From: Clostridia bacterium
GTDB lineage: Bacteria; Bacillota; Clostridia; UBA1212
Length of the DNA stretch: 64,000 nucleotides
Reading direction: 5' to 3'
NCBI GenBank assembly: GCA_017461545.1
Contig: JAFTXP010000004.1
Span: 1 to 64,000, forward strand
Shown piece after piece: positions 1 to 64,000 of the stretch. The notes under the pieces were generated by a model that saw only the letters and a list, made by a program, of their open reading frames with translations, was not told the DNA's origin and ran no database searches. The translations under genes were made by a program, and so were the position numbers. Each line of letters opens with the position of its first letter. Position 1 is the stretch's first letter.

Positions 1-783
1 TATACATACGATGCATGGGGTAAATGTGATATTGTGTCAGACACAAGCGGATGCGCTATTGCAAGTGTAAACCCGTTCAGATACAGAGGATACTATTACG
101 ATACTGAGACCAAATTGTATTATCTTAATGCGAGGTACTTTGATTCTGAGATTGGTAGGTTTATCAGTGCGGATGATATTAGTTATTTAGAACCGGAAAC
201 GATAGGCGGAGTTAATTTATATGCGTATTGCGGTAATAATCCGGTAAGCATTACTTATAGTAGTTTTAATGCCAGTGCTAGTGGTGGAGTGATAAGTACT
301 ATTGAAAGAACGAAAACATTTGGTGAATTCTCTGGATATTGGGTGAATTTACAACCATTACCATCATGGGTAAATACTGCAATTAATGTGGCAGATATTG
401 GTTTTTCATTAAGCTTAGTTGGAAGAACAGCGTGGTATACATTAAGATATCCTGGTGTTGCAGCCTTGATGGAGTTGGATGGCATAACAGTCATTCCAGG
501 AAAATATACTGATTTTGTAAATTGGTTAGGTTATGGTTTTATTGCGTTAGAAACCGGATTAGATATTTATGCTAATATTCAACAAGGTCAATCTGCTGGT
601 TATGTTTTAGGAAGTGCTGTTTATGTAGCAGGAACAGGCTTAGGTATAGTGTGGGCTTCTGCTAAAATTGGTTCTTATGTAGGAACTGTTTTGGGAGTAC
701 CAATAGCTGGATTTATTGTTGGTATTGCAGTTGGAGCTGTATTTGATTGGTTAGCGGGAGAAATAAAGGAGTGGATATTCTAA
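1..783 (+). CDS. RHS-repeat polymorphic toxin, C-terminal part (5' end outside window)
   Basis: The reading frame is open from base 1, starting YTYDAWGKCDIV, so the gene begins upstream of the window; the GTG at 34 is internal. Codons up to about base 240 carry the classic end of an RHS core (YYYDTETKLYYLNARYFD, then GRFISADD and NLYAYCGNNPV). RHS cores form a shell around a variable C-terminal toxin released after the core end. The roughly 180 residues that follow are unlike RHS: they are hydrophobic and glycine-rich (for example GSAVYVAGTGLG and VPIAGFIVGIAVGAVF), with several probable membrane segments, and end in EIKEWIF. This suggests a membrane-acting or pore-forming tip, which is inference; no catalytic motif is seen. 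The next gene begins directly after the stop. Confidence 0.8.
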   Translation, partial: YTYDAWGKCDIVSDTSGCAIASVNPFRYRGYYYDTETKLYYLNARYFDSEIGRFISADDISYLEPETIGGVNLYAYCGNNPVSITYSSFNASASGGVISTIERTKTFGEFSGYWVNLQPLPSWVNTAINVADIGFSLSLVGRTAWYTLRYPGVAALMELDGITVIPGKYTDFVNWLGYGFIALETGLDIYANIQQGQSAGYVLGSAVYVAGTGLGIVWASAKIGSYVGTVLGVPIAGFIVGIAVGAVFDWLAGEIKEWIF

Positions 784-1200
784 ATGAAAAATAAAAAATA
801 TAGACCTGTTAAAATATGGATAGTGCTGTCGGCAGTGATATTGATTGGATTACCATTTGGTTTATTCTTACTTGACGGATGGAAAAAAATTGTAATGTTG
901 TTATGTGTTTTATTTTCCTTTTTTTATCTAATCATATGTTTGACATATTGGTTTGAAGTCAAAGAAGATAGAATATTAATAAGACAAGGATTATCATCAT
1001 TTGACGAGCAATATCGTTCGGATTTCAAAACCAGAACAATTATGATTGAAAATATCAAGGATATTGATTTTCGTAATTCGGGAAACGATATTATTTTTAC
1101 TTTAAACGATGGCAACGCTATATACTTTACAATAGGTGGTTATTGTAATCGTACAGAAATTGTTACTTTAATCTCTGAAATAAAGAAACAAATTTATTAA
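784..1200 (+). CDS. small membrane protein with PH-like soluble domain; candidate immunity protein
   Basis: 138 residues starting with the ATG directly after the toxin stop codon, a spacing that implies translational coupling. Two hydrophobic segments (about residues 11-30 and 36-54) form a hairpin, followed by a soluble beta-rich region with the pattern of bacterial PH-like domains (YWFEVKEDRILIRQG, then ENIKDIDFRNS). I do not recognise the exact family. Polymorphic toxins are usually followed immediately by their immunity gene, and a membrane immunity protein would suit a membrane-acting toxin, so the immunity role is inferred from position and topology only. The AT-rich composition and codon use differ from the downstream housekeeping genes, as expected for an accessory module. 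Confidence 0.6.
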   Translation: MKNKKYRPVKIWIVLSAVILIGLPFGLFLLDGWKKIVMLLCVLFSFFYLIICLTYWFEVKEDRILIRQGLSSFDEQYRSDFKTRTIMIENIKDIDFRNSGNDIIFTLNDGNAIYFTIGGYCNRTEIVTLISEIKKQIY

Positions 1201-1281
1201 TATTGTACAAATAATATAAAAACATATTAAGTGGGGCTGTGGATACATATTACAGAGTTTGAATTTTAATATTCCATCAAC

Positions 1282-1323
1282 CCTACAAAATAAGACCGCA
1301 GAAATGCGGTCTTATTTTGTAGG
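1282..1323. terminator. strong bidirectional rho-independent terminator
   Basis: A perfect 19-bp stem (arms 1282-1300 and 1305-1323) with a GAAA tetraloop. The stem is G/C-rich next to the loop, and the outer arms supply A-rich and T-rich sides, so it can act on both strands. It closes the toxin/immunity unit. The rest of 1201-1400 holds no gene I can support. Confidence 0.85.
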
Positions 1324-1400
1324 ACGACGGACATGCTGTCAGTCTAAGTTTGGCTACGATAAATGCATATGATTTTCTAATGATGGTGTAGTTGAAATAG

Positions 1401-1769
1401 ATAGTAACCTATGACAACATCGTCGGTATCACACGCAGCGATGGAATGAAATATGAATTTGCGTACAGCGAGTTCAGAGCTCCGATAAGTGTTTCAGTAG
1501 CAGGTACTGATAAACCTATTGCAGAGTACAGTTACAAGAATAACAGCGGAAGACTTAAGAAGATTTCGTATGCAGACGGTGAAACCGTCGATGTTGTGTA
1601 CAGCAATTTAGGCTTGGTTGTGACTGAGACAGTAAAGAACTCTTCCGGTGATGTCATTGCAAAAAGAAAATATGATTATGACTTGCAGGGAAATGTTGCG
1701 AGATGTGAGAGATATAGAGGTACTTGTGACCTCTATATTTTTTATGCCGATTGTGGTATAATATTCTAG
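1401..1769 (+). pseudogene. RHS repeat fragment
   Basis: A frame open from the codon after a TAG at 1398 reads as RHS/YD repeat protein: YDNIVGITRSDGMKYEF, then RLKKISYADGETVDVVYSN and KYDYDLQGNVARCE. It has no convincing start of its own (the ATG at 1446 lies within the repeat homology). The repeat homology stops near 1711, where a transcription terminator begins inside the frame. It is best read as a decayed remnant of the same RHS locus or of a displaced toxin cassette, not as a functional gene. Confidence 0.75.
1712..1743 (+). terminator. rho-independent terminator inside the RHS remnant
   Basis: Arms 1712-1721 and 1729-1738 form a perfect 10-bp stem with a 7-nt loop, followed by five T. 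It lies within the still-open frame of the RHS fragment, showing that this end of the frame is not selected as protein. Between it and uvrB (1744-1981) I see only a further hairpin at 1825-1847 (9-bp stem with one G-U pair, no T run) and an inverted pair AAATTCGTGT / ACACGAATTT at 1850-1859 and 1925-1934. Confidence 0.75.
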
Positions 1770-1981
1770 TATGCCCTGCTGAATAGTCAAAGCTGTTTCA
1801 GGGCGTGTTGATTAGTGTTACATAGTCGCAAAATCAAGTTTTGTGACCTAAATTCGTGTAAGAGCAAAAATTAGACACTTAGCCAGATTTTGGGTCGAAA
1901 ATTATACGAATATATTTTAAAATCACACGAATTTGTGGTTTATAGTAATCATAACAAATGCATGAAAAAAGGAGGAAAATC

Positions 1982-4030
1982 ATGGACAAGTTCAAATTAC
2001 ATTCCGAATATGCCCCGACAGGCGACCAGCCGCAGGCGATTGATGCGCTTGTACAGGGCGTAAAAGACGGAAACCAGTTTCAGACTTTGCTCGGAGTTAC
2101 AGGTTCGGGTAAAACGTTTACAATGGCAAATATAATTGAAAAAGTAAATAAACCTACGCTTGTCCTTGCTCACAACAAGACTTTGGCGGCGCAGCTTTGC
2201 TCGGAGTTTCGTGAGTTCTTCCCCGAAAATGCGGTGGAGTTCTTCGTTTCCTATTACGACTACTATCAGCCGGAGGCGTATATTCCGTCAACAGACACAT
2301 ACATTGAAAAAGATTCTCAGGTAAATGACGAGATTGACCGACTCAGACACTCTGCGACGGCGGCGCTTTTTGAGCGGCGTGATGTTATTATAGTGGCGAG
2401 TGTTTCTTGTATCTACGGTTTGGGTGATCCCGAGGACTATACCGACCTTATGATATCGCTACGCCCGGGTATGCAGAAGGAACGCGACGAAGTTATTGAC
2501 AGACTTATTGAGATGCGTTACGAAAGAAATGATATGATTCTTGAAAGAAACAATTTCAGAGTCAGGGGAGACACCATAGAGCTTGTGCCTTCCGATTCTT
2601 CTACGCATATTGTTCGTATAGAATTTTTCGGTGATGAGATAGACCGTATTACCGAATACGATGCTGTTTCGGGTGAAGTTTACGGCAACCGAACACACCT
2701 TGCAATATTCCCTGCGTCTCACTATGCAACAAAGAACGAAAAGATTTTGCGCGCCCTTGAGGGCATAGAAAAGGAAATGTACGAGAGAATAGATGAGTTC
2801 AATGCAGAGGGCAAGGCTTTGGAGGCGTACAGAATAGAACAGCGCACAAAGTATGATCTTGAAATGCTCCGTGAGACAGGCTTCTGTCAGGGGATAGAAA
2901 ACTATTCAAGGCACATGAGCGGAAGAGAGCCGGGAAGCGCTCCGTATACATTGATAGACTATTTCCCTGATGATTTCCTTTTAATGATAGATGAGTCACA
3001 TGTTACCGTACCGCAGGTCAGAGCGATGTTTAACGGTGACAGAGCGAGAAAAAAATCGCTTGTCGATTTCGGTTTCAGACTTCCGTCTGCTTTTGACAAC
3101 AGACCGCTCAGCTTTGCGGAGTTTGAGGAAAAATTAAATCAGGTTATTTTCGTGAGTGCTACTCCGGCAGAGTACGAAAGAAGCCATTCTATCTTGACTG
3201 CTGAGCAGATTATCAGACCGACCGGACTTCTTGACCCCGAAATTATTGTCAGACCTATCGAACACCAAATAGACGATTTGATAGGAGAGATACGCGAGAC
3301 TGCCAAAAAGGGAGAAAGGGTTCTTGTTACAACACTTACAAAAAAGATGGCGGAGAGTCTTACAGAATATTTTGAAAGTGTAGATATAAGGGTAAAATAT
3401 CTTCATTCCGAAGTTCATACCGTTGAGCGAATGGAGATTATAAGAGATTTGCGTTTGGGTGAATTCGATGTGCTTGTCGGTATCAATCTTTTGCGTGAAG
3501 GCCTTGATATTCCGGAGGTTTCTCTTGTCGCGATTTTAGACGCGGACAAAGAAGGTTTTTTGCGTTCCGATACGTCTTTGGTGCAGACTGTAGGACGAGC
3601 TGCGAGAAACTCAAACGGAAGGGTTATTATGTATGCCGATTCGGTTACAGACTCGATGAAGCGCGCAATTGATGAAACAAACAGACGAAGAACTATACAA
3701 TCAGAATATAACCGTGTACACGGAATCGTGCCGAAAAGTATTGTTAAAAGCGTCCGTGACGTCATTGACTCGACCTTTGACAAGAGCGGCGGAATCGTTC
3801 CTGACGAAGTCAAAAATGTTCTCGGACTTAAGGATAAAAAGGGCAGGGGAAAGAAAGGCAGGACTGCCGCTGCTGCAGAGACTTACATTCTTACCGAGGA
3901 AGAAAAGTCACTTCCTATCGATGTGCTTATCGAGCAACTTACGGATAAAATGGCTGTGTACGCTTCTGAGCTCCGTTACGAAGAGGCTGCGGGTGTCCGT
4001 GATATGATAAAAAAGTTAAAATCTATTTGA
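1982..4030 (+). CDS. uvrB: UvrABC excinuclease subunit B
   Basis: 682 residues, the usual length. UvrB receives damaged DNA from UvrA, opens the strands and recruits UvrC in nucleotide excision repair. Visible: Walker A GVTGSGKT near residue 38-45, the beta-hairpin motif [12 protein letters not shown] near 92 that clamps DNA, the DESH helicase motif near 338, the motif VI region ([12 protein letters not shown]), and a C-terminal UVR domain ([17 protein letters not shown]) that binds UvrC. An upstream in-frame ATG at 1958 exists, but AAAAGGAGG sits between it and the ATG at 1982, which is therefore the start. First gene of a uvrB-uvrA-clpE run. No LexA-type operator was recognised upstream. 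Confidence 0.97.
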
Positions 4031-4087
4031 TATAAAGCCGAAAAAAAGATATAATATTTTATTACCTTAGGAAAGGTTTTTGAAAAC

Positions 4088-6892
4088 ATGGATGACAAAA
4101 TTATTATAAAAGGTGCAAGAGAAAACAATTTAAAAAATATTGATTTGGAGATTCCGAGAGACAAGCTCGTTGTACTTACGGGCGTGTCCGGCTCGGGTAA
4201 GTCATCGCTTGCCTTTGACACGGTATATGCAGAAGGTCAGCGACGCTATATTGAGTCTTTGTCATCATACGCAAGACAGTTCCTCGGTCAGATGGAAAAG
4301 CCCGATATCGACAATATAAGCGGTCTTTCGCCCGCAATATCGATTGACCAGAAGACTACGTCCAAAAACCCGCGTTCTACGGTCGGTACTGTCACCGAGA
4401 TTTATGACTATTTGCGACTTCTCTATGCGAGAGTCGGTACACCGCATTGTCCTAAGTGCGGACTGGAGATTGCTTCGCAGACCGTTGACCAGATGATGGA
4501 TATTATCACGTCCATGCCGGAAGGTACAAAGATAAACCTTCTTGCACCTGTGATACGCGGCAGAAAGGGTGAGTATGTAAAACTTTTTGAAGAGCTTAAG
4601 AAGCAGGGTTATGTGCGTGCAAAGGTTGATGGAGAGGTTTATTATCTCGAAGATGAGATAAAGCTCGAAAAGAATAAAAAGCATACCATAGAAGTTGTTG
4701 TGGACAGGCTTATTGTCAGAGAAGGCATAGACAGACGCCTTTCCGACTCTCTTGAGACTGTTTTAAAGCTTGCGGATGGTTTGGCAGTTGTTGAGACAGA
4801 GAGCGGCGAAAGAACTCTTTTTAGCAGTAATTTTGCTTGTTCTGAGTGCGGTATAAGCATTCCCGAGGTTACTCCGAGAATGTTTTCGTTCAACAATCCT
4901 TACGGAGCGTGTCCTACATGTACAGGACTCGGTTTTCTTACAGCCTTTGATGAAAGACTCATATTTCCTGACGAGACAAAATCTTTAATGGAGGGTGTAA
5001 TTGCAGTAAGCGGTTTCAATGTTGCAAATGACGGTTATACAAGACAGATTATGCGCTCATTGGGAGACCATTTCGGTTTTGGAATAGATACACCTCTTTG
5101 CGAATTTACACCGGAGCAGAGAAATGTTCTTCTCTACGGAACAGGCGATGAAAGAATTCTGTTCCAATACGACGGCGGTGCATATACACACCGTTACAGC
5201 GGCGTTATGAATATAATTCAGCGCAGATACGGCGAGACAAATTCAGACATAATGAAGCAGTACTACGAAAATTTCCAGAGCAGTACACCGTGTCCCGATT
5301 GCAAAGGTAAAAGACTTCGCCCCGAGAGCCTTGCATTTAAAATAGGCGGAAAGAATATTATAGAAGTCACGGACATGTCCATAAATGTTGCCGATGATTT
5401 CTTGTCAAACATTGATTTTTCGACGCAGAAGCAGATGATTTCAGCGCCGATTATGAAAGAAATTCATGCGAGACTCGGATTTTTAAATTCGGTCGGACTT
5501 AAATATTTGTCGCTCTCGAGAGCAAGTGCGACTCTTTCGGGTGGCGAAGCACAGCGTATAAGACTTGCAACCCAGATAGGCTCCGGGCTTATGGGAGTTT
5601 TGTATATACTTGACGAGCCGAGTATCGGACTTCATCAGCGTGACAATGACAAACTTATTGCTACGCTGAAGCACTTGCGTGATCTCGGAAATACGGTTAT
5701 CGTCGTAGAACATGACGAAGACACTATGCGTGCGGCGGACTATATAATTGACATCGGACCGGGTGCCGGAATAAACGGCGGCATGGTCACTGCGGCAGGT
5801 ACTCCAGAAGAACTTATGGCAGATGAAAATTCTCTTACGGGAAAGTATATTTCGGGTAAGCTAAGCATCCCCGTGCCGTCAGAAAGACGTAAGGGCAACG
5901 GAAACTTTATAAAAGTTCTCGGTGCTGAGGAAAATAACCTCAAAAAGATTGATGTAGCGTTTCCTTTGGGTGTGATGACCTGCGTGACAGGCGTATCGGG
6001 TTCGGGAAAGAGCTCGCTTGTAAATCAGATTCTCTGTCAGGAGCTTCTGCACAGAGTAAACCGTGCAAAACTCGGGGGCGGAAAGTGCAAGGCGATTACC
6101 GGTTATGAGAATATTGACAAGGTCGTTGACATTGACCAGTCACCGATAGGCAGAACTCCGAGATCAAACCCGGCTACTTATGTTGGCGTGTTTGATATGA
6201 TACGCGATTTGTTTGCAATGACTCCCGAAAGCAAGGCAAGAGGCTATAAGAGCGGTCGTTTCAGTTTCAATGTAAAGGGCGGACGCTGCGAAGCCTGCAG
6301 CGGTGACGGCGTGCTTAAAATAGAGATGCATTTTCTGTCGGACATTTACGTTCCTTGCGAGGTTTGTAAAGGTCAGCGATATAACCGCGAGACACTTGCT
6401 GTAAAATACAAAGGCAAATCGATTGCAGACGTGCTCGATATGACGGTTTCGGAGGCCGTTGATTTCTTCTGTGACATTCCTAAGATAAGCAGAAAGATAA
6501 ACGCTTTAAATGATACGGGACTCGGATATATAAAACTCGGACAGTCTTCCACGACACTTTCGGGCGGCGAGGCGCAGCGAGTAAAGATTGCTACGGAGCT
6601 TTCACGAAGAAGTACGGGAAAGACTCTTTATATACTTGACGAGCCTACAACGGGCCTTCACACAGACGATGTAAAGAATCTTATTGAAATTTTAAGAAAA
6701 CTTACGGAAGGCGGTAATACCGTTATAGTGATAGAACATAATCTTGATGTAGTGAAATGTTCCGACTATATAATCGATATGGGACCCGAAGGCGGCGACG
6801 AAGGAGGCACGGTGGTAGTGACCGGTACACCGGAAGAAGTTGCAAAGTGCGAAAAGTCTTATACGGGACATTATTTGAAAAAACTGTTATAA
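4088..6892 (+). CDS. uvrA: UvrABC excinuclease subunit A
   Basis: 934 residues. UvrA is the dimeric ABC-type ATPase that finds bulky lesions and loads UvrB. Both ATPase modules are intact: Walker [10 protein letters not shown] near residues 32-40 and again near 636, signature motifs [14 protein letters not shown] near 482 and [14 protein letters not shown] near 823. Zinc-binding cysteines are present (CPKC near 120, CSEC...CPTC near 250-280, CEAC...CEVC near 733-760). The gene starts 57 nt after uvrB with AGGAAAGG ahead of the ATG, so the two are probably cotranscribed. Nothing is missing relative to the family. Confidence 0.97.
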
Positions 6893-6911
6893 AAGAATGG
6901 AGTTAAATTAA

Positions 6912-9269
6912 ATGGATTCATTAATGTGTTCAAAATGCGGTAAGCGTAAAGCATCGATATTTATTACGCAACTTGATCCGAGCGGAAATCAGGAAAACAA
7001 GGGATTGTGTCTTTTGTGTGCAAAGCAACTCGGTTTGCCGCAGATAGACAGTCTTGTTGAAAAAATGGGACTCACTGATGACGACCTTGAGCAGATTACA
7101 GAGGAAATGGATAATATGATGGAGGCACTCGGCGGGGAGGAAAGCATTATGGCAGAAGCAGTTGATGACGAAACCCACAACACGACAAATACTCCGAATC
7201 TTTTTGATTTCTTTAAAAAGTTAGGTCCGTCCGGAAATTCCTCACCCAAATCGGATTCTCCTGATAAGGACAATAAAAAGGCGGAGGGAAAGAAAAAAGA
7301 AAAGACAAAATCGAAGGATAACGATTCATTAAAAGCCCTCAATCAGTACGGTATAAATCTGAATAAAAAAGCCCGGGACGGTCTTATTGACAACGTAGTA
7401 GGAAGAGACAGGGAGATAGACAGGATTGCACAGATACTTAACAGACGCTCAAAGAATAATCCGTGTCTGATAGGAGAGCCGGGAGTAGGTAAAACGGCTA
7501 TTGCAGAGGGGCTTGCGATGAATATCGTAAAAGGAAATGTCCCTTACAAACTCAGTAATAAGCTTGTATATCTTCTCGACCTGACATCGGTTGTAGCCGG
7601 AACTCAGTTCAGAGGTCAGTTCGAAGCGAGGATGAAAGCTATAATTGACGAGGTCAAGCGTGCGGGAAATATAATTCTTGTCATCGATGAAGTTCACAAC
7701 ATCATGGGCGCCGGAGAGGCAGAAGGTTCGATGAACGCGGCCAATATTTTGAAGCCTGCACTTTCAAGGGGCGAAATTCAGGTAATCGGTGCTACTACAT
7801 TGAAAGAATACAGAAAGTATATTGAAAAAGACGGCGCACTCGAAAGAAGATTTCAGCCGGTAATGGTCGAAGAACCTACGATAGAAGAGACAGTAGAAAT
7901 TTTAAAGGGTATAAAAACTCATTACGAGACATTTCACAGGGTGAGAATATCCGACGCTGTGATAGAAGAAGCAGTCAGAATGTCGGAGAGGTATATAACG
8001 GACAGATTTTTGCCGGACAAAGCGATTGATGTTGTCGATGAAGCAGCCTCAAGAGCAAATTTAAGAAATGTCGTATTGGCAGAGCTCGAAGGTCTCCGCA
8101 AAGAGATTGCAGATATAAATGTAAAGGAAGAAGAAATTGCAGCACAGCAGATTCCGGAGGATGAGACGGAAGATGCAAGAAACGAGCGATTTAAGACGAT
8201 TGCCGAGCTTAAGAGCCGAAAGGCCGTTGCAGAGTCAAGAATAAAAGAACTCGAACCAAACGAATATGTAGACCTGATATTTGACGATATTGCAAGAGTT
8301 ATAGAAATCTGGACGGGAATTCCGGTGCAGACGGTAACCGAGCAAGAGGCGGAAAGACTCCTGAATCTTGAATCAAGACTCAAAGCAAAAGTTATAGGTC
8401 AGGATAAAGCAATCGAGGCGGTCTCCAAGGCTATAAGAAGAAACCGTTCAGGCTTCAGAAAGAGATTCAAACCGTCATCGTTCATATTTGTCGGTTCTAC
8501 GGGCGTAGGTAAAACGGAGCTTGTAAAACAGCTTACAATTGAAATGTTCGGAAATCTGGATGCGCTTGTAAGATTTGATATGTCTGAATTTATGGAGAAG
8601 CATACGGTGTCAAAACTTATCGGTTCGCCTCCGGGATATGTGGGTTATGACGAAGCAGGTCAGCTTACGGAAAAAGTAAGAAGACATCCTTATTCGGTTG
8701 TACTTTTTGACGAAATAGAGAAGGCTCATGCAGACGTATTTAATTTGCTCCTTCAGATATTGGATGACGGAAGACTGACCGACAGCCAGGGCAGGACGGT
8801 AAATTTCGAAAATACGATTATTGTAATGACATCGAATGCGGCGAATCCGGATAAAGGCGCAGATATCGGTTTCTTCGGTGCAAGTGACGCTGCAAACAGA
8901 GAGGCTGAGACGAATGCAGCGCTTAAAAAGATATTCAGACCTGAGTTTTTGAACAGAATTGATGAGATAGTGATGTTTAATACTCTTGATAAAGAATCAC
9001 TTATTAAGATTACAAGACTTATGGTAAATGAAGTTGCAATGCAGTGCCGTGACAGAGGTATAACACTTGAGGCTACCGACGAAGCTGTTGCCTATATATG
9101 CGAAAACGGATTTGACGAAAAATATGGTGCAAGACCTCTCAGAAGATTTATTCAGAAGAAGATAGAAGACGAACTTGCCGAGCTTTCGCTTCAGGGCAAA
9201 ATTTCTGCCGGAGATAAGGTTACGGTAAAAGTTTCGGAAAATGATACAGTAATAGAAATAAATGCGTAA
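6912..9269 (+). CDS. clpE: ClpE-type AAA+ unfoldase with N-terminal zinc finger
   Basis: 785 residues; Hsp100 ATPase that unfolds proteins for ClpP. The N-terminus has C6-x2-C9 and C33-x2-C36, the zinc-binding arrangement typical of ClpE rather than the ClpC N-domain repeats, followed by an acidic then lysine-rich low-complexity linker (about residues 55-130). Two AAA+ modules follow: Walker A GEPGVGKT near 186 with [10 protein letters not shown], and GSTGVGKT near 527 with [12 protein letters not shown] coiled middle domain lies between them. An IGF tripeptide (GADIGFFG), the ClpP-docking motif of such ATPases, is present. It starts 19 nt after uvrA, so it is likely in the uvr operon. No CtsR-type direct repeat was seen upstream. 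The ClpE assignment rests on the zinc finger. Confidence 0.85.
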
Positions 9270-9315
9270 AAGTTTGCGGTAAATGATATCGTAAAAACAG
9301 GAAAGGTTGATACTA

Positions 9316-10521
9316 ATGAAATATTTGGAAAATGCATCAATTACATCGGTAAAAGGCTTTAAGGCAGCAGGAATTGACTGCGGAATAAAGGCAAACGGAA
9401 AGAAAGATCTGGCGTTGATAGTTTCCGACAAAACAGTGACGGCTGCCGGCGTATACACAAGAAATATCGTAAAGGGTCATTCGCTTCAGCTTACTATGGA
9501 GAGAATGAAAAATCAGGAAATTGATGCGGTGATTATAAACAGCGGCTGTGCAAATGCATGCGTAGGCGATAAGGGCGCAGAATCAGCAATAAACGTTACA
9601 AAAGCTGCGGCCGAAATTTTGGGAGTAAAGGAAGAAAACATAGCAATCGGCTCAACCGGCGTAATCGGCTATGCGCTTCCCGAAGAAAAGATGATTGCGG
9701 GTGTAAAGAAAGCTTATGAAACACTCTCTTATGACGGCGGACACGATGCTGAGCTTGCAATGATGACTACAGACACGGTTCCGAAAGAAGTTGCGGTAGA
9801 AGTTGAAATAGGAGGAAAGACCGTGACAATCGCAGGTATGGCAAAAGGTTCCGGTATGATTCATCCTAACATGGGCACAATGATTTCAATCATCACTACA
9901 GATGTAAACATTTCTAAAAAGCATCTTAATAAAGCGATAAAAAAAGTTACGGAGCAGACCTTTAACCGTGTATCGGTTGACGGAGATACATCGGTGTGCG
10001 ATATGTGTCTTGTACTTGCAAACGGAAATGCGGAGAATGAGATAATAGAGCACAGCTGGGAGGATTACAGAACTTTCGTTGAGGGACTTACAGCAGTATG
10101 TGACGGACTTTCAAGAATGCTTGCAAAAGACGGAGAGGGAGCAACAAAGCTGCTCGAAGTTGTCGTAAAGAATGCATGGTCAAAAGAAGATGCATATACG
10201 ATTGCCTGTGCGGTAGCAAAATCTCCTCTTTGCAAAACGGCTTTCTTCGGAGAGGATGCAAACTGGGGAAGAATACTTACTGCCGCAGGATACTCGGGTG
10301 CCGCTTTTGATCCGGAAAGGGTAGACATATACATCGGAGATTTAAAGGTGTGCGCAAACGGTGCAGCGCTTCCTTTTGACGAGGATAAGGCACTTGAAAT
10401 ACTTAAAAAAGATGAAGTTCTTGTGACTGTCGATTTAAAAGACGGCACATATCAAGATCATATGTGGACTTGTGACTTCTCATATGACTACGTAAAGATA
10501 AACGGCAGCTACAGAACATGA
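9316..10521 (+). CDS. argJ: bifunctional ornithine acetyltransferase / N-acetylglutamate synthase
   Basis: 401 residues. ArgJ transfers acetyl from N-acetylornithine to glutamate in cyclic arginine biosynthesis; many homologues also make N-acetylglutamate from acetyl-CoA. It is made as a precursor that cleaves itself before a catalytic threonine; here the motif reads KGSGMIHPNMGTM, with the threonine near residue 188 and glycine instead of the usual alanine before it. The ATG at 9316 is preceded by AGGAAAGG at 9 nt; an in-frame TTG at 9307 is less likely. No other arginine gene (argC, argB, argD) is nearby, so this copy stands alone between clpE and a helicase gene. Confidence 0.95.
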   Translation: MKYLENASITSVKGFKAAGIDCGIKANGKKDLALIVSDKTVTAAGVYTRNIVKGHSLQLTMERMKNQEIDAVIINSGCANACVGDKGAESAINVTKAAAEILGVKEENIAIGSTGVIGYALPEEKMIAGVKKAYETLSYDGGHDAELAMMTTDTVPKEVAVEVEIGGKTVTIAGMAKGSGMIHPNMGTMISIITTDVNISKKHLNKAIKKVTEQTFNRVSVDGDTSVCDMCLVLANGNAENEIIEHSWEDYRTFVEGLTAVCDGLSRMLAKDGEGATKLLEVVVKNAWSKEDAYTIACAVAKSPLCKTAFFGEDANWGRILTAAGYSGAAFDPERVDIYIGDLKVCANGAALPFDEDKALEILKKDEVLVTVDLKDGTYQDHMWTCDFSYDYVKINGSYRT

Positions 10522-10580
10522 TAATACGGCGTATTGCTGTTATATGGATTAATATTTAATTGTTAAAGGTTGAAAACTTA

Positions 10581-12647
10581 ATGAGTATAGAAAATAAAGA
10601 GAAAAATCCTGAGTTCATAAAGGAAAGAGAACATGCTCTTGAAATACAGAAGATTATAAGCGATTCTATAAATATCGAAAAAAGTCTTCTCTCAGTCAGA
10701 CGCTCCGATATACTTGACGAAAGAAAGTATTTTATAGATTACTTTTACGAACTTCCTGATGATGAAAGACGCGATCTGTTAGAAAATGAATTTATTGACA
10801 TGAAAACATATGAGAGCACTTTGGTCAGATTTAAAAATCTGACTAAGCAGCTCCGTGAACCTTATTTTGCCCGTATAGATTTTACCGAAGATGACTTTGA
10901 ATCGGAATCGCTGTATATAGGCACAAATATGGTGCGTGACCCAAAGACAAATCTGATTGTTGTTTATGACTGGCGTGCTCCGATTTCAAACATGTACTAT
11001 GAATGTGAGCCGGGAAGGGCATCGTATATTGCACCGTCAGGAAAAATCGAGGGTGATTTGACCCTTAAAAGGAAATATGTTTTTCAAAAAGGTGCATTGG
11101 AAAAATATATAAATATAAATATGCCGTCAGACGATGAATTCCTTGCCGAAATATTGAGTCACAATGCAAGCAGCCATCTTAAGTCAATTGTAGAAACTTT
11201 GCAGACAGAGCAGAACAGAATAATAAGAGACTATCTTGACGGAATATCGGTAATACAGGGCTGTGCAGGAAGCGGAAAAAGTTCAATCGCGCTGCACAAA
11301 ATTGCATACATCATGTATACATTCAGAAATAAAATAAAAGATAAGGAGATAGTAATTCTGTCACCTAATACCTTGTTCTCCGATTATATTTCGACACTTT
11401 TGCCGGATCTGGGAGAGGAAAATGTTATTCAGACAGTCCAGGAGGATATCATTAATGATATCTTGTCGGATGTTCAGGTTGATTATTTCAACAGAAATCA
11501 GAGTATTGAATATGAGATGGCTTCACCTGATGACACCGTTCGTGAAGTATCAAAATTCAAAGCCGGTACTGAATTTTTACAGATAATAAAAGCATATGCG
11601 GAATATCTGCCGAAGATGATATTTAAGCCCGAGGTACTGTATCTTGACGCAGAATGTTATTCATCGGTATCAGCCGAAGAACTCGGCGAGCTGTTCTTTG
11701 AAAAATTTGATAAAGTTTGTCTTTTTGACAGACCTGAAAAAATAGCAAATTATTTGATAGAAAGCAGAAGACTTCGCACCGAAAATATAAAAGAGTTTTT
11801 AGTGGAAAATATGTTTGAGATGTTCAGATTCACGACACTGGAAACAATTTATAAAAATATTTTCTTTGACAAAGAGTTTTACTCGTACTTGGAAGAAAAG
11901 GGCGGTTTCGAAAGTGTTGTCGCAGGCAGAGAAGACCTGAGTCATCTTTCTGTAGTTCCGACTTTGTGGAGTGATGCCGTTTCTATGGCGTTGCTTGGAA
12001 TGATGCTGTCCGATTACGGAAGAGAAAAAAATGTATTTTACTTTATTGCCGATGAAGCTCAGGATTTAACTCCTGTATTTATAGAAATTCTTAAAATCAG
12101 ATACGGTTCCTCAAATATGCTTTTTGCCGGCGACAACGCACAGCTTGTATTTTCAAACACGGGCGACTATGTAAATGAGTTAAAAGCCGCAGCGGGATAT
12201 AAGCCCTTCAGAGTTTATAATCTCACATCAAATTACCGATCAACTACGGAGATTGCCGAGTTTGCAAAAGCAAAATGCGGAATGGGAAATATTGAGATAA
12301 GATGCGTAAGAAGCGGTGAAAAACCAGAAATCATTCCGTGCGGAAACGACGCGGCAGGTTCGGTAAATGATTATATAAAAGAATGTACATCAAAAGGTTA
12401 TGAAAGCATTGCGGTTTTGTGTCTGACACAGGCTGAGGCAGATTCTTTGAAGCCCGTTATTGAATATGACACGGAAAAAGTAAATGTAACAGTATTACCT
12501 GTATACATGGCAAAAGGTCTCGAATTTGACTGTGTTGCCGTGATGAACTGTAATAGCAGAATGGCGGAGTATGACAGCAAAAACGGCTCATGTGTACTTT
12601 ACACAGCGTGTACAAGAGCAATGCACAATTTGGCGGTGTTTGAATAA
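10581..12647 (+). CDS. helD: HelD-like superfamily 1 helicase (RNA polymerase recycling type)
   Basis: 688 residues from the ATG at 10581, which has AAAGG 11 nt upstream; a TTG at 10560 is also in frame. The N-terminus is charged and coiled, then YDWRAPISNMYYE, a signature of HelD proteins, precedes the UvrD/Rep-type ATPase. Walker A is GCAGSGKSS near residue 226 and the DExx box is ADEAQDLTP near 490. HelD proteins bind RNA polymerase and strip it from nucleic acid in an ATP-dependent cycle in Bacillus and mycobacteria; a plain DNA helicase role cannot be excluded. The stop codon overlaps the whiA start by one base. Confidence 0.85.
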   Translation: MSIENKEKNPEFIKEREHALEIQKIISDSINIEKSLLSVRRSDILDERKYFIDYFYELPDDERRDLLENEFIDMKTYESTLVRFKNLTKQLREPYFARIDFTEDDFESESLYIGTNMVRDPKTNLIVVYDWRAPISNMYYECEPGRASYIAPSGKIEGDLTLKRKYVFQKGALEKYININMPSDDEFLAEILSHNASSHLKSIVETLQTEQNRIIRDYLDGISVIQGCAGSGKSSIALHKIAYIMYTFRNKIKDKEIVILSPNTLFSDYISTLLPDLGEENVIQTVQEDIINDILSDVQVDYFNRNQSIEYEMASPDDTVREVSKFKAGTEFLQIIKAYAEYLPKMIFKPEVLYLDAECYSSVSAEELGELFFEKFDKVCLFDRPEKIANYLIESRRLRTENIKEFLVENMFEMFRFTTLETIYKNIFFDKEFYSYLEEKGGFESVVAGREDLSHLSVVPTLWSDAVSMALLGMMLSDYGREKNVFYFIADEAQDLTPVFIEILKIRYGSSNMLFAGDNAQLVFSNTGDYVNELKAAAGYKPFRVYNLTSNYRSTTEIAEFAKAKCGMGNIEIRCVRSGEKPEIIPCGNDAAGSVNDYIKECTSKGYESIAVLCLTQAEADSLKPVIEYDTEKVNVTVLPVYMAKGLEFDCVAVMNCNSRMAEYDSKNGSCVLYTACTRAMHNLAVFE

Positions 12648-13552
12648 TGTCTTATACGGATTCCGTAAGAGAACAGTTGTATAATGTCGAGATAAAAAAC
12701 AGATGCTGCATATTCGCAGAATATGCAGCAGTACGTTTATGCCTTTCGTCAAATAATGATGATTTCGGAAAGATTATTGTATCTTCGAAAAATCAGGATT
12801 ATATAAAACGTTTACAGTTCCTGTGTTATAAAACGCAGAATTTCAAACCGGAAATAGTGACATACCTGAAAAAATCTAAAAAGACAAAAGAAGAAAATAT
12901 GTATTATGAACTTGAATTGCCGCAATATAAAATAAAAAGCGAAGCCGGTGAAAACTTTGAAGCTTTTTCTCAAAAAGAATGTTGCGGTAAAGCGTTTATA
13001 AGAGGCCTATTTATGATGAGAGGTACCGTAACCGCACCTGAAGTAAGATCAGTCCATCTGGAGTCAGGTTTTAAGTCGGAAGAATTACGTGATGTGGCTG
13101 TTGAAATAATGCAATCTCACGGACTGAACGTAAAAAAAGGTACACGCAGGGATACGTTTACTTATTACATAAAAGATACAGATTCGGTTGCTGATTTTCT
13201 TTCACTTATAGGAGCTCCTAAAGCGAGATTTGATTTCGATAATGCAAAGGCGATGCGCGAAATAAACAATCAGAGTAACCGGGCAATAAATGCAGATGTA
13301 GCAAATTTCGACAAGGTTTCAATTTCAAGTTCAAAGCACCTTGCAGCAATCAGATTTTTATTTGAACATGATATGTATGATTCACTGCCACGTGAACTGA
13401 AAAGTGTTGCGGATATAAGGATGCAATATCCAGATGCAAGTCTTGCGGTATTGTGTGAAAAACATGTTCCGCAGCTTAGCAAAGCAGGATTAAATCACCG
13501 ATTGAAAAAAATAATACAGATTGCAGAAGATGCAGAAAAAAATTTGTTTTGA
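12647..13552 (+). CDS. whiA: DNA-binding protein WhiA
   Basis: 301 residues, close to the family's usual length. WhiA has a degenerate LAGLIDADG homing-endonuclease fold in the N-terminal half (KAFIRGLFMMRGTVTAPE) and a C-terminal helix-turn-helix (LAVLCEKHVPQLSKAGLNH), both visible. In actinobacteria it is a sporulation regulator; in Bacillus it affects cell division and chromosome segregation. The usual neighbours rapZ and yvcK are absent. It overlaps the helD stop (TAATG), so translation is probably coupled, and is followed at once by a terminator. Confidence 0.93.
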   Translation: MSYTDSVREQLYNVEIKNRCCIFAEYAAVRLCLSSNNDDFGKIIVSSKNQDYIKRLQFLCYKTQNFKPEIVTYLKKSKKTKEENMYYELELPQYKIKSEAGENFEAFSQKECCGKAFIRGLFMMRGTVTAPEVRSVHLESGFKSEELRDVAVEIMQSHGLNVKKGTRRDTFTYYIKDTDSVADFLSLIGAPKARFDFDNAKAMREINNQSNRAINADVANFDKVSISSSKHLAAIRFLFEHDMYDSLPRELKSVADIRMQYPDASLAVLCEKHVPQLSKAGLNHRLKKIIQIAEDAEKNLF

Positions 13553-13553
13553 T

Positions 13554-13597
13554 AATATTTCCCGTTTTGTATTCAAATTTCGGGAAATATTTTATTA
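13554..13597 (+). terminator. rho-independent terminator after whiA
   Basis: Arms AATATTTCCCG (13554-13564) and its complement (13581-13591) form an 11-bp stem with a 16-nt loop, followed by TTTATTATT. It begins two bases after the whiA stop codon. Confidence 0.75.
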
Positions 13598-13600
13598 TTA

Positions 13601-13641
13601 TAACGCCGGCGCCCCCTAGCAACAAAGGGGCGCCGGCGTTA
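13601..13641. repeat. GC-rich perfect inverted repeat upstream of spoIIAA
   Basis: Arms 13601-13615 and 13627-13641 pair over 15 bp (core ACGCCGGCGCCCC) around an 11-nt loop. The stem is almost pure G/C in AT-rich surroundings and has no T run on either side, so it is not a typical terminator. It sits 40 bp before the spoIIAA start and directly after the whiA terminator. It may be a second terminator, a cis element of the spoIIA transcript or a small palindromic element. Confidence 0.7.
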
Positions 13642-13680
13642 GCCATTTATTACTCACAAGAGGTGATTGTTACGGACATT

Positions 13681-14049
13681 ATGTTTTACAGAAGCGGAAA
13701 TATTCTGGTGATAAAAGTTGCCGGTGAGCTGGATCACCACAGTGCCGATACCGCCAGAAGAAGTATGGACAGGGAGATAATGAAAATTCAGACGAAACAT
13801 GTAGTATTTGATTTTTCCGATCTGTCATTTATGGACAGTTCAGGTATAGGAATGCTTATGGGACGGTACCGGGAGGTTAAGATGCTTGGAGGAAATTCAG
13901 GCATTATTTTGAAACGTTCAGAAGCGCGTGACAGATACGGTATGCCGGCACTTTCTTCTATGGAGAGAATTTTGGACATGTCGGGAGTTTTTAAATGTAT
14001 GACCAGGTTTGATAACTTAGAAACCGCGGTGGCCGGCATAGGAGGTTAA
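13681..14049 (+). CDS. spoIIAA: anti-sigma F factor antagonist
   Basis: 122 residues, STAS fold. Unphosphorylated SpoIIAA binds SpoIIAB and frees sigma F in the forespore. The diagnostic motif SFMDSSGIGMLMGRY is intact, and by alignment Ser53 is the residue phosphorylated by SpoIIAB; ELDHH and RILDMSGVF are also conserved. Between the GG at 70-71 and RILDMSG there are 24 residues where Bacillus subtilis has 12, so about 12 extra residues (around KRSEARDRYGMPA) sit before the last helix. GAGGTGAT precedes the ATG at 13681 with a long gap (about 13 nt); a GTG inside that ribosome site is in frame but unlikely. First gene of spoIIAA-spoIIAB-sigF. Confidence 0.93.
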   Translation: MFYRSGNILVIKVAGELDHHSADTARRSMDREIMKIQTKHVVFDFSDLSFMDSSGIGMLMGRYREVKMLGGNSGIILKRSEARDRYGMPALSSMERILDMSGVFKCMTRFDNLETAVAGIGG

Positions 14050-14052
14050 GTT

Positions 14053-14529
14053 ATGGAGAGCAAAAATTTTGTAAGTGTAGAGTTTCCTGCGTTATCTGAA
14101 AATGAGGCTTTGGCAAGGTCTGTGGTATCGTCTGTCGTAATTCCGGCAGATCCGACTGTAGAAATACTTTCGGATATCAGAACTGCTGTTAGTGAGGCAG
14201 TTACAAATTCGATCATTCACGGTTATAAGGGTAAGTGTAAGAATGCCCGGGGAAATGTAAATGTTATAAAAATAAAGTGTGTGCGCAAGGATTATATGCT
14301 TGATCTGTATGTAGAAGATTTCGGATGCGGAATTGAAGATATAGAAAAAGCCATGCAGCCTCTTTATACTTCGGCACCGGAATTGGAACGGTCGGGTCTG
14401 GGTTTTACTGTAATGGAGTCTTTTATGGATTATATTGATGTTGAATCTGAAGTCGGAAAAGGAACAAGGATACATATGAAAAAATTATTAAACGGCGCAT
14501 CAGATGCGGTCTCTGTCGAAGAACTTTAA
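14053..14529 (+). CDS. spoIIAB: anti-sigma F factor / SpoIIAA kinase
   Basis: 158 residues, slightly longer than Bacillus SpoIIAB because of a C-terminal tail (GASDAVSVEEL). This GHKL-family protein binds and inhibits sigma F and phosphorylates SpoIIAA. Visible: N-box AVSEAVTNSIIHGY, G1 box VEDFGCGIED and G2 region ERSGLGFTVMESFMD, all complete. GGAGG lies before the ATG, three bases after the spoIIAA stop, so the two are coupled. An intergenic gap of 111 bp separates it from sigF. Confidence 0.95.
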   Translation: MESKNFVSVEFPALSENEALARSVVSSVVIPADPTVEILSDIRTAVSEAVTNSIIHGYKGKCKNARGNVNVIKIKCVRKDYMLDLYVEDFGCGIEDIEKAMQPLYTSAPELERSGLGFTVMESFMDYIDVESEVGKGTRIHMKKLLNGASDAVSVEEL

Positions 14530-14640
14530 AATTTTCATATAAAAGATAGTTTTTGTGCTCATATATTACAAAAAGTTTTTTTGAAGCAATGGATGTTCCT
14601 GCACAAAACATCGTATCTGATACGAAAAGAGGAACTTCAT

Positions 14641-15417
14641 ATGAATTCAGACGAACGAATTATAAAAGAGCAACTCATATTAAAAGCTGCCTCGGGTGAT
14701 GATGAAGCACTTGAAAAAGCAGTTACCGAAAATATGGGACTTGTACGGAGTATTGTAAAAAGATTTACGGGCAGAGGCTGTGATACGGATGATTTGGTAC
14801 AAATAGGATCCATCGGGCTTATAAAGGCAATACGGAATTTTAATCCGGCTTTCGAAGTGTGTTTTTCTACTTATGCCGTGCCTATGATATCAGGAGAAAT
14901 AAAAAGATTTCTTCGTGATGACGGTCCGGTAAAAGTATCGCGAGGTCTTAAAGAATTATATATAAAGATAAAAACTGTTTCGGAGGAGTTAAGGTACCTA
15001 AACGGCAGAGAAGCTACCCCGGCGGAAATTGCCCAAAAAATAAAAGTTGATACAGAAGATGTAGTAATGGCACTCGAAGCTGCACAGCCTGTCGAATCAC
15101 TGTACGGCGGATCGGATAATGACAGTGGAAATGCCGTATGTCTAATCGATAAGATAGCAAATAATGAAAACGTTTCACGCGAACAGTTCTCAGTACTCAA
15201 AGATGGTACGGGAGACTACGAACATCTGCTGAACAAAATTACTTTATCCGAAATAATGAAAAAACTGTCGGAAGATGAACAAAAAATAATAAAATTAAGA
15301 TATTTCAAAGAATTTACACAAACCGATGCAGCAAAAGTTTTAGGAATTTCACAGGTACAGGTTTCAAGGATGGAAAAAAAGATACTCGGAAAAATGAAAA
15401 CATTAATGGATGCATAA
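14641..15417 (+). CDS. sigF: forespore-specific RNA polymerase sigma-F factor
   Basis: 258 residues. Sigma F starts the forespore programme after septation. Region 2 is visible (DDLVQIGSIGLIKAIRNF, then FSTYAVPMISGEIKRFLRDD), region 3 (GREATPAEIAQKI) and region 4 helix-turn-helix (TDAAKVLGISQVQVSRMEKKI). The ATG at 14641 has AAGAGGAA in front; an in-frame TTG 60 nt upstream has no ribosome site. The 111-bp gap before it contains a small TCGTAT/ATACGA hairpin around 14610-14624 but no recognised promoter, so read-through from spoIIA is assumed. The spoVA genes follow directly. Confidence 0.95.
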   Translation: MNSDERIIKEQLILKAASGDDEALEKAVTENMGLVRSIVKRFTGRGCDTDDLVQIGSIGLIKAIRNFNPAFEVCFSTYAVPMISGEIKRFLRDDGPVKVSRGLKELYIKIKTVSEELRYLNGREATPAEIAQKIKVDTEDVVMALEAAQPVESLYGGSDNDSGNAVCLIDKIANNENVSREQFSVLKDGTGDYEHLLNKITLSEIMKKLSEDEQKIIKLRYFKEFTQTDAAKVLGISQVQVSRMEKKILGKMKTLMDA

Positions 15418-15469
15418 TAACTTATAAAAAAGAAATACTATCACTATCAAAAAATAAAAGGTGATAAGT

Positions 15470-15952
15470 ATGGGTAGTGATAATCTTACAAAACTAAACG
15501 GACCTAAATATGAAAAAATGAAACAGGACCGTTCGATGAAATCAAATCTTTTGGTTGACTGTGCAATTGCATTTGTGTCCGGCGGATTTATATGTATTAT
15601 AGCGCAGGTATTTAAAGATATAATAACTTCCGGAAAACTAGTCGATTTATTAGGTACTGCAGATGAGAAATCGGCATCGGCGCTTACTGTATTATTTATG
15701 GTATTTTTAGGTGCATTGCTCACTTCATTAAATGTTTACGATAATATAGGAAAAGTGTGCGGAGCAGGATCGATAGTGCCGATAACCGGATTTGCCAATT
15801 CTATTGTATCTTCCGCGATGGAATTCAGATCGGAAGGTCATATATTGGGCGTAGGCGCTCAGATGTTTATATGTGCAGGTCCCGTAATAGTTTACGGTAC
15901 TGCTGCATCAGTCATTGCCGGATTGTTTTACTTTTTATTTACAATGGGATGA
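15470..15952 (+). CDS. spoVAC: stage V sporulation protein AC, dipicolinate channel subunit
   Basis: 160 residues, mostly membrane-spanning. SpoVAC is a membrane subunit of the SpoVA apparatus that moves calcium-dipicolinate into the forespore and out at germination; in Bacillus it behaves as a mechanosensitive channel. The family pattern ITGFANSIVSSAMEFRSEG is visible, with hydrophobic segments either side. AAGGTGAT precedes the ATG at 15470; a GTG at 15461 inside that site is less likely. It lies 52 nt after sigF and leads the spoVAC-D-E set. Confidence 0.95.
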   Translation: MGSDNLTKLNGPKYEKMKQDRSMKSNLLVDCAIAFVSGGFICIIAQVFKDIITSGKLVDLLGTADEKSASALTVLFMVFLGALLTSLNVYDNIGKVCGAGSIVPITGFANSIVSSAMEFRSEGHILGVGAQMFICAGPVIVYGTAASVIAGLFYFLFTMG

Positions 15953-15967
15953 TTCGGAGGTAAAGAA

Positions 15968-16975
15968 ATGGCACACAAAAAAGGGAATCAAACTTATATA
16001 CTTGATAAAGATGTAATCGTCAGACATTCTGAATGTATAGTGGGGCAGAAAGAATCAGAGGGACCGCTCGGAAAATATTTTGATCAAAAAGCAGATGACG
16101 ATTTCGGAATGGATACATGGGAAAAGGGCGAGGCAAAATTTGTAGAAGCAACGTACAAAAAGCTTCTATCGCGCTGTGATATAGAAGAGAACCTGATAGA
16201 TTGTATTCTGGCAGGAGATTTATTAAACCAATGTACTTCCTCAGCATGCGGACTGAAAGAGAGCGGCAGACCTTTTTTAGGACTGTACGGCGCATGTTCG
16301 ACAATGGCTGAATCGTTGGTAAACGGCTCCCTGCTGGTTGACGGCGGAGGGATGAACAACGTTGTTTGTATGACATCAAGCAATTTCTGTTCTGCTGAAA
16401 AACAGTTCCGTTTTCCGCTCGAACTCGGTTGCCAGAGAGCTCCTAATTCACAGTGGACAGTAACAGGCTGCGGCGCAGTATTGCTCTCATCGGGAGGTAA
16501 CGGTCCCCGTATAACTTCCGTAACTCCGGGTATAATCAGAGATTATGAAATATCTGACACAAATAATATGGGTGCCGCAATGGCTCCTGCTGCGGCGTCG
16601 ACAATAATCGCACATCTTTCTGATCTGGAAAGAGATATCAGTTATTATGATCTTGTTATGACAGGTGACCTGGGATTGACAGGACGTGAGCTTTGCAGAG
16701 ATATTTTAAAGATGCACGGAATAAATGCTCCGAAAGAAATTTATGATGACTGCGGCGCCATAATATTTGATCCTGAGCAGGGCACGTGTGCCGGAGGAAG
16801 CGGCTGCGGATGCTGTGCGTCCGTTTTATGCGGATATCTTCTTAAACTGATGGAACAAAAACAGATAAATAAACTGCTGTTTATTGCAACAGGCGCGCTT
16901 ATGAGCGCAGTATCGACAAAACAGGGTGAACCTATTCCGGGTATTGCTCATGCAGTTGCAATAGAAAACATATAA
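15968..16975 (+). CDS. spoVAD: stage V sporulation protein AD
   Basis: 335 residues with a thiolase/ketoacyl-synthase-like fold. SpoVAD is the soluble inner-membrane-associated subunit that binds dipicolinic acid for uptake into the spore. Conserved glycine-rich and cysteine-rich stretches are visible (GTCAGGSGCGCCASVLCGY near the C-terminus, LGLYGACSTMAESL in the middle). CGGAGG precedes the ATG; it starts 15 nt after spoVAC, so the genes are coupled. Confidence 0.96.
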   Translation: MAHKKGNQTYILDKDVIVRHSECIVGQKESEGPLGKYFDQKADDDFGMDTWEKGEAKFVEATYKKLLSRCDIEENLIDCILAGDLLNQCTSSACGLKESGRPFLGLYGACSTMAESLVNGSLLVDGGGMNNVVCMTSSNFCSAEKQFRFPLELGCQRAPNSQWTVTGCGAVLLSSGGNGPRITSVTPGIIRDYEISDTNNMGAAMAPAAASTIIAHLSDLERDISYYDLVMTGDLGLTGRELCRDILKMHGINAPKEIYDDCGAIIFDPEQGTCAGGSGCGCCASVLCGYLLKLMEQKQINKLLFIATGALMSAVSTKQGEPIPGIAHAVAIENI

Positions 16976-17008
16976 AAATGTTGTTTATCTGAAAAACGGA
17001 GGTATCTG

Positions 17009-17395
17009 ATGGATATATTTTTAAAATATTTGGGTGTATTCGTTGTAGGAGGAATACTTTGTGCAATAGCACAGATATTGATTGATAAAACAAAACTGAC
17101 ATCGACAAGAATTTTAGTTCTGTATGTTGTAACCGGTGTTTTTCTGACTGCAATAGGCCTGTATGACAAAATTGTAGAGTGGGGAAATTGCGGTGCGACA
17201 ATTCCTTTGATGGGATTCGGATATTCACTTTGCAAGGGAGTTTTTTCCGCAATTGACGAATACGGTTTTCGAGGGATATTCACCGGAGGACTTGCTGATG
17301 TTGCGACGGGAATAGTCATGGCAGTGTTCTTCGGATTAATTGCTTCGTTCATATCGAAACCGAAGAGTAAGAACAGAAGCAGAAACGGAGGATGA
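17009..17395 (+). CDS. spoVAE: stage V sporulation protein AE (SpoVAEb type)
   Basis: 128-residue membrane protein with about three to four hydrophobic segments, of the SpoVAC/SpoVAE fold (pattern GATIPLMGFGYSLCKGV). It completes the conserved SpoVAC-D-Eb channel trio used by clostridia. CGGAGG precedes the ATG. The stop codon is followed immediately by the comEC start codon. Confidence 0.94.
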   Translation: MDIFLKYLGVFVVGGILCAIAQILIDKTKLTSTRILVLYVVTGVFLTAIGLYDKIVEWGNCGATIPLMGFGYSLCKGVFSAIDEYGFRGIFTGGLADVATGIVMAVFFGLIASFISKPKSKNRSRNGG

Positions 17396-19603
17396 ATGCG
17401 TTTAATTAACGGACGTATTTTATTTATAATTTTTATTGTAATGTTCGGAAGCCTGCTGATTCTGCAGCAGACTTCCGAAATACTCACTGCAAGCCGGTTC
17501 GGCGATACATATGTTAAGGAGAATTTTTCCGAACCGATTTGCGGCGAAATATATAAAGCTGCATGGAATCGCGACTGTGATTTTATTCTGAATTGTGATA
17601 ATTATAAGATTCTTGTACGCGGTACATATTTGAATGATGAAGTTATCCGAAAAATAAAAGCTGCTGAATACATAGTTCTGAAAACAGAGCCGGAAGTTCC
17701 CAAGATGAGCGGAAATTTCGGTGAATTTGATATGCAAAAGTATTTAGCTGCAAAAAATATTGATTATGTATCATATCCGAATAACGGTGATATAGAGGTA
17801 TGTGATTCATCGGTTCTATCAGATAAAAAACACAGTGTCCAATATTATAGTTCAAAAATAAGAACATATATTGAAAATGCATTGAAGAAAAGCTCAGATG
17901 AGAATACAGCTTCCGTATGTATGTCCATAATGACAGGTGACAGTGCGCTGCTTGAAAGCGATTCAAAAACATCGTTCCAAAAAGCTGGATTATCACATTT
18001 GATGGCTGTTTCCGGTGCTCACGTTGCTTTTATAGTGAATCCTGTAAAACAGATTATATCTAAAATCAAAAGCAGAAAATTCGGCATTAAATATAAAAAT
18101 CTAATTTTAGTACCGTTTGTGATTCTGATTACATTTATATCAGGGTTTACTCCGTCTATAGTCCGTGCCGTTTTAATGTATATATGTTTAATTCTTTCTG
18201 TTATATTTTGCAGAAGATATGACCCTTTGAATTCACTCGGATTTGCAGGAATTATTTTGCTTCTTATCAATCCGTGTTATGTATTTGATACGGGTTTTAT
18301 TCTGTCGTTCGGTGCGTGCATTTGTCTTTATACTGTTTTACCGGCATTAAAAAATATTAAAGCGTTTTCTGACTTGCCTTTTAAAAGAATTACTGACGGA
18401 TTGCTGAGCGGCATTGCAGTCGGTTTAGGTATAACGCCGATTATAATAAATATGTTTAACGGATTTTCTCTTATTAGCATAGTGGTAAATCTTATTGCAT
18501 CACCGCTATCTGAAATTGTATGCACAGGAAGTTACATACTTACTTTTGCAGCGTCTGTTTGTTTGCCTGATATGATATGCAGACTTATCTCGTATCCTAT
18601 GACTTCTGTTGTGTTTCTTCTTGAAAAGTGTGCTGACTTTGCCGACGGCGGATTGCTGGGATACAGAACATACGCATCATTTCCAACTGTATATTTTATT
18701 ATTTATTATTTACTGCTGTTTTTTGCCGTTATTTATTTGGGAAAAAGGAAAAAAATCAGTTTATATAAGGGATTGATAACAACAGGGGCAATAACAACTG
18801 TTCTGATAATATTTTCAATACCTCCTGAGGCGGAATTTCTGTTTTTCGATGTCGGACAGGGTGTATCGGTGTTGTTTAAAACAAGAGACGGATACTGCGG
18901 TTTAATTGATTCCGGAGACGGACGTACTGATATTTCTTCATTGCTGAGAAAAGAGAGTGTTTCAGATCTTGACTTTATAATTATTTCTCACGGACATGCA
19001 GACCATGGCGGAGGATTTGAAGATATTATAGAAAACTATGATTGTGACGCCGTGTTGTTTCCTGACAATTCTTATGATGTAAATGTTATTGATTATGCTT
19101 TAATGGCAGAGTCAAAAGATATTACGGTGAAATATATTGAAGACGAGCTTGTTTTAAATATAGGAAAATATACAACTCTGAGATTGATTTGCTATACAGA
19201 AAACTCAAACATCAATAATTCTTCTGTAATTGCAGTTTTTGAGGGCGAATGGGGAAGGGTTGTTCTTCCAGGGGATATAGAAAGCAAAAGTGAAATTAAA
19301 TTTGCAGAAGAGTATGAAAAACAAGTTGATTTAATATGCGTATCTCATCACGGTTCTGATACAAGTTCGTCGGATGAATTTTTAAAGACATTAAATCCCA
19401 AGTATGCTATAATCAGCGTCGGAGAAGATAATCAGTACGGTCACCCGTCCCGGGATGTAATTGACAGAATAGATGACTTCACCTTAAATAGTAATATTTA
19501 TCGCACTGATTTTTGCGGTGCCGTAAGATTCCGATTCGGAACGGTTTTTAATTTTTTTGGGGAAGATGTAAAGATATGGCAAAAAAAGAAATCGTCGGAA
19601 TGA
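17396..19603 (+). CDS. comEC: competence protein ComEC/Rec2, DNA channel
   Basis: 735 residues: one N-terminal membrane segment and a soluble region, then a central Competence domain of many membrane helices (about residues 180-470) with LMAVSGAHVAFI, then a C-terminal metallo-beta-lactamase-like domain with FDVGQGVSVL and the metal motif SHGHADHGGG, plus HHGSDTSS. ComEC carries one DNA strand across the membrane in natural transformation, and the C-terminal domain is thought to degrade the other strand. The start directly follows the spoVAE stop, and GGAGG lies within the end of spoVAE. In the window the other com genes are absent. Confidence 0.93.
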   Translation: MRLINGRILFIIFIVMFGSLLILQQTSEILTASRFGDTYVKENFSEPICGEIYKAAWNRDCDFILNCDNYKILVRGTYLNDEVIRKIKAAEYIVLKTEPEVPKMSGNFGEFDMQKYLAAKNIDYVSYPNNGDIEVCDSSVLSDKKHSVQYYSSKIRTYIENALKKSSDENTASVCMSIMTGDSALLESDSKTSFQKAGLSHLMAVSGAHVAFIVNPVKQIISKIKSRKFGIKYKNLILVPFVILITFISGFTPSIVRAVLMYICLILSVIFCRRYDPLNSLGFAGIILLLINPCYVFDTGFILSFGACICLYTVLPALKNIKAFSDLPFKRITDGLLSGIAVGLGITPIIINMFNGFSLISIVVNLIASPLSEIVCTGSYILTFAASVCLPDMICRLISYPMTSVVFLLEKCADFADGGLLGYRTYASFPTVYFIIYYLLLFFAVIYLGKRKKISLYKGLITTGAITTVLIIFSIPPEAEFLFFDVGQGVSVLFKTRDGYCGLIDSGDGRTDISSLLRKESVSDLDFIIISHGHADHGGGFEDIIENYDCDAVLFPDNSYDVNVIDYALMAESKDITVKYIEDELVLNIGKYTTLRLICYTENSNINNSSVIAVFEGEWGRVVLPGDIESKSEIKFAEEYEKQVDLICVSHHGSDTSSSDEFLKTLNPKYAIISVGEDNQYGHPSRDVIDRIDDFTLNSNIYRTDFCGAVRFRFGTVFNFFGEDVKIWQKKKSSE

Positions 19604-20574
19604 CTGTTGCAGATATGAACAAACATATAAAAGACGGTGTTTTTTCTAAGGTTTATTTGTTTTACGGTCAGGAAGAATATTTAAAAGATTTTTACATTAA
19701 CAGTATTATTGATTCGATATTACACGGTGATACGCTTAATTATATTGCTTTTGACGGCAAAGTAACAGCGTCGCAGCTTAATGAGGCGTGTGATAATATT
19801 CCGATGTTCGGCGAAAAAATGGTGGTGTTGGTCAGAAACAGCGGTTTATTTAAATCCTCATCAGATAAATCCGGTGAATTTGAATTCATCGAAAATCTTC
19901 CCGATGATGTGTGTCTGATTTTCAGAGAGTTTGAGATTGATAAGCGTAATAAAATATATAAAACTATAGACTCTGTGGGAATTGTTTTTGATTGTGCAAA
20001 ACAACCGGAAATAATGATCGGCAAAATTCTTGCGCGCCACGCAGATAAACTCGGCTGCAGAATTACAAGAGATGCTGTATCGCTGCTTGTTGCGGGTATC
20101 GGGGATGACTTGCTGAGACTTATAGAAGAAACAAACAAGCTTGCACTTTATGTAGGTGAGGGCGGAGAAATCGACGAGGCTTCCGTGCGGGAAGTTTGTG
20201 CTCTTTCTGTCAGTGCTACTGTGTTTAATTTAACTGACAGTCTGGCTGACAATGACAGAGAAAAAACATATAAATTTTTACAGACATTGCTGGATGACAG
20301 GGTTGAGCCACGTCACATATTCAGCATGATAAGCAATAATTACATGAGGCTTTACGATGTAAAACAGCTTTTAGAAAACGGTGTTTCTCAGAATCTGATT
20401 GCATCAAAGCTCGGTGTTGTTGAATTTGTAGCTAAAAAATTGTGCAGACAATGCCGTTCATACAGTCTTGCTTATCTGAGAGATAAAATAAATTTGTGCT
20501 CCGAACTTGACATGGATTCGAAGAGCGGAAAAATTGACGATATAACGATGCTTAATATCCTGATAGGAAACTAA
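19576..20574 (+). CDS. holA: DNA polymerase III delta subunit (clamp loader)
   Basis: 332 residues. The delta subunit opens the sliding clamp during clamp loading. Family features: the N-terminal VYLFYGQEEYLKDFYI, the central AAA+-like fold without a Walker A, and the C-terminal collar region (ATVFNLTDSLADNDREK, VEPRHIFSMISNNYMRL). The gene overlaps the end of comEC by 28 bases in another frame; GGGGAAGATG lies ahead of the ATG. The comEC-holA pairing is common in Firmicutes. Confidence 0.94.
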   Translation: MAKKEIVGMTVADMNKHIKDGVFSKVYLFYGQEEYLKDFYINSIIDSILHGDTLNYIAFDGKVTASQLNEACDNIPMFGEKMVVLVRNSGLFKSSSDKSGEFEFIENLPDDVCLIFREFEIDKRNKIYKTIDSVGIVFDCAKQPEIMIGKILARHADKLGCRITRDAVSLLVAGIGDDLLRLIEETNKLALYVGEGGEIDEASVREVCALSVSATVFNLTDSLADNDREKTYKFLQTLLDDRVEPRHIFSMISNNYMRLYDVKQLLENGVSQNLIASKLGVVEFVAKKLCRQCRSYSLAYLRDKINLCSELDMDSKSGKIDDITMLNILIGN

Positions 20575-20598
20575 ATCAAAACAGTGGAGTGGTAATTA

Positions 20599-23472
20599 AT
20601 GGTATATTTTCGTCTGGTGACAGCCGCATTGCTACCGGTAATATTTGCGATTTTATTCTATATAGCAGAGAAGAAAACTAAATGGAACCGTTTACCGTAT
20701 ATTGTAAGGCAAATTATAATCGGTGCTGTTTTCGGAGGAATCGCATGTCTTGCAACGGAATTCGGTATTCCGACAGAAGATGTTGTCCTGAATGTCCGTA
20801 ATGCTGCGCCTCTTACTGCCGGACTTTTATTCGGCGGACCTGCAGGCGTGATTGCAGGTTTTATAGGCGGTATACACCGATATGTCTCTGTTTTATGGGG
20901 CATAGGAAAGTATTCACAGCTCGCCTGTACAATTGCTACTGTCCTTGCCGGACTGATAGGCGCATTTTGCAGAAAGGTGATGTTTGACAACAAAAAGTCA
21001 TCATGGATATATGGATTATTTGTCGGTACGACTACAGAAGTTCTGCATATGCTCATTTTGTTTTTGACAAAGATGAATGATATAGAAACAGCATTTACCG
21101 TAATAAAAAAATGTGCAGTACCTATGATATTTGCTAACGGTCTTTCAGTAATGCTGGCGATATTAGCTGTTTCGTTTATCGGTAAAGAAAAAATAAGAAA
21201 GAAAAAAGATAAAAAACAGATTGCGCAGACTTTTTCTAATGCTTTACTGATCTGTGTGTTTATTGCTTTTGTTGTAACAACCGTATTTACGTTTGTTTTT
21301 CAGAACAAGTTAAGCATTGAAAATGCAAATCAATTGTTGTCGTTAAATATCAACGATGTTAAGGCGGATATAACAGATGCATCCGATTATAACCTTCTGA
21401 AGCTGACTCATAATATAACAGACGAGATATATAAATCCGGAATTTATAATGAAATCAATGTTGATTCCTCTGCTGAAGAGAGAGCGCTGAGACGAGATTT
21501 TCTTGTGGATTTAATCGGAAAATATAATGTTACAGATATAAATATAATTGATAAAAACGGTATTATTATTTTAAGTACATACGAGGAGTTTGACCTTTTC
21601 TATATGGGTACCGAAGAAGGTGGGCAGGCGACAGATTTCCTTTGCCTTTTAAACGGTGAAACCGAATATGTGCAGGATTACGGGCCGACTGATTTTAACC
21701 CGGAGATTTCTCGTAAATATGCAGGAGTATCGCTCAAGGACGGAGGTTTTGTACAGGTCGGATACGATGCGGAGCAATTCCAGGATTCGATTGCAGAGCA
21801 GGTATTTCTTGCTGCAAATAACCGCCATGTGGGAAAAGACGGCTTGGTAATTATTTGCAAGCAGGATACTCTTGATATAGTGAGTTCGCCTAATCACGAA
21901 GCGGGACAGCATTTGGTTTACGATTGTAAAACCGCTATCAATGAGATAGCAGAAGGTAATCGTTTTTCTGTTATAGGACAGAATGGTGAAGACATGTTTT
22001 GCATGTATGCAAAAACGGAAGGATATGTGATTATATCTGCACTTCCAGAGAGCGAAGCGCTGTTTTCGCGGGGTATTTCCGTATATATAAGCGTATTTAT
22101 GCAGAACTGTGTATTTGCGGCATTGTTTGTTCTTGTTTATTTCCTGATAAAAAATATTGTCGTTGATAACATCCATAAGATAAATGACTCTCTTGCTAAA
22201 ATTACAGGCGGAGATCTCAGTACTAAGGTTGATGTTCGCGGCAACGAAGAGTTTGCAAGTTTATCTGATGACATAAATACAACCGTCTCAAAATTAAAGG
22301 ATTATATCGCAGAAGCAGCAGCTCGGATTGATAAGGAACTTGAATTTGCAAAAGCAATTCAGTTGTCTGCAATGCCGAATGTATTTCCTCCGTATCCGAA
22401 CCGTAAAGAATTTGATATTCATGCAACTGTTGACACTGCGAAGGAAGTAGGCGGTGACTTCTATGATTTTTACCTTCTTGATAATGATAAACTCGGATTC
22501 TTAATTGCGGACGTATCCGGAAAAGGTATTCCTGCAGCTATGTTTATGATGACATCAAAAACAATAATAAAGAGTTTTGCCGAGGCAGGTATGGAGGTAA
22601 ATGATATTTTTGAAAATACAAATATGAAGCTTTGTGAGGGAAACGAAGCGGGTATGTTTGTAACTGCATGGATGGGAATTCTTGATTTAAGGTCAGGTAA
22701 GTTGGAGTTTGCAAACGCAGGACATAATCCGCCTCTCATACGTCATAAAAGCGGAAAGTTTGAATATTTGCGCACAAAGCCTAATTTTGTTCTTGCCGGA
22801 ATTGAAGGCGCAAAATATAAAAAATATGAGATACAGATTCTTCCGGGTGATGAGATTTATCTTTATACAGATGGTGTAACAGAAGCTAATAATGTTAATA
22901 ATGAACTTTTCGGTGAGCAACGTCTTCTCGAAACTGTTAACAGAAATCCTTCCGAAGGTGTGGAGCAGCGTCTTTTAACAGTAAAAGCAGCGGTTGATGA
23001 ATTTGTCGGGGATGCTGACCAGTTTGATGATATTACAATGTTGTCCGTTAAAATGATTTACTATCAAAACAATGACCGCATTGTGACGTCTCCTGATTAT
23101 GAATCTGCTGAAGATGTTTGGAATTTTATCGATATCAAAACTAAAAAAGCTGAGTTGGAAACGAGAGTTGCAAACCGTGTTCATATAGCAGTTGATGAGG
23201 TGTATTCCAATATTCTGAGACACAGCGGCGCGACATATGCTGAAGTATCGTGCTTTATAGATGAAGAAAAACTTACATTAATATTTGCTGATAACGGTAT
23301 AAAGTATGATCCGCTCCTGAAAAGTGATCCTGATACGACTCTTTCAGCTGATGAAAGGGAAATAGGCGGTCTAGGAATATTTATGGTTAAAAAAATGGCA
23401 TCAGATATTTCTTATAGTTATTCTGATGGATGCAATAATTTAACCGTTGTATTTAATCTAAATAATACTTAA
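20599..23472 (+). CDS. membrane PP2C phosphatase fused to LytS-type 5TM sensor, HAMP and anti-sigma kinase domains
   Basis: 957 residues. Order of parts: a 5-helix LytS-like domain (about 35-195; RNAAPLTAGLLFGGPAGVIA), a basic linker and helix, an extracytoplasmic sensor region (about 240-490), a helix, HAMP and coiled coil (about 516-590), a SpoIIE/RsbU-type PP2C phosphatase (about 606-819) with metal-binding aspartates in GGDFYDF, IADVSGKG and FDDITML, and a C-terminal GHKL domain like RsbW/SpoIIAB (about 835-957) with N-box HIAVDEVYSNILRHS and GGLGIFMVKKM. All catalytic residues look intact. This is a partner-switching signal protein that could both phosphorylate and dephosphorylate a STAS antagonist; the target and ligand are unknown. 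It differs from SpoIIE, which has ten N-terminal helices and no kinase domain. Confidence 0.88.
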   Translation: MVYFRLVTAALLPVIFAILFYIAEKKTKWNRLPYIVRQIIIGAVFGGIACLATEFGIPTEDVVLNVRNAAPLTAGLLFGGPAGVIAGFIGGIHRYVSVLWGIGKYSQLACTIATVLAGLIGAFCRKVMFDNKKSSWIYGLFVGTTTEVLHMLILFLTKMNDIETAFTVIKKCAVPMIFANGLSVMLAILAVSFIGKEKIRKKKDKKQIAQTFSNALLICVFIAFVVTTVFTFVFQNKLSIENANQLLSLNINDVKADITDASDYNLLKLTHNITDEIYKSGIYNEINVDSSAEERALRRDFLVDLIGKYNVTDINIIDKNGIIILSTYEEFDLFYMGTEEGGQATDFLCLLNGETEYVQDYGPTDFNPEISRKYAGVSLKDGGFVQVGYDAEQFQDSIAEQVFLAANNRHVGKDGLVIICKQDTLDIVSSPNHEAGQHLVYDCKTAINEIAEGNRFSVIGQNGEDMFCMYAKTEGYVIISALPESEALFSRGISVYISVFMQNCVFAALFVLVYFLIKNIVVDNIHKINDSLAKITGGDLSTKVDVRGNEEFASLSDDINTTVSKLKDYIAEAAARIDKELEFAKAIQLSAMPNVFPPYPNRKEFDIHATVDTAKEVGGDFYDFYLLDNDKLGFLIADVSGKGIPAAMFMMTSKTIIKSFAEAGMEVNDIFENTNMKLCEGNEAGMFVTAWMGILDLRSGKLEFANAGHNPPLIRHKSGKFEYLRTKPNFVLAGIEGAKYKKYEIQILPGDEIYLYTDGVTEANNVNNELFGEQRLLETVNRNPSEGVEQRLLTVKAAVDEFVGDADQFDDITMLSVKMIYYQNNDRIVTSPDYESAEDVWNFIDIKTKKAELETRVANRVHIAVDEVYSNILRHSGATYAEVSCFIDEEKLTLIFADNGIKYDPLLKSDPDTTLSADEREIGGLGIFMVKKMASDISYSYSDGCNNLTVVFNLNNT

Positions 23473-23491
23473 GGTATAAAAGGTATAAGTA

Positions 23492-23977
23492 ATGAAAAAA
23501 ACTACTGATAAAACAAATGTAATGCGAATTCTCGATAAAGAGAAAATCCCGTATGAATATCATACATATCTTTCAACAGATGCTATAAGCGGTATTGATG
23601 TAGCAACAGTTTTGGGGCAGGATCCTAATCGTGTTTTTAAGACACTTGTTACGGTAGGAGCTTCAAAAAAGAATTATGTTTTTGTGATTCCGGTTTGCTG
23701 TGAACTTGACTTGAAGAAGGCGGCGAAAGCTGTTGGCGAGAAAAATATTGAAATGATAAAATCGAAAGATTTGCTTCCTCTTACCGGATATATTCACGGA
23801 GGTTGTTCCCCGATAGGTATGAAAAAATTGTTCAGGACTGTTCTTGATGTTTCTGCGGAACGTTTTGATACGATACTTTTCAGCGGCGGAAAGATAGGAT
23901 ATCAGATTGAAATGAATACAAATGATTTGAAAAGGGCAGTTCCTTTTGATACAGCCGAAATATGCGTCGGCAAATAG
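23492..23977 (+). CDS. ybaK: YbaK/EbsC-type aminoacyl-tRNA deacylase
   Basis: 161 residues. YbaK proteins hydrolyse mischarged Cys-tRNA(Pro). The conserved pocket lysine is present in NRVFKTLV, and the family glycine motif in GYIHGGCSPIGMKK. It begins 19 nt after the phosphatase gene with AAAGG before the ATG. There is no strong terminator after it; the rpoB promoter begins 36 bp downstream. Confidence 0.92.
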   Translation: MKKTTDKTNVMRILDKEKIPYEYHTYLSTDAISGIDVATVLGQDPNRVFKTLVTVGASKKNYVFVIPVCCELDLKKAAKAVGEKNIEMIKSKDLLPLTGYIHGGCSPIGMKKLFRTVLDVSAERFDTILFSGGKIGYQIEMNTNDLKRAVPFDTAEICVGK

Positions 23978-24012
23978 TGTTTGGATTTTTTAATTAATTT
24001 GGAAATATTTTG

Positions 24013-24041
24013 TTGACAGAGCCTTGAATTAGTGTTATTAT
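24013..24041 (+). promoter_or_regulatory. sigma-A promoter of rpoBC
   Basis: TTGACA (24013-24018), a 17-nt spacer, and TATTAT (24036-24041). It gives a leader of about 130 nt before rpoB. It is the only good promoter between ybaK and rpoB and shows that rpoBC is an independent unit here. Confidence 0.85.
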
Positions 24042-24127
24042 TCTAAACTGCATTGTAATATTATGAAATATTGCGCTTTTATGTCCTTTTGGGGCTTATT
24101 AGTTCAGTAACAGAACATTATGGTGCC

Positions 24128-24152
24128 TAAATCGGACATGTTATCCGATTTA
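24128..24152 (+). promoter_or_regulatory. leader hairpin upstream of rpoB
   Basis: Arms TAAATCGGA (24128-24136) and TCCGATTTA (24144-24152) form a perfect 9-bp stem followed by an A-rich stretch, 15 nt before the rpoB ribosome site. It lacks a T run, so it is not a terminator; a role in transcript stability or autoregulation is only a guess. Confidence 0.5.
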
Positions 24153-24178
24153 AAAAATAATTTGAGGTGATCATCAAT

Positions 24179-27100
24179 ATGGTAAAAGTGCATGCGGTAA
24201 AGTATGGACGAAACGAAAGAATGAGTTACTCAAGAATTCAGGAAATTCTTGAAATGCCTAATCTTATCGCCATTCAGAAAAACTCTTACAAACATTTTTG
24301 CGAAGAAGGTTTGAAAGAGGTCTTTAATGACGTATTTCCGATTACAGACTATTCAGAAAGACTTGTTCTTGAGTTTGTAGGCTATAAGATTCAGGAAGAA
24401 ACAAACTATTCTATTGAAGAGTGTAAAGAAAGAGAAGCAACATATTCCTCAAAATTGTATGTGCGTGTGCGTATTATAGATAAGAGTACAGGCGTTATGA
24501 AAGAAGACGATATCTTTTTCGGAGATTTTCCGAGAATGACGGATAACGGTACTTTCATTATGAACGGAGCAGAGCGTGTAATCGTCAGCCAGCTTGTTCG
24601 TTCGCCGGGTGCTTATTTTGAAAAGAATTATGATAAGACCAAGGATAAAGATTTATATAACTTTACCCTTATTCCTAACAGAGGTGCATGGCTTGAGTGT
24701 GAGATCGATCACAACGAGCTGATTTTTGCGCGTATCGACCGTACAAGAAAAGTTCCCGCAACAACTTTCCTTCGTGCACTCGGCTTTAGTTCTGATGAGG
24801 ATATTATTAATTTGTTCTCTATCGGCAACTGTGCCGGCGCGACATCCGAAATTGCTGCACAGTGGGGTCCTGATGAGAGACTTATGAAGACTTTCCAGAA
24901 AGAATCAGGAATAAAGAACACAGACGAAGCTCTTATCGATATATATAAGAAACTCCGCCCGGGCGAGCCTGCTTTGGCTGAGAGCGCGCGTACACTTCTT
25001 AATAATATGCTTTTCGATCCGCGCCGTTATGATCTTGCAAAGGTAGGTCGTTATAAGTACAATAAGAAACTTTCTCTTGCAGCGCGTATAACTAACAGAG
25101 TCACTATTTACGATATTGTAAATCCCGAGACAGGAGAGCTTCTTGCTTCTGCCGGCGACATGATAAGCGAAGAACTTGCAATTGATATACAAAATGCAGG
25201 TATAAATGAAGTATGTATAAATACTCCTTACAGACCTGTAAAAGTAATCGGTAACAATACTGTTGACCTCCGCGCGTTTGTATGTTTCGATCCTGCAGAA
25301 GTAGGTATTTCCGAAAAAGTTCACTATGCTGTTCTGAAAGAACTTATCGATGCAGCAGAGGGTGATGAAGAGACTCTTAAGAGCCTTCTCAAGGAAAATA
25401 TTTCAAATCTTGTTCCGAAGCATATTACGATCGACGATATCATTTCATCATACAGTTATATTATCAATTTAGCATATGATGTAGGTAATGTTGATGATAT
25501 TGACCATCTCGGAAACAGAAGAATAAAGTGCGTAGGAGAGCTTTTGCAGAATACATTCCGTATAGGCCTTGCAAGACTCGAAAAGGCTGTCCGTGAGCGT
25601 ATGGCTACACAGGATATGGATTCTGTAACTCCGTCACATCTTATGAACGTCAGACCTGTTACTGCTGCCGTAAAAGAGTTCTTCGGTTCCAGCCAGCTTT
25701 CGCAGTTCATGGATCAGACGAACCCGCTTGCAGAACTTGCTAATAAGCGCCGTCTCAGCGCACTCGGACCGGGCGGTCTTAACCGTGACCGTGCTACATT
25801 TGAGGTTCGTGACGTTCACTATTCACATTACGGACGTATGTGTCCTATCGAGACTCCTGAAGGTCCGAACATCGGTCTTATCGGTTCACTTAGTACTTAT
25901 GCAAGAATAAACGAATACGGATTCATCGAGGCTCCGTACCGCAAGTATGACAGCGAAAAAGGCTGTGTTACAGATCAGATTGACTATCTGATGGCTGATG
26001 AAGAAGACCGTTACATTGTTGCTCAGGCTAATGAGCCCCTTGATAAAGAAGGTCACTTTATAAATAAAAAGGTTGTCTGCCGTTACAGAGATGAGTTCCT
26101 TGAGGTGGAGGGTTCCAAAGTAAATTACATGGACGTATCCCCGAAGCAGGTTGTATCTGTTGCAGCGGCTATGATTCCGTTCCTTGAGAACGATGACGCC
26201 AGCCGTGCCCTCATGGGTTGTAACATGCAGCGTCAGGCAGTTCCGCTTATGTGCGCGGAATCTCCGATAGTTGCTACCGGTATCGAATACAAGGCAGCTG
26301 TAGACTCAGGTTCTGTTGTACTTTGCGAAAACGACGGTACAGTTGTTGATGTAACAGGTAGATACGTAGATGTTAAACGTGATTCTGACGGCCAGATTGA
26401 TCACTATACATTCTTGAAATACATCCGTTCAAACCAGGACACATGTATAAATCAGAAACCTATCGTTAAGATAGGCGAAAAACTTAAAGTCGGCGATGTT
26501 ATTGCAGACGGTCCGGCTACTGACAAAGGTGAAATTGCTCTCGGTAGAAACACTCTCATCGGATTTATGACATGGGAGGGTTACAACTACGAGGATGCTG
26601 TTCTTATTAACGAGAACCTTGTTAAGTGGGATGCTTATACATCAATCCACATCGACAGCTTTGACTGCGAAGCTCGTGATACAAAGCTCGGCGCAGAGGA
26701 AATAACAAATGAAATTCCTCATGTGGGCGAGGATGCGCTTAAGTACCTCGATGCACACGGCGTTATCATCCCCGGTTCTGAAGTTCGCTCCGGCGATATC
26801 CTTGTAGGTAAAGTAACTCCTAAGGGAGAGACAGAACTTACAGCTGAAGAGAGACTTTTGAGAGCGATCTTCGGCGAAAAGTCAAGAGACGTAAGAGATA
26901 CATCACTCCGTGTTCCTCACGGCAAGTCAGGTATTGTTGTAGATGTTAAAGAATTTGACAGAAGCAATTCCGATGAGCTTGCAGCAGGAGTAAACAGAGT
27001 AGTTAAAGTATATGTTGCTCAGAAGCGTAAGCTTTCTGTAGGTGATAAAATGGCGGGTCGTCACGGTAACAAAGGTGTCGTATCGCGTATTCTCCCTGAA

Positions 27101-27994
27101 GAAGATATGCCGTTCCTGCCTGACGGTACACCTCTTGAAATCGTACTTAACCCCTTGGGCGTTCCTTCCCGAATGAATATCGGACAGGTGCTTGAGGTTC
27201 ACTTGGGTATGGCAGCTAAAACACTTGGCTGGAAGATTGCAACTCCGGTATTTGACGGTGCATCTGAGAACGATATATTTGATACATTAAAAGAAGCAGG
27301 TCTTCCGGAAGACGGTAAAGTTCAGCTTTATGACGGACGTACAGGTGAGCCGTTTGATAATAAAGTAACAGTCGGTTATATGTATTATCTCAAACTTCAC
27401 CACCTTGTTGACGATAAGATTCATGCCAGATCAACAGGTCCTTACTCACTTGTAACACAGCAGCCTCTCGGCGGTAAAGCACAGTTCGGCGGCCAGCGTT
27501 TCGGTGAGATGGAGGTATGGGCGCTCGAAGCTTACGGTGCGGCTTATACATTGCAGGAAATTCTGACAATAAAATCTGATGATACAGTAGGCCGTGTAAA
27601 GACATACGAAGCTATCGTTAAGGGCGAAAATATTCCTTCACCGGGTATTCCGGAGTCGTTTAAGGTTCTTCTTAAAGAATTACAGAGTTTGGCACTTGAT
27701 GTAAGCCTGTTTGACGATAACGGCGAAGCAATTCCGCTTAAAGAAATGGAAGAAGGATACATTAAGTTCCCTGAGAGATACAGATCAAGTCAGATTACTG
27801 AAAACCCTGATGCGGTTTCTTCTTTAAATGAAGAGGACGTTCAGATAGAGATTGATAACTCTGACATCACAGAGGTTTTCATGGGCGACGGTTCTCTCTT
27901 AACTGATGAAGAGTTTGCTGCACAGAGCGGAAATCTTGACGGATTTATACTTGATGATGCTGAATCTGTTCTTGACGGTTCAGATTACAATTAA
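24179..27994 (+). CDS. rpoB: RNA polymerase beta subunit
   Basis: 1271 residues. The catalytic core beta subunit; the rifampicin-pocket region [19 protein letters not shown] is intact and of the sensitive type, and the conserved [18 protein letters not shown] and [15 protein letters not shown] motifs are present. The ATG at 24179 follows TTGAGGTGAT; the in-frame GTG at 24167 lies inside that ribosome site. An acidic C-terminal tail ends in LDGSDYN. It is followed 19 nt later by rpoC. Unusually, rplJ-rplL are not upstream but about 26 kb downstream. Confidence 0.99.
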
Positions 27995-28013
27995 TTGAGG
28001 AGGTAACAGCACT

Positions 28014-31000
28014 ATGGATTTTAATGAATTTAATAATTTTGATTCAATTCAGATCGGCTTAGCTTCCGCTGAAAAAATCAGAGAATGGTCTCACGGTGAG
28101 GTTAAAAAACCGGAAACTATAAACTACAGAACATTAAAACCTGAAAAAGACGGTTTATTCTGTGAAAGAATCTTCGGACCTCAGAAAGACGGAGAGTGCC
28201 ATTGCGGTAAATATAAGAAAAATAAATACAAAGGTATTGTTTGTGATAAGTGCGGCGTTGAGGTAACAAACTCAAAAGTAAGACGTATCAGAATGGGTCA
28301 CATTGAGCTTGCAGCTCCTGTTTCACATATTTGGTTCTTTAAAGGTGTTCCGTGCCGTATGTCATTGGTACTCGGAATAAATCCGAAGCCCCTTGAGAAA
28401 GTTCTTTACTTTGCTTCATATGTGGTTTTGGATCCGGGTGAAACAAATCTCACATACAAACAGGTTCTCAGCGAAACTGACTACCAGAAAGCAGTTGCAG
28501 AGTACGGTCCTAAGAGCTTTGTAGCAAAAATGGGTGCAGAAGCTATCCAGACTCTTCTTCAGGAATTAGATCTTGATGCTCTTTCTGCTGAAATCCGTGC
28601 AGAGATTGATGCTCTTACAAAAACAGAGAAGGAAAAGGGCGGACAGACAATTGCAAACAAAAAGGCTCAGCTTGTTAAGCGTCTCGAAGTTGTAGAAGCA
28701 TTCAGACTTTCACATAACAAGCCTGAATGGATGGTTCTTGATGTTCTTCCGGTTATTCCTCCGGATCTCCGTCCTATGGTACAGCTTGACGGCGGCAGAT
28801 TTGCTACATCAGACCTCAATGACCTTTACAGACGTGTTATTAACAGAAATAACAGACTTAAAAAACTTAAAGAGCTCCATGCACCTGATATCATCGTGAG
28901 AAACGAAAAGAGAATGCTTCAGGAGGCAGTTGACGCGTTGTTTGACAACAGCAGACGTTCACATCCTGTAACAGGTCCCGGTTCAAGACCTCTCAGATCA
29001 CTCTCCGATATGCTCAAAGGTAAGCAGGGTAGATTCCGTCAGAACCTTCTCGGTAAACGTGTTGACTATTCAGGTCGTTCCGTTATCGTTGTAGGTCCTG
29101 AACTTAAGATTTATCAGTGCGGTCTTCCTAAGGAAATGGCACTCGAGTTGTTTAAGCCTTTCGTAATGAAGAAACTTGTTACAGACCAGACTGCGCAGAA
29201 CATTAAAAGCGCAAGAAAGAAAGTAGAAAGAGCAGAACCTGAGGTTTGGAGCGTACTTGAAGAGATAATAAAAGAACATCCTGTTCTTTTGAACCGTGCT
29301 CCTACACTTCACAGACTCGGTATTCAGGCATTCGAGCCTGTATTGGTTGAGGGAAGAGCATTAAAGCTTCATCCGCTCGTATGTACAGCTTACAACGCTG
29401 ACTTCGACGGTGACCAGATGGCTGTTCACGTACCGCTTTCAGTAGAGGCTCAGTCAGAAGCAAGATTCCTTATGCTTTCTGCAAACAACCTTCTTGCTCC
29501 TAAGGACGGTAAGCCGATAACAGTTCCGACACAGGATATGGTTCTCGGAAGTTATTATCTCACACTTCTCAAGGAGAAAGATTACAGCAAAGCAAGAATC
29601 TACAAAAATGAAGATGAAGCAAAAGCTGCATTCGATCTCGGTGTAATAACACTTCATACTCCTCTTATTGTAGGCAGAGAAGCAATGTTCGAAGGTCAGA
29701 TGATTTCCGGTTCGATAAAAACAACAATGGGTAAGCTGATATTCAACCAGGCAATTCCGCAGGATCTCGGATTTGTTGACAGAACAGATATTAATAAAGT
29801 ATTTGATCTTGAAATCAACACTCTTGTTAAGAAAAAAACACTCGAGCAGATCATTGACAAGTGTATAAAGAAACACGGACTTACAAAGACCGCTGTTGTT
29901 CTCGATAATATCAAGGCACAGGGTTACAAATATTCTACACGCGGCGCTATTACAGTCGGTGTTGCCGATATCATTGTTCCTAACGTTAAGGATCAGTTGA
30001 TTGCAGACGCAGATAAAGCAGTAGATGCGTACAGAAACGAATACAGAAGAGGCCGTTGCAGTGAAGAAGAACGCTACAGATGTACTATTGAAGTCTGGAA
30101 AAAGACTATTGATGAGCTCACTGAGATTCTCAAGGCTAACATGGGCGAATTTAATAACATCTACATGATGTCTGATTCAGGAGCCCGTGGTAATATCAAC
30201 CAGATTAAGCAGCTCGCCGGAATGCGTGGTCTTATGTCTGATACATCAGGTAAGACAATCGAAATTCCGATTAAAGCTAACTTCCGTGAAGGTCTTGATG
30301 TCCTTGAGTTCTTTATCTCCAGCCACGGTACTCGTAAGACTTTGTCAGATACGGCGCTCAGAACCGCTGACTCAGGTTACCTTACAAGACGTCTTGTCGA
30401 TGTCAGCCATGAAGTAATCATCAGAGAATTTGATTGCGGTACTGATGACGGTATTTCAGTTGCAGAGATAGTAAACGAAGAGACTGCAAGCAAAGATGTT
30501 GTTGTTCCTCTTGAGGACAGAATAGTAGGCAGATATCTTGCTGAAGATGTTATTGATCCTGCTACAGGTGAACTTATCGTCGGAAAGAATGAACTTGTTT
30601 ACGAGGATTCTGCTAAGAAGATTGCAACAGCAGGCATTAAGCAGGTAAGAATCAGATCGGTACTCACTTGCGGATGCCGTTATGGTGTGTGTGCTAAGTG
30701 TTACGGTACAAACCTCGCTTCCAACTCACCTTGTAACATCGGTGAAGTAGTAGGTATCATCGCTGCTCAGTCAATCGGTGAGCCGGGTACACAGCTTACG
30801 ATGCGTACCTTCCATACCGGTGGTGTTGCGACTGCAGACGATATCACACAGGGTCTTCCGAGAGTTGAGGAGCTTTTCGAAGCCCGTAAGCCAAAGGGAC
30901 TTGCTGTTATTGCAGAAATCTCCGGTAAAGTATCTATCGAAGAAAAGGGTAAAAAGAACGAAATCACCATTATAAGCGACGAAGGCGAGACTTGGTCATG

Positions 31001-31709
31001 TATTATCAGTGCTTCAATGGAACTCAAAGTTGAAGAAGGCCAGTATGTTGAAAAGGGTTCACCTATCGTGGGTGCTGCTATCAATCCTAACGATATGCTT
31101 AGAGTAAGAGGCGTTGACGGAGTTCAGAAGTACATCATCGAAGAAGTTCAGCGCGTTTATAACTCACAGGGCGTTAAAATCAATGACAGACACCTTGAAG
31201 TTATCGTTCGTCAGATGCTCCGTAAGGTTAAGGTAAATGATCCCGGTGAAACAAATCTTCTTCCCGGTGGTGTAGTTGACTTGTTCACGTTTGCTGATGC
31301 AAACTCGAAAGCTGCTGCAGAAGGAAAGCACGAAGCTACAGGATCGAGAATTCTTCTTGGTATTACAAAAGCTTCTCTTGCTACTGAATCATTCCTCTCT
31401 GCTGCATCGTTCCAGGAGACTACAAAAGTATTGTCAGATGCTGCTATCAAGTGCAAGACAGATATGCTCCTCGGTCTTAAGGAAAACGTTATTATCGGTA
31501 AACTTATTCCTGCCGGTACAGGTATGAGCAGATATAAAGATATCGATATAAATGTTGAACCTATTACAGGAGCAGAAGCTGTTGAACCTGTTGCTGAAGT
31601 TTCTGCAGAAGAGACAAAGGTTGAAGAAGAATCTTTCGCTGCTGAAGAAATTGAAGTAAATGAAGAAGTTGCTGTTGAAAATGCAGATGATGGATTCATC
31701 GAGGAATAA
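28014..31709 (+). CDS. rpoC: RNA polymerase beta-prime subunit
   Basis: 1231 residues. Visible: N-terminal zinc site [20 protein letters not shown], the catalytic Mg-binding loop [12 protein letters not shown], the second zinc site [13 protein letters not shown], and the trigger-loop/bridge region. The C-terminus carries an acidic, low-complexity extension of about 40 residues (ending [10 protein letters not shown]) beyond the usual end. TGAGGAGGT precedes the ATG. A strong terminator follows. Confidence 0.99.
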
Positions 31710-31727
31710 TAACTTTTAAGTATCAGA

Positions 31728-31766
31728 AGCACCGTGCAAACATTTTGTTTGTACGGTGCTTTTTTG
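31728..31766 (+). terminator. rho-independent terminator after rpoC
   Basis: Arms 31728-31741 and 31747-31760 form a 14-bp stem with one G-U pair and a 5-nt loop, followed by six T. It ends the rpoBC unit; an open frame that runs through it upstream of the citrate synthase start is therefore not coding. Confidence 0.92.
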
Positions 31767-31777
31767 TTTATAGGGTG

Positions 31778-31807
31778 TTGCCTTTTGCTTTTAATTTGTG
31801 ATATTAT
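31778..31807 (+). promoter_or_regulatory. sigma-A promoter upstream of citrate synthase
   Basis: TTGCCT (31778-31783), an 18-nt spacer, TATTAT (31802-31807) with TGA just before it (extended -10). It lies directly after the rpoC terminator and about 65 bp before the citrate synthase ATG. Confidence 0.65.
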
Positions 31808-31874
31808 GATATTTGTTTATAAAAGGCGAAATTTGCCTTTCGACATTGTAGATACATTATTTGGAGTGATAAGA

Positions 31875-33254
31875 ATGGTTCCATTTTATGCAGAAAATGT
31901 AAAAAGTACTGATTACAGCGAATTTTTAAGTAATCTATGCGATGTTACATGCGAAAATAAAAATATAGAAATGGATTTATATAATAAATATAACGTAAAG
32001 AGAGGCCTTCGTAACGCTGACGGAACCGGTGTTCTTGTCGGTTTGACACGTGTCGGAGAAGTACGAGGATACATAATTGACGAAAATGAAAAGGTTCCGA
32101 TTGACGGACGTCTTCTTTACCGCGGCATTGATGTTTATGATCTTTGTGCAGGTTGCCGCAAAGACGGCAGATTCGGTTACGAAGAGTGTATTTATCTTCT
32201 TCTTACAGGAAAATTGCCGACTAAGGAAGAGCTGAATACTTTTACACAATATCTTGCTGACCACAGATTTTTGCCGAATGGTTTTGCCGAAGATATGATT
32301 CTTAAGGCTCCGAGTTCTAACATTATGAATAAAATTGCAAGAAATGTACTTGCAGCATATTCGTATGATGAGAATCCGGATGATCTTTCTATAGATAATG
32401 TTCTGAGACAGAGCTTGCTTTTGATTGCACAGCTTCCTATTATGGTTTCATATGCTTTTCAGGCGAAGTCTCATTATTATGACGGAAATAGTCTGTTTTT
32501 GCACAGACCTGACAGAAGTATGTCTACTGCAGAAAATATTTTGCATATGATTCGCCCGGATGGAAAATTTACTAAGCTTGAAGCTGAAATTCTAGATTTA
32601 TGTCTGATTCTTCATGCAGAGCACGGCGGCGGAAATAACTCGTCTTTTACAATTCGTGTTGTTTCATCGAGCGGCACTGATACATATGCAGCTATTTCAT
32701 CTGCTATAAATTCTCTTAAAGGTTCTAAACACGGCGGTGCGAATCTTAAAGTTATGGATATGGTTGACAATATAAAAGCGAATGTCGATGACTGCACAGA
32801 CGAAGATAAAATGTTCGATTATCTTTGTAAGATTTTGCGCAAAGAAGCATATGATAAATCAGGTCTTGTTTACGGAATGGGTCATGCAGTTTATACCATG
32901 TCAGATCCGCGTGCTGTACTGTTAAAAGAAAAAGCTGCAGAACTTGCTGGGGTCATGGGCAAAGAAGAAGAGTTTATGCTTTATAAAAATATCGAAAAGC
33001 TTACTCCGAAAGCATTTGAGACCGTAAAAGGTCAGCACAAAGTAATGTGTGCGAACGTTGATTTGTATTCAGGATTTGTTTATTCAATGTTAAATATTCC
33101 GCGTGATTTGTATACGCCTTTGTTTGCCGTATCGCGAGTTGCAGGATGGGCAGCTCACCGTATCGAAGAGCTTATTGCGGGACAGAAGATTATAAGACCT
33201 GCATATAAGAATATCGGCGGCAGACAGAAGTATATAGAGCTTGATTGCAGATAA
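31875..33254 (+). CDS. gltA: citrate (or 2-methylcitrate) synthase
   Basis: 459 residues. Condenses acetyl-CoA and oxaloacetate to citrate, feeding glutamate synthesis in anaerobes with a partial cycle. Active-site histidines appear in LHAEHGGGNNSSF and GMGHAVYTMSDPRA, and the catalytic aspartate in VDLYSGFVY. The start is the ATG at 31875 behind TTGGAGTGAT; earlier in-frame codons cross the rpoC terminator. Some family members use propionyl-CoA instead, which cannot be told from sequence by eye. No aconitase or isocitrate dehydrogenase gene is adjacent. Confidence 0.93.
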   Translation: MVPFYAENVKSTDYSEFLSNLCDVTCENKNIEMDLYNKYNVKRGLRNADGTGVLVGLTRVGEVRGYIIDENEKVPIDGRLLYRGIDVYDLCAGCRKDGRFGYEECIYLLLTGKLPTKEELNTFTQYLADHRFLPNGFAEDMILKAPSSNIMNKIARNVLAAYSYDENPDDLSIDNVLRQSLLLIAQLPIMVSYAFQAKSHYYDGNSLFLHRPDRSMSTAENILHMIRPDGKFTKLEAEILDLCLILHAEHGGGNNSSFTIRVVSSSGTDTYAAISSAINSLKGSKHGGANLKVMDMVDNIKANVDDCTDEDKMFDYLCKILRKEAYDKSGLVYGMGHAVYTMSDPRAVLLKEKAAELAGVMGKEEEFMLYKNIEKLTPKAFETVKGQHKVMCANVDLYSGFVYSMLNIPRDLYTPLFAVSRVAGWAAHRIEELIAGQKIIRPAYKNIGGRQKYIELDCR

Positions 33255-33277
33255 TATTAAGTTTTAGGGTGTATTCT

Positions 33278-34486
33278 ATGAAAGAAATTTTAAAGGCAAT
33301 AAAAAGTGTTTTATTGGCAAATTGGCCGGCGCTGATAGGCGTTGCACTGTTGGCTGCGATATTAAAAATACAGTTTGGTTTCAGCCTTATTTTGGGCTTC
33401 ATACTATTGCTTGTTTTGTATTTTGTATTAGGTTGTATCATTGAGTATATATTACAATCATATAATCATTACAAGAGGACAAAAAGCGGTAAAACTGCCG
33501 AACAGCTAAAGAAAGAGGCAGAAATAAGAGAACGTAGACGTGCCCGCGGTATGGAAATGCTGAAAGATGAGCAAGAAAAAACTTACGAGGAAGAATCTGA
33601 AGCTTCTTCTGAAAGAAGACCTGTTCGCCGGTCAGTATCTCGTGTGGATTCTGTCAGCATCAAAAGTGCAACTGATTACGAAGAGAGTCGAAGAGAAATT
33701 AAACCGGCTTTGTTCTCTGCAGAAAAACGCGAGAAAATGCGCTCTGATATAAGTCGCAGGAGAACTCCATTTGACGTTACACCGCCTGCCGAAAATGTAC
33801 CGGAGGATGGTACAGCGAAAGATAATTTTACAGAAAAATCTGCAGACATCAAAAATGATGAAACATTTGTGGATGCCAATATCATTTCTGCGCTTTATGA
33901 AGATAAAGAGCAGAACGGTATTGTTGATGAGAATAATCAGGATGTTACTGCGGAGGCAGATACAGACAGTTCTGCTTATGCGGAAAATGCCGAGATATCA
34001 GAAGGTTTATCGGATGATGTTTCTGAAGAAGTACAAACAGAGAATATACCTGATGAAAATAAATCGGAAAGAGAAATTGAAGAGCCTTTGACTGTTGATG
34101 AGATGAAGCAGACATCTGAGGATATTTCCAGAGAAATAAAAGAGAGAGTGTCGGCTCCGAGAAAGAGAACTCACGTTATTTTTGATGCATATCCTGTTGA
34201 TAACACTGAAGAAGATAACGATGTTTTCTTGGATGATGATGAAAAAGAGACAGTTTCGACAGACTCGTTTGACAATTTTGACAAGGAATCGGATGACATC
34301 ACTTTTGATGACGCCGATGACATCCCTATGACAGATGCCGTAAATGTCAATCAGGACAAATTGGATGAATTATACGAAGATTCTTCTGAAAAAAGTACAA
34401 ATAAATTAGGTTTCTTCTCTAAAGCTCTTTCGGGGCTCAAAAAAAAAAGAAACGAAAGAAAAAACAGAAGAAATAGTCAAAACTGA
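33278..34486 (+). CDS. N-terminal membrane and linker part of a split FtsK/SpoIIIE translocase
   Basis: 402 residues from the ATG at 33278 (TTAGGGTG ahead). Two hydrophobic segments lie near residues 17-62, followed by a charged, arginine/glutamate-rich coiled region and a very acidic linker of about 280 residues with no predicted fold, ending in a lysine-rich tail. This is the layout of an FtsK/SpoIIIE N-terminal half, and the motor half follows in a different frame. The frame is lost after ten consecutive A (34439-34448): the current frame ends at a TGA at 34484, while the motor frame is already open from 34410. The gene is therefore either frameshifted, expressed by slippage, or truly split. 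Confidence 0.7.
34439..34448 (+). other. A10 tract at the frame change between the two halves of ftsK/spoIIIE
   Basis: Ten A in a row, flanked by CTC and GA. Upstream codons are read in one frame (ending [12 protein letters not shown]...), while the downstream motor is one base ahead ([18 protein letters not shown]...). Loss of one A or gain of two A in the mRNA would fuse the halves into one protein of about 900 residues. Runs of nine or more A are known sites of RNA polymerase slippage and are also common sites of sequencing or replication error. Confidence 0.75.
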
Positions 34487-34505
34487 TAAATTTGTTCAGA
34501 GGCCT

Positions 34506-35981
34506 ATGTATGTATATCCGTCGATAGACATTGTGAAGCCGAAGGGTATGCTCGCAAATCAGAACGGTTCAGATAAGCTTGGGTATGTAGGCCCTGCAGA
34601 GGAAGAAAAAGCTCAGAAACTTGTCGATACACTTAAGAGTTTCGGTATAGGTGTAAAAATTACCGGTATCACAAAAGGTCCTGCCGTAACGCGCTTTGAG
34701 TTCCAGCCTGATATAGGTGTGAAAATCAGCAGGATTGTTGCATTGACAGATGACATTGCGTTAAATCTCGCATCCTCGGGTGTGAGAATGGAAGCCCCTA
34801 TTCCGGGAAAAGCTGCGATAGGCATTGAAATCCCGAACGAGAATATTGACACAGTATATCTGTACAATGTTCTGAATTCAGATGCGTACAAAAATGCATC
34901 GTCGAAGATTGCATTTGCACTGGGTATTGACCTGAACGGCAAGGTTGTTATCGGAGATATTGCAAAAATGCCGCATATGCTTATTGCCGGCTCAACAGGT
35001 TCCGGTAAGAGTGTGTGTATAAACACAATAATCACTTCAATCCTTTACGGAGCATCGCCAGAAGAAGTCAAATTCATTATGATAGACCCGAAAGTGGTCG
35101 AATTAGGTATTTACAACGGAATTCCGCATCTTCTTATTCCTGTTGTGACAGAACCTAAAAAAGCTTCTGCTGCGCTTGCTTGGGCGGTTAAAGAAGTTGA
35201 CAGGCGTTACAATATCTTTGCGGAATGCAATGTCAGAGATTTGAAAGCTTATAATAATGTAGCTGAAAAGTCTCGCGGCAAACTTCCGAAAGAACCTCAG
35301 ATTGTAATAATTGTAGATGAGCTTGCTGACCTGATGATGGCGGCGTCGCATGATGTTGAGACATCAATCATCCGTTTGGCTCAGAAGGCGAGAGCGGCAG
35401 GTGTTCACCTTGTTATTGCGACTCAGAGACCTTCGGTAGATGTTATTACGGGTCTTATTAAAGCAAATATTCCTTCGCGAATTGCTTTTGCTGTGGCATC
35501 GCAGTTTGATTCGAGAACTATTCTTGACACTGCGGGTGCCGAAAAACTTCTAGGACGCGGCGATATGCTGTATATGCCTATCGGTCAGCCGAAAGCAAAA
35601 CGTGTTCAGGGCGCATTTGTTTCAGACGAAGAAGTTGAAAAATTGGTTGAATTCATAAAATCCTCTTACGGCGCGGCAGATTACAGCGAAGAAGTTGTAA
35701 AGAGTATTGAAACATCTGTAATAGAGAACACAACTGTCAGGAAGGGCGGAGACGATTCGGAGGATTTCGATGCGGATGCCGAGCTGATTCAGGAGGCCGC
35801 AGATCTCGCATTCGAATTTAATCAATTATCCGCATCTTTTTTGCAGAGAAAATTGAAAATCGGTTTTAACCGTGCAGGAAGAATCATAGATACGTTAGAA
35901 GAACGAGGACTTTTGTCTAAATCAGAAGGCAGTAAGCCCCGCCAAGTAATAATGACAAGGGAAGAATGGGATAGTTTATGA
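34506..35981 (+). CDS. FtsK/SpoIIIE DNA translocase, motor part
   Basis: 491 residues from the ATG at 34506, but the frame is open back to 34410. Contains the alpha domain ([19 protein letters not shown]), the beta RecA-like motor with Walker [11 protein letters not shown] and Walker [14 protein letters not shown], and the C-terminal gamma winged helix ([20 protein letters not shown]) that reads oriented DNA sequences. The protein pumps chromosome ends through the septum in division or sporulation. The ATG at 34506 has AGAGG only about three bases upstream, too close for good initiation, which argues for fusion with the preceding frame. The stop overlaps the next start (ATGA). Confidence 0.93.
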
Positions 35982-36928
35982 TCGGCAAAAGTGAAATAAT
36001 GGCTCTTTTATATCAGGTACTTATACTCGTTATAATGCTTATACCGGGTTTTGTATTTAAGAAACTGAATTTCGGAGAAGAAAAATTTGCTAAGGGTGTT
36101 GCAAATCTGACGTTGTACATTGCTCAGCCTGCAATGATAATAAATTCATTTATAATGGATTATGATCCGTCTAAAATGGGGAATATCGTTCAAATTGCGA
36201 TATTTTCTGTAATAGCGCATGTTTTATTTTTCGGTGTAGCAATGCTTTTCTTTAAGAAAGTTCCGATTGATAAGCAGAAGGTTTTAAGGTTTGCGATAAT
36301 TTTTTCCAATGCCGGCTACATGGGTATTCCTCTCATTCGAGCATTTTTGGGAAGCGATGCCGGAATCTATGCAACAATCTACAATATCGGATTTAATTTG
36401 TTTATATGGTCACTCGGCTGTTACATATACTCCGGAGATAAAAAATATATGTCCGTAAAGAAGATGTTTATCAATCCTGCCACAATCTCCATTGCAACAG
36501 GTATGATTATTTTCGTAACACCTCTGAGCGGATACATAGAGAAGCTTACACCTCTCAAAACCTGTATTGATTACCTTGACGGAATGGTTGCCCCTCTTGT
36601 AATGATGCTTGTAGGTTTCCATATGGCGTCTGTTGACTGGAAAACGGTGTTTAAAGACATTGAAATGTACAAATGTATTTTCCTGAGACTTATATTGTGT
36701 CCTGTTCTTGTATGGGCTGTTTTGAGAGTTCTCATGGTATTCGGTCTCTGCTCCGAGACGGCAATGCAGGTGGTTTTGGTATGCTCTGCAACCCCGTGCG
36801 CAACATCAGTCGGTGTTTTTGCTGAGAAGTTTAACTGCGATACCGTGACATCGGGCAAGGTCGTGCCGATAAGTACAATCCTGGCACTTGCAACAATGCC
36901 TTTAATCGCAATGCTTTTATTGATATAA
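35978..36928 (+). CDS. AEC-family transporter (auxin efflux carrier type permease)
   Basis: 316 residues with about ten membrane helices in two five-helix halves. Family features: [17 protein letters not shown] in the first half, [13 protein letters not shown], and [17 protein letters not shown] near the end. Members export or exchange small organic acids such as malate; the substrate here is unknown. Its start overlaps the ftsK stop by four bases, so it is translationally coupled, though a functional link is unclear. Confidence 0.88.
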
Positions 36929-36951
36929 AATTTAAACAGAAGATTTAAATC

Positions 36952-36990
36952 AAGCCGGCGAAAGGTTTCTCTTTCGTCGGCTTAAATATT
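36952..36990. terminator. bidirectional terminator between the AEC transporter and cotJC
   Basis: Arms 36952-36964 and 36971-36983 form a 13-bp stem with one G-U pair and a 6-nt loop, followed on the + strand by AAATATTTTC and flanked on the other side by an A/T-rich tract. It separates two converging units. Confidence 0.75.
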
Positions 36991-37001
36991 TTCTGTATGT
37001 A

Positions 37002-37574
37002 TTAATAATATTTTTTTCTTCCGTTAAGTTCCTGGACTTTCTGCAGTGCTTCGCCGAAACGCTGGAAGTGTATAATTTCACGTGCTCTTAAAAATTTAAG
37101 CGGAGCTATTACATCAGGGTCGTCAGCCATATCAATCAGATATTCATATGTCTGCTTTGCCTTTTGTTCTGCCGCCAAATTTTCGGTGAGATCCGTTACC
37201 GGGTCACCTTTTGACTGAATATACGATGCGGTAAAAGGAACTCCAGCAGCATTTGCCGGATAAACTCCTATTCCGTGCTCAACATAGTTTGTATCGTATC
37301 CGGATTCTCTTAATTGTTTACATGTTGCGCCGTCAAGAAGCTGTGTACACATTGTACCGATCATTTCAAGGTGGGCAAGTTCTTCGGTGCCGACATCTGT
37401 AAGTAATCCTTTTGTTTCGCCTGTAGGCATTGTAAAACGCTGGCTCAGATAACGAAGTGCCGCTCCGAGTTCGCCGTCTCCGCCGCCGTATTGCGTAATG
37501 ATTAGCTTAGCCATTCTCGGATCAGGATTTTTTATTCTTATAGGGTATTCAAGATTTTTTTGATATTGCCACAT
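37002..37574 (-). CDS. cotJC: spore coat protein CotJC, manganese-catalase family
   Basis: 190 residues. Ferritin-like manganese catalase fold; metal ligands sit in TEELAHLEMIGT, NLAAEQKAKQTYEYL and AREIIHFQRFGEAL. CotJC is an inner coat component in Bacillus. It starts with MWQYQKNLEYP and lies three bases after cotJB on the same strand, so it is the last gene of cotJA-B-C. Full length and apparently intact. Confidence 0.95.
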   Translation of the reverse strand: MWQYQKNLEYPIRIKNPDPRMAKLIITQYGGGDGELGAALRYLSQRFTMPTGETKGLLTDVGTEELAHLEMIGTMCTQLLDGATCKQLRESGYDTNYVEHGIGVYPANAAGVPFTASYIQSKGDPVTDLTENLAAEQKAKQTYEYLIDMADDPDVIAPLKFLRAREIIHFQRFGEALQKVQELNGRKKYY

Positions 37575-37577
37575 AAA

Positions 37578-37856
37578 TTATACCTCCTTATTCCATGGCC
37601 ACGGGTTGTCGACCCAATCCCATGAGTCTGTCGAGCCGTCATAAGTTTGCGCAATCAATGGACCGAAAATATTCTGATAATTTTCAAGCATTGTTCTGTA
37701 TCTGCTGACAAGGTTGTTGTACAGCTTAATTGTTTCAGTGTCATTCGGATGAGTATCCAAATATTGAATCAAATCTGTTAAAGCAAAATTGAGCGCCATG
37801 ATTTCGCGCAAGGCTTCTGCTTTATTAGCGCAAGCGCAACTGTTATCGTTTTCCAT
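37578..37856 (-). CDS. cotJB: spore coat protein CotJB
   Basis: 92 residues from the ATG at 37856 (reverse strand), which has AAGGAGGA upstream; a longer in-frame extension has no ribosome site. The family pattern is present: EIMALNFALTDLIQYLDTHP and a tryptophan-rich C-terminus (WDWVDNPWPWNKEV). CotJB is needed with CotJA and CotJC for assembly of this coat layer. Its 5' end overlaps the end of cotJA by 14 bases. Confidence 0.94.
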   Translation of the reverse strand: MENDNSCACANKAEALREIMALNFALTDLIQYLDTHPNDTETIKLYNNLVSRYRTMLENYQNIFGPLIAQTYDGSTDSWDWVDNPWPWNKEV

Positions 37857-38139
37857 GACGTGAGTCCTCCTTCTTACAAATATATGAGTCGGGAGAGATA
37901 TCTTCTCCGTCACAGCCTGCATTGCAGCAGGGACAGCCTGCGTAAGGCTGATCAAGACAGGGATAAATAGTTCCTCTGCTTAAACCTTCACAAAGAGAGT
38001 AGAGTCTTCCGGGATGCTGCACCGGCACATATATTCTCGCAAGTACTGCAGAATTTGACGGCGTACTGCATTTTTCATCAAATTCAATATCACTCAGGGA
38101 TGTGTTGAGAAATTCCGATGCACAACTGCAATTATTCAT
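37843..38139 (-). CDS. cotJA: spore coat protein CotJA with cysteine-rich tail
   Basis: 98 residues from the ATG at 38139 (reverse strand) behind TTAGGAGGT. The CotJA core is visible: ARIYVPVQHPGRLYSLCEGL, then GTIYPCLDQPYAGCP. Compared with the Bacillus protein it has a longer tail with clustered cysteines (CPCCNAGC) and several N-terminal cysteines (MNNCSCASEF), which could cross-link or bind metal in the coat. Mother-cell sigma-E control is expected for cotJ, but I could not find a convincing sigma-E promoter on the reverse strand between 38140 and 38376; that stretch shows only an ATGCAAC/GTTGCAT hairpin near 38286-38313. Confidence 0.88.
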   Translation of the reverse strand: MNNCSCASEFLNTSLSDIEFDEKCSTPSNSAVLARIYVPVQHPGRLYSLCEGLSRGTIYPCLDQPYAGCPCCNAGCDGEDISPDSYICKKEDSRHGKR

Positions 38140-38376
38140 AAATTTACCTCCTAAATTATTATGTAATCCCTTCACTACATAATATTGAGAAAGTGTATAA
38201 AGTGTGAGATTAACTGTGTAAAAAGAATACAGGGCTGAGAAGATGTGCACTGAGCTAAGCATAAGAACAGAATTTCTCAGACTAAATGCAACATGTAAGT
38301 TGTATAGTTGCATGTACTTTGAGAATTTACGAAAATTTACATATGTGCGAAAAATGAAAAAAATTATCAATCTCTA

Positions 38377-38405
38377 TTGACTTATTTGGAATAAAATGTT
38401 AGTAT
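38377..38405 (+). promoter_or_regulatory. sigma-A-like promoter of the C39-like peptidase gene
   Basis: TTGACT (38377-38382), a 17-nt spacer, TAGTAT (38400-38405). Transcription from here gives a leader of about 140 nt. TATAAA two bases further on is an alternative -10 with a 20-nt spacer, less likely. Confidence 0.6.
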
Positions 38406-38469
38406 AAAAATACTTGTGCAGGCAGACAGCGCTATTTGCCTACCAAAAAAATAATTAATTCTATATATT

Positions 38470-38547
38470 GGAGGGAGGATAAAATCTCTTCCGGATTTGA
38501 CTGCGGCCTTTTGTCGTAGTGTGTTTGCGCGGTCGTTTAGAGATTTT
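38470..38547 (+). promoter_or_regulatory. structured leader bridging a distant Shine-Dalgarno to the start codon
   Basis: GGAGGGAGG (38470-38478) is a very strong ribosome site, but no start codon follows at a usable distance; the ATG is at 38555. Between them AAAATCTCT (38481-38489) pairs perfectly with AGAGATTTT (38539-38547), and inside it GACTGCG (38499-38505) pairs with CGCGGTC (38528-38534, one G-U). If the helix forms, the effective spacing becomes about nine nucleotides. Alternatively GGGAGG can pair with TCTTCC (38487-38492), hiding the site and breaking the bridge. A weak AGAG nearer the ATG is the only other candidate. The pairings are visible; the function is inferred. Confidence 0.55.
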
Positions 38548-38554
38548 AATTCTA

Positions 38555-40438
38555 ATGAAAAAGAGAGTTCTTAGTTTTATTTTAGTTTTGGCAACCCTTA
38601 TCGGTGTTTTGGGTACAGCCTCGATTACATCCATGGCAGCTCCGACTTGCTATCAGCAGGGCGACGCAAGATGGGGCGGCATATATTACGGCAAGTGGAA
38701 TCTTGCAGAATCCGGTTGCGGAATTCTTTCTGCGGTAAATGCTATAAATTATCTTACAGGAAACTTTATGCATCCGACAGAGCTTGCAGCATGGGCACAT
38801 GCAAACAATCATTACAACGGCTCATACGGCCAGGGTGCTGTAAGAAACACACTCTATGCTAACATTACCGGTGCTTTCGGTACAAAGTACGGTTTCAAAG
38901 TTACAAATCTCACATGGGGTACTGTTACAAACGCGACATTGGTTAACCACCTCAAAAACGGCGGAACAGCTATCGTTCATGTTCCTAACCACTTTATGGC
39001 TCTCTGCGGATATAATGCGTCCACGGGTCAGTATCTTGTATATGACTCCGCTGCAAATCCGGCTAAGAGAAATACATCTGTATCCGGTTCATGGCTCACA
39101 GCTGCACAGCTCAATTCTATTGCAGCTACAACAATTGATTGGTTCTGTCTCGTACACAGAAACGGAACAGGTACAGTTTCTTCAACAACTACACTTTACA
39201 CAGCATCTGCATCGGTAGCAAGCGGAAGCGGCAGCGTACACTTCGGCAATAATGTAACATCTGCAAAAGTTGCAGCAGGTACGGTAATAAATTATCAGAC
39301 GACACCTGCAGCAGGTTACAAGGTATCTAAGATTCTTGTAGGAGGTACAGCACAGACAATTAAAAACAGCGGCGGAGATGCTGTGTATCAGTTCACAATG
39401 CCTGCCGGAAACTGTGCAGTAAAGGTAACTTTTACAAAGATTACTACGACTGCTACTTATACGGTATCTGCATCGGTGGCAAGCGGCAGCGGCAGCGTAC
39501 ACTTCGGCAATAACGTAACATCTGCAAAAGTTGCAGCGGGAACGTTGATAAACTTCCAGACAACACCTTCTTCAGGATATGCAGTATCAAAGATTGTTGT
39601 TGGCGGCACAACCCAGACAATAAAGAACAACGGCGGAAATGCTGTATATCAGTTCACAATGCCTGCCGGAAACTGTGCAGTATCAGTTACATTCTCAAAA
39701 GTTGCTGCAACATACACAGCATCTGCATCGGTAGCAAGCGGCAGCGGAAAAGTTCACTTCGGCAATAACGTAACATCTGCAAATGTTGCAGCAGGTACAG
39801 TTATAAACTTCCAGACAACACCTTCATCCGGATACAAAGTATCTAAGATTCTTGTAGGCGGCACAGCTTGGACAATAAAGAACAACGGCGGAGACGCTGT
39901 ATATCAGTTCACAATGCCCGAAGGCAATTGCGGAGTAGTAGTAACATTCACAAAAATTGTTACTACATCAAATCTCTATACTGTATATTCATCAGTGAGC
40001 TGCGGTTCCGGCAGTGTACACTTCGGAAACAATGTGACATCAGCACAGGTAACATCAGGAACAGTTATAAACTTCCAGACAACACCTGCAGCAGGATACA
40101 AAGTATCACAGATTTTAGTAGGCGGTACAGCTTGGACAATAAAGAACAACGGCGGAGATGCTGTATATCAGTTCACAATGCCTGAAGGCAATTGCGGAGT
40201 AGTAGTAACATTTACATCGACAACAACTTACAAAGTAAGATGCGGAACATTCTCAGTAAAAGCAAATGCTACAAATCTTGTTAATCAGCTCAGTGCTGCA
40301 GGTTTCAGCTCATATATCGCAACAGTAAACGGTCAGTATGTTGTTTACGCAGGAACATTCTCAGTAAAAGCTAATGCCACAAATTTTGTTACACAGCTTA
40401 ATGCAGCAGGTTTTGCAGCATATGTTTCTACAACTTGA
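38555..40438 (+). CDS. secreted C39-like cysteine peptidase with four InlB-like repeats and a C-terminal SPOR domain
   Basis: 627 residues. A signal peptide (MKKRVLSFILVLATLIG...SMAAP) fixes the start at 38555. Residues about 28-215 resemble the C39-like peptidase family: catalytic cysteine in ESGCGILSAVNAINYL, histidine in NHFMALCGYN, and aspartate in LVYDSAANP. Four repeats of 80-90 residues follow (about 215-555; each with GSGSVHFGNNVTSA and YQFTMPAGNC-like ends), matching divergent InlB B-repeats. Residues about 559-627 form a SPOR domain made of two copies of GTFSVKANAT, a module that binds peptidoglycan stripped of stem peptides. The protein probably acts at the wall during division or sporulation; substrate unknown. 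Confidence 0.82.
   Translation: MKKRVLSFILVLATLIGVLGTASITSMAAPTCYQQGDARWGGIYYGKWNLAESGCGILSAVNAINYLTGNFMHPTELAAWAHANNHYNGSYGQGAVRNTLYANITGAFGTKYGFKVTNLTWGTVTNATLVNHLKNGGTAIVHVPNHFMALCGYNASTGQYLVYDSAANPAKRNTSVSGSWLTAAQLNSIAATTIDWFCLVHRNGTGTVSSTTTLYTASASVASGSGSVHFGNNVTSAKVAAGTVINYQTTPAAGYKVSKILVGGTAQTIKNSGGDAVYQFTMPAGNCAVKVTFTKITTTATYTVSASVASGSGSVHFGNNVTSAKVAAGTLINFQTTPSSGYAVSKIVVGGTTQTIKNNGGNAVYQFTMPAGNCAVSVTFSKVAATYTASASVASGSGKVHFGNNVTSANVAAGTVINFQTTPSSGYKVSKILVGGTAWTIKNNGGDAVYQFTMPEGNCGVVVTFTKIVTTSNLYTVYSSVSCGSGSVHFGNNVTSAQVTSGTVINFQTTPAAGYKVSQILVGGTAWTIKNNGGDAVYQFTMPEGNCGVVVTFTSTTTYKVRCGTFSVKANATNLVNQLSAAGFSSYIATVNGQYVVYAGTFSVKANATNFVTQLNAAGFAAYVSTT
39196..40215 (+). repeat. four tandem in-frame repeats of about 255-265 bp
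   Basis: Copies begin near 39196, 39457, 39709 and 39976. Long stretches are nearly identical at the nucleotide level (for example around CACTTCGGCAATAA in copies 1-3), so copies can be gained or lost by recombination and can be collapsed by short-read assembly. They encode the four InlB-like protein repeats. Confidence 0.85.
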
Positions 40439-40471
40439 TTAAATTAAATCAGATTGATAAGTTTATTAAAG

Positions 40472-40511
40472 TTCAGCGGCGGAGTTCATCATAATGAACT
40501 CCGCCGCTGAA
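40472..40511. terminator. strong hairpin terminator after the peptidase gene
   Basis: A perfect 18-bp GC-rich stem (arms 40472-40489 and 40494-40511) with a 4-nt loop. The downstream T run is poor (AAATTATATT), but stem strength and position after the stop codon favour termination before the next promoter. Confidence 0.75.
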
Positions 40512-40519
40512 AAATTATA

Positions 40520-40548
40520 TTGACAAAGACTATTTCAGCAAATACAAT
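40520..40548 (+). promoter_or_regulatory. sigma-A promoter of the T-box unit
   Basis: TTGACA (40520-40525), a 17-nt spacer, TACAAT (40543-40548). Near-consensus; transcription should start close to 40555, the 5' end of the T-box leader. Confidence 0.88.
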
Positions 40549-40555
40549 GGAATTG

Positions 40556-40860
40556 TTAAATGCGTTGACCGAAAAGAAGTAGTATTATTGCAGCCTTTTC
40601 AGAGAACTGTCGGAAGGTGTGAGACAGCAGGATGAGTGGTACGAATACATTTCGAGAGTAGCAGTCTGAACAGCCTGTTATGGCTAAATAGGATGTGCCG
40701 GGGCAGGCCCGTTACAGCCCGTAGCATAGGATCGCATATCGGATGGTGTGCATTTTGTGCTGACAGAGGCTTATGCCGCAAGGCATCGGCAAATTGAGGT
40801 GGTACCGCGGATTTGATATTATTCGTCCTCAAGCTTTATATAAAGCTTGAGGACTTTTTA
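40556..40860 (+). promoter_or_regulatory. T-box leader, specifier UAC (tyrosine), with terminator
   Basis: The T-box itself is GAGGTGGTACCGCGG at 40796-40810. The intrinsic terminator has arms 40825-40838 and 40841-40854 followed by TTTTT. In stem I, CGAAA (40570-40574) pairs with TTTCG (40650-40654) and GTA (40582-40584) with TAC (40640-40642), leaving a specifier loop whose 3' strand is GAAUACA, so the specifier is UAC at 40646-40648, a tyrosine codon followed by the usual purine. The UGGU of the T-box fits an ACCA tRNA end, as in bacterial tRNA-Tyr with discriminator A. Uncharged tRNA-Tyr should allow read-through into the acyl-CoA synthetase gene. Confidence 0.9.
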
Positions 40861-40904
40861 TTTGTCAATTTATCGTGCCTGAATAGATGAAATGGAGATT
40901 TAAC

Positions 40905-42539
40905 ATGCCTATCACAGAATTTTTGGAAAAAAATGCAAAGCTTTATCCGAATGATGTTGCGCTTGTGGAGATAAATCCCGCTGCGCAGCCGGACAGTACG
41001 CTCACCTGGCGTGAGTACAACCTTATTGAATCCACTTCTTCGGAAAAATACCGTAAGGAGATATCGTGGAAGGAATTTGATATAAAAGCAAACCGTTTTG
41101 CCAATCTTCTTCTTACAAGAGGTATCAAACGCGGCGACAAAGTCGCGGTTCTTCTTATGAACTGCATAGAGTGGTTGCCGATTTATTTTGGTGTGCTTAA
41201 AACGGGGGCATTGGCAGTTCCGATGAATTACAGATATTCGTCGGATGAAATAAAATACTGCGTTGACCTTGCTGACGCAACAACACTGGTGTTCGGCCCA
41301 GAGTTTACAGGAAGAGTGGAGGAAGTATTGGATCAGCTCGGAAATATTAAAAATTTCTTTTTTGTGGGAAATGATGTTCCGGAGTTTGCCGACAGCTACG
41401 ACACAATTGTTAATTACTGCTCTTCGATTGCGCCGGCTGTAGATATAAAAGACGAGGATGATGCAGCGATTTATTTTTCTTCGGGTACTACGGGTTTCCC
41501 GAAAGCTATTTTGCACGCTCATAAAGCCTTGGTAAGCTCTTGTCTTACTGAGCAGAATCACCATTCACAGACAAAAGACGATGTTTTCCTGTGTATACCG
41601 CCGCTTTATCATACCGGAGCGAAAATGCACTGGTTCGGAAGTCTGCTTACGGGCGGTAAGGCCGTGCTTCTCAAGGGTGTCAGACCTGACTGGATATTCA
41701 GAGCGGTATCCGAGGAGCGAGCAACTATTGTATGGCTTCTTGTGCCGTGGGTACAGGATATTCTTGATTCTATTGAACGAGGAGATTTAAAACTTGAGGA
41801 TTTCCGAATTTCGCAGTGGAGACTTATGCACGTAGGTGCGCAGCCTGTTCCTCCGAGCCTTATAAAGCGCTGGAAAAAAGTTTTTCCGGATCACGATTAT
41901 GATACGAACTACGGTCTGAGTGAGTCCATTGGCCCCGGATGCGTACATCTCGGTGTCGAAAATATACATAAAGTAGGTGCGATAGGAAAGGCAGGATACC
42001 TTTGGAAAACTGCTGTTGTAGACGAAAACGGCAACGAGGTTCCTCAGGGCGAAGTGGGAGAGCTCTGCGTAAGCGGCCCCGGCGTTATGAAATGCTACTA
42101 TAAAAATCAAAAGGCAACGGACGAGATATTAAAAGGCGAATGGCTTTACACCGGAGACATGGCAAAAGTTGATGAGGACGGTTTTATTTACCTTGTTGAC
42201 CGTAAAAAGGATGTCATCATCACGGGCGGCGAAAACCTTTATCCCGTTCAGATAGAGGACTTCATCAGAGCCTGCGATGTTGTAAAAGATGTTGCAGTAA
42301 TCGGTCTTCCGGACGAGAGGCTGGGCGAAATTGCTGCGGCTATTATTGAAGTTAAGGACGGTATCACATGTACGGAAGAGTATGTTATGAATTTCTGCAT
42401 GGATATGCCGAGGTATAAGAGACCGAGGAAAATCATATTCGCAAAAGTTCCTAGAAATCCTACGGGGAAAATCGAGAAGCCAAAGCTCAGAGAGATATAT
42501 TGCGGCAAGAGTCTTGTCGAAGCGCAGACTACAGAGTGA
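40905..42539 (+). CDS. AMP-dependent acyl-CoA synthetase (ANL family), T-box(Tyr) controlled
   Basis: 544 residues from the ATG at 40905 (GGAG eight bases ahead; an ATG at 40887 is in frame but has no ribosome site). It activates a carboxylic acid as an acyl-AMP and then a CoA thioester. ANL motifs are complete: YFSSGTTGFPKAILHAH, YGLSESIGP, LYTGDMAKVDEDGFIYLVDR, and the C-terminal lysine in NPTGKIEKPKLRE. Length and motifs resemble medium-chain or aryl acid CoA ligases; the substrate cannot be read from sequence. It is the first gene after a tyrosine-type T-box and is followed by a sodium/solute symporter, suggesting uptake and activation of an acid linked to tyrosine supply. Confidence 0.88.
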   Translation: MPITEFLEKNAKLYPNDVALVEINPAAQPDSTLTWREYNLIESTSSEKYRKEISWKEFDIKANRFANLLLTRGIKRGDKVAVLLMNCIEWLPIYFGVLKTGALAVPMNYRYSSDEIKYCVDLADATTLVFGPEFTGRVEEVLDQLGNIKNFFFVGNDVPEFADSYDTIVNYCSSIAPAVDIKDEDDAAIYFSSGTTGFPKAILHAHKALVSSCLTEQNHHSQTKDDVFLCIPPLYHTGAKMHWFGSLLTGGKAVLLKGVRPDWIFRAVSEERATIVWLLVPWVQDILDSIERGDLKLEDFRISQWRLMHVGAQPVPPSLIKRWKKVFPDHDYDTNYGLSESIGPGCVHLGVENIHKVGAIGKAGYLWKTAVVDENGNEVPQGEVGELCVSGPGVMKCYYKNQKATDEILKGEWLYTGDMAKVDEDGFIYLVDRKKDVIITGGENLYPVQIEDFIRACDVVKDVAVIGLPDERLGEIAAAIIEVKDGITCTEEYVMNFCMDMPRYKRPRKIIFAKVPRNPTGKIEKPKLREIYCGKSLVEAQTTE

Positions 42540-42580
42540 TATTAAATTATTTTAATATATAACAGTAAAGGATGATGTGA

Positions 42581-44167
42581 ATGGCAATTAAAATTATTTT
42601 GTTGGTAATCTTTTTTGCGGTGATGATTGGAATAGGTATTTATTCAAAGCGTCACGCAAAGGATGTTGACGGTTTTGTACTCGGAGGACGCTCAGCAGGT
42701 GCATGGCTCACTGCTTTTGCGTTCGGTACTTCTTATTTTTCGGCAGTAATATTTGTAGGATATGCAGGTCAGTTCGGATGGAGATTCGGATTAGCTTCCA
42801 CTTGGATAGGTATAGGAAACGCATTGCTCGGTTCGCTTCTTGCGTGGGTGGTTCTCGGAAGAAGAACAAGAATTATGACACAGCATCTTGATTCTAAGAC
42901 AATGCCTGACTTCTTCGGACTCAGGTATAAATCTCCGACGATGAGAACCGTTGCATCGATGATAGTATTTATATTTTTGATTCCTTACACAGCTTCGCTT
43001 TTTAATGGATTGTCAAGACTCTTCACAATGGCATTCCCCGGAATTGATTATTCGGTATGCGTTATTGCAATGGCTGTATTTACCGGAATTTATGTTGTAA
43101 TCGGCGGCTACATGGCTACTGCCATAAACGATTTTATTCAAGGTATCATAATGATTTTCGGCATAGTTGCAGTAATTATTGCGGTTCTTAACGGACAGGG
43201 TGGCTTTACGGAGGCTGTTGCAAAGCTTTCGGAGACATCAACCCAGACTGCTGCAGGAACAACCTTTAACGGTGCGTTTACCTCTTTCTTCGGCCCCGAC
43301 CCGATATTCCTGCTTGTCGTAGTAATTCTGACCTCCTTGGGAACATGGGGATTGCCTCAGATGGTAAATAAGTTCTACGCTATAAAAAATGAGGACGCAA
43401 TAAAGAAAGGCACAATCATATCCACAGTATTTGCTGTAATTGTTGCCGGCGGATGCTATTTCTTAGGCGGCTTCGGAAGGCTTTTTGCGGACGGAATAGA
43501 ATATCAGAAAGACCGAGTAACTCCCGTATACGACAGTATAGTTCCCAAGATGCTCGAAAATTTGCCTGATATTATGATTGGTGTTGTTTTGGTTCTCGTT
43601 TTGTCCGCATCTATGTCAACGCTTTCATCGTTGGTTCTTACATCGAGCTCATCATTGACACTTGACCTTATTGCTCCTGCGATGAAAGGTAAATTGACAG
43701 ATAAGAAGAAAATGCTGACAATGAGAGTATTTATTGTTTTCTTTATAGTTATTTCTGCGATTATCGCCGTTGTTCAGGCTAAATCAAATGTCGTATTCAT
43801 TGCGCAGCTCATGGGTGTATCGTGGGGAGCGCTTGCAGGCGCATTTATAGCTCCGTTCCTCTACGGATTGTTCTGGAAGAAGACTACAAAGGCTTCATGC
43901 TGGGTAAGCTTTGCAATGGGTGTTACTCTTTCTGTTGTTCAGCTCATAAAGAGTCTTACAGGCTTCAGCTTCGGTATAGAAATCCTGGATGGCTTTATAT
44001 TTAAAACATCGCTTCACTCCGGTGCAATAGCAATGATTATCGGGCTTATAATTGTTCCGCTGATTTCACTTATAACACCTAAGATGAAAAAAGAGGACGT
44101 TGATCAGATGTTCAGCTGTTACAGCCAGGATAATGTTGTCAATGTAACTAAAGCATTGGGTAAATAA
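42581..44167 (+). CDS. sodium:solute symporter (SSS family)
   Basis: 528 residues with about 13 membrane helices. SSS family features: the N-terminal DVDGFVLGGRSAGAWLTAFA, the sodium-site region AFGTSYFSAVIFVGYAG, and LVLSASMSTLSSLVLTSSS in helix 9. Family members import proline, pantothenate, acetate, phenylacetate-like acids or sugars. It starts 41 nt after the CoA synthetase with AAAGGATGATG ahead of the ATG, so both lie under the T-box. A carboxylate substrate fits the neighbour but is inference. Confidence 0.9.
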   Translation: MAIKIILLVIFFAVMIGIGIYSKRHAKDVDGFVLGGRSAGAWLTAFAFGTSYFSAVIFVGYAGQFGWRFGLASTWIGIGNALLGSLLAWVVLGRRTRIMTQHLDSKTMPDFFGLRYKSPTMRTVASMIVFIFLIPYTASLFNGLSRLFTMAFPGIDYSVCVIAMAVFTGIYVVIGGYMATAINDFIQGIIMIFGIVAVIIAVLNGQGGFTEAVAKLSETSTQTAAGTTFNGAFTSFFGPDPIFLLVVVILTSLGTWGLPQMVNKFYAIKNEDAIKKGTIISTVFAVIVAGGCYFLGGFGRLFADGIEYQKDRVTPVYDSIVPKMLENLPDIMIGVVLVLVLSASMSTLSSLVLTSSSSLTLDLIAPAMKGKLTDKKKMLTMRVFIVFFIVISAIIAVVQAKSNVVFIAQLMGVSWGALAGAFIAPFLYGLFWKKTTKASCWVSFAMGVTLSVVQLIKSLTGFSFGIEILDGFIFKTSLHSGAIAMIIGLIIVPLISLITPKMKKEDVDQMFSCYSQDNVVNVTKALGK

Positions 44168-44188
44168 TTGATTAATTAATAAAGGACA

Positions 44189-44230
44189 CCGCATTATGCA
44201 GCATAAGCATGTATAATGCGGAGCTTTTTT
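44189..44230 (+). terminator. terminator after the symporter gene
   Basis: CCGCATTAT (44189-44197) pairs with ATAATGCGG (44213-44221) around a 15-nt loop, followed by AGC and seven T. It ends the T-box unit. Confidence 0.75.
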
Positions 44231-44295
44231 TGTTCAAAGAGAATTTTAATTTTCTTCTGCATAATATAATAAAGCAGGAGGAATCAGGGATATAT

Positions 44296-45255
44296 ATGAG
44301 TAAAAAATTTTTTGTTGCAGATACTCATTGTGATACGTTAGGTTATGTAGATGAGGGCAGGTCAAATCTTATAAATACATATAATACAAGTAAACTTTAT
44401 CCTCATATTCAGGTGTATGCAATGTATTGTGCCTTGGAAGGGGAATCAGATGCCGATGCATACAGCAGGGCTTGCAGATATATTGAACATTATAAAAATT
44501 GTACCCGAAATGAAGGCATAGTAAGATGCACATCTGTAAGTGATATTGATAATGCAATTGATAATAACTCTAAATATATGTCGTTGCTTTCTATAGAAGG
44601 CTGTGAATGTTTAAACGGCAGTTTAGAAAATTTGTACAGGTTTTATGAAGCCGGTGTGAGAATTTTGTCTCCTGTTTGGAATAATAATAATGTTTTCGCA
44701 GCAGGCTGTCATTCTACCGGCACGGAGGAAGATTCAGGTCTGACTAAAAAAGGCGTACAGTTAGTAGAATTGTGTGAAAAACTCGGTATAATTATTGATA
44801 TATCACATTCGTCAGACAATACAGTAAAAGATATTATGAGTATGATAACACGACCGATTTGTGCAAGCCATTCAAATTTTCGTGAAATCTGTGATAATCC
44901 AAGAAATCTTACTTTGCAGCAATCTCTGAAAATCGCAGAGTTTGGAGGATATATAGGTCTTAACCTTTATTATAAATTTGTGCGTGATAATATTTCTGTT
45001 GACGAAACTTCTTATTATATTGATGAATTGCTGTCGCATGTCAAATACGCTAATGAAATCGGAATAGGAGACAATATAGGTTTTGGTTTTGATATAGACG
45101 GAGTTGGCGATATATATCCGAAAGACATTGATTTGAAAATCAGCATTCATGATATATTTATTGAAAAACTTATTTCTTTTGGGTTGGCTTACCGTTGGGT
45201 ACAGAATATAAGCGGAAAAAATTTTTTGGATTTTATTACACGATATGGTTTGTGA
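44296..45255 (+). CDS. membrane dipeptidase, peptidase family M19
   Basis: 319 residues from the ATG at 44296 (AGGAGG at 44276-44281 and AGGG closer). M19 enzymes are zinc hydrolases that cleave dipeptides, including those with D-residues. Metal-site motifs: VADTHCDTLG at the N-terminus, LLSIEGCECLNG, DISHSSDNTV and CASHSNFREIC, then GFGFDIDGVGD. No signal peptide is present, so it is probably cytoplasmic. A longer in-frame extension upstream runs into the preceding terminator and is not used. Confidence 0.9.
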   Translation: MSKKFFVADTHCDTLGYVDEGRSNLINTYNTSKLYPHIQVYAMYCALEGESDADAYSRACRYIEHYKNCTRNEGIVRCTSVSDIDNAIDNNSKYMSLLSIEGCECLNGSLENLYRFYEAGVRILSPVWNNNNVFAAGCHSTGTEEDSGLTKKGVQLVELCEKLGIIIDISHSSDNTVKDIMSMITRPICASHSNFREICDNPRNLTLQQSLKIAEFGGYIGLNLYYKFVRDNISVDETSYYIDELLSHVKYANEIGIGDNIGFGFDIDGVGDIYPKDIDLKISIHDIFIEKLISFGLAYRWVQNISGKNFLDFITRYGL

Positions 45256-45316
45256 CAACAGGGGAGCTATGATATTTTAAATGCTGTCGGACTAGAAAAA
45301 ATTTTTAGAAAAAAGA

Positions 45317-45344
45317 TTGACAAAATTGATTACATGCGTATAAT
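45317..45344 (+). promoter_or_regulatory. consensus sigma-A promoter of the small-peptide gene
   Basis: TTGACA (45317-45322), a 16-nt spacer and TATAAT (45339-45344): both hexamers match the consensus exactly. It is among the strongest promoters in the window, yet serves a 35-codon gene only. Confidence 0.88.
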
Positions 45345-45419
45345 ATTTAATGTTTAGTAGGATTTTATCAGCTGAACATATATTGTGTTTGTTTCATGAG
45401 AAAGGGGTATGTTGGAAAT

Positions 45420-45527
45420 ATGATGTATTTTGATGAGCCTGAAGTAGATGTTCTTGTTTTCGAAAATGTTAGTGATATAGCAGACGAACTTAGTATTCCT
45501 GAGATTCCTGATCTCGGTGAGTGGTAA
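45420..45527 (+). CDS. 35-residue acidic peptide of unknown function
   Basis: ATG ATG at 45420, TAA at 45525. The peptide starts MMYFDEPEVDVLVF and ends IPDLGEW; it has eleven acidic residues and no lysine, arginine or histidine, no cysteine and no signal peptide. AAAGGGG lies 12 nt ahead; a five-codon ATG frame (45409) overlaps the start. It is a single-gene unit between a consensus promoter and a perfect terminator, which argues for real expression. The pattern of aromatic-xx-PE-xx-V-xx-F near the N-terminus recalls short clostridial hypothetical peptides. It could be a signalling or modified-peptide precursor, a small regulator, or a structured transcript with an incidental frame. Function unknown. 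Confidence 0.65.
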   Translation: MMYFDEPEVDVLVFENVSDIADELSIPEIPDLGEW

Positions 45528-45549
45528 GCATTATTTATTTGTATTTGTT

Positions 45550-45579
45550 AGCCATAGGTTTTTCCTATGGCTTTTTTTT
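45550..45579 (+). terminator. rho-independent terminator after the small-peptide gene
   Basis: AGCCATAGG (45550-45558), loop TTTTT, CCTATGGCT (45564-45572), then seven T. A perfect intrinsic terminator 22 nt after the peptide stop. Confidence 0.92.
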
Positions 45580-45630
45580 ATAAAGATAAGCGGATAAAAA
45601 GTTAAAAAGAATAGTTAATAAGATTTTAAA

Positions 45631-45659
45631 TTGACTTTTGTATACCTGAGTGATATCCT
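45631..45659 (+). promoter_or_regulatory. sigma-A promoter of the wall-polymer genes
   Basis: TTGACT (45631-45636), a 17-nt spacer, TATCCT (45654-45659) with TGA immediately before it (extended -10). It precedes the dehydratase gene by 40 bp. Confidence 0.6.
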
Positions 45660-45699
45660 TTGAAAGATAATAAAGATTATTTAATGGGGGTAAAGGATC

Positions 45700-47610
45700 A
45701 TGAATGTAAAAATAAAATCTTTTGTTTTGATACCAATTGATATTGCAGTTATTGTTATTTGCTTTTTTGTGGCTGCTTTTATCCGCGCGTTCGACTTATT
45801 GGCTGAAATAAAGACTATTGCGCAGGCCCCCAGCGATGTATACAGGGTGATTCTCAGTCCCGCTTTTATAAGCATCATTGTAATATATGTCGTAGTTTTT
45901 ATTATATTTAATCTTTATTCTACTTTACTTAAACATATAACTCTGGAAGATGCTTTTCGTATTGTTGCAGCAAATCTTGTTGCCGCTATGGCTTCTGCCT
46001 TATACAATTTCTTCCTAGCAGAATTTTTAATCCCGGACGGAATAGGACTTACCAGAATACCTACAGGTATTGTTTTAATAGCAGCTATGCTCATAACTCT
46101 TGCTACTATTGTTATACGTTCAATCCCTCGTGCTGCTGAGTCTTTGAGAAGTTCATATCTTAATAAACATAGTAAAAAGACTGTTTCGAGAGTTCTTGTA
46201 TATGGGGCAGGAGAAGCAGGAGTTGCATTGCTCAGAGACTTGCAGAGAAATCCGAATCAGGGATACAGAATTGTTGGATTTTATGATGATAATGAGTCTA
46301 AAGCCGGGTCGAGCATTCATGGTCTCAGAATATATGGTCCGCACAACGGTGTAGACAAAACGGTGGATACTTTGCACGTGGATACTATTATAATTGCTGC
46401 TCCTTCTGCAACCGCTGAACAGTTTGCTAACATGCTGGAAAATTGCAAATCTACAGGTTGTAAGGTCAGACGTCTGCCGTCGCTTTATGATATGGTCATT
46501 GACGGAGATCTGAAACTCACTTCTGTCAGAGATGTTGATATAAATGATATATTGGGCAGAGAGGAGACTCAGCTCGATGTTGACAGTATCAGCGGTTATA
46601 TAAAAGATTCTGTTGTTTTGGTTACCGGAGCAGGCGGTTCTATAGGTTCGGAACTTTGCCGACAAATTATAAAATATCATCCCAAAAAACTTATACTTTT
46701 TGATATTTATGAAAATAATGTATATGACCTCGAAAACGAACTTTTCAGATTATACGGTAAATACATTCCGCTCAAAACTTACATAGGTTCTGTCAGAGAT
46801 TATAAGAGGATGACTGACATATTTGATTTGGAACAGCCTGAGGTTGTTTTCCATGCAGCTGCTCACAAGCATGTTCCTCTTATGGAATTCAGCCCGGGAG
46901 AAGCTGTTAAGAATAACATCTTCGGTACATACAATTCGGCAAGAGTTGCTCATGAGCATAAAGTTAACAGCTTTGTACTTATTTCTACTGACAAAGCTGT
47001 TAATCCTACAAATATCATGGGAGCAACAAAACGTGTTGCCGAAATTGTTATTCAGGCGTTCAGCAAAATAAGTGAGACACGTTTTGTTGCCGTAAGGTTT
47101 GGAAATGTATTGGGCAGCAACGGAAGTGTTGTTCCGCTTTTTAAAAAGCAGATTGCAGAAATGGGTCCTGTTACTGTAACACACCCGGATATCACCAGAT
47201 TTTTTATGACAATACCTGAGGCTGCACGTCTCGTTGTTCAGGCAGGCGCAATGGCAAATGGCGGAGAAATATTTATTCTTGATATGGGCAATCCTGTTAA
47301 GATTGCGGATTTAGCCCGTGATATGATAAGACTTTCAGGATATATTCCTGACGTGGACATAAAAATAGAATATACGGGACTTCGGCCCGGCGAAAAACTG
47401 TACGAAGAGTTGCTTCGTGCAGAAGAAGGTGTAGAAAATTCTTCTCATAACGGTATTTTTATTGCAAAACCGTTTTATATGGACTGGGAAGATGTTCAGC
47501 ATATGCTTTCTGATTTTGATGCATGTATAAATCAGGATCATAATGCTGTAGCTGAATGTATTAAAAAATATGTTCCTACATATCACAATGAAGTCGGCAG
47601 TCCTAAATAA
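45700..47610 (+). CDS. membrane nucleotide-sugar 4,6-dehydratase (PglF/CapD/WbpM type)
   Basis: 636 residues. Four N-terminal membrane helices (about 1-140), a first Rossmann domain (VLVYGAGEAGVALLRDL near 165), and a C-terminal short-chain dehydrogenase domain with VTGAGGSIGSELCRQI near 310 and STDKAVNPTNIMGATKR near 428. Methionine replacing the usual catalytic tyrosine is typical of this group. Such enzymes convert UDP-GlcNAc to the 4-keto-6-deoxy sugar, the first step to bacillosamine-like or fucosamine sugars in surface polymers. The LCP ligase gene follows 47 nt later, consistent with a role in wall glycopolymers. Confidence 0.92.
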   Translation: MNVKIKSFVLIPIDIAVIVICFFVAAFIRAFDLLAEIKTIAQAPSDVYRVILSPAFISIIVIYVVVFIIFNLYSTLLKHITLEDAFRIVAANLVAAMASALYNFFLAEFLIPDGIGLTRIPTGIVLIAAMLITLATIVIRSIPRAAESLRSSYLNKHSKKTVSRVLVYGAGEAGVALLRDLQRNPNQGYRIVGFYDDNESKAGSSIHGLRIYGPHNGVDKTVDTLHVDTIIIAAPSATAEQFANMLENCKSTGCKVRRLPSLYDMVIDGDLKLTSVRDVDINDILGREETQLDVDSISGYIKDSVVLVTGAGGSIGSELCRQIIKYHPKKLILFDIYENNVYDLENELFRLYGKYIPLKTYIGSVRDYKRMTDIFDLEQPEVVFHAAAHKHVPLMEFSPGEAVKNNIFGTYNSARVAHEHKVNSFVLISTDKAVNPTNIMGATKRVAEIVIQAFSKISETRFVAVRFGNVLGSNGSVVPLFKKQIAEMGPVTVTHPDITRFFMTIPEAARLVVQAGAMANGGEIFILDMGNPVKIADLARDMIRLSGYIPDVDIKIEYTGLRPGEKLYEELLRAEEGVENSSHNGIFIAKPFYMDWEDVQHMLSDFDACINQDHNAVAECIKKYVPTYHNEVGSPK

Positions 47611-47657
47611 TTTAAATTGCGTATATGATACTTTATTAAAAGTGAGGGTTTATTATA

Positions 47658-48764
47658 ATGAAATTAAGACCGCCTGTGGTTGTTTTACTTATTATTTCTT
47701 TAGTTGTTTCTTTTATATGTGTTGTCTATTTTTGGATTGGCATACCTGTTTTAGAATTGATTTTTAATCCTGCTGACGATACAGGTTCGCATGGATTTAT
47801 TACTATTACAGGTTCTGACGTTTTGAATCTTGATGATTTGCACAGTGGTTTTGTGCCGGATGATTCATATCAAATGGAAGGTGAATATAAACCTGTAGGA
47901 GAAATCGGAAATGTAACATATGTCACGGGTAATCAGGTAAAGTTTGAAGAAGGTACTAAAAATATTCTCCTTCTAGGTATAAGTGATGAAGCGTTGTGTG
48001 ATTCTATATTTGTATTGAATGTAAACGAGGCGTCTAAAGAAGTAAAAATCGTTTCAATACCGCGAGATGCTTATGTCCCGTATACTGATGATATTGTTAA
48101 TGCAATGATAAAAGCCGGTTATTATTATTCTCCGGGGTCCTGTAAAATTAATGCTGCACTATACGTGGGTAGTTCAATTGTAAGATATAACGGAGGTAAG
48201 TTCGGAAATTCCGGAATAGATTTTTTGTGTGCGATTATTGATAATTTATTTGCATACGGATGTGAAATTGATGAATATGTACAAGTTGATTTGTATGGTT
48301 TTATGGACATCATTGATATAGTCGGCGGAGTTTATGTTACTTCAGACGAAGTGATGTATAAGACATATCCTGATGGTTCGAAAGAAGTATGGGTAACGGA
48401 AGGCACGCAGAAAATGGATGCCAAAACTGCTTTGTTTTATGTAAGAAACAGAACGAAATTTACATCGACAGGTGAAAATGCTTATGCCGGCGGAGATGAA
48501 TACCGTAAGACTAATCAAGTTAAGTTTCTTGCTGAAGTGTCTTCTCAAATATTGACAAAAGATAATCTGAAACTGTCCAATGTTACGGATTTGTTGCAGA
48601 CGTTAAAAGAAAACGTTAAGCACAGTTTTGGAGACAATTTGAGTGAATACATTGATATCGGTCTTGATTTTGCCAACGGAGGATACAAAATCGGAATGTA
48701 TGTTGTAACCGGTGAAGAGATTGATCCTATGGGAGACAATGCATCATATGTAAAAATCTATTAA
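47658..48764 (+). CDS. LytR-CpsA-Psr (LCP) family glycopolymer ligase
   Basis: 368 residues: one N-terminal membrane anchor (about 8-36) and an extracytoplasmic LCP domain. LCP proteins transfer undecaprenyl-linked teichoic acids or capsule onto peptidoglycan. The pyrophosphate-binding arginines are visible in VSIPRDAYVPY and in DEYRKTNQVKFL; NILLLGISDEALCDSIFV is the family start. GTGAGGG precedes the ATG. It probably forms a unit with the dehydratase upstream. Confidence 0.92.
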   Translation: MKLRPPVVVLLIISLVVSFICVVYFWIGIPVLELIFNPADDTGSHGFITITGSDVLNLDDLHSGFVPDDSYQMEGEYKPVGEIGNVTYVTGNQVKFEEGTKNILLLGISDEALCDSIFVLNVNEASKEVKIVSIPRDAYVPYTDDIVNAMIKAGYYYSPGSCKINAALYVGSSIVRYNGGKFGNSGIDFLCAIIDNLFAYGCEIDEYVQVDLYGFMDIIDIVGGVYVTSDEVMYKTYPDGSKEVWVTEGTQKMDAKTALFYVRNRTKFTSTGENAYAGGDEYRKTNQVKFLAEVSSQILTKDNLKLSNVTDLLQTLKENVKHSFGDNLSEYIDIGLDFANGGYKIGMYVVTGEEIDPMGDNASYVKIY

Positions 48765-48773
48765 TTGTTATAT

Positions 48774-48819
48774 AGGAGGTAAAATTCTCCGGATAATCTG
48801 ATGATTACTTCGCAGAATT
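48774..48819 (+). promoter_or_regulatory. leader with distant Shine-Dalgarno and bridging hairpin before the ABC ATPase gene
   Basis: AGGAGGT (48774-48780) has no usable start codon after it; the ABC gene's ATG is at 48829 and lacks a ribosome site of its own. AATTCT (48783-48788) pairs with AGAATT (48814-48819), and TAATC (48794-48798) pairs with GATTA (48803-48807) inside. Closing this hairpin leaves about 11 nt between the site and the ATG. GGAG (48775-48778) can alternatively pair with CTCC (48787-48790), masking the site. The ATG at 48801 opens only a six-codon frame. Confidence 0.45.
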
Positions 48820-48828
48820 AATATTTGC

Positions 48829-49785
48829 ATGATTGAAATTAAAAATTTGACTAAAAAATTCGGACAAATTAATGCATTAAATGATGTTAGTTTTAATGTA
48901 AAACGCGGTGATATTTTAGGTTTTTTGGGACCGAACGGAGCAGGCAAGTCTACCACTATGAATATTATAACGGGATATCTTTCTGCAACAAGCGGTACTG
49001 TTAAAATTGACGGTCATGACATAATGGCAGAACCGGAGGCTGTAAAAAAAATGATTGGGTATCTTCCCGAAATGCCTCCTTTATATACTGATATGACTGT
49101 AAAGGAGTATCTCAATTTCATATGTGACTTAAAAAAAGTTCCTATGAAGCTCCGTAAGTCAATGCTTGATGATATCATGTATCTTTTAAAAATCGGAGAC
49201 ATAAAGAATCGTGTAATAAAAAATCTTTCTAAAGGTTATAAGCAGCGTGTCGGATTTGCTCAGGCGCTGGTAGGAGACCCACCGATTTTGATATTGGACG
49301 AACCTACTGTTGGCCTTGACCCGAGACAAATTGTTGAAATGCGTAAGCTTATTACTTCTTTGGGAAAAGAGCATACTGTTATTTTAAGTACACATATTCT
49401 GCAGGAAGTTACTGCAGTCTGTAATTCTGTTGTAATAATAAATAACGGTAAAGTTGCTGCCAGCGGTTCTGTTTCTGATTTTTCAATGAAAAAAGGTGAG
49501 GTCAGCAGATTTAATATCACTATTGGTGCCCCTAAAAGCGAATGTATAAGATTGCTTTCAATAATTGACAGCATAAAAACATCGTCTTTCCTGAGAATGG
49601 ATCATAATGACTCTGTATTTGTTGTTGAGTCAAAACCCGGTATGGATGCACGTCTTGATATAAATAAAGTTTTTTCCGAGCTGGATTATCCTATATTGGA
49701 ACTTCGTTCTGTAGGAAAATCGCTCGAAGAGATATTTATTGATATTGTAAATCAAGATGCTCGTGAAAAGGAGGCGTTTGACTGA
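48829..49785 (+). CDS. ABC transporter ATP-binding protein, GldA-like
   Basis: 318 residues beginning MIEIKNLTKKFG, the standard ABC start, so the start codon is certain. Walker A GPNGAGKSTT, signature LSKGYKQRVGFAQAL, Walker B ILILDEPTVGLDP and the switch histidine in ILSTHILQE are all present. The C-terminal extension of about 90 residues is typical of the GldA/NatA group. It energises the permease encoded next; the two genes overlap by one base. The following genes match the Gld-like ABC set of gut Firmicutes and Bacteroidetes. Confidence 0.92.
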   Translation: MIEIKNLTKKFGQINALNDVSFNVKRGDILGFLGPNGAGKSTTMNIITGYLSATSGTVKIDGHDIMAEPEAVKKMIGYLPEMPPLYTDMTVKEYLNFICDLKKVPMKLRKSMLDDIMYLLKIGDIKNRVIKNLSKGYKQRVGFAQALVGDPPILILDEPTVGLDPRQIVEMRKLITSLGKEHTVILSTHILQEVTAVCNSVVIINNGKVAASGSVSDFSMKKGEVSRFNITIGAPKSECIRLLSIIDSIKTSSFLRMDHNDSVFVVESKPGMDARLDINKVFSELDYPILELRSVGKSLEEIFIDIVNQDAREKEAFD

Positions 49786-50510
49786 TGAAAGCTATTTTTA
49801 AAAGAGAGATGAATGCATATTTTACATCTCCTCTTGCTTATTTTGTAATCGGTTCGTTCCTTGCACTTACCGGATTGAATTTTTGGAATATAAATCTTGT
49901 TAACAGAAGCATAGAGTTTTCGAATACTCTTAACTCGCTGTCGTCTTTTTTGGTTTTTTTCATTCCGATAATAACCATGAAAATGTTTGCAGAAGAGAAA
50001 CGAAACGGAACAGAGGTTTTGTTGAGAACTTCTCCTGTTAAAATCTGGAAGATAGTATTGGGAAAATATGCGGCTGCTTTTTCTCTGTTTGTGCTGATTG
50101 TTCTCTGCACAGCGATTTGTCCGGTTATATTGTCTTTTAATATGATGGAGGTTACCGATATAACACCTGTATTTCCATGGGCAAAAACAATAGGAAGCTA
50201 TATAGGATTTATTTTGCTCGGTTCTGCCTACATTTCAATCGGTCTGCTTGCTTCGTCGTTTTCAGAAAACGCAACTCTTTCTGCTGTTATAGGAATGGTT
50301 ATTTTGTTGATATTATCCTTTTTGGAAACGATAGGAACTCAGCTTGGCGGAACTATAGGCTCTATTCTTGTTTGGATTTCTTTGTCTTCGCGATACAGTG
50401 ACTTTGCTACCGGATTATTCAATCTCACTTCTATTGTGTATTATCTCTCGTTTACTTTTGTAATATTGTTCATTACAATCGTAAATATCGAAAGAAAGAG
50501 GTGGAATTGA
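49785..50510 (+). CDS. ABC transporter permease, GldF-like
   Basis: 241 residues, six membrane helices (ABC-2 type). The N-terminus AIFKREMNAYFTSPLAYFVIG and EEKRNGTEVLLRTSPVKIW are typical of the GldF/ABC-2 family. Probably pairs with the ATPase upstream and the GldG-like protein downstream; start and stop overlap both neighbours by one base, indicating tight coupling. In Flavobacteria GldAFG supports gliding; in clostridia the role is unknown. Confidence 0.88.
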   Translation: MKAIFKREMNAYFTSPLAYFVIGSFLALTGLNFWNINLVNRSIEFSNTLNSLSSFLVFFIPIITMKMFAEEKRNGTEVLLRTSPVKIWKIVLGKYAAAFSLFVLIVLCTAICPVILSFNMMEVTDITPVFPWAKTIGSYIGFILLGSAYISIGLLASSFSENATLSAVIGMVILLILSFLETIGTQLGGTIGSILVWISLSSRYSDFATGLFNLTSIVYYLSFTFVILFITIVNIERKRWN

Positions 50511-52027
50511 TGAAAGATAAGAAGGGCACAGAACTCAAAACAAATGATAATACTGAAAAAAAGGATATAGGAAGAAAAACTCGTCAACTCATATTCAGCA
50601 CAAATGCGGTGCTTTTTACGGTTGTAGTTTTGATTGTCTTCGTTTTGGTTAATCTTGTCATTGAACAAGTTCCGCTGAATCTTGATCTTACTGAAGAAAA
50701 ACTTTATACACTCTCTGAAACAAGTGAAAAAGTTATGGACGGTCTTACCGATAAAGTTGAGATATACGCTTTGTATGACAGGGTGTCGGGGGAGGCTGAT
50801 TCGGAAAAGGCGGATGTTATAAAAATTCTTGATTTGTATGACAATCATGAAAATGTTGAAGTATCTTATGTGGATATAAGCAAAAAACCTGCTTTTGTAA
50901 AGAATACTGTAGGAGAGAATAATGCTTCAGACTATTCTTCTGGCGATTATATAGTTAAATGTGGGGAAAAAATAAGAAAAATTGATGACGATGATATGTA
51001 TATTTTATATGAGCAACAAATAAATTATTTTTATGCTCAGACGATTACAACAGGTCTTCAGGTGGAAAATAAAGTTACAAGTGCTATTGTACGTGTAACA
51101 TCTGAAGTTCCAAAAATATACTGGTCAGTAGATTTTGGTGAAGCTGAGGTTACAGACAATAACTATTCTTCTTTTGTAGAAAATATAGAAGATGCAAACT
51201 ATGATATTCTACCGCTGAATTTGAAAACACAGGATATTCCGGAAGATGCATCTGTAATATTTTTTGTTAGACCGATGTCTGATCTGGATGACAAAACTGT
51301 TGATAAACTGAAGTATTGGTTTGACAGAGGCGGAAATGCATTCTTTTTTATGGATGCTGAAAATTATGACGGCAATTATATAACAACTGATTTTAAAAAT
51401 TTCAATAAGGTGTTACTCCGATTCGGACTTGAAATAAATTATGATGTTATAGAAGAGAGTGAAGAAAAACGTTACAAAGACGATGAAGATTATATATTTA
51501 TAGCAGACACTATTGCTGCAGGTGCTTTGGAAAGTACGGAATCATATAAGGTTTTATGTTACAACACCAGAAGTATTGATATTCTTACCACTATAGATTC
51601 GTCATACTATGAAGCTGCTGCTCTTATAGAGACTTCTGTAGGTGCGAGTTCGATTTCGCTTTTGGAAGATAAAACAGAGCCGTTGGGTAAAAGAATAGTT
51701 GCGGCATCATCTGTATGCTACGCAGGTCATGCGGAGTCTAAAGCCGTTGTTTTTGGCTCAAGTGCGAATCTACAGTATGCTCAGACATATTATTTCGGCA
51801 CATCCGGAATAGATACTGTAAAAGACAGTCTTGACTGGATGGATATTTATACCGGAGAAAATCCGGCTGATTCCATAGAAGGTAAAACCTATAATAGTGT
51901 AGTATCTACAGTAGTTGATGTTACTGAATCAGAAGAAAAAGTGTTGGCTTTTATTATTACAATAGCGATTCCGCTTGTAATTTTTATCATAGGTTTTGTA
52001 GTTTGGGTTAAAAGGAGACACTTATGA
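50510..52027 (+). CDS. GldG-like ABC transporter auxiliary protein
   Basis: 505 residues from the ATG at 50510 (AGAGGTGG ahead). One helix near residues 25-50, a large extracytoplasmic domain starting LDLTEEKLYTLSETSEKV, which is the hallmark of GldG-type auxiliary proteins, and a C-terminal helix followed by a basic tail (WVKRRHL). A truncated-looking stretch VIFFVRPMSDLDDKTVDKL matches the sugar-amidotransferase-like fold seen in this family. It likely forms the exterior part of the exporter. Function unknown. Confidence 0.85.
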   Translation: MKDKKGTELKTNDNTEKKDIGRKTRQLIFSTNAVLFTVVVLIVFVLVNLVIEQVPLNLDLTEEKLYTLSETSEKVMDGLTDKVEIYALYDRVSGEADSEKADVIKILDLYDNHENVEVSYVDISKKPAFVKNTVGENNASDYSSGDYIVKCGEKIRKIDDDDMYILYEQQINYFYAQTITTGLQVENKVTSAIVRVTSEVPKIYWSVDFGEAEVTDNNYSSFVENIEDANYDILPLNLKTQDIPEDASVIFFVRPMSDLDDKTVDKLKYWFDRGGNAFFFMDAENYDGNYITTDFKNFNKVLLRFGLEINYDVIEESEEKRYKDDEDYIFIADTIAAGALESTESYKVLCYNTRSIDILTTIDSSYYEAAALIETSVGASSISLLEDKTEPLGKRIVAASSVCYAGHAESKAVVFGSSANLQYAQTYYFGTSGIDTVKDSLDWMDIYTGENPADSIEGKTYNSVVSTVVDVTESEEKVLAFIITIAIPLVIFIIGFVVWVKRRHL

Positions 52028-53511
52028 GAAATTTCAAAACTACAATTATTGCGCTTGTATGTCTTGCAGTTGCAGTTGCGGCTTTCTTTACAGTGAAAGC
52101 TTACTTAAAAAAGAACGCGGACGACAGTGGTTCTTCCGGCAGTGAAAATGTTTCAACCACGTCAGAACCTACTGAAGAGACAAGAGTGGATATTTTTGAT
52201 TTTGACACATCAAAAGTTGTAAAAATAGAATCTCAGAGTGAAGAATACTTTTCTTTATATTATGCTGATGAAAAATGGAACTGTTCTTCACATACGGAAC
52301 TTGATGTTTTTGATAATTCTGTTGAGTCTTTTATCAAAACGTTTGAAAGTTTATCCGGAAATGTGATTAAAGATTATGATAGCTTATCTGATTTCGAAAT
52401 AGCCGATGATTCTATGTACACTACGCTTGTTTTAGATGACGGTACGACTTTTTCTGTGCGTTTCGGAATAACCGACAATACTGAAACGTACAGATATATT
52501 ACAGTGGACGGAGTTGAAGATACTGTTTACAGCATATACAACTTTACTGCAAGTGATATTTTATTGACACGTAATCTTTTAGTGAAATTGGAAGCTCTCT
52601 CTTTTTCGGACGGATATAATCCTTCATATTTTGTCGTGAAAAAAAACGGAGAACTTATGATGTCTGCATACGGCACATTTAAAGCTGCCGCGTCTGAGAG
52701 CGAAAAAGATTCAATAACATGGGCTGTTAAAGAACCGATAGAGATTGCCGGAGAGAGTGATGACATAAATAATCTCGTTAATTCATTGAAAGATGTTGCT
52801 TTGTCAGAACTTTATGACGGAGAGTGCAGTGATTTGAGTCAGTACGGTTTGGATATGCCTACAATAGAATACAGTATTGTGTATTCTGACAGTTCCGGTA
52901 ATAAGGAATCAAGATCTATTGCGCTCGGTCATAAAACCCCGGACGCCTCAAAATATTATTGTATTATTGACGGTGTTGAGTCCTCGGTGTATACGATAGA
53001 TGCATCTTATATTATGATAGATATAACCCTTGAAGATTATATAGACGGAAAATTGTTCTATGATATGTATACTGACCTTAAGACCGTAGATATTCATTTT
53101 GAAGGTTCGGATCATACAATGAAGTTTGTCTTTGGTGATAATAATCTGGAAGAAAGATATTTTGATGATGTCTTCGTTCATGATGAGGACAGTTATCAGG
53201 ATGAAAATTTAGATACACCTGAAGATAAATTCAATCATTTGCTTGCTTCTCTGTATTTGATTTCAATAACAACTGTTGACACTGATGCTCCTGCGGAGAA
53301 AGGTGAGTTGCTTATAAAAGTTGTGTATACAAGAATAGACGGAACATCTGTTGTTGTGGAATGTTACAAACGTGATGATACAACTGCGTATTTATATAAA
53401 GACGGGGAGTACTTCGGCGGCTATATGGAGACTGCTGTTATTTTGTACGGAGACTTTGAAGATTACGGCATAAAAGGCTCTTTAGATGTATTGGTTGACG
53501 TGATGAAATGA
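52024..53511 (+). CDS. DUF4340 domain protein, partner of the Gld-like ABC system
   Basis: 495 residues, overlapping the GldG-like stop by four bases. An N-terminal helix (about 7-26) anchors an extracytoplasmic protein with repeated beta-rich modules of the DUF4340 type (SLYYADEKWNCSS, YTTLVLDDGTTFSVRFG, and a second related module from about residue 210). DUF4340 proteins occur next to GldFG-like genes, which supports a shared complex. No catalytic residues are apparent; a binding or scaffold role is likely but unproven. Confidence 0.82.
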   Translation: MRNFKTTIIALVCLAVAVAAFFTVKAYLKKNADDSGSSGSENVSTTSEPTEETRVDIFDFDTSKVVKIESQSEEYFSLYYADEKWNCSSHTELDVFDNSVESFIKTFESLSGNVIKDYDSLSDFEIADDSMYTTLVLDDGTTFSVRFGITDNTETYRYITVDGVEDTVYSIYNFTASDILLTRNLLVKLEALSFSDGYNPSYFVVKKNGELMMSAYGTFKAAASESEKDSITWAVKEPIEIAGESDDINNLVNSLKDVALSELYDGECSDLSQYGLDMPTIEYSIVYSDSSGNKESRSIALGHKTPDASKYYCIIDGVESSVYTIDASYIMIDITLEDYIDGKLFYDMYTDLKTVDIHFEGSDHTMKFVFGDNNLEERYFDDVFVHDEDSYQDENLDTPEDKFNHLLASLYLISITTVDTDAPAEKGELLIKVVYTRIDGTSVVVECYKRDDTTAYLYKDGEYFGGYMETAVILYGDFEDYGIKGSLDVLVDVMK

Positions 53512-53544
53512 TTTTAGCAGTTTTTTTTGCTGAGGGGATAACAA

Positions 53545-54762
53545 ATGAAAAAAGTTTCAAAAGAAAAAAATATTAATATTTCCGAAAAAGTACAAATGAA
53601 TAAAAATAAAAGACTTGTCGGTTTAATTGTTTTGATTGTGACCATAGTTTTGGTAATTGTTTTATTCTTTGCCACAGGCTTTTACAAGACGTTTTTTGAA
53701 TTTCTCGGCTTTGAGGTTGACAGGGAATATACCGCTGAAGGAATTGCTGTTTCATTTAATCCACAGGGTGAATATATGATTTCATCAGCTGATAATACAA
53801 TTATTATTTGTGATGAAAACGGTATAACCGGATATGACAACAGCGGTACATGGAAATGGCATAATGATGTAAAATACGTTAGTCCTGTATTGGTATCATA
53901 TAATGATTTTGTTTTAATACATGATTCGGAATCTAAATGTGTTTCAGCATTTAATTCTTCGGGAATAATGTGGTCTAAAACATTTGACCATTGCGTCAGA
54001 AATGCGGTTGCACATGACGGGACTACGTTTGTGAGCGTAATTACTGACAGTGAGGAATATAATTCAGAAATCTACATTATTGATTATAGTGAAAACTCAA
54101 AAGATGTTTTCAGCGGAAAGTTTGTTGATGAGTATATAGTTTCATCCTCTATATCATCTGACTGTTCTCAGTTTGTTTTATCGGGATTTTATTCTGAAGG
54201 GGAACAGGCAAAGGGTGTGATGATGTTCTTTAAAATGAGTGACGGTGAAGTTTTTTCAACTGAGGTATTTGACAGTATATATCCATATGTAGAATATGTT
54301 GATAACGATTTGTTGGTTGCAGCTAACTCTGATTCTCTTATAACGGTAGCTAAAACAGCATCTATCGACACTAAAGACGACAAGATAACAACATTGTGGA
54401 GCAGAGCGGTAGATTCAGATGTAGTAATCAGTATAGATACTTTATTAAAAGAGGGATTTTGTGTTTCATTCGGGAGCAGTGATGAAAATTCAGAAAAATC
54501 AAAAGTAGTATTTTATGATAAGAAAGGTGTTCTTTCGGAGACGGTAGAATACAGTGAGAGAATTAAAAATATAAAAGCCGGTAAAGACAACTTTATTATC
54601 AGTTCCAATAACTCCGTTTACTTGTTAAGTAAAAGCTTTAAACAACAAAGTGAGTATACATCTTTGTCAGATGTTGAGATCGCTGAGTTTATAAATAGTG
54701 AGCGTGTACTGGTTCAGATGAAATCGCGTTTGATGATTGTTTCATTTAAGGTAAAAAAATAG
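53545..54762 (+). CDS. membrane-anchored beta-propeller-like protein (DUF5711-like)
   Basis: 405 residues. A basic N-terminus, one membrane helix (about residues 25-45), then an extracytoplasmic region rich in repeating beta strands with PQQ/WD-like turns (GITGYDNSGTWKWHND, CVSAFNSSGIMWSKTF), consistent with a propeller; the family assignment to DUF5711 is from memory and uncertain. GAGGGG precedes the ATG. It lies in the same run as the ABC genes (34 bp after DUF4340) and before a CvpA-like gene, so it may belong to that envelope system. Confidence 0.65.
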   Translation: MKKVSKEKNINISEKVQMNKNKRLVGLIVLIVTIVLVIVLFFATGFYKTFFEFLGFEVDREYTAEGIAVSFNPQGEYMISSADNTIIICDENGITGYDNSGTWKWHNDVKYVSPVLVSYNDFVLIHDSESKCVSAFNSSGIMWSKTFDHCVRNAVAHDGTTFVSVITDSEEYNSEIYIIDYSENSKDVFSGKFVDEYIVSSSISSDCSQFVLSGFYSEGEQAKGVMMFFKMSDGEVFSTEVFDSIYPYVEYVDNDLLVAANSDSLITVAKTASIDTKDDKITTLWSRAVDSDVVISIDTLLKEGFCVSFGSSDENSEKSKVVFYDKKGVLSETVEYSERIKNIKAGKDNFIISSNNSVYLLSKSFKQQSEYTSLSDVEIAEFINSERVLVQMKSRLMIVSFKVKK

Positions 54763-54776
54763 AGGTGAAATAATTA

Positions 54777-55277
54777 ATGAATGGTTTATTGATAGACTTA
54801 ATTGTGATTGCTTTTATTGCAATCGTATCATTGGTCTATATGAAAAAAGGTCTGTTAAGGTCGCTTTTTTCGCTTGTGTCTTTTTTTATTTCCTTTGTTG
54901 CAAGTATAGTTCTTCAACCTGTAATAAACGGTGTATTAATAGGTATAGGAATAATTAATAATGAGACAGACATGGTTGATTTACTTGTCATAAATATAGT
55001 CTCATATGTGGCTGTTTCGGTAATTCTAATTATAATATTATTTGTGATAGGCTCTTTTTTGGATATATTTTCGAAATTGCCGATAGTGGGGAGTCTCAAT
55101 TCATTAGGCGGATTTTTATTCGGCATTCTTTTCGGTGCAGTAATTTGTTCTTTTGTTTTTTCGATTATTTCTATTTCAGGAACATGGGCAAACACCGGGG
55201 AAATTGTAGTTTTGATTGATAATTCTTTTATTTCAAAGTTTTTTTATGAAAATAATTTATTTTTATTGTTGCAATAA
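54777..55277 (+). CDS. CvpA family membrane protein
   Basis: 166 residues with four membrane helices. The CvpA family pattern is visible (LIVIAFIAIVSLVYMKKGLL, then LNSLGGFLFGILFGAVICS). CvpA was named for colicin V production in E. coli and in Firmicutes is an envelope protein of unclear role. AGAGGTG precedes the ATG. It closes the ABC operon; the next promoter (rpmG) begins 58 bp downstream. Confidence 0.82.
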   Translation: MNGLLIDLIVIAFIAIVSLVYMKKGLLRSLFSLVSFFISFVASIVLQPVINGVLIGIGIINNETDMVDLLVINIVSYVAVSVILIIILFVIGSFLDIFSKLPIVGSLNSLGGFLFGILFGAVICSFVFSIISISGTWANTGEIVVLIDNSFISKFFYENNLFLLLQ

Positions 55278-55334
55278 TTTGATAAAAGTTGTAAAATACC
55301 TAGAGGTTTGTCGTGCGACAGGTTCTTATTCGTA

Positions 55335-55363
55335 TTGACAAGCAGATTTTATTATGGTAAATT
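55335..55363 (+). promoter_or_regulatory. sigma-A promoter of rpmG-secE-nusG-rplK-rplA
   Basis: TTGACA (55335-55340), a 17-nt spacer, TAAATT (55358-55363) preceded by TGG (extended -10). It lies 37 bp upstream of rpmG. Confidence 0.7.
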
Positions 55364-55399
55364 ACCGCATGCGCGTGTATTTAAGTGGAGGTGTTTTAC

Positions 55400-55549
55400 A
55401 TGAGAGTTAAAGTTACTATGGCATGTACAGAGTGTAAACAGAGAAATTATACTTCTATGAAGAATAAGAAAAACACTACTGAAAGACTTGAAATGAACAA
55501 GTATTGTAAGTTCTGTAAAAAACATACAGCTCATAAAGAAACAAAATAA
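55400..55549 (+). CDS. rpmG: 50S ribosomal protein L33, zinc-binding form
   Basis: 49 residues, [17 protein letters not shown] at the start and HTAHKETK at the end. The four cysteines (C9-x2-C12 and C36-x2-C39) mark the zinc-binding C+ type. GGAGGTG lies ahead of the ATG. rpmG before secE-nusG is the standard order in Firmicutes. Confidence 0.96.
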
Positions 55550-55618
55550 TTTGTTTTTTTGTATTACATGTATTTTGTTGCATAATATTTTGCAGTATTT
55601 AGAGAGAGGGGTTTGCTC

Positions 55619-55864
55619 ATGGCAGACAGCAATAAAAACGGAAAAACTGTAAAAAAGAATATTTTTGTCAGAGCATGGAAGGGTTTTACAACTTTCTTTA
55701 AGAATATTTTTCTTGAGCTTAAGAAAGTTACATGGCCTACTAAGAAAAAAGTATTTGCTAATACCGTTTCAGTTATATTGTTCTGTGTAATTGTCGGTCT
55801 TATTATTTTTTTGGCAGATTTAGGTTTGAATGCTCTTCTTAGCCTTATTACAAAAATGAGGTAA
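55619..55864 (+). CDS. secE: protein translocase subunit SecE
   Basis: 81 residues, the short single-helix form of Gram-positives. The amphipathic region FLELKKVTWPTKKKV, which contacts SecY, is followed by one membrane helix (about 50-72). GAGAGGGG precedes the ATG at 55619. It lies 69 nt after rpmG and 40 nt before nusG. Confidence 0.95.
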   Translation: MADSNKNGKTVKKNIFVRAWKGFTTFFKNIFLELKKVTWPTKKKVFANTVSVILFCVIVGLIIFLADLGLNALLSLITKMR

Positions 55865-55904
55865 GTTTATAGGTTTATAATTATTTGTAGGGAGGTCTCC
55901 GGGC

Positions 55905-56504
55905 GTGGAGGACAATATTGCTATGAATGATACAGAAGAATTCATTGATACAGTTGAAACAGTTTCTGTGGAAGAATCAGCTGCTTCCGGTGCTGCCGGC
56001 TGGTATGTTATTCATACATATTCCGGTTATGAGAATAAAGTTAAGGCCAGTCTTGAGCGCATGATTGAAAATTTGGGTTTGCAGGATTACTTCTTTGATA
56101 TCATAATTCCCATGCTTGAGGAAGTTGAAATCAAAGACGGCAAAGAGAAGTCAGCGCTTAAAAAGTTGTTCCCCGGCTATGTTTTGGTAAAAATGATTTA
56201 TACAAATGAGACATGGCATGTGGTGAAGAATGTAAGAGGTGTTACGGGATTTGTAGGAACAGGTTCTGAACCTACTCCGCTTACAGAGCAGGAAATTCGT
56301 GCTTTGGGTGTTGACTTTGTAGAGACTGTTGTTGACTACGAACCCGGTGATGCAGTTGATGTTATTTCCGGACCGCTTGAGAGTTTCTCGGGCGTTGTTG
56401 AGTCTGTTAATGTCGAAAAGGGCTGTGTAAAAGTTCTTGTTTCTATGTTTGGCCGTCAGATTTCGGCAGAACTTGAATATTCACAGATTCAGAAAGTTTT
56501 ATAA
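55905..56504 (+). CDS. nusG: transcription elongation and termination factor NusG
   Basis: 199 residues from the GTG at 55905, which has GGGAGGT ahead; the ATG at 55923, with its own GGAGG, would remove six residues. NGN domain: GWYVIHTYSGYENKVKASL, LFPGYVLVKM and NVRGVTGFVG; C-terminal KOW domain: YEPGDAVDVISGPLESFSG. NusG links RNA polymerase to the ribosome and modulates pausing. An acidic N-terminal extension of about 25 residues precedes the NGN domain. Confidence 0.96.
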   Translation: MEDNIAMNDTEEFIDTVETVSVEESAASGAAGWYVIHTYSGYENKVKASLERMIENLGLQDYFFDIIIPMLEEVEIKDGKEKSALKKLFPGYVLVKMIYTNETWHVVKNVRGVTGFVGTGSEPTPLTEQEIRALGVDFVETVVDYEPGDAVDVISGPLESFSGVVESVNVEKGCVKVLVSMFGRQISAELEYSQIQKVL

Positions 56505-56572
56505 TTTATTTTGGTATTATTCTGCTTAAAGCAGATTGATATATTTATTATTTTTGGGAGGTGGATTTTACC

Positions 56573-56998
56573 ATGGCAAAAAAAATCAAAGGTTATGTTA
56601 AATTGCAGATACCTGCAGGAAAAGCAGCACCAACTCCACCGGTTGGACCAGCATTAGGCCAGCATGGCGTAAACATTATGGGATTCTGTAAGGAATTCAA
56701 TGAAAAGACAAAGAATGATGCAGGATTTATTATCCCTGTTGTTATTACTGTTTATGAGGACAGAACTTTTTCTTTCATTACTAAGACTCCGCCGGCAGCT
56801 GTTTTGCTGAAGAAAGCTTGCAAAATAGAGCACGGTTCAGGAAAGCCGAACAGAGACAAGGTTGCTACTATTACTAAGGCTGAACTTTTGAAGCTCGCAG
56901 AGCAGAAGATGCCTGACCTCAATGCCGCATCAGTAGAAGCTGCTGCAAGCATGATCGCAGGTACAGCCAGAAGTATGGGTATTGTTGTAGTTGACTGA
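56573..56998 (+). CDS. rplK: 50S ribosomal protein L11
   Basis: 141 residues. Family motifs: [20 protein letters not shown] at the N-terminus, which includes the thiostrepton-site prolines, and [11 protein letters not shown] at the C-terminus. The ATG at 56573 follows GGGAGGTGG. A small TCTGCTT/AAGCAGA hairpin at 56521-56535 lies in the 68-bp gap after nusG. Confidence 0.98.
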
Positions 56999-57044
56999 TT
57001 GTTTAGTTCAAACCGTTAAAGTAATGTAAGGAGAGTGAGTAAAA

Positions 57045-57731
57045 GTGTTTAGAGGTAAAAAATATAAAGAAAGCGCAAAGTTGATTGATTCAAGAAAACT
57101 TTATGATCCTTCAGAGGCTCTTGATTTAGTTGTTGCTACATCAAAAGCAAAGTTTGACGAAACAATCGAATTGCACTTGCGTTTAGGTGTTGACTCAAGA
57201 CATGCAGACCAGCAGGTTAGAGGTGCGGTTGTTCTTCCGCACGGAACAGGTAAAACAGTGCGTGTTCTTGTATTCGCAAAAGGAGACAAGGCAACTGATG
57301 CAGAAGCAGCAGGTGCAGATTATGTCGGTGCTGAGGATATGGTAGCGAAGATTCAGAACGAGAATTGGTTCGATTTCGATGTTATCGTTGCTACACCTGA
57401 TATGATGGGTCTCGTAGGTCGTCTCGGTAAGGTTCTCGGTCCTAAGGGACTTATGCCTAACCCGAAGGCAGGTACAGTTACAATGGATGTTAAGAAAGCT
57501 ATCAATGAACTTAAAGCAGGTAAAATCGAGTACAGACTCGACAAGACAAACATCATCCATTGTCCTATCGGAAAAGCATCTTTCGGTAAAGAAAAACTCG
57601 AAGAGAACTTCAGAGCTTTGTTTGATGCCGTTATGAAAGCTAAACCGGCTGCAGCGAAAGGTCAGTATATAAAGAGCGCTGTTGTTACATCAACAATGGG
57701 CCCCGGAATAAAGATCAATCCTGCAAAATAA
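57045..57731 (+). CDS. rplA: 50S ribosomal protein L1
   Basis: 228 residues starting with GTG behind AAGGAGAGTG. Conserved: [37 protein letters not shown] and [17 protein letters not shown]1 binds 23S rRNA at the L1 stalk and in many bacteria represses its own operon. Last gene before the rplJ promoter. Confidence 0.98.
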
Positions 57732-57759
57732 TAAAACTTTATTTAGTTTTGGAATTTTA

Positions 57760-57788
57760 TTGACAATATGTCAAAAAAATTATATAAT
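57760..57788 (+). promoter_or_regulatory. sigma-A promoter of rplJ-rplL
   Basis: TTGACA (57760-57765), a 17-nt spacer, TATAAT (57783-57788): consensus. The leader from about 57795 carries the L10 regulatory RNA. Confidence 0.9.
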
Positions 57789-57794
57789 AACTAA

Positions 57795-57906
57795 GTTGCC
57801 AAAGACAGCTGGCTTTGTTTTAAACAAGTAAGTCCCGCCGAGGTTGCGAAAAGAATCTTGTATTCAGATCCTTCGGTTACTATCTTTGGTTACCGAAGGA
57901 TTTTTT
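57795..57906 (+). ncRNA. ribosomal protein L10 leader with attenuator
   Basis: The leader contains the kink-turn-like pieces of the L10-binding motif: GCCAAAGACAGCTGG and, 20-odd bases later, CCCGCCGAGGT. It is followed by a terminator with arms 57868-57877 and 57892-57901 and five to six T. L10(L12)4 binding to such leaders represses rplJL when ribosomal protein is in excess; here the terminator suggests attenuation. Confidence 0.85.
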
Positions 57907-57976
57907 GTTATGGCAATGAAGCTATTGTAAAAAATCCTGTTTGCATAGCTAATCATTGAAGGGAGGTGTCACTAGG

Positions 57977-58480
57977 ATGCCAAGTGAAAAGACTCTTTCT
58001 GTAAAGAAAGCAGAAGTTGCAGAGATAGCTGAGGATTTGAAGAATTCTGTTGCTACTGTCATCGTTGACTCAAGAGGTTTAACTGTTGAGGAGGATACAG
58101 CTCTCCGTGCTGACTTGAGAAAAGCAGGAGTTAAGTTCAGAGTAAGAAAGAATACTCTCACATCTAAAGCAGCTGCGCAGGTTGGTATTGAAGGATTGGA
58201 TGCATATCTCAGCGGTCCTACAGCCATTGCGACAAGCGACAGCTATACAGACGCAGCTAAAATTCTTATGGATTATGCAAAGAAGTACAAAAATCTTGAA
58301 ATCAAATGCGGTATTGTTGATGGCGAGACTATTACAGCTGATAAGGTTGAGAACCTTGCTAAGATTCCGTCGAGAGAAGGTCTTCTTTCTATGTTGCTCG
58401 GTGCCCTTACAGGCAATATGAGCAAGCTCGCAGTTGCTGTTAAGGCTGTTGCAGAGCAGAAGCAGGAGCAGGAGGCTTAA
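57977..58480 (+). CDS. rplJ: 50S ribosomal protein L10
   Basis: 167 residues from the ATG at 57977 behind GGGAGGTG; an upstream in-frame TTG at 57956 precedes that site. The N-terminal RNA-binding region (VIVDSRGLTVEEDTALRADL) and the C-terminal helix that carries the L12 dimers (KLAVAVKAVAEQKQ) are present. It likely autoregulates through the leader upstream. Confidence 0.97.
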   Translation: MPSEKTLSVKKAEVAEIAEDLKNSVATVIVDSRGLTVEEDTALRADLRKAGVKFRVRKNTLTSKAAAQVGIEGLDAYLSGPTAIATSDSYTDAAKILMDYAKKYKNLEIKCGIVDGETITADKVENLAKIPSREGLLSMLLGALTGNMSKLAVAVKAVAEQKQEQEA

Positions 58481-58565
58481 TAAAAGACCTGCATACAATA
58501 TTTTTTAGGGAAAATCCCGTGCTGTTATAAACAGTAATATTTTAAAAATTTTGGAGGAAATTAAA

Positions 58566-58946
58566 ATGTCAGAGAAAATTGATAGCATTATCGAATCAAT
58601 CGATAGCATGACAGTTATGGAGCTTTTCGAGCTCGTTAAAGCAATTGAAGAAAAATACGGAGTTACAGCTGCAGCTGCAGTTGCAGCACCGGCAGCAGGC
58701 GCTGTAGCAGGAGATGCTCCTGCAGCAGCTGAGCAGACAGAATTCACAGTTATTCTTAAGAGCGCAGGCGCTAACAAGATGGCAGTTATCAAACTCGTTA
58801 AAGAGCTTACAGGTGCTGCTCTCATGGACGCTAAGAAGATTGTTGACGGTGCTCCCAGCACTCTTAAAGAGAATGTTTCTAAAGACGACGCAGAAGCTCT
58901 TGCTGCTAAGTTGAAAGAAGCTGGCGCAGAAGTTGAACTTAAGTAA
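58566..58946 (+). CDS. rplL: 50S ribosomal protein L7/L12
   Basis: 126 residues. N-terminal dimerisation region ([19 protein letters not shown]), alanine-rich hinge (about 38-60), and C-terminal factor-binding domain ([20 protein letters not shown]). GGAGG precedes the ATG at 58566. In most bacteria rpoBC would follow; here a strong terminator follows and the next operon is spoIIIA. Confidence 0.98.
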
Positions 58947-58972
58947 TTTTAAATAATACTTATACAGACTTT

Positions 58973-59011
58973 AAAAAACCCCCGTTCGGCATTGCCGAAC
59001 GGGGGTTTTTT
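58973..59011. terminator. strong terminator after rplL
   Basis: A perfect 18-bp inverted repeat (arms 58973-58990 and 58994-59011) with a 3-nt loop; core CCCCCGTTCGGC, flanked by six A and six T, so it works on both strands. Confidence 0.95.
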
Positions 59012-59064
59012 CTTTTGTGCAGCCGCAAAAAATAATGAACAATTCCTTAATGAAAAAAGCGGTG

Positions 59065-59093
59065 ACATAATTTCGATTTCTAGTGCATACATT
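59065..59093 (+). promoter_or_regulatory. sigma-E-type promoter of the spoIIIA operon
   Basis: ACATAAT (59065-59071), a 14-nt spacer, CATACATT (59086-59093). Both fit the mother-cell sigma-E consensus (-10 CATACANT), and the Bacillus spoIIIA operon is sigma-E dependent. It lies 34 bp before the spoIIIAA start. Confidence 0.78.
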
Positions 59094-59126
59094 GTTTTGT
59101 ACAAGTTATCTGAAGGAGGGGCTGGT

Positions 59127-60062
59127 ATGAACAGTGTAAAGTTTAAAAATGAGATTGCCGATAAAATAGGCGGGCCTGTCGGCAAAATTTTATTGAATGT
59201 TATAGATGAAAAAAACGTATATAAAATTAATGAAATAAGACTGCGTGCAAATAAGCCTATAGAAATAATGATGAACAGAAATTCGTACTTTATTTCAACG
59301 GGCGGTTTAGTTTCAGTGCCTGATGCAAATGTATGTTATTTATCATCAAATGAATTAAAGGATATATTTTTACGTATTTGCAGAAATTCTTTATATGCGT
59401 TCACTGAAGATATAAAAAACGGATTTATAACTATTTGCGGCGGACATAGAGTAGGAATATGCGGAAGAGTTCAGAGTGACGGAATGATTCGGGATGTTTC
59501 GGCTTTGAATATTCGTATTTCAAATGAGGTTATAGGTTGTTCGAAAAAGGTATTGCCGTATATCGTCAAAAGTGAATTTGAGATAAGAAGTACACTGGTA
59601 ATTTCTCCGCCTTGCTGCGGTAAAACAACATTGGTACGGGATATGGCTCGTTACTTATCAAACGGCGGACAGAACCCTGTTTTTTTCAGAGGTGCGAATG
59701 TAGGAATCATTGATGAAAGATCTGAAATTTGTTCTTGTGAAAGCGGTATTCCATCAAATGATGTAGGGATAAGAACAGATGTTTTAGACGGATGCATAAA
59801 AGAAAAAGGTATACATATGATGCTTCGTTCAATGGCTCCCCAAATTATTATAACTGATGAGATAGGCAGTCCCGGAGATTATACGGCAGTCGCGTCGGCA
59901 ATTAATTCAGGTGTAAAGGTGATATCAACGACACACGGCAGTTCATTAAAAGAAGTCAGAGCCAGAAAGGAAATAGGAAATATGATTGATGACAATTTTT
60001 TTGAAAGATTCATTATATTAGATGCATCGGAAGGTCCCGGAACTGTAAGAGAAATCTTTTGA
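59127..60062 (+). CDS. spoIIIAA: stage III sporulation protein AA, secretion-type ATPase
   Basis: 311 residues from the ATG at 59127 behind GAAGGAGGGG. AAA/type II-IV secretion ATPase: Walker A SPPCCGKTTLVRDMAR, Walker B IIITDEIGSPGDY, and GICGRVQSDGMIRDV before them. It powers the SpoIIIA-SpoIIQ feeding-tube channel between mother cell and forespore. Earlier in-frame codons overlap the rplL terminator and are not coding. Confidence 0.95.
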   Translation: MNSVKFKNEIADKIGGPVGKILLNVIDEKNVYKINEIRLRANKPIEIMMNRNSYFISTGGLVSVPDANVCYLSSNELKDIFLRICRNSLYAFTEDIKNGFITICGGHRVGICGRVQSDGMIRDVSALNIRISNEVIGCSKKVLPYIVKSEFEIRSTLVISPPCCGKTTLVRDMARYLSNGGQNPVFFRGANVGIIDERSEICSCESGIPSNDVGIRTDVLDGCIKEKGIHMMLRSMAPQIIITDEIGSPGDYTAVASAINSGVKVISTTHGSSLKEVRARKEIGNMIDDNFFERFIILDASEGPGTVREIF

Positions 60063-60079
60063 ATTGAGAGGTGGACAGG

Positions 60080-60619
60080 TTGGTTCAGGCTTATTATTTT
60101 TTAAAATTCACAGGTTCGGCGCTTACTGCTGTTTCTGCTATGATGTTCGGATTCAAATTAAGAAAACAGTTACAAAAGCGAAAAGATGTCCTGATTGCAT
60201 ACAAATCAGGATTGGAATTTTTGGAAAGTCAGATTGTATTAGATGAACTGGTATTGGACGAATGTATGAAAGAGTGCGGAATAAGGTTTTTTGATAAAAA
60301 TTCCGAATATAATATTTTTTCGCTATTTAAAGAAAAATTATCAGAAGGACAACTTTCTGCGGAGATTTCGTGGGTGGAATCTGTGGAAAGTATTTCTGCT
60401 TACGGGTTATTACATGATGATGAGATACAACTGCTTTCAGGGCTTTCGACAACACTCGGCAAGTCAGATATAAAACATCATTCTGACCATATAAATGAAG
60501 TAGTACAGAAACTCGATAAATTAATTGCTGAAGCTGATGCAAAGCTAAAAAAGGACGGAAGTCTGTATATAAAGATGAGCATAGCAGTTGCAGCGGTGAT
60601 AATTTTATTATTATGGTAA
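60080..60619 (+). CDS. spoIIIAB: stage III sporulation protein AB
   Basis: 179 residues. GAGGTGG lies six bases before the TTG at 60080, taken as the start; the GTG at 60071 is part of that ribosome site. One N-terminal helix, a soluble helical domain (GLEFLESQIVLDELVLDECM) related to type II secretion GspF-like folds, and one C-terminal helix (SIAVAAVIILLLW). It is a membrane component of the SpoIIIA channel. Confidence 0.9.
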   Translation: MVQAYYFLKFTGSALTAVSAMMFGFKLRKQLQKRKDVLIAYKSGLEFLESQIVLDELVLDECMKECGIRFFDKNSEYNIFSLFKEKLSEGQLSAEISWVESVESISAYGLLHDDEIQLLSGLSTTLGKSDIKHHSDHINEVVQKLDKLIAEADAKLKKDGSLYIKMSIAVAAVIILLLW

Positions 60620-60631
60620 AGGAGACCGACT

Positions 60632-60826
60632 ATGGATATTGATTTAATTTTTAAAATTGCAGCGGTGGGAGTTATTGTTGCAGTAATTAATATATTACTT
60701 TCAAAATCAGGTCGTGATGAACAGGCTTTGATGGTTACTATTGCCGGTTTGGTAATCGTCCTTGTTGTAGTAGTACAGGAAATAGGAACATTGATGACTG
60801 AATTAAGAGCAGTATTTAATTTTTAG
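60632..60826 (+). CDS. spoIIIAC: stage III sporulation protein AC
   Basis: 64 residues, two membrane helices joined by a short loop (KSGRDEQA), the usual size. Forms part of the membrane platform of the channel. Preceded by AAAGGAGA; 12 nt after spoIIIAB. Confidence 0.94.
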   Translation: MDIDLIFKIAAVGVIVAVINILLSKSGRDEQALMVTIAGLVIVLVVVVQEIGTLMTELRAVFNF

Positions 60827-60834
60827 AGGAAAAT

Positions 60835-61236
60835 ATGTTTGAGTTTATTAAAATAAGTATTGCAGGTATTGTTTTGGCTGTATTGATAATTCTTTTTAAA
60901 AATATTAAATCGGAATATTCGGTCATGGTATCAATTGCAGGATGTTGCATTATTCTTGCTTCTCTTGTTTCAGCAGTAAGCGATGTTTTTGGTTTTGTAA
61001 AGAATTTACTGTCGGAACATGGTATTAACAGTACATATCTTGAAATTATTCTGAAGGTTTGCGGCATAAGTTTCATCTGCAACTTTGCAGCTGAAACTTG
61101 CCGCGACAGCGGTGCAGGCGCTGTCGCGGTCACGGTAGAAACTGCCGGCAGAATATGTATCGTTGCTACCGTGATGCCGCTCGCGCTGTCTTTGACAGAA
61201 ACAGTGTCTGAAATTATAAAATCAAATGTTTTTTGA
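60835..61236 (+). CDS. spoIIIAD: stage III sporulation protein AD
   Basis: 133 residues with about four membrane helices, related to two tandem SpoIIIAC-like units. SEYSVMVSIAGCCIILASLV and ILKVCGISFICNFAAETCRD match the family. It begins eight bases after the spoIIIAC stop. Its TGA overlaps an ATG (TGATG) that opens only a ten-codon frame. Confidence 0.93.
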   Translation: MFEFIKISIAGIVLAVLIILFKNIKSEYSVMVSIAGCCIILASLVSAVSDVFGFVKNLLSEHGINSTYLEIILKVCGISFICNFAAETCRDSGAGAVAVTVETAGRICIVATVMPLALSLTETVSEIIKSNVF

Positions 61237-61249
61237 TGGCTGAAATACT

Positions 61250-62350
61250 GTGCCGATTTTTACAGTGACCGCAGAAAGCGTGGGTGATGGTTTTATGGTT
61301 TTAAGCGAAATAAAATCGGGTTTGTCGCTTGTTACCGATCAATACAGCAATGAAATTGATTCAATTTCGGGACAACTTGAAAGTTACGGAGAATATGATT
61401 TCGGACTTATAAATCCGAAAAATATGATGATTGATGCGTTAAACGGAGAGATGAACTTATCGCCGGGAAGTATTTTTTCGTCAATAATTAAAGAACTTAT
61501 AGATGGGTTGACAGAGAATATCGGCTTGATTGCAGTTATACTGGGGATATGCATTTTATCTGCAATTGCAGTGAATTTTGTCGGACAAAACAGTGCCTTT
61601 TATGAGCTGAATGAAAATACTTCAGGTGTAGTTGTATCAATATTGTTGTGCAGTTTGTTTGTGAGTGCGGTGCAGTTTGCTATTGATGCGGCGCTCGGAA
61701 TGGAATCTGTATCGGTTGCGATTATTCCTTTGATTGCGGCTTTGGGACTGAAATCCGGCAGTTCTGTTTTTATTATAGTTGCACAGTATGTTTCAGTATC
61801 GGTATGTTGGTTTTTTATACCGATGGCAGTATTGTACGGGGCTCTGGGACTGTGTGAATGTCTGACCGATAAATTTCCTGTCAGTGAGCTGCGATGCGGT
61901 GTGAAAAGCTTGTTTGTCTGGGGCTTAGGTCTTACAATGACGGTTTTCTTTTGTATAACGGCAATAACGGGCGCGGTTGCCGGTCAATTCTCGGGTGTAG
62001 CCGGTAAAACCGTAAAGTATGCCGGTAACCTTATACCTTATGTAGGGTCTTATTTGTCCGAATCTGCGGATCTGGTTTTTTCGGGGTTATGTGCATTAAA
62101 AAGCGCGGCGGGTATCGGAGCTGCGGCTGCTGTTTTTATTACCGGAATATCACCTTTTCTGAAACTGTTTGCTTACGTCGCATTACTCAGGATTATTTCA
62201 TTCGTTGTATCACCATTCGGAAATAATCATGTAAAAAAAGTTATTAACAGTGTTTCTGAATCGGTGACGATGCTGATGGGAATGACCGGATTGATAGGTG
62301 TGTTTTTTATTATCAATATTGCAATGTTTACTTCTGTAAAGTTTTCGTAG
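61250..62350 (+). CDS. spoIIIAE: stage III sporulation protein AE, N-terminus uncertain
   Basis: 366 residues if the GTG at 61250 is used. Multi-pass membrane protein; the conserved region GLALIPLIAALGLKSG-like (here VAIIPLIAALGLKSGSS) and the GNLIPYVGSYLSES motif identify it. It lacks the cleavable signal peptide usual for the family. The GTG has no ribosome site; the ATG at 61295 has GGGTGATG ahead but would shorten it further. A coupled ATG at 61236 overlaps the spoIIIAD stop but is out of frame by one step. The start is therefore undecided. Confidence 0.85.
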   Translation: MPIFTVTAESVGDGFMVLSEIKSGLSLVTDQYSNEIDSISGQLESYGEYDFGLINPKNMMIDALNGEMNLSPGSIFSSIIKELIDGLTENIGLIAVILGICILSAIAVNFVGQNSAFYELNENTSGVVVSILLCSLFVSAVQFAIDAALGMESVSVAIIPLIAALGLKSGSSVFIIVAQYVSVSVCWFFIPMAVLYGALGLCECLTDKFPVSELRCGVKSLFVWGLGLTMTVFFCITAITGAVAGQFSGVAGKTVKYAGNLIPYVGSYLSESADLVFSGLCALKSAAGIGAAAAVFITGISPFLKLFAYVALLRIISFVVSPFGNNHVKKVINSVSESVTMLMGMTGLIGVFFIINIAMFTSVKFS

Positions 62351-62362
62351 ACGGAGGCATGT

Positions 62363-62962
62363 ATGGAAAAATGGCTGATAAGTATTTTAATTTTCTCTAT
62401 TGCGATGACATTGATTTTGCGTGTATTGCCGGAGAATTCAATAAAAAAGACAGTTCATATTTCTTTCGGAATAATTTTTTTGTTGGCAATTTCGGGACCT
62501 GTTCTGAATCTGTTTTCGAATGGATTAAACTCAGACGGCATAAATCGTTTTTTTGAAGAGAAAATAAGTGAAATTGATGAGGAAGATGATGATAAATATG
62601 TTGAAACGGTTCTGGCAGAATATTCTGATTCAATATGTGAGCTTGCGAAGGACAGAATATATGACGAAACAGGTATGTCTTGTGAAGTAAGTGTTTCTGT
62701 ATGTGATGATGTCAGTTCGTCGCTTTTCGGGAATGTGTTAAATGTTAAATGCAATGTAGTATCTCATAAGGAAAACGGTCAAGCGCAGTCTGAGATAGAA
62801 AATAATATTCTTACGGACATTCCTTTGGTTGAAGATATTGTCATTTCTTTTAATACTGCAAAAGAAGAAACTCAAATTGATGAAGGTGCTGTTATAAGTG
62901 TTTTAACCGAGTTGTTCGGCGTTTCAAGCGATCAGTGTGAAATTTATATTGACGAGAAATAG
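62363..62962 (+). CDS. spoIIIAF: stage III sporulation protein AF
   Basis: 199 residues: two N-terminal helices (about 5-50) and a soluble domain facing the intermembrane space with the ring-building fold typical of SpoIIIAF (FGVSSDQCEIYIDEK at the end). GGAGG precedes the ATG. It forms part of the outer ring of the channel. Confidence 0.92.
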   Translation: MEKWLISILIFSIAMTLILRVLPENSIKKTVHISFGIIFLLAISGPVLNLFSNGLNSDGINRFFEEKISEIDEEDDDKYVETVLAEYSDSICELAKDRIYDETGMSCEVSVSVCDDVSSSLFGNVLNVKCNVVSHKENGQAQSEIENNILTDIPLVEDIVISFNTAKEETQIDEGAVISVLTELFGVSSDQCEIYIDEK

Positions 62963-62973
62963 CGGAGGATAAA

Positions 62974-63564
62974 ATGAAAAAAATATCATTCAATATGAAC
63001 ATGATAAAAAAATATAAGATAGAACTGATTTTAGCATTTGCGGGGATTTTACTTCTGATACTCCCCGGTGCATTTTCCGATAAGAATTCGGGTTCTGAAA
63101 ATGGAGAGACAGGTATAAATGTAATTGAAGATAATCAGGTAAAAAACACTGTAAATGATATGAAGACCTATGCTGATGCGGAGGCTGAAAGGTTGGAAGC
63201 ATTTTTAAAGGATATAAAGGATGTAGGCGATGCTGATGTAATAATCTATGTGGATACGAGCTCAAAAACCGTCAATGCAACTGAGAAAAGCATGCTTGAT
63301 GAAGATACCGAAGAGACTGATTCAAACGGCGGAAAACGTGTCAATTCAAAGCTTGATGAGTCTGTTACATATAAAGTTATTAAAGATGAGAACGGTAATG
63401 AAAGCTTAATTCACGTGTATGACGAGTATCCAGAAATCAAAGGCGTACTTATCGCTGCTGAAGGTGCTAAGAGCAGTTTAGTCAAAGAAATGATTATTGA
63501 CTCAGTTTCGCGCTTATATGATATACCTGTCCATAAGATATCAGTGGTGGAAAAAGGTAATTGA
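62974..63564 (+). CDS. spoIIIAG: stage III sporulation protein AG
   Basis: 196 residues: one N-terminal helix (about 14-35) and a ring-building domain. AEAERLEAFLKDIKDVGDAD and the C-terminal GVLIAAEGAKSSLVKEMI are characteristic. SpoIIIAG oligomerises into the large ring in the intermembrane space. GCGGAGG precedes the ATG. Confidence 0.94.
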   Translation: MKKISFNMNMIKKYKIELILAFAGILLLILPGAFSDKNSGSENGETGINVIEDNQVKNTVNDMKTYADAEAERLEAFLKDIKDVGDADVIIYVDTSSKTVNATEKSMLDEDTEETDSNGGKRVNSKLDESVTYKVIKDENGNESLIHVYDEYPEIKGVLIAAEGAKSSLVKEMIIDSVSRLYDIPVHKISVVEKGN

Positions 63565-63643
63565 ATGATACCGATAATTTATGCATTTATTTATATATTA
63601 ATCATATAAATAAAACAAGTTTATTATGAAAGGAATGTTTTGA

Positions 63644-64000
63644 TTGAGTTTAAAAGTAAAAAGAATATTGGCACTGTGTGTGTGCTGTGTTTTGCTTGCT
63701 GCTGCAATTTATCAAAATATAAGAACTGATGATACAAACAGTGGAGCCGATGTTGACAGCACAATTTCAGAGTCGTCAGAGGATGTAATTTTTGTTCAGG
63801 ATTACAATAGTGAAGAGGCAGGAAATATTGATGGTGAACAGGCAAATACAGATGTTGATTTGACGGGAATTAAGTGTGACAGTCCTCTGGACTATATTGC
63901 GGGACTCAGGATTGAGCGGGAAGCGTACCGAAGTGCCTTGACGGAAGAATGTATGTCAATTATCGAAAGTACAAGTTCGAGTGATGCGGAAGTTTCAATT
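63644..64000 (+). CDS. spoIIIAH: stage III sporulation protein AH, 3' end outside window
   Basis: 119 codons visible, open to the window edge. The TTG at 63644 follows AAAGGAATG; translation gives one N-terminal helix (RILALCVCCVLLAAAIY) and an extracytoplasmic region, with DYIAGLRIEREAYRSALTEE matching the conserved SpoIIIAH helix. SpoIIIAH pairs with forespore SpoIIQ to close the channel. The other nearby TTG (63640) is in a frame that stops early. Confidence 0.88.
   Translation, partial: MSLKVKRILALCVCCVLLAAAIYQNIRTDDTNSGADVDSTISESSEDVIFVQDYNSEEAGNIDGEQANTDVDLTGIKCDSPLDYIAGLRIEREAYRSALTEECMSIIESTSSSDAEVSI

Follow-up and report, generated by a model that had tools for sequence, protein, structure and literature searches.

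The closest described counterparts of the locus analyzed here are the linear polyphosphorylated peptides (LPP) of Paenibacillus alginolyticus, which are encoded by the LppA-K-B-S-D-N system and were reported in Nat Commun in 2026 (PMC13381572). In the Paenibacillus LPP system, YxxP is bound by LppB, Ser3 of the core receives one to four phosphates from LppK, and the SipW-like peptidase LppS, assisted by LppB, cleaves behind the leader (PMC13381572). Counted from the published numbering, the acceptor Ser of LppA lies 18 residues after the Tyr (PMC13381572). PqqD-like proteins act as recognition elements (RREs) for RiPPs, peptides made on the ribosome and then modified; several RREs bind [Y/W]xxP leaders, and LPP loci are frequently located in capsule loci (PMC13381572). 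In the literature that we searched, the enzyme set is described only in this paper, the text of which contains neither clostridia nor unlinked precursors.

We analyzed a stretch of 64,000 nucleotides from a clostridial genome (G000), referred to as the window, all features of which are given on the forward strand. A short transcription unit at 45317-45579 contains a gene that is probably the stand-alone, unlinked precursor of an LPP-like, presumably phosphorylated RiPP matured by enzymes encoded elsewhere in the genome. RiPP mining usually seeks precursors beside their enzymes, whereas the conserved leader pattern found here flags many that are far from any enzyme. If this reading is true, LPP-type chemistry, described in 2026 from Bacilli, extends to Clostridia of gut- and rumen-type lineages.

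A lone protein-coding gene under selection

The unit starts with a sigma-70/A-type promoter, TTGACA-N16-TATAAT (45317-45344), that matches the consensus at 12 of 12 positions. The original prediction placed it among the best promoters of the window, and it is indeed one of only two perfect matches in the 64 kb, where 0.11 are expected from shuffled sequences. A likely ribosome-binding site, AAAGGGG (45401-45407), was read directly from the sequence 12 nt 5' of the ATG. The gene, MMYFDEPEVDVLVFENVSDIADELSIPEIPDLGEW, occupies 45420-45527 including the stop codon (45525-45527), and a recount of its 35 residues gave the composition originally described: 11 Asp or Glu, no Lys, Arg or His, and no Cys. 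The unit closes with an intrinsic terminator (45550-45579; stem and U stretch at 45550-45572) with a 9-bp stem and 8 U. It had been called perfect; it is strong and conserved, but a terminator-like site by itself is no more than chance predicts (1.0 expected in 2 kb). Outside the unit, an M19 membrane dipeptidase gene lies upstream (44296-45255; PF01244, E 2e-58) and a CapD-like polysaccharide biosynthesis gene downstream (45700-47610; PF02719, E 2e-122), followed by a gene of the LytR-CpsA-Psr family (47658-48764; PF03816, E 4e-25).

The sole other genome of the genus that we compared, Oscillospiraceae MAG SIG423 (G001; SVJA01000008.1), has an orthologue, MLYFDEPDVEVVVFENTSDIADEYSIPEIPDDGVVIW, in a 37-aa frame with 77-79% identity to the window peptide. 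The dipeptidase and CapD-like genes flank it in the same order and serve as synteny anchors. The two promoter hexamers, the spacer of 16 nt and the bases of the terminator stem are retained, and GGAGGGG stands at the site equivalent to the putative ribosome-binding site. Because the promoter, frame and terminator are conserved in G001, their combination exceeds chance, and the lone 263-bp unit of the original prediction is confirmed as an observation. The orthologue alignment begins at the ATG at 45420; a longer start at 45396 (43 aa) was therefore rejected.

The original prediction had proposed to look for selection on the codons. Over 33 codons the two frames differ by 20 substitutions, 12 of them at third positions, that result in 7 residue changes. 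Seven or fewer changes occur in only 0.025% of random placements of the same substitutions (null P = 0.00025), and dS is 0.82 for a dN of 0.14, so that selection is purifying. The frame at 45420-45527 codes for a protein under selection and has a promoter and a terminator to itself. When genome contigs were scanned with the window pair, the G001 orthologue was the only match, and a tblastn search of plasmids and phages with the window peptide gave none; the subfamily of the window pair is present in these two genomes only.

Elsewhere in the window, a T-box leader (40556-40833) precedes an ORF resembling acyl-CoA synthetases, and the start of a ribosomal L10 leader (57781-57915) overlaps the other perfect promoter (57760). 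By eye, the window edge (1-783) contains the C-terminal end of an RHS-repeat-like protein.

A putative leader family and the associated enzyme cassette

The aromatic-xx-PE-xx-V-xx-F start of the peptide had been noted as a feature of other short clostridial peptides of unknown role, and a search for peptides with the same start had been proposed. A two-sequence profile run against 391 genomes gave mostly chance matches within long genes and one true relative, L009 (MKSYIEPKCEIMIFENVSVICASSFVYDKWGDN). This weak match led to the pattern MxxYxxPxxxIxxFxxxD[IV]. Used as a DNA pattern on 291 genomes of the class, it produced 20 matches, while the reversed control pattern produced 0. All but one of the matches are ORFs of 38-60 codons, the exception being a chance match in a longer gene. 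Profile searches extended the set to relatives across the order and to 42 of the 291 genomes of the class, with up to 26 copies per genome. The start pattern is real and widespread, and belongs to a family. The family consensus is M-x-x-[YF]-x-x-P-x-x-x-[IV]-x-x-F-x-x-E-D-[IV]-I-T-[AT]-S-G, after which comes a tail that varies and is usually acidic. The 53 distinct members in the retrieved loci include 30 with YxxP, 14 with FxxP and 47 with the terminal motif and its Ser.

In order to avoid circularity, membership was assessed with a profile from which the window pair had been left out. Against this profile the window peptide scored 16.3 bits. None of 5000 shuffles came that high (the best had 13.0), and among 508 short ORFs of the window the runner-up scored 6.1 bits, 10 bits lower; the match spans residues 1-17 only. 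Pfam and NCBIfam contain no match to the window peptide and, except for one sub-threshold chance match, none to its relatives. Judged by these alignments, the relatives form a large, previously unnamed family of putative leaders into which the N-terminal half of the window peptide fits, and their pattern is similar to that of leaders recognized by small RRE (PqqD-like) proteins. Dozens of scattered candidate precursor genes, unnamed in the libraries searched, are thereby recognized across gut- and rumen-type Clostridia.

In the window peptide, the family alignments and the profile place the leader motif F-x-x-P-x-x-x-V-x-x-F-x-x-x-S-D-I, the presumed RRE-binding stretch, at residues 4-20 (45429-45479). 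The anchors are F4xxP7, V11 and F14, with neither VLxHQ nor FET. The first anchor is ambiguous between Phe and Tyr, and Phe4 may take the place of the Tyr of YxxP. The terminal [TC]xS(G) motif is absent from the window pair, which reads SDIADELS in the window and SDIADEYS in G001 versus EDIITASG in relatives. The column that holds Ser in nearly all relatives is Glu in both.

With locally built profiles we located four genes: an HprK-like kinase (K), a discrete RRE/PqqD protein (B), an archaeal/SipW-type signal-peptidase homologue (S) and an NTP transferase (N). In G013 a family peptide lies 6 nt before the HprK-like kinase, and PqqD, a gene resembling signal peptidases and a nucleotidyltransferase come next. 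The succession peptide-K-B-S(-N) occurs in a row in G013, G245, G298, G114, G117, G120 and G043, with K and B swapped in G299 (peptide-B-K-S). PqqD is present in 39 of the 42 peptide-positive genomes among the 291 searched (Fisher 1e-10) and K in the same 39 (Fisher 4e-21); the three exceptions (G184, G262 and G281) are without both. For full-length K and the family peptide, the association is 3e-34 by genome and 1e-24 by genus (Fisher), where the genus count controls for relatedness only partly.

Most relatives follow a larger gene. In 41 of the 53 distinct members, an ORF of 100 aa or more on the same strand terminates -12 to 50 nt ahead of the peptide, and 32 of these ORFs either have a signal-peptide-like N-terminus (17, by a crude rule) or run off the end of the retrieved stretch. 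The window peptide is unlike most relatives in having its own promoter and no large preceding partner ORF. Throughout L083-L122 (e.g. L105 4084, L114 3916, L101 3991) the peptide mostly forms the final cistron behind a large protein that often bears a signal peptide, and several of these proteins end in a ..YGDSAAAYV-like sequence. Tandem copies were seen in L116/L157: G046 has two near-identical pairs of secreted protein and peptide, and in G006 three tandem family peptides precede K-B-S.

The original prediction stated that no maturation genes are adjacent. This is true of the locus, but a matching cassette is present on another contig of the same genome (C10), the precursor gene being on contig C22; no linkage was found in this genus. 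The cassette lies in L154 (G000:C10:24000-43999), and its coordinates are given within L154. K (6052-6768) has the Walker motif GVGKST and a weak match to PF07475 (E 0.0014); B (6794-7063) matches PF05402 above the cut-off (E 3e-9); S (7054-7545) carries the signatures GTSM(LP), (V)LHR(IV) and (C)GDH, corresponding to Ser, His and Asp, and matches TIGR02228 weakly, below the cut-off (E 7e-4). The K model (pLDDT 89.5) has HPr kinase as its best fold match (1e-6). The B model (pLDDT 89.7) is most similar to the lasso RRE-leader complexes TbiB1 (3e-5) and TfuB1 (9e-4), and a profile of B homologues run against the PDB finds TfuB1, PbaB1, TbiB1 and LppB, with the lasso RREs scoring above LppB. Housekeeping genes (RsgA, ribulose-phosphate epimerase; NFACT) flank the cassette, and no MsbA-like transporter was noticed in the ORF list around it. 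G001 carries the same K-B-S set. N (PF14907, NTP_transf_5) is present in both genomes, unlinked from K-B-S (G000:C11:17788-18465, L190; G001:C5:14895-15506, L191); the G001 gene is located near glycosyltransferase-like genes. G000 (69% complete) and G001 (95% complete) have one detectable family peptide each. With a single detectable family peptide and a K-B-S set per genome, the window peptide is the obvious substrate.

Proposed maturation and alternative readings

In the proposed mechanism, the RRE (B) would bind the [Y/F]xxP...V stretch as one more beta strand and thereby present the peptide. K would phosphorylate a Ser just after the leader, presumably Ser25 or Ser18, and S would cut the leader off. 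A short acidic C-terminal piece (about SIPEIPDLGEW) would be left, to be exported or decorated further. The near-invariant Ser of ITAS in the family lies 19 residues after the Tyr (about 18-19 after the aromatic anchor), compared with 18 in LppA, and this spacing makes it the likely phospho-acceptor of the clostridial family. Both candidates in the window peptide, Ser18 (45471-45473) and Ser25 (45492-45494), are conserved in G001. Ser25 is two residues off the family position and, by analogy with Ser3 of LppA, seems the more likely acceptor, with a core of about SIPEIPDLGEW; this is the weakest step of the scheme. The weak points of the LPP-like reading as a whole are the absent ITAS(G) end, the Glu at the Ser column, the ambiguous first anchor, a family match carried mainly by residues 1-17, the restriction of the subfamily to two genomes, the unlinked gene, the higher profile scores of lasso RREs than of LppB, and a second RRE set that is a possible reader.

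This second set (L154:12547-14226) encodes, one after another, PqqD (12547-12816), an S26/SipW-like peptidase and a radical SAM/SPASM protein; it might act as a second reader or belong to a RiPP system of its own. If it matured the same class of leader, the product would be a carbon- or thioether-crosslinked peptide. The S26-like/radical SAM pair is also found in the matching G001 stretch (L155 5567-6967), with PqqD likewise found in G001, and the displaced Ser of the window peptide would fit such a product. However, across the 291 genomes the family tracks the HprK-like kinase, and the linked loci adjoin K-B-S, not radical SAM genes. Furthermore, the window peptide has no Cys, although radical SAM links to other residues are possible. 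We regard maturation by this set as improbable.

It is similarly unlikely that the gene encodes a small, conserved protein that descends from a RiPP precursor and now acts, unmodified, as a regulator or partner, with Glu replacing the phosphorylated Ser. Such a protein would explain why ITAS(G) is lost in both species with Glu at the aligned column, and would agree with the strong promoter of its own and the lack of linkage to the cassette. Yet the two species share a conserved leader stretch and both Ser residues, and each genome retains the cassette, for which no second substrate was detected.

The short lone transcript with its strong promoter and terminator, and the better than shuffled folding of the 230-nt transcript (z -2.95), might suggest a regulatory RNA that carries a decoy frame. 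This is very improbable: most of the folding excess comes from the terminator (z -1.44 once it is removed), G001 does not retain the 5' hairpin, Rfam has no match at the locus, and the third-position bias and low dN/dS point to selection on codons. Among the options of the original prediction, a modified-peptide precursor is well supported, while an RNA with a decoy frame is disfavored.

Returning to the LPP-like precursor, we would guess that the peptide has a role at the cell surface, given its CapD-like and LytR-CpsA-Psr neighbors and relatives that trail often-secreted proteins. A more tentative idea, which we consider possible but rather doubtful, is a hub with spokes. Throughout the class Clostridia, one central K-RRE-S set per genome would mature many scattered precursors, mostly trailing cistrons of large, often secreted proteins, and every surface protein would be produced along with a phosphorylated peptide partner or tag of its own. 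The window would represent the minimal form, one set and one unlinked precursor. The LPP-like reading offers short acidic peptides of these Clostridia a testable maturation route and draws attention to how many of them follow genes of secreted proteins.

Comparison with known systems

SynChlorMet and HPr-rel-A systems (NCBIfam TIGR04248/04249 and TIGR04352/04353) share a PqqD-like protein and an HprK-related kinase with the present set at the level of weak profile similarity, but all scores are far below the curated cut-offs. Paeninodin-type and other lasso peptides (YxxP/WxxP leaders, B1 RRE) are closer: the leader is of the YxxP type, the RRE fold is nearest to TbiB1/TfuB1, and an HprK-like kinase and an NTP transferase are in common. 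In contrast to lasso precursors, the window peptide has no plausible ring-forming start of the core, and an S26-type peptidase stands in place of B2. Neither a lasso B2 peptidase nor an asparagine-synthetase-like macrolactam cyclase was identified around K-B-S by Pfam on part of the ORFs and by ORF reading. The lasso reading was dropped on this search around the cassette, and an AgrD-like reading for the lack of Cys.

The LPP system provides the best overall match. Similar to it, the window's genome encodes an HprK-like kinase, a discrete RRE and a SipW/archaeal-type signal-peptidase homologue, with the NTP transferase elsewhere, and the precursor is at least 35 aa long with a conserved N-terminus, a variable C-terminus and an aromatic-xxP RRE motif. 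The differences are also clear. The present set is clostridial, whereas LPP come from Bacilli; the window precursor lies outside the cassette, although other clostridial members are linked; relatives have up to 26 scattered precursors per genome; and no transporter was seen beside the clostridial K-B-S. The clostridial leader is [Y/F]xxPxxxIxxFxxEDIITAS versus YxxPxVLxHQxIxFETxxS in LPP, with the Ser displaced in the window peptide, and the clostridial RRE profile shows no preference for LppB over lasso RREs. The peptide would work like an LPP precursor. Because it has neither the LPP leader motif nor the in-cluster position, and its RRE is no closer to LppB, we nonetheless place it outside LPP proper and describe it as the unlinked precursor of a clostridial RiPP branch that resembles LPP.
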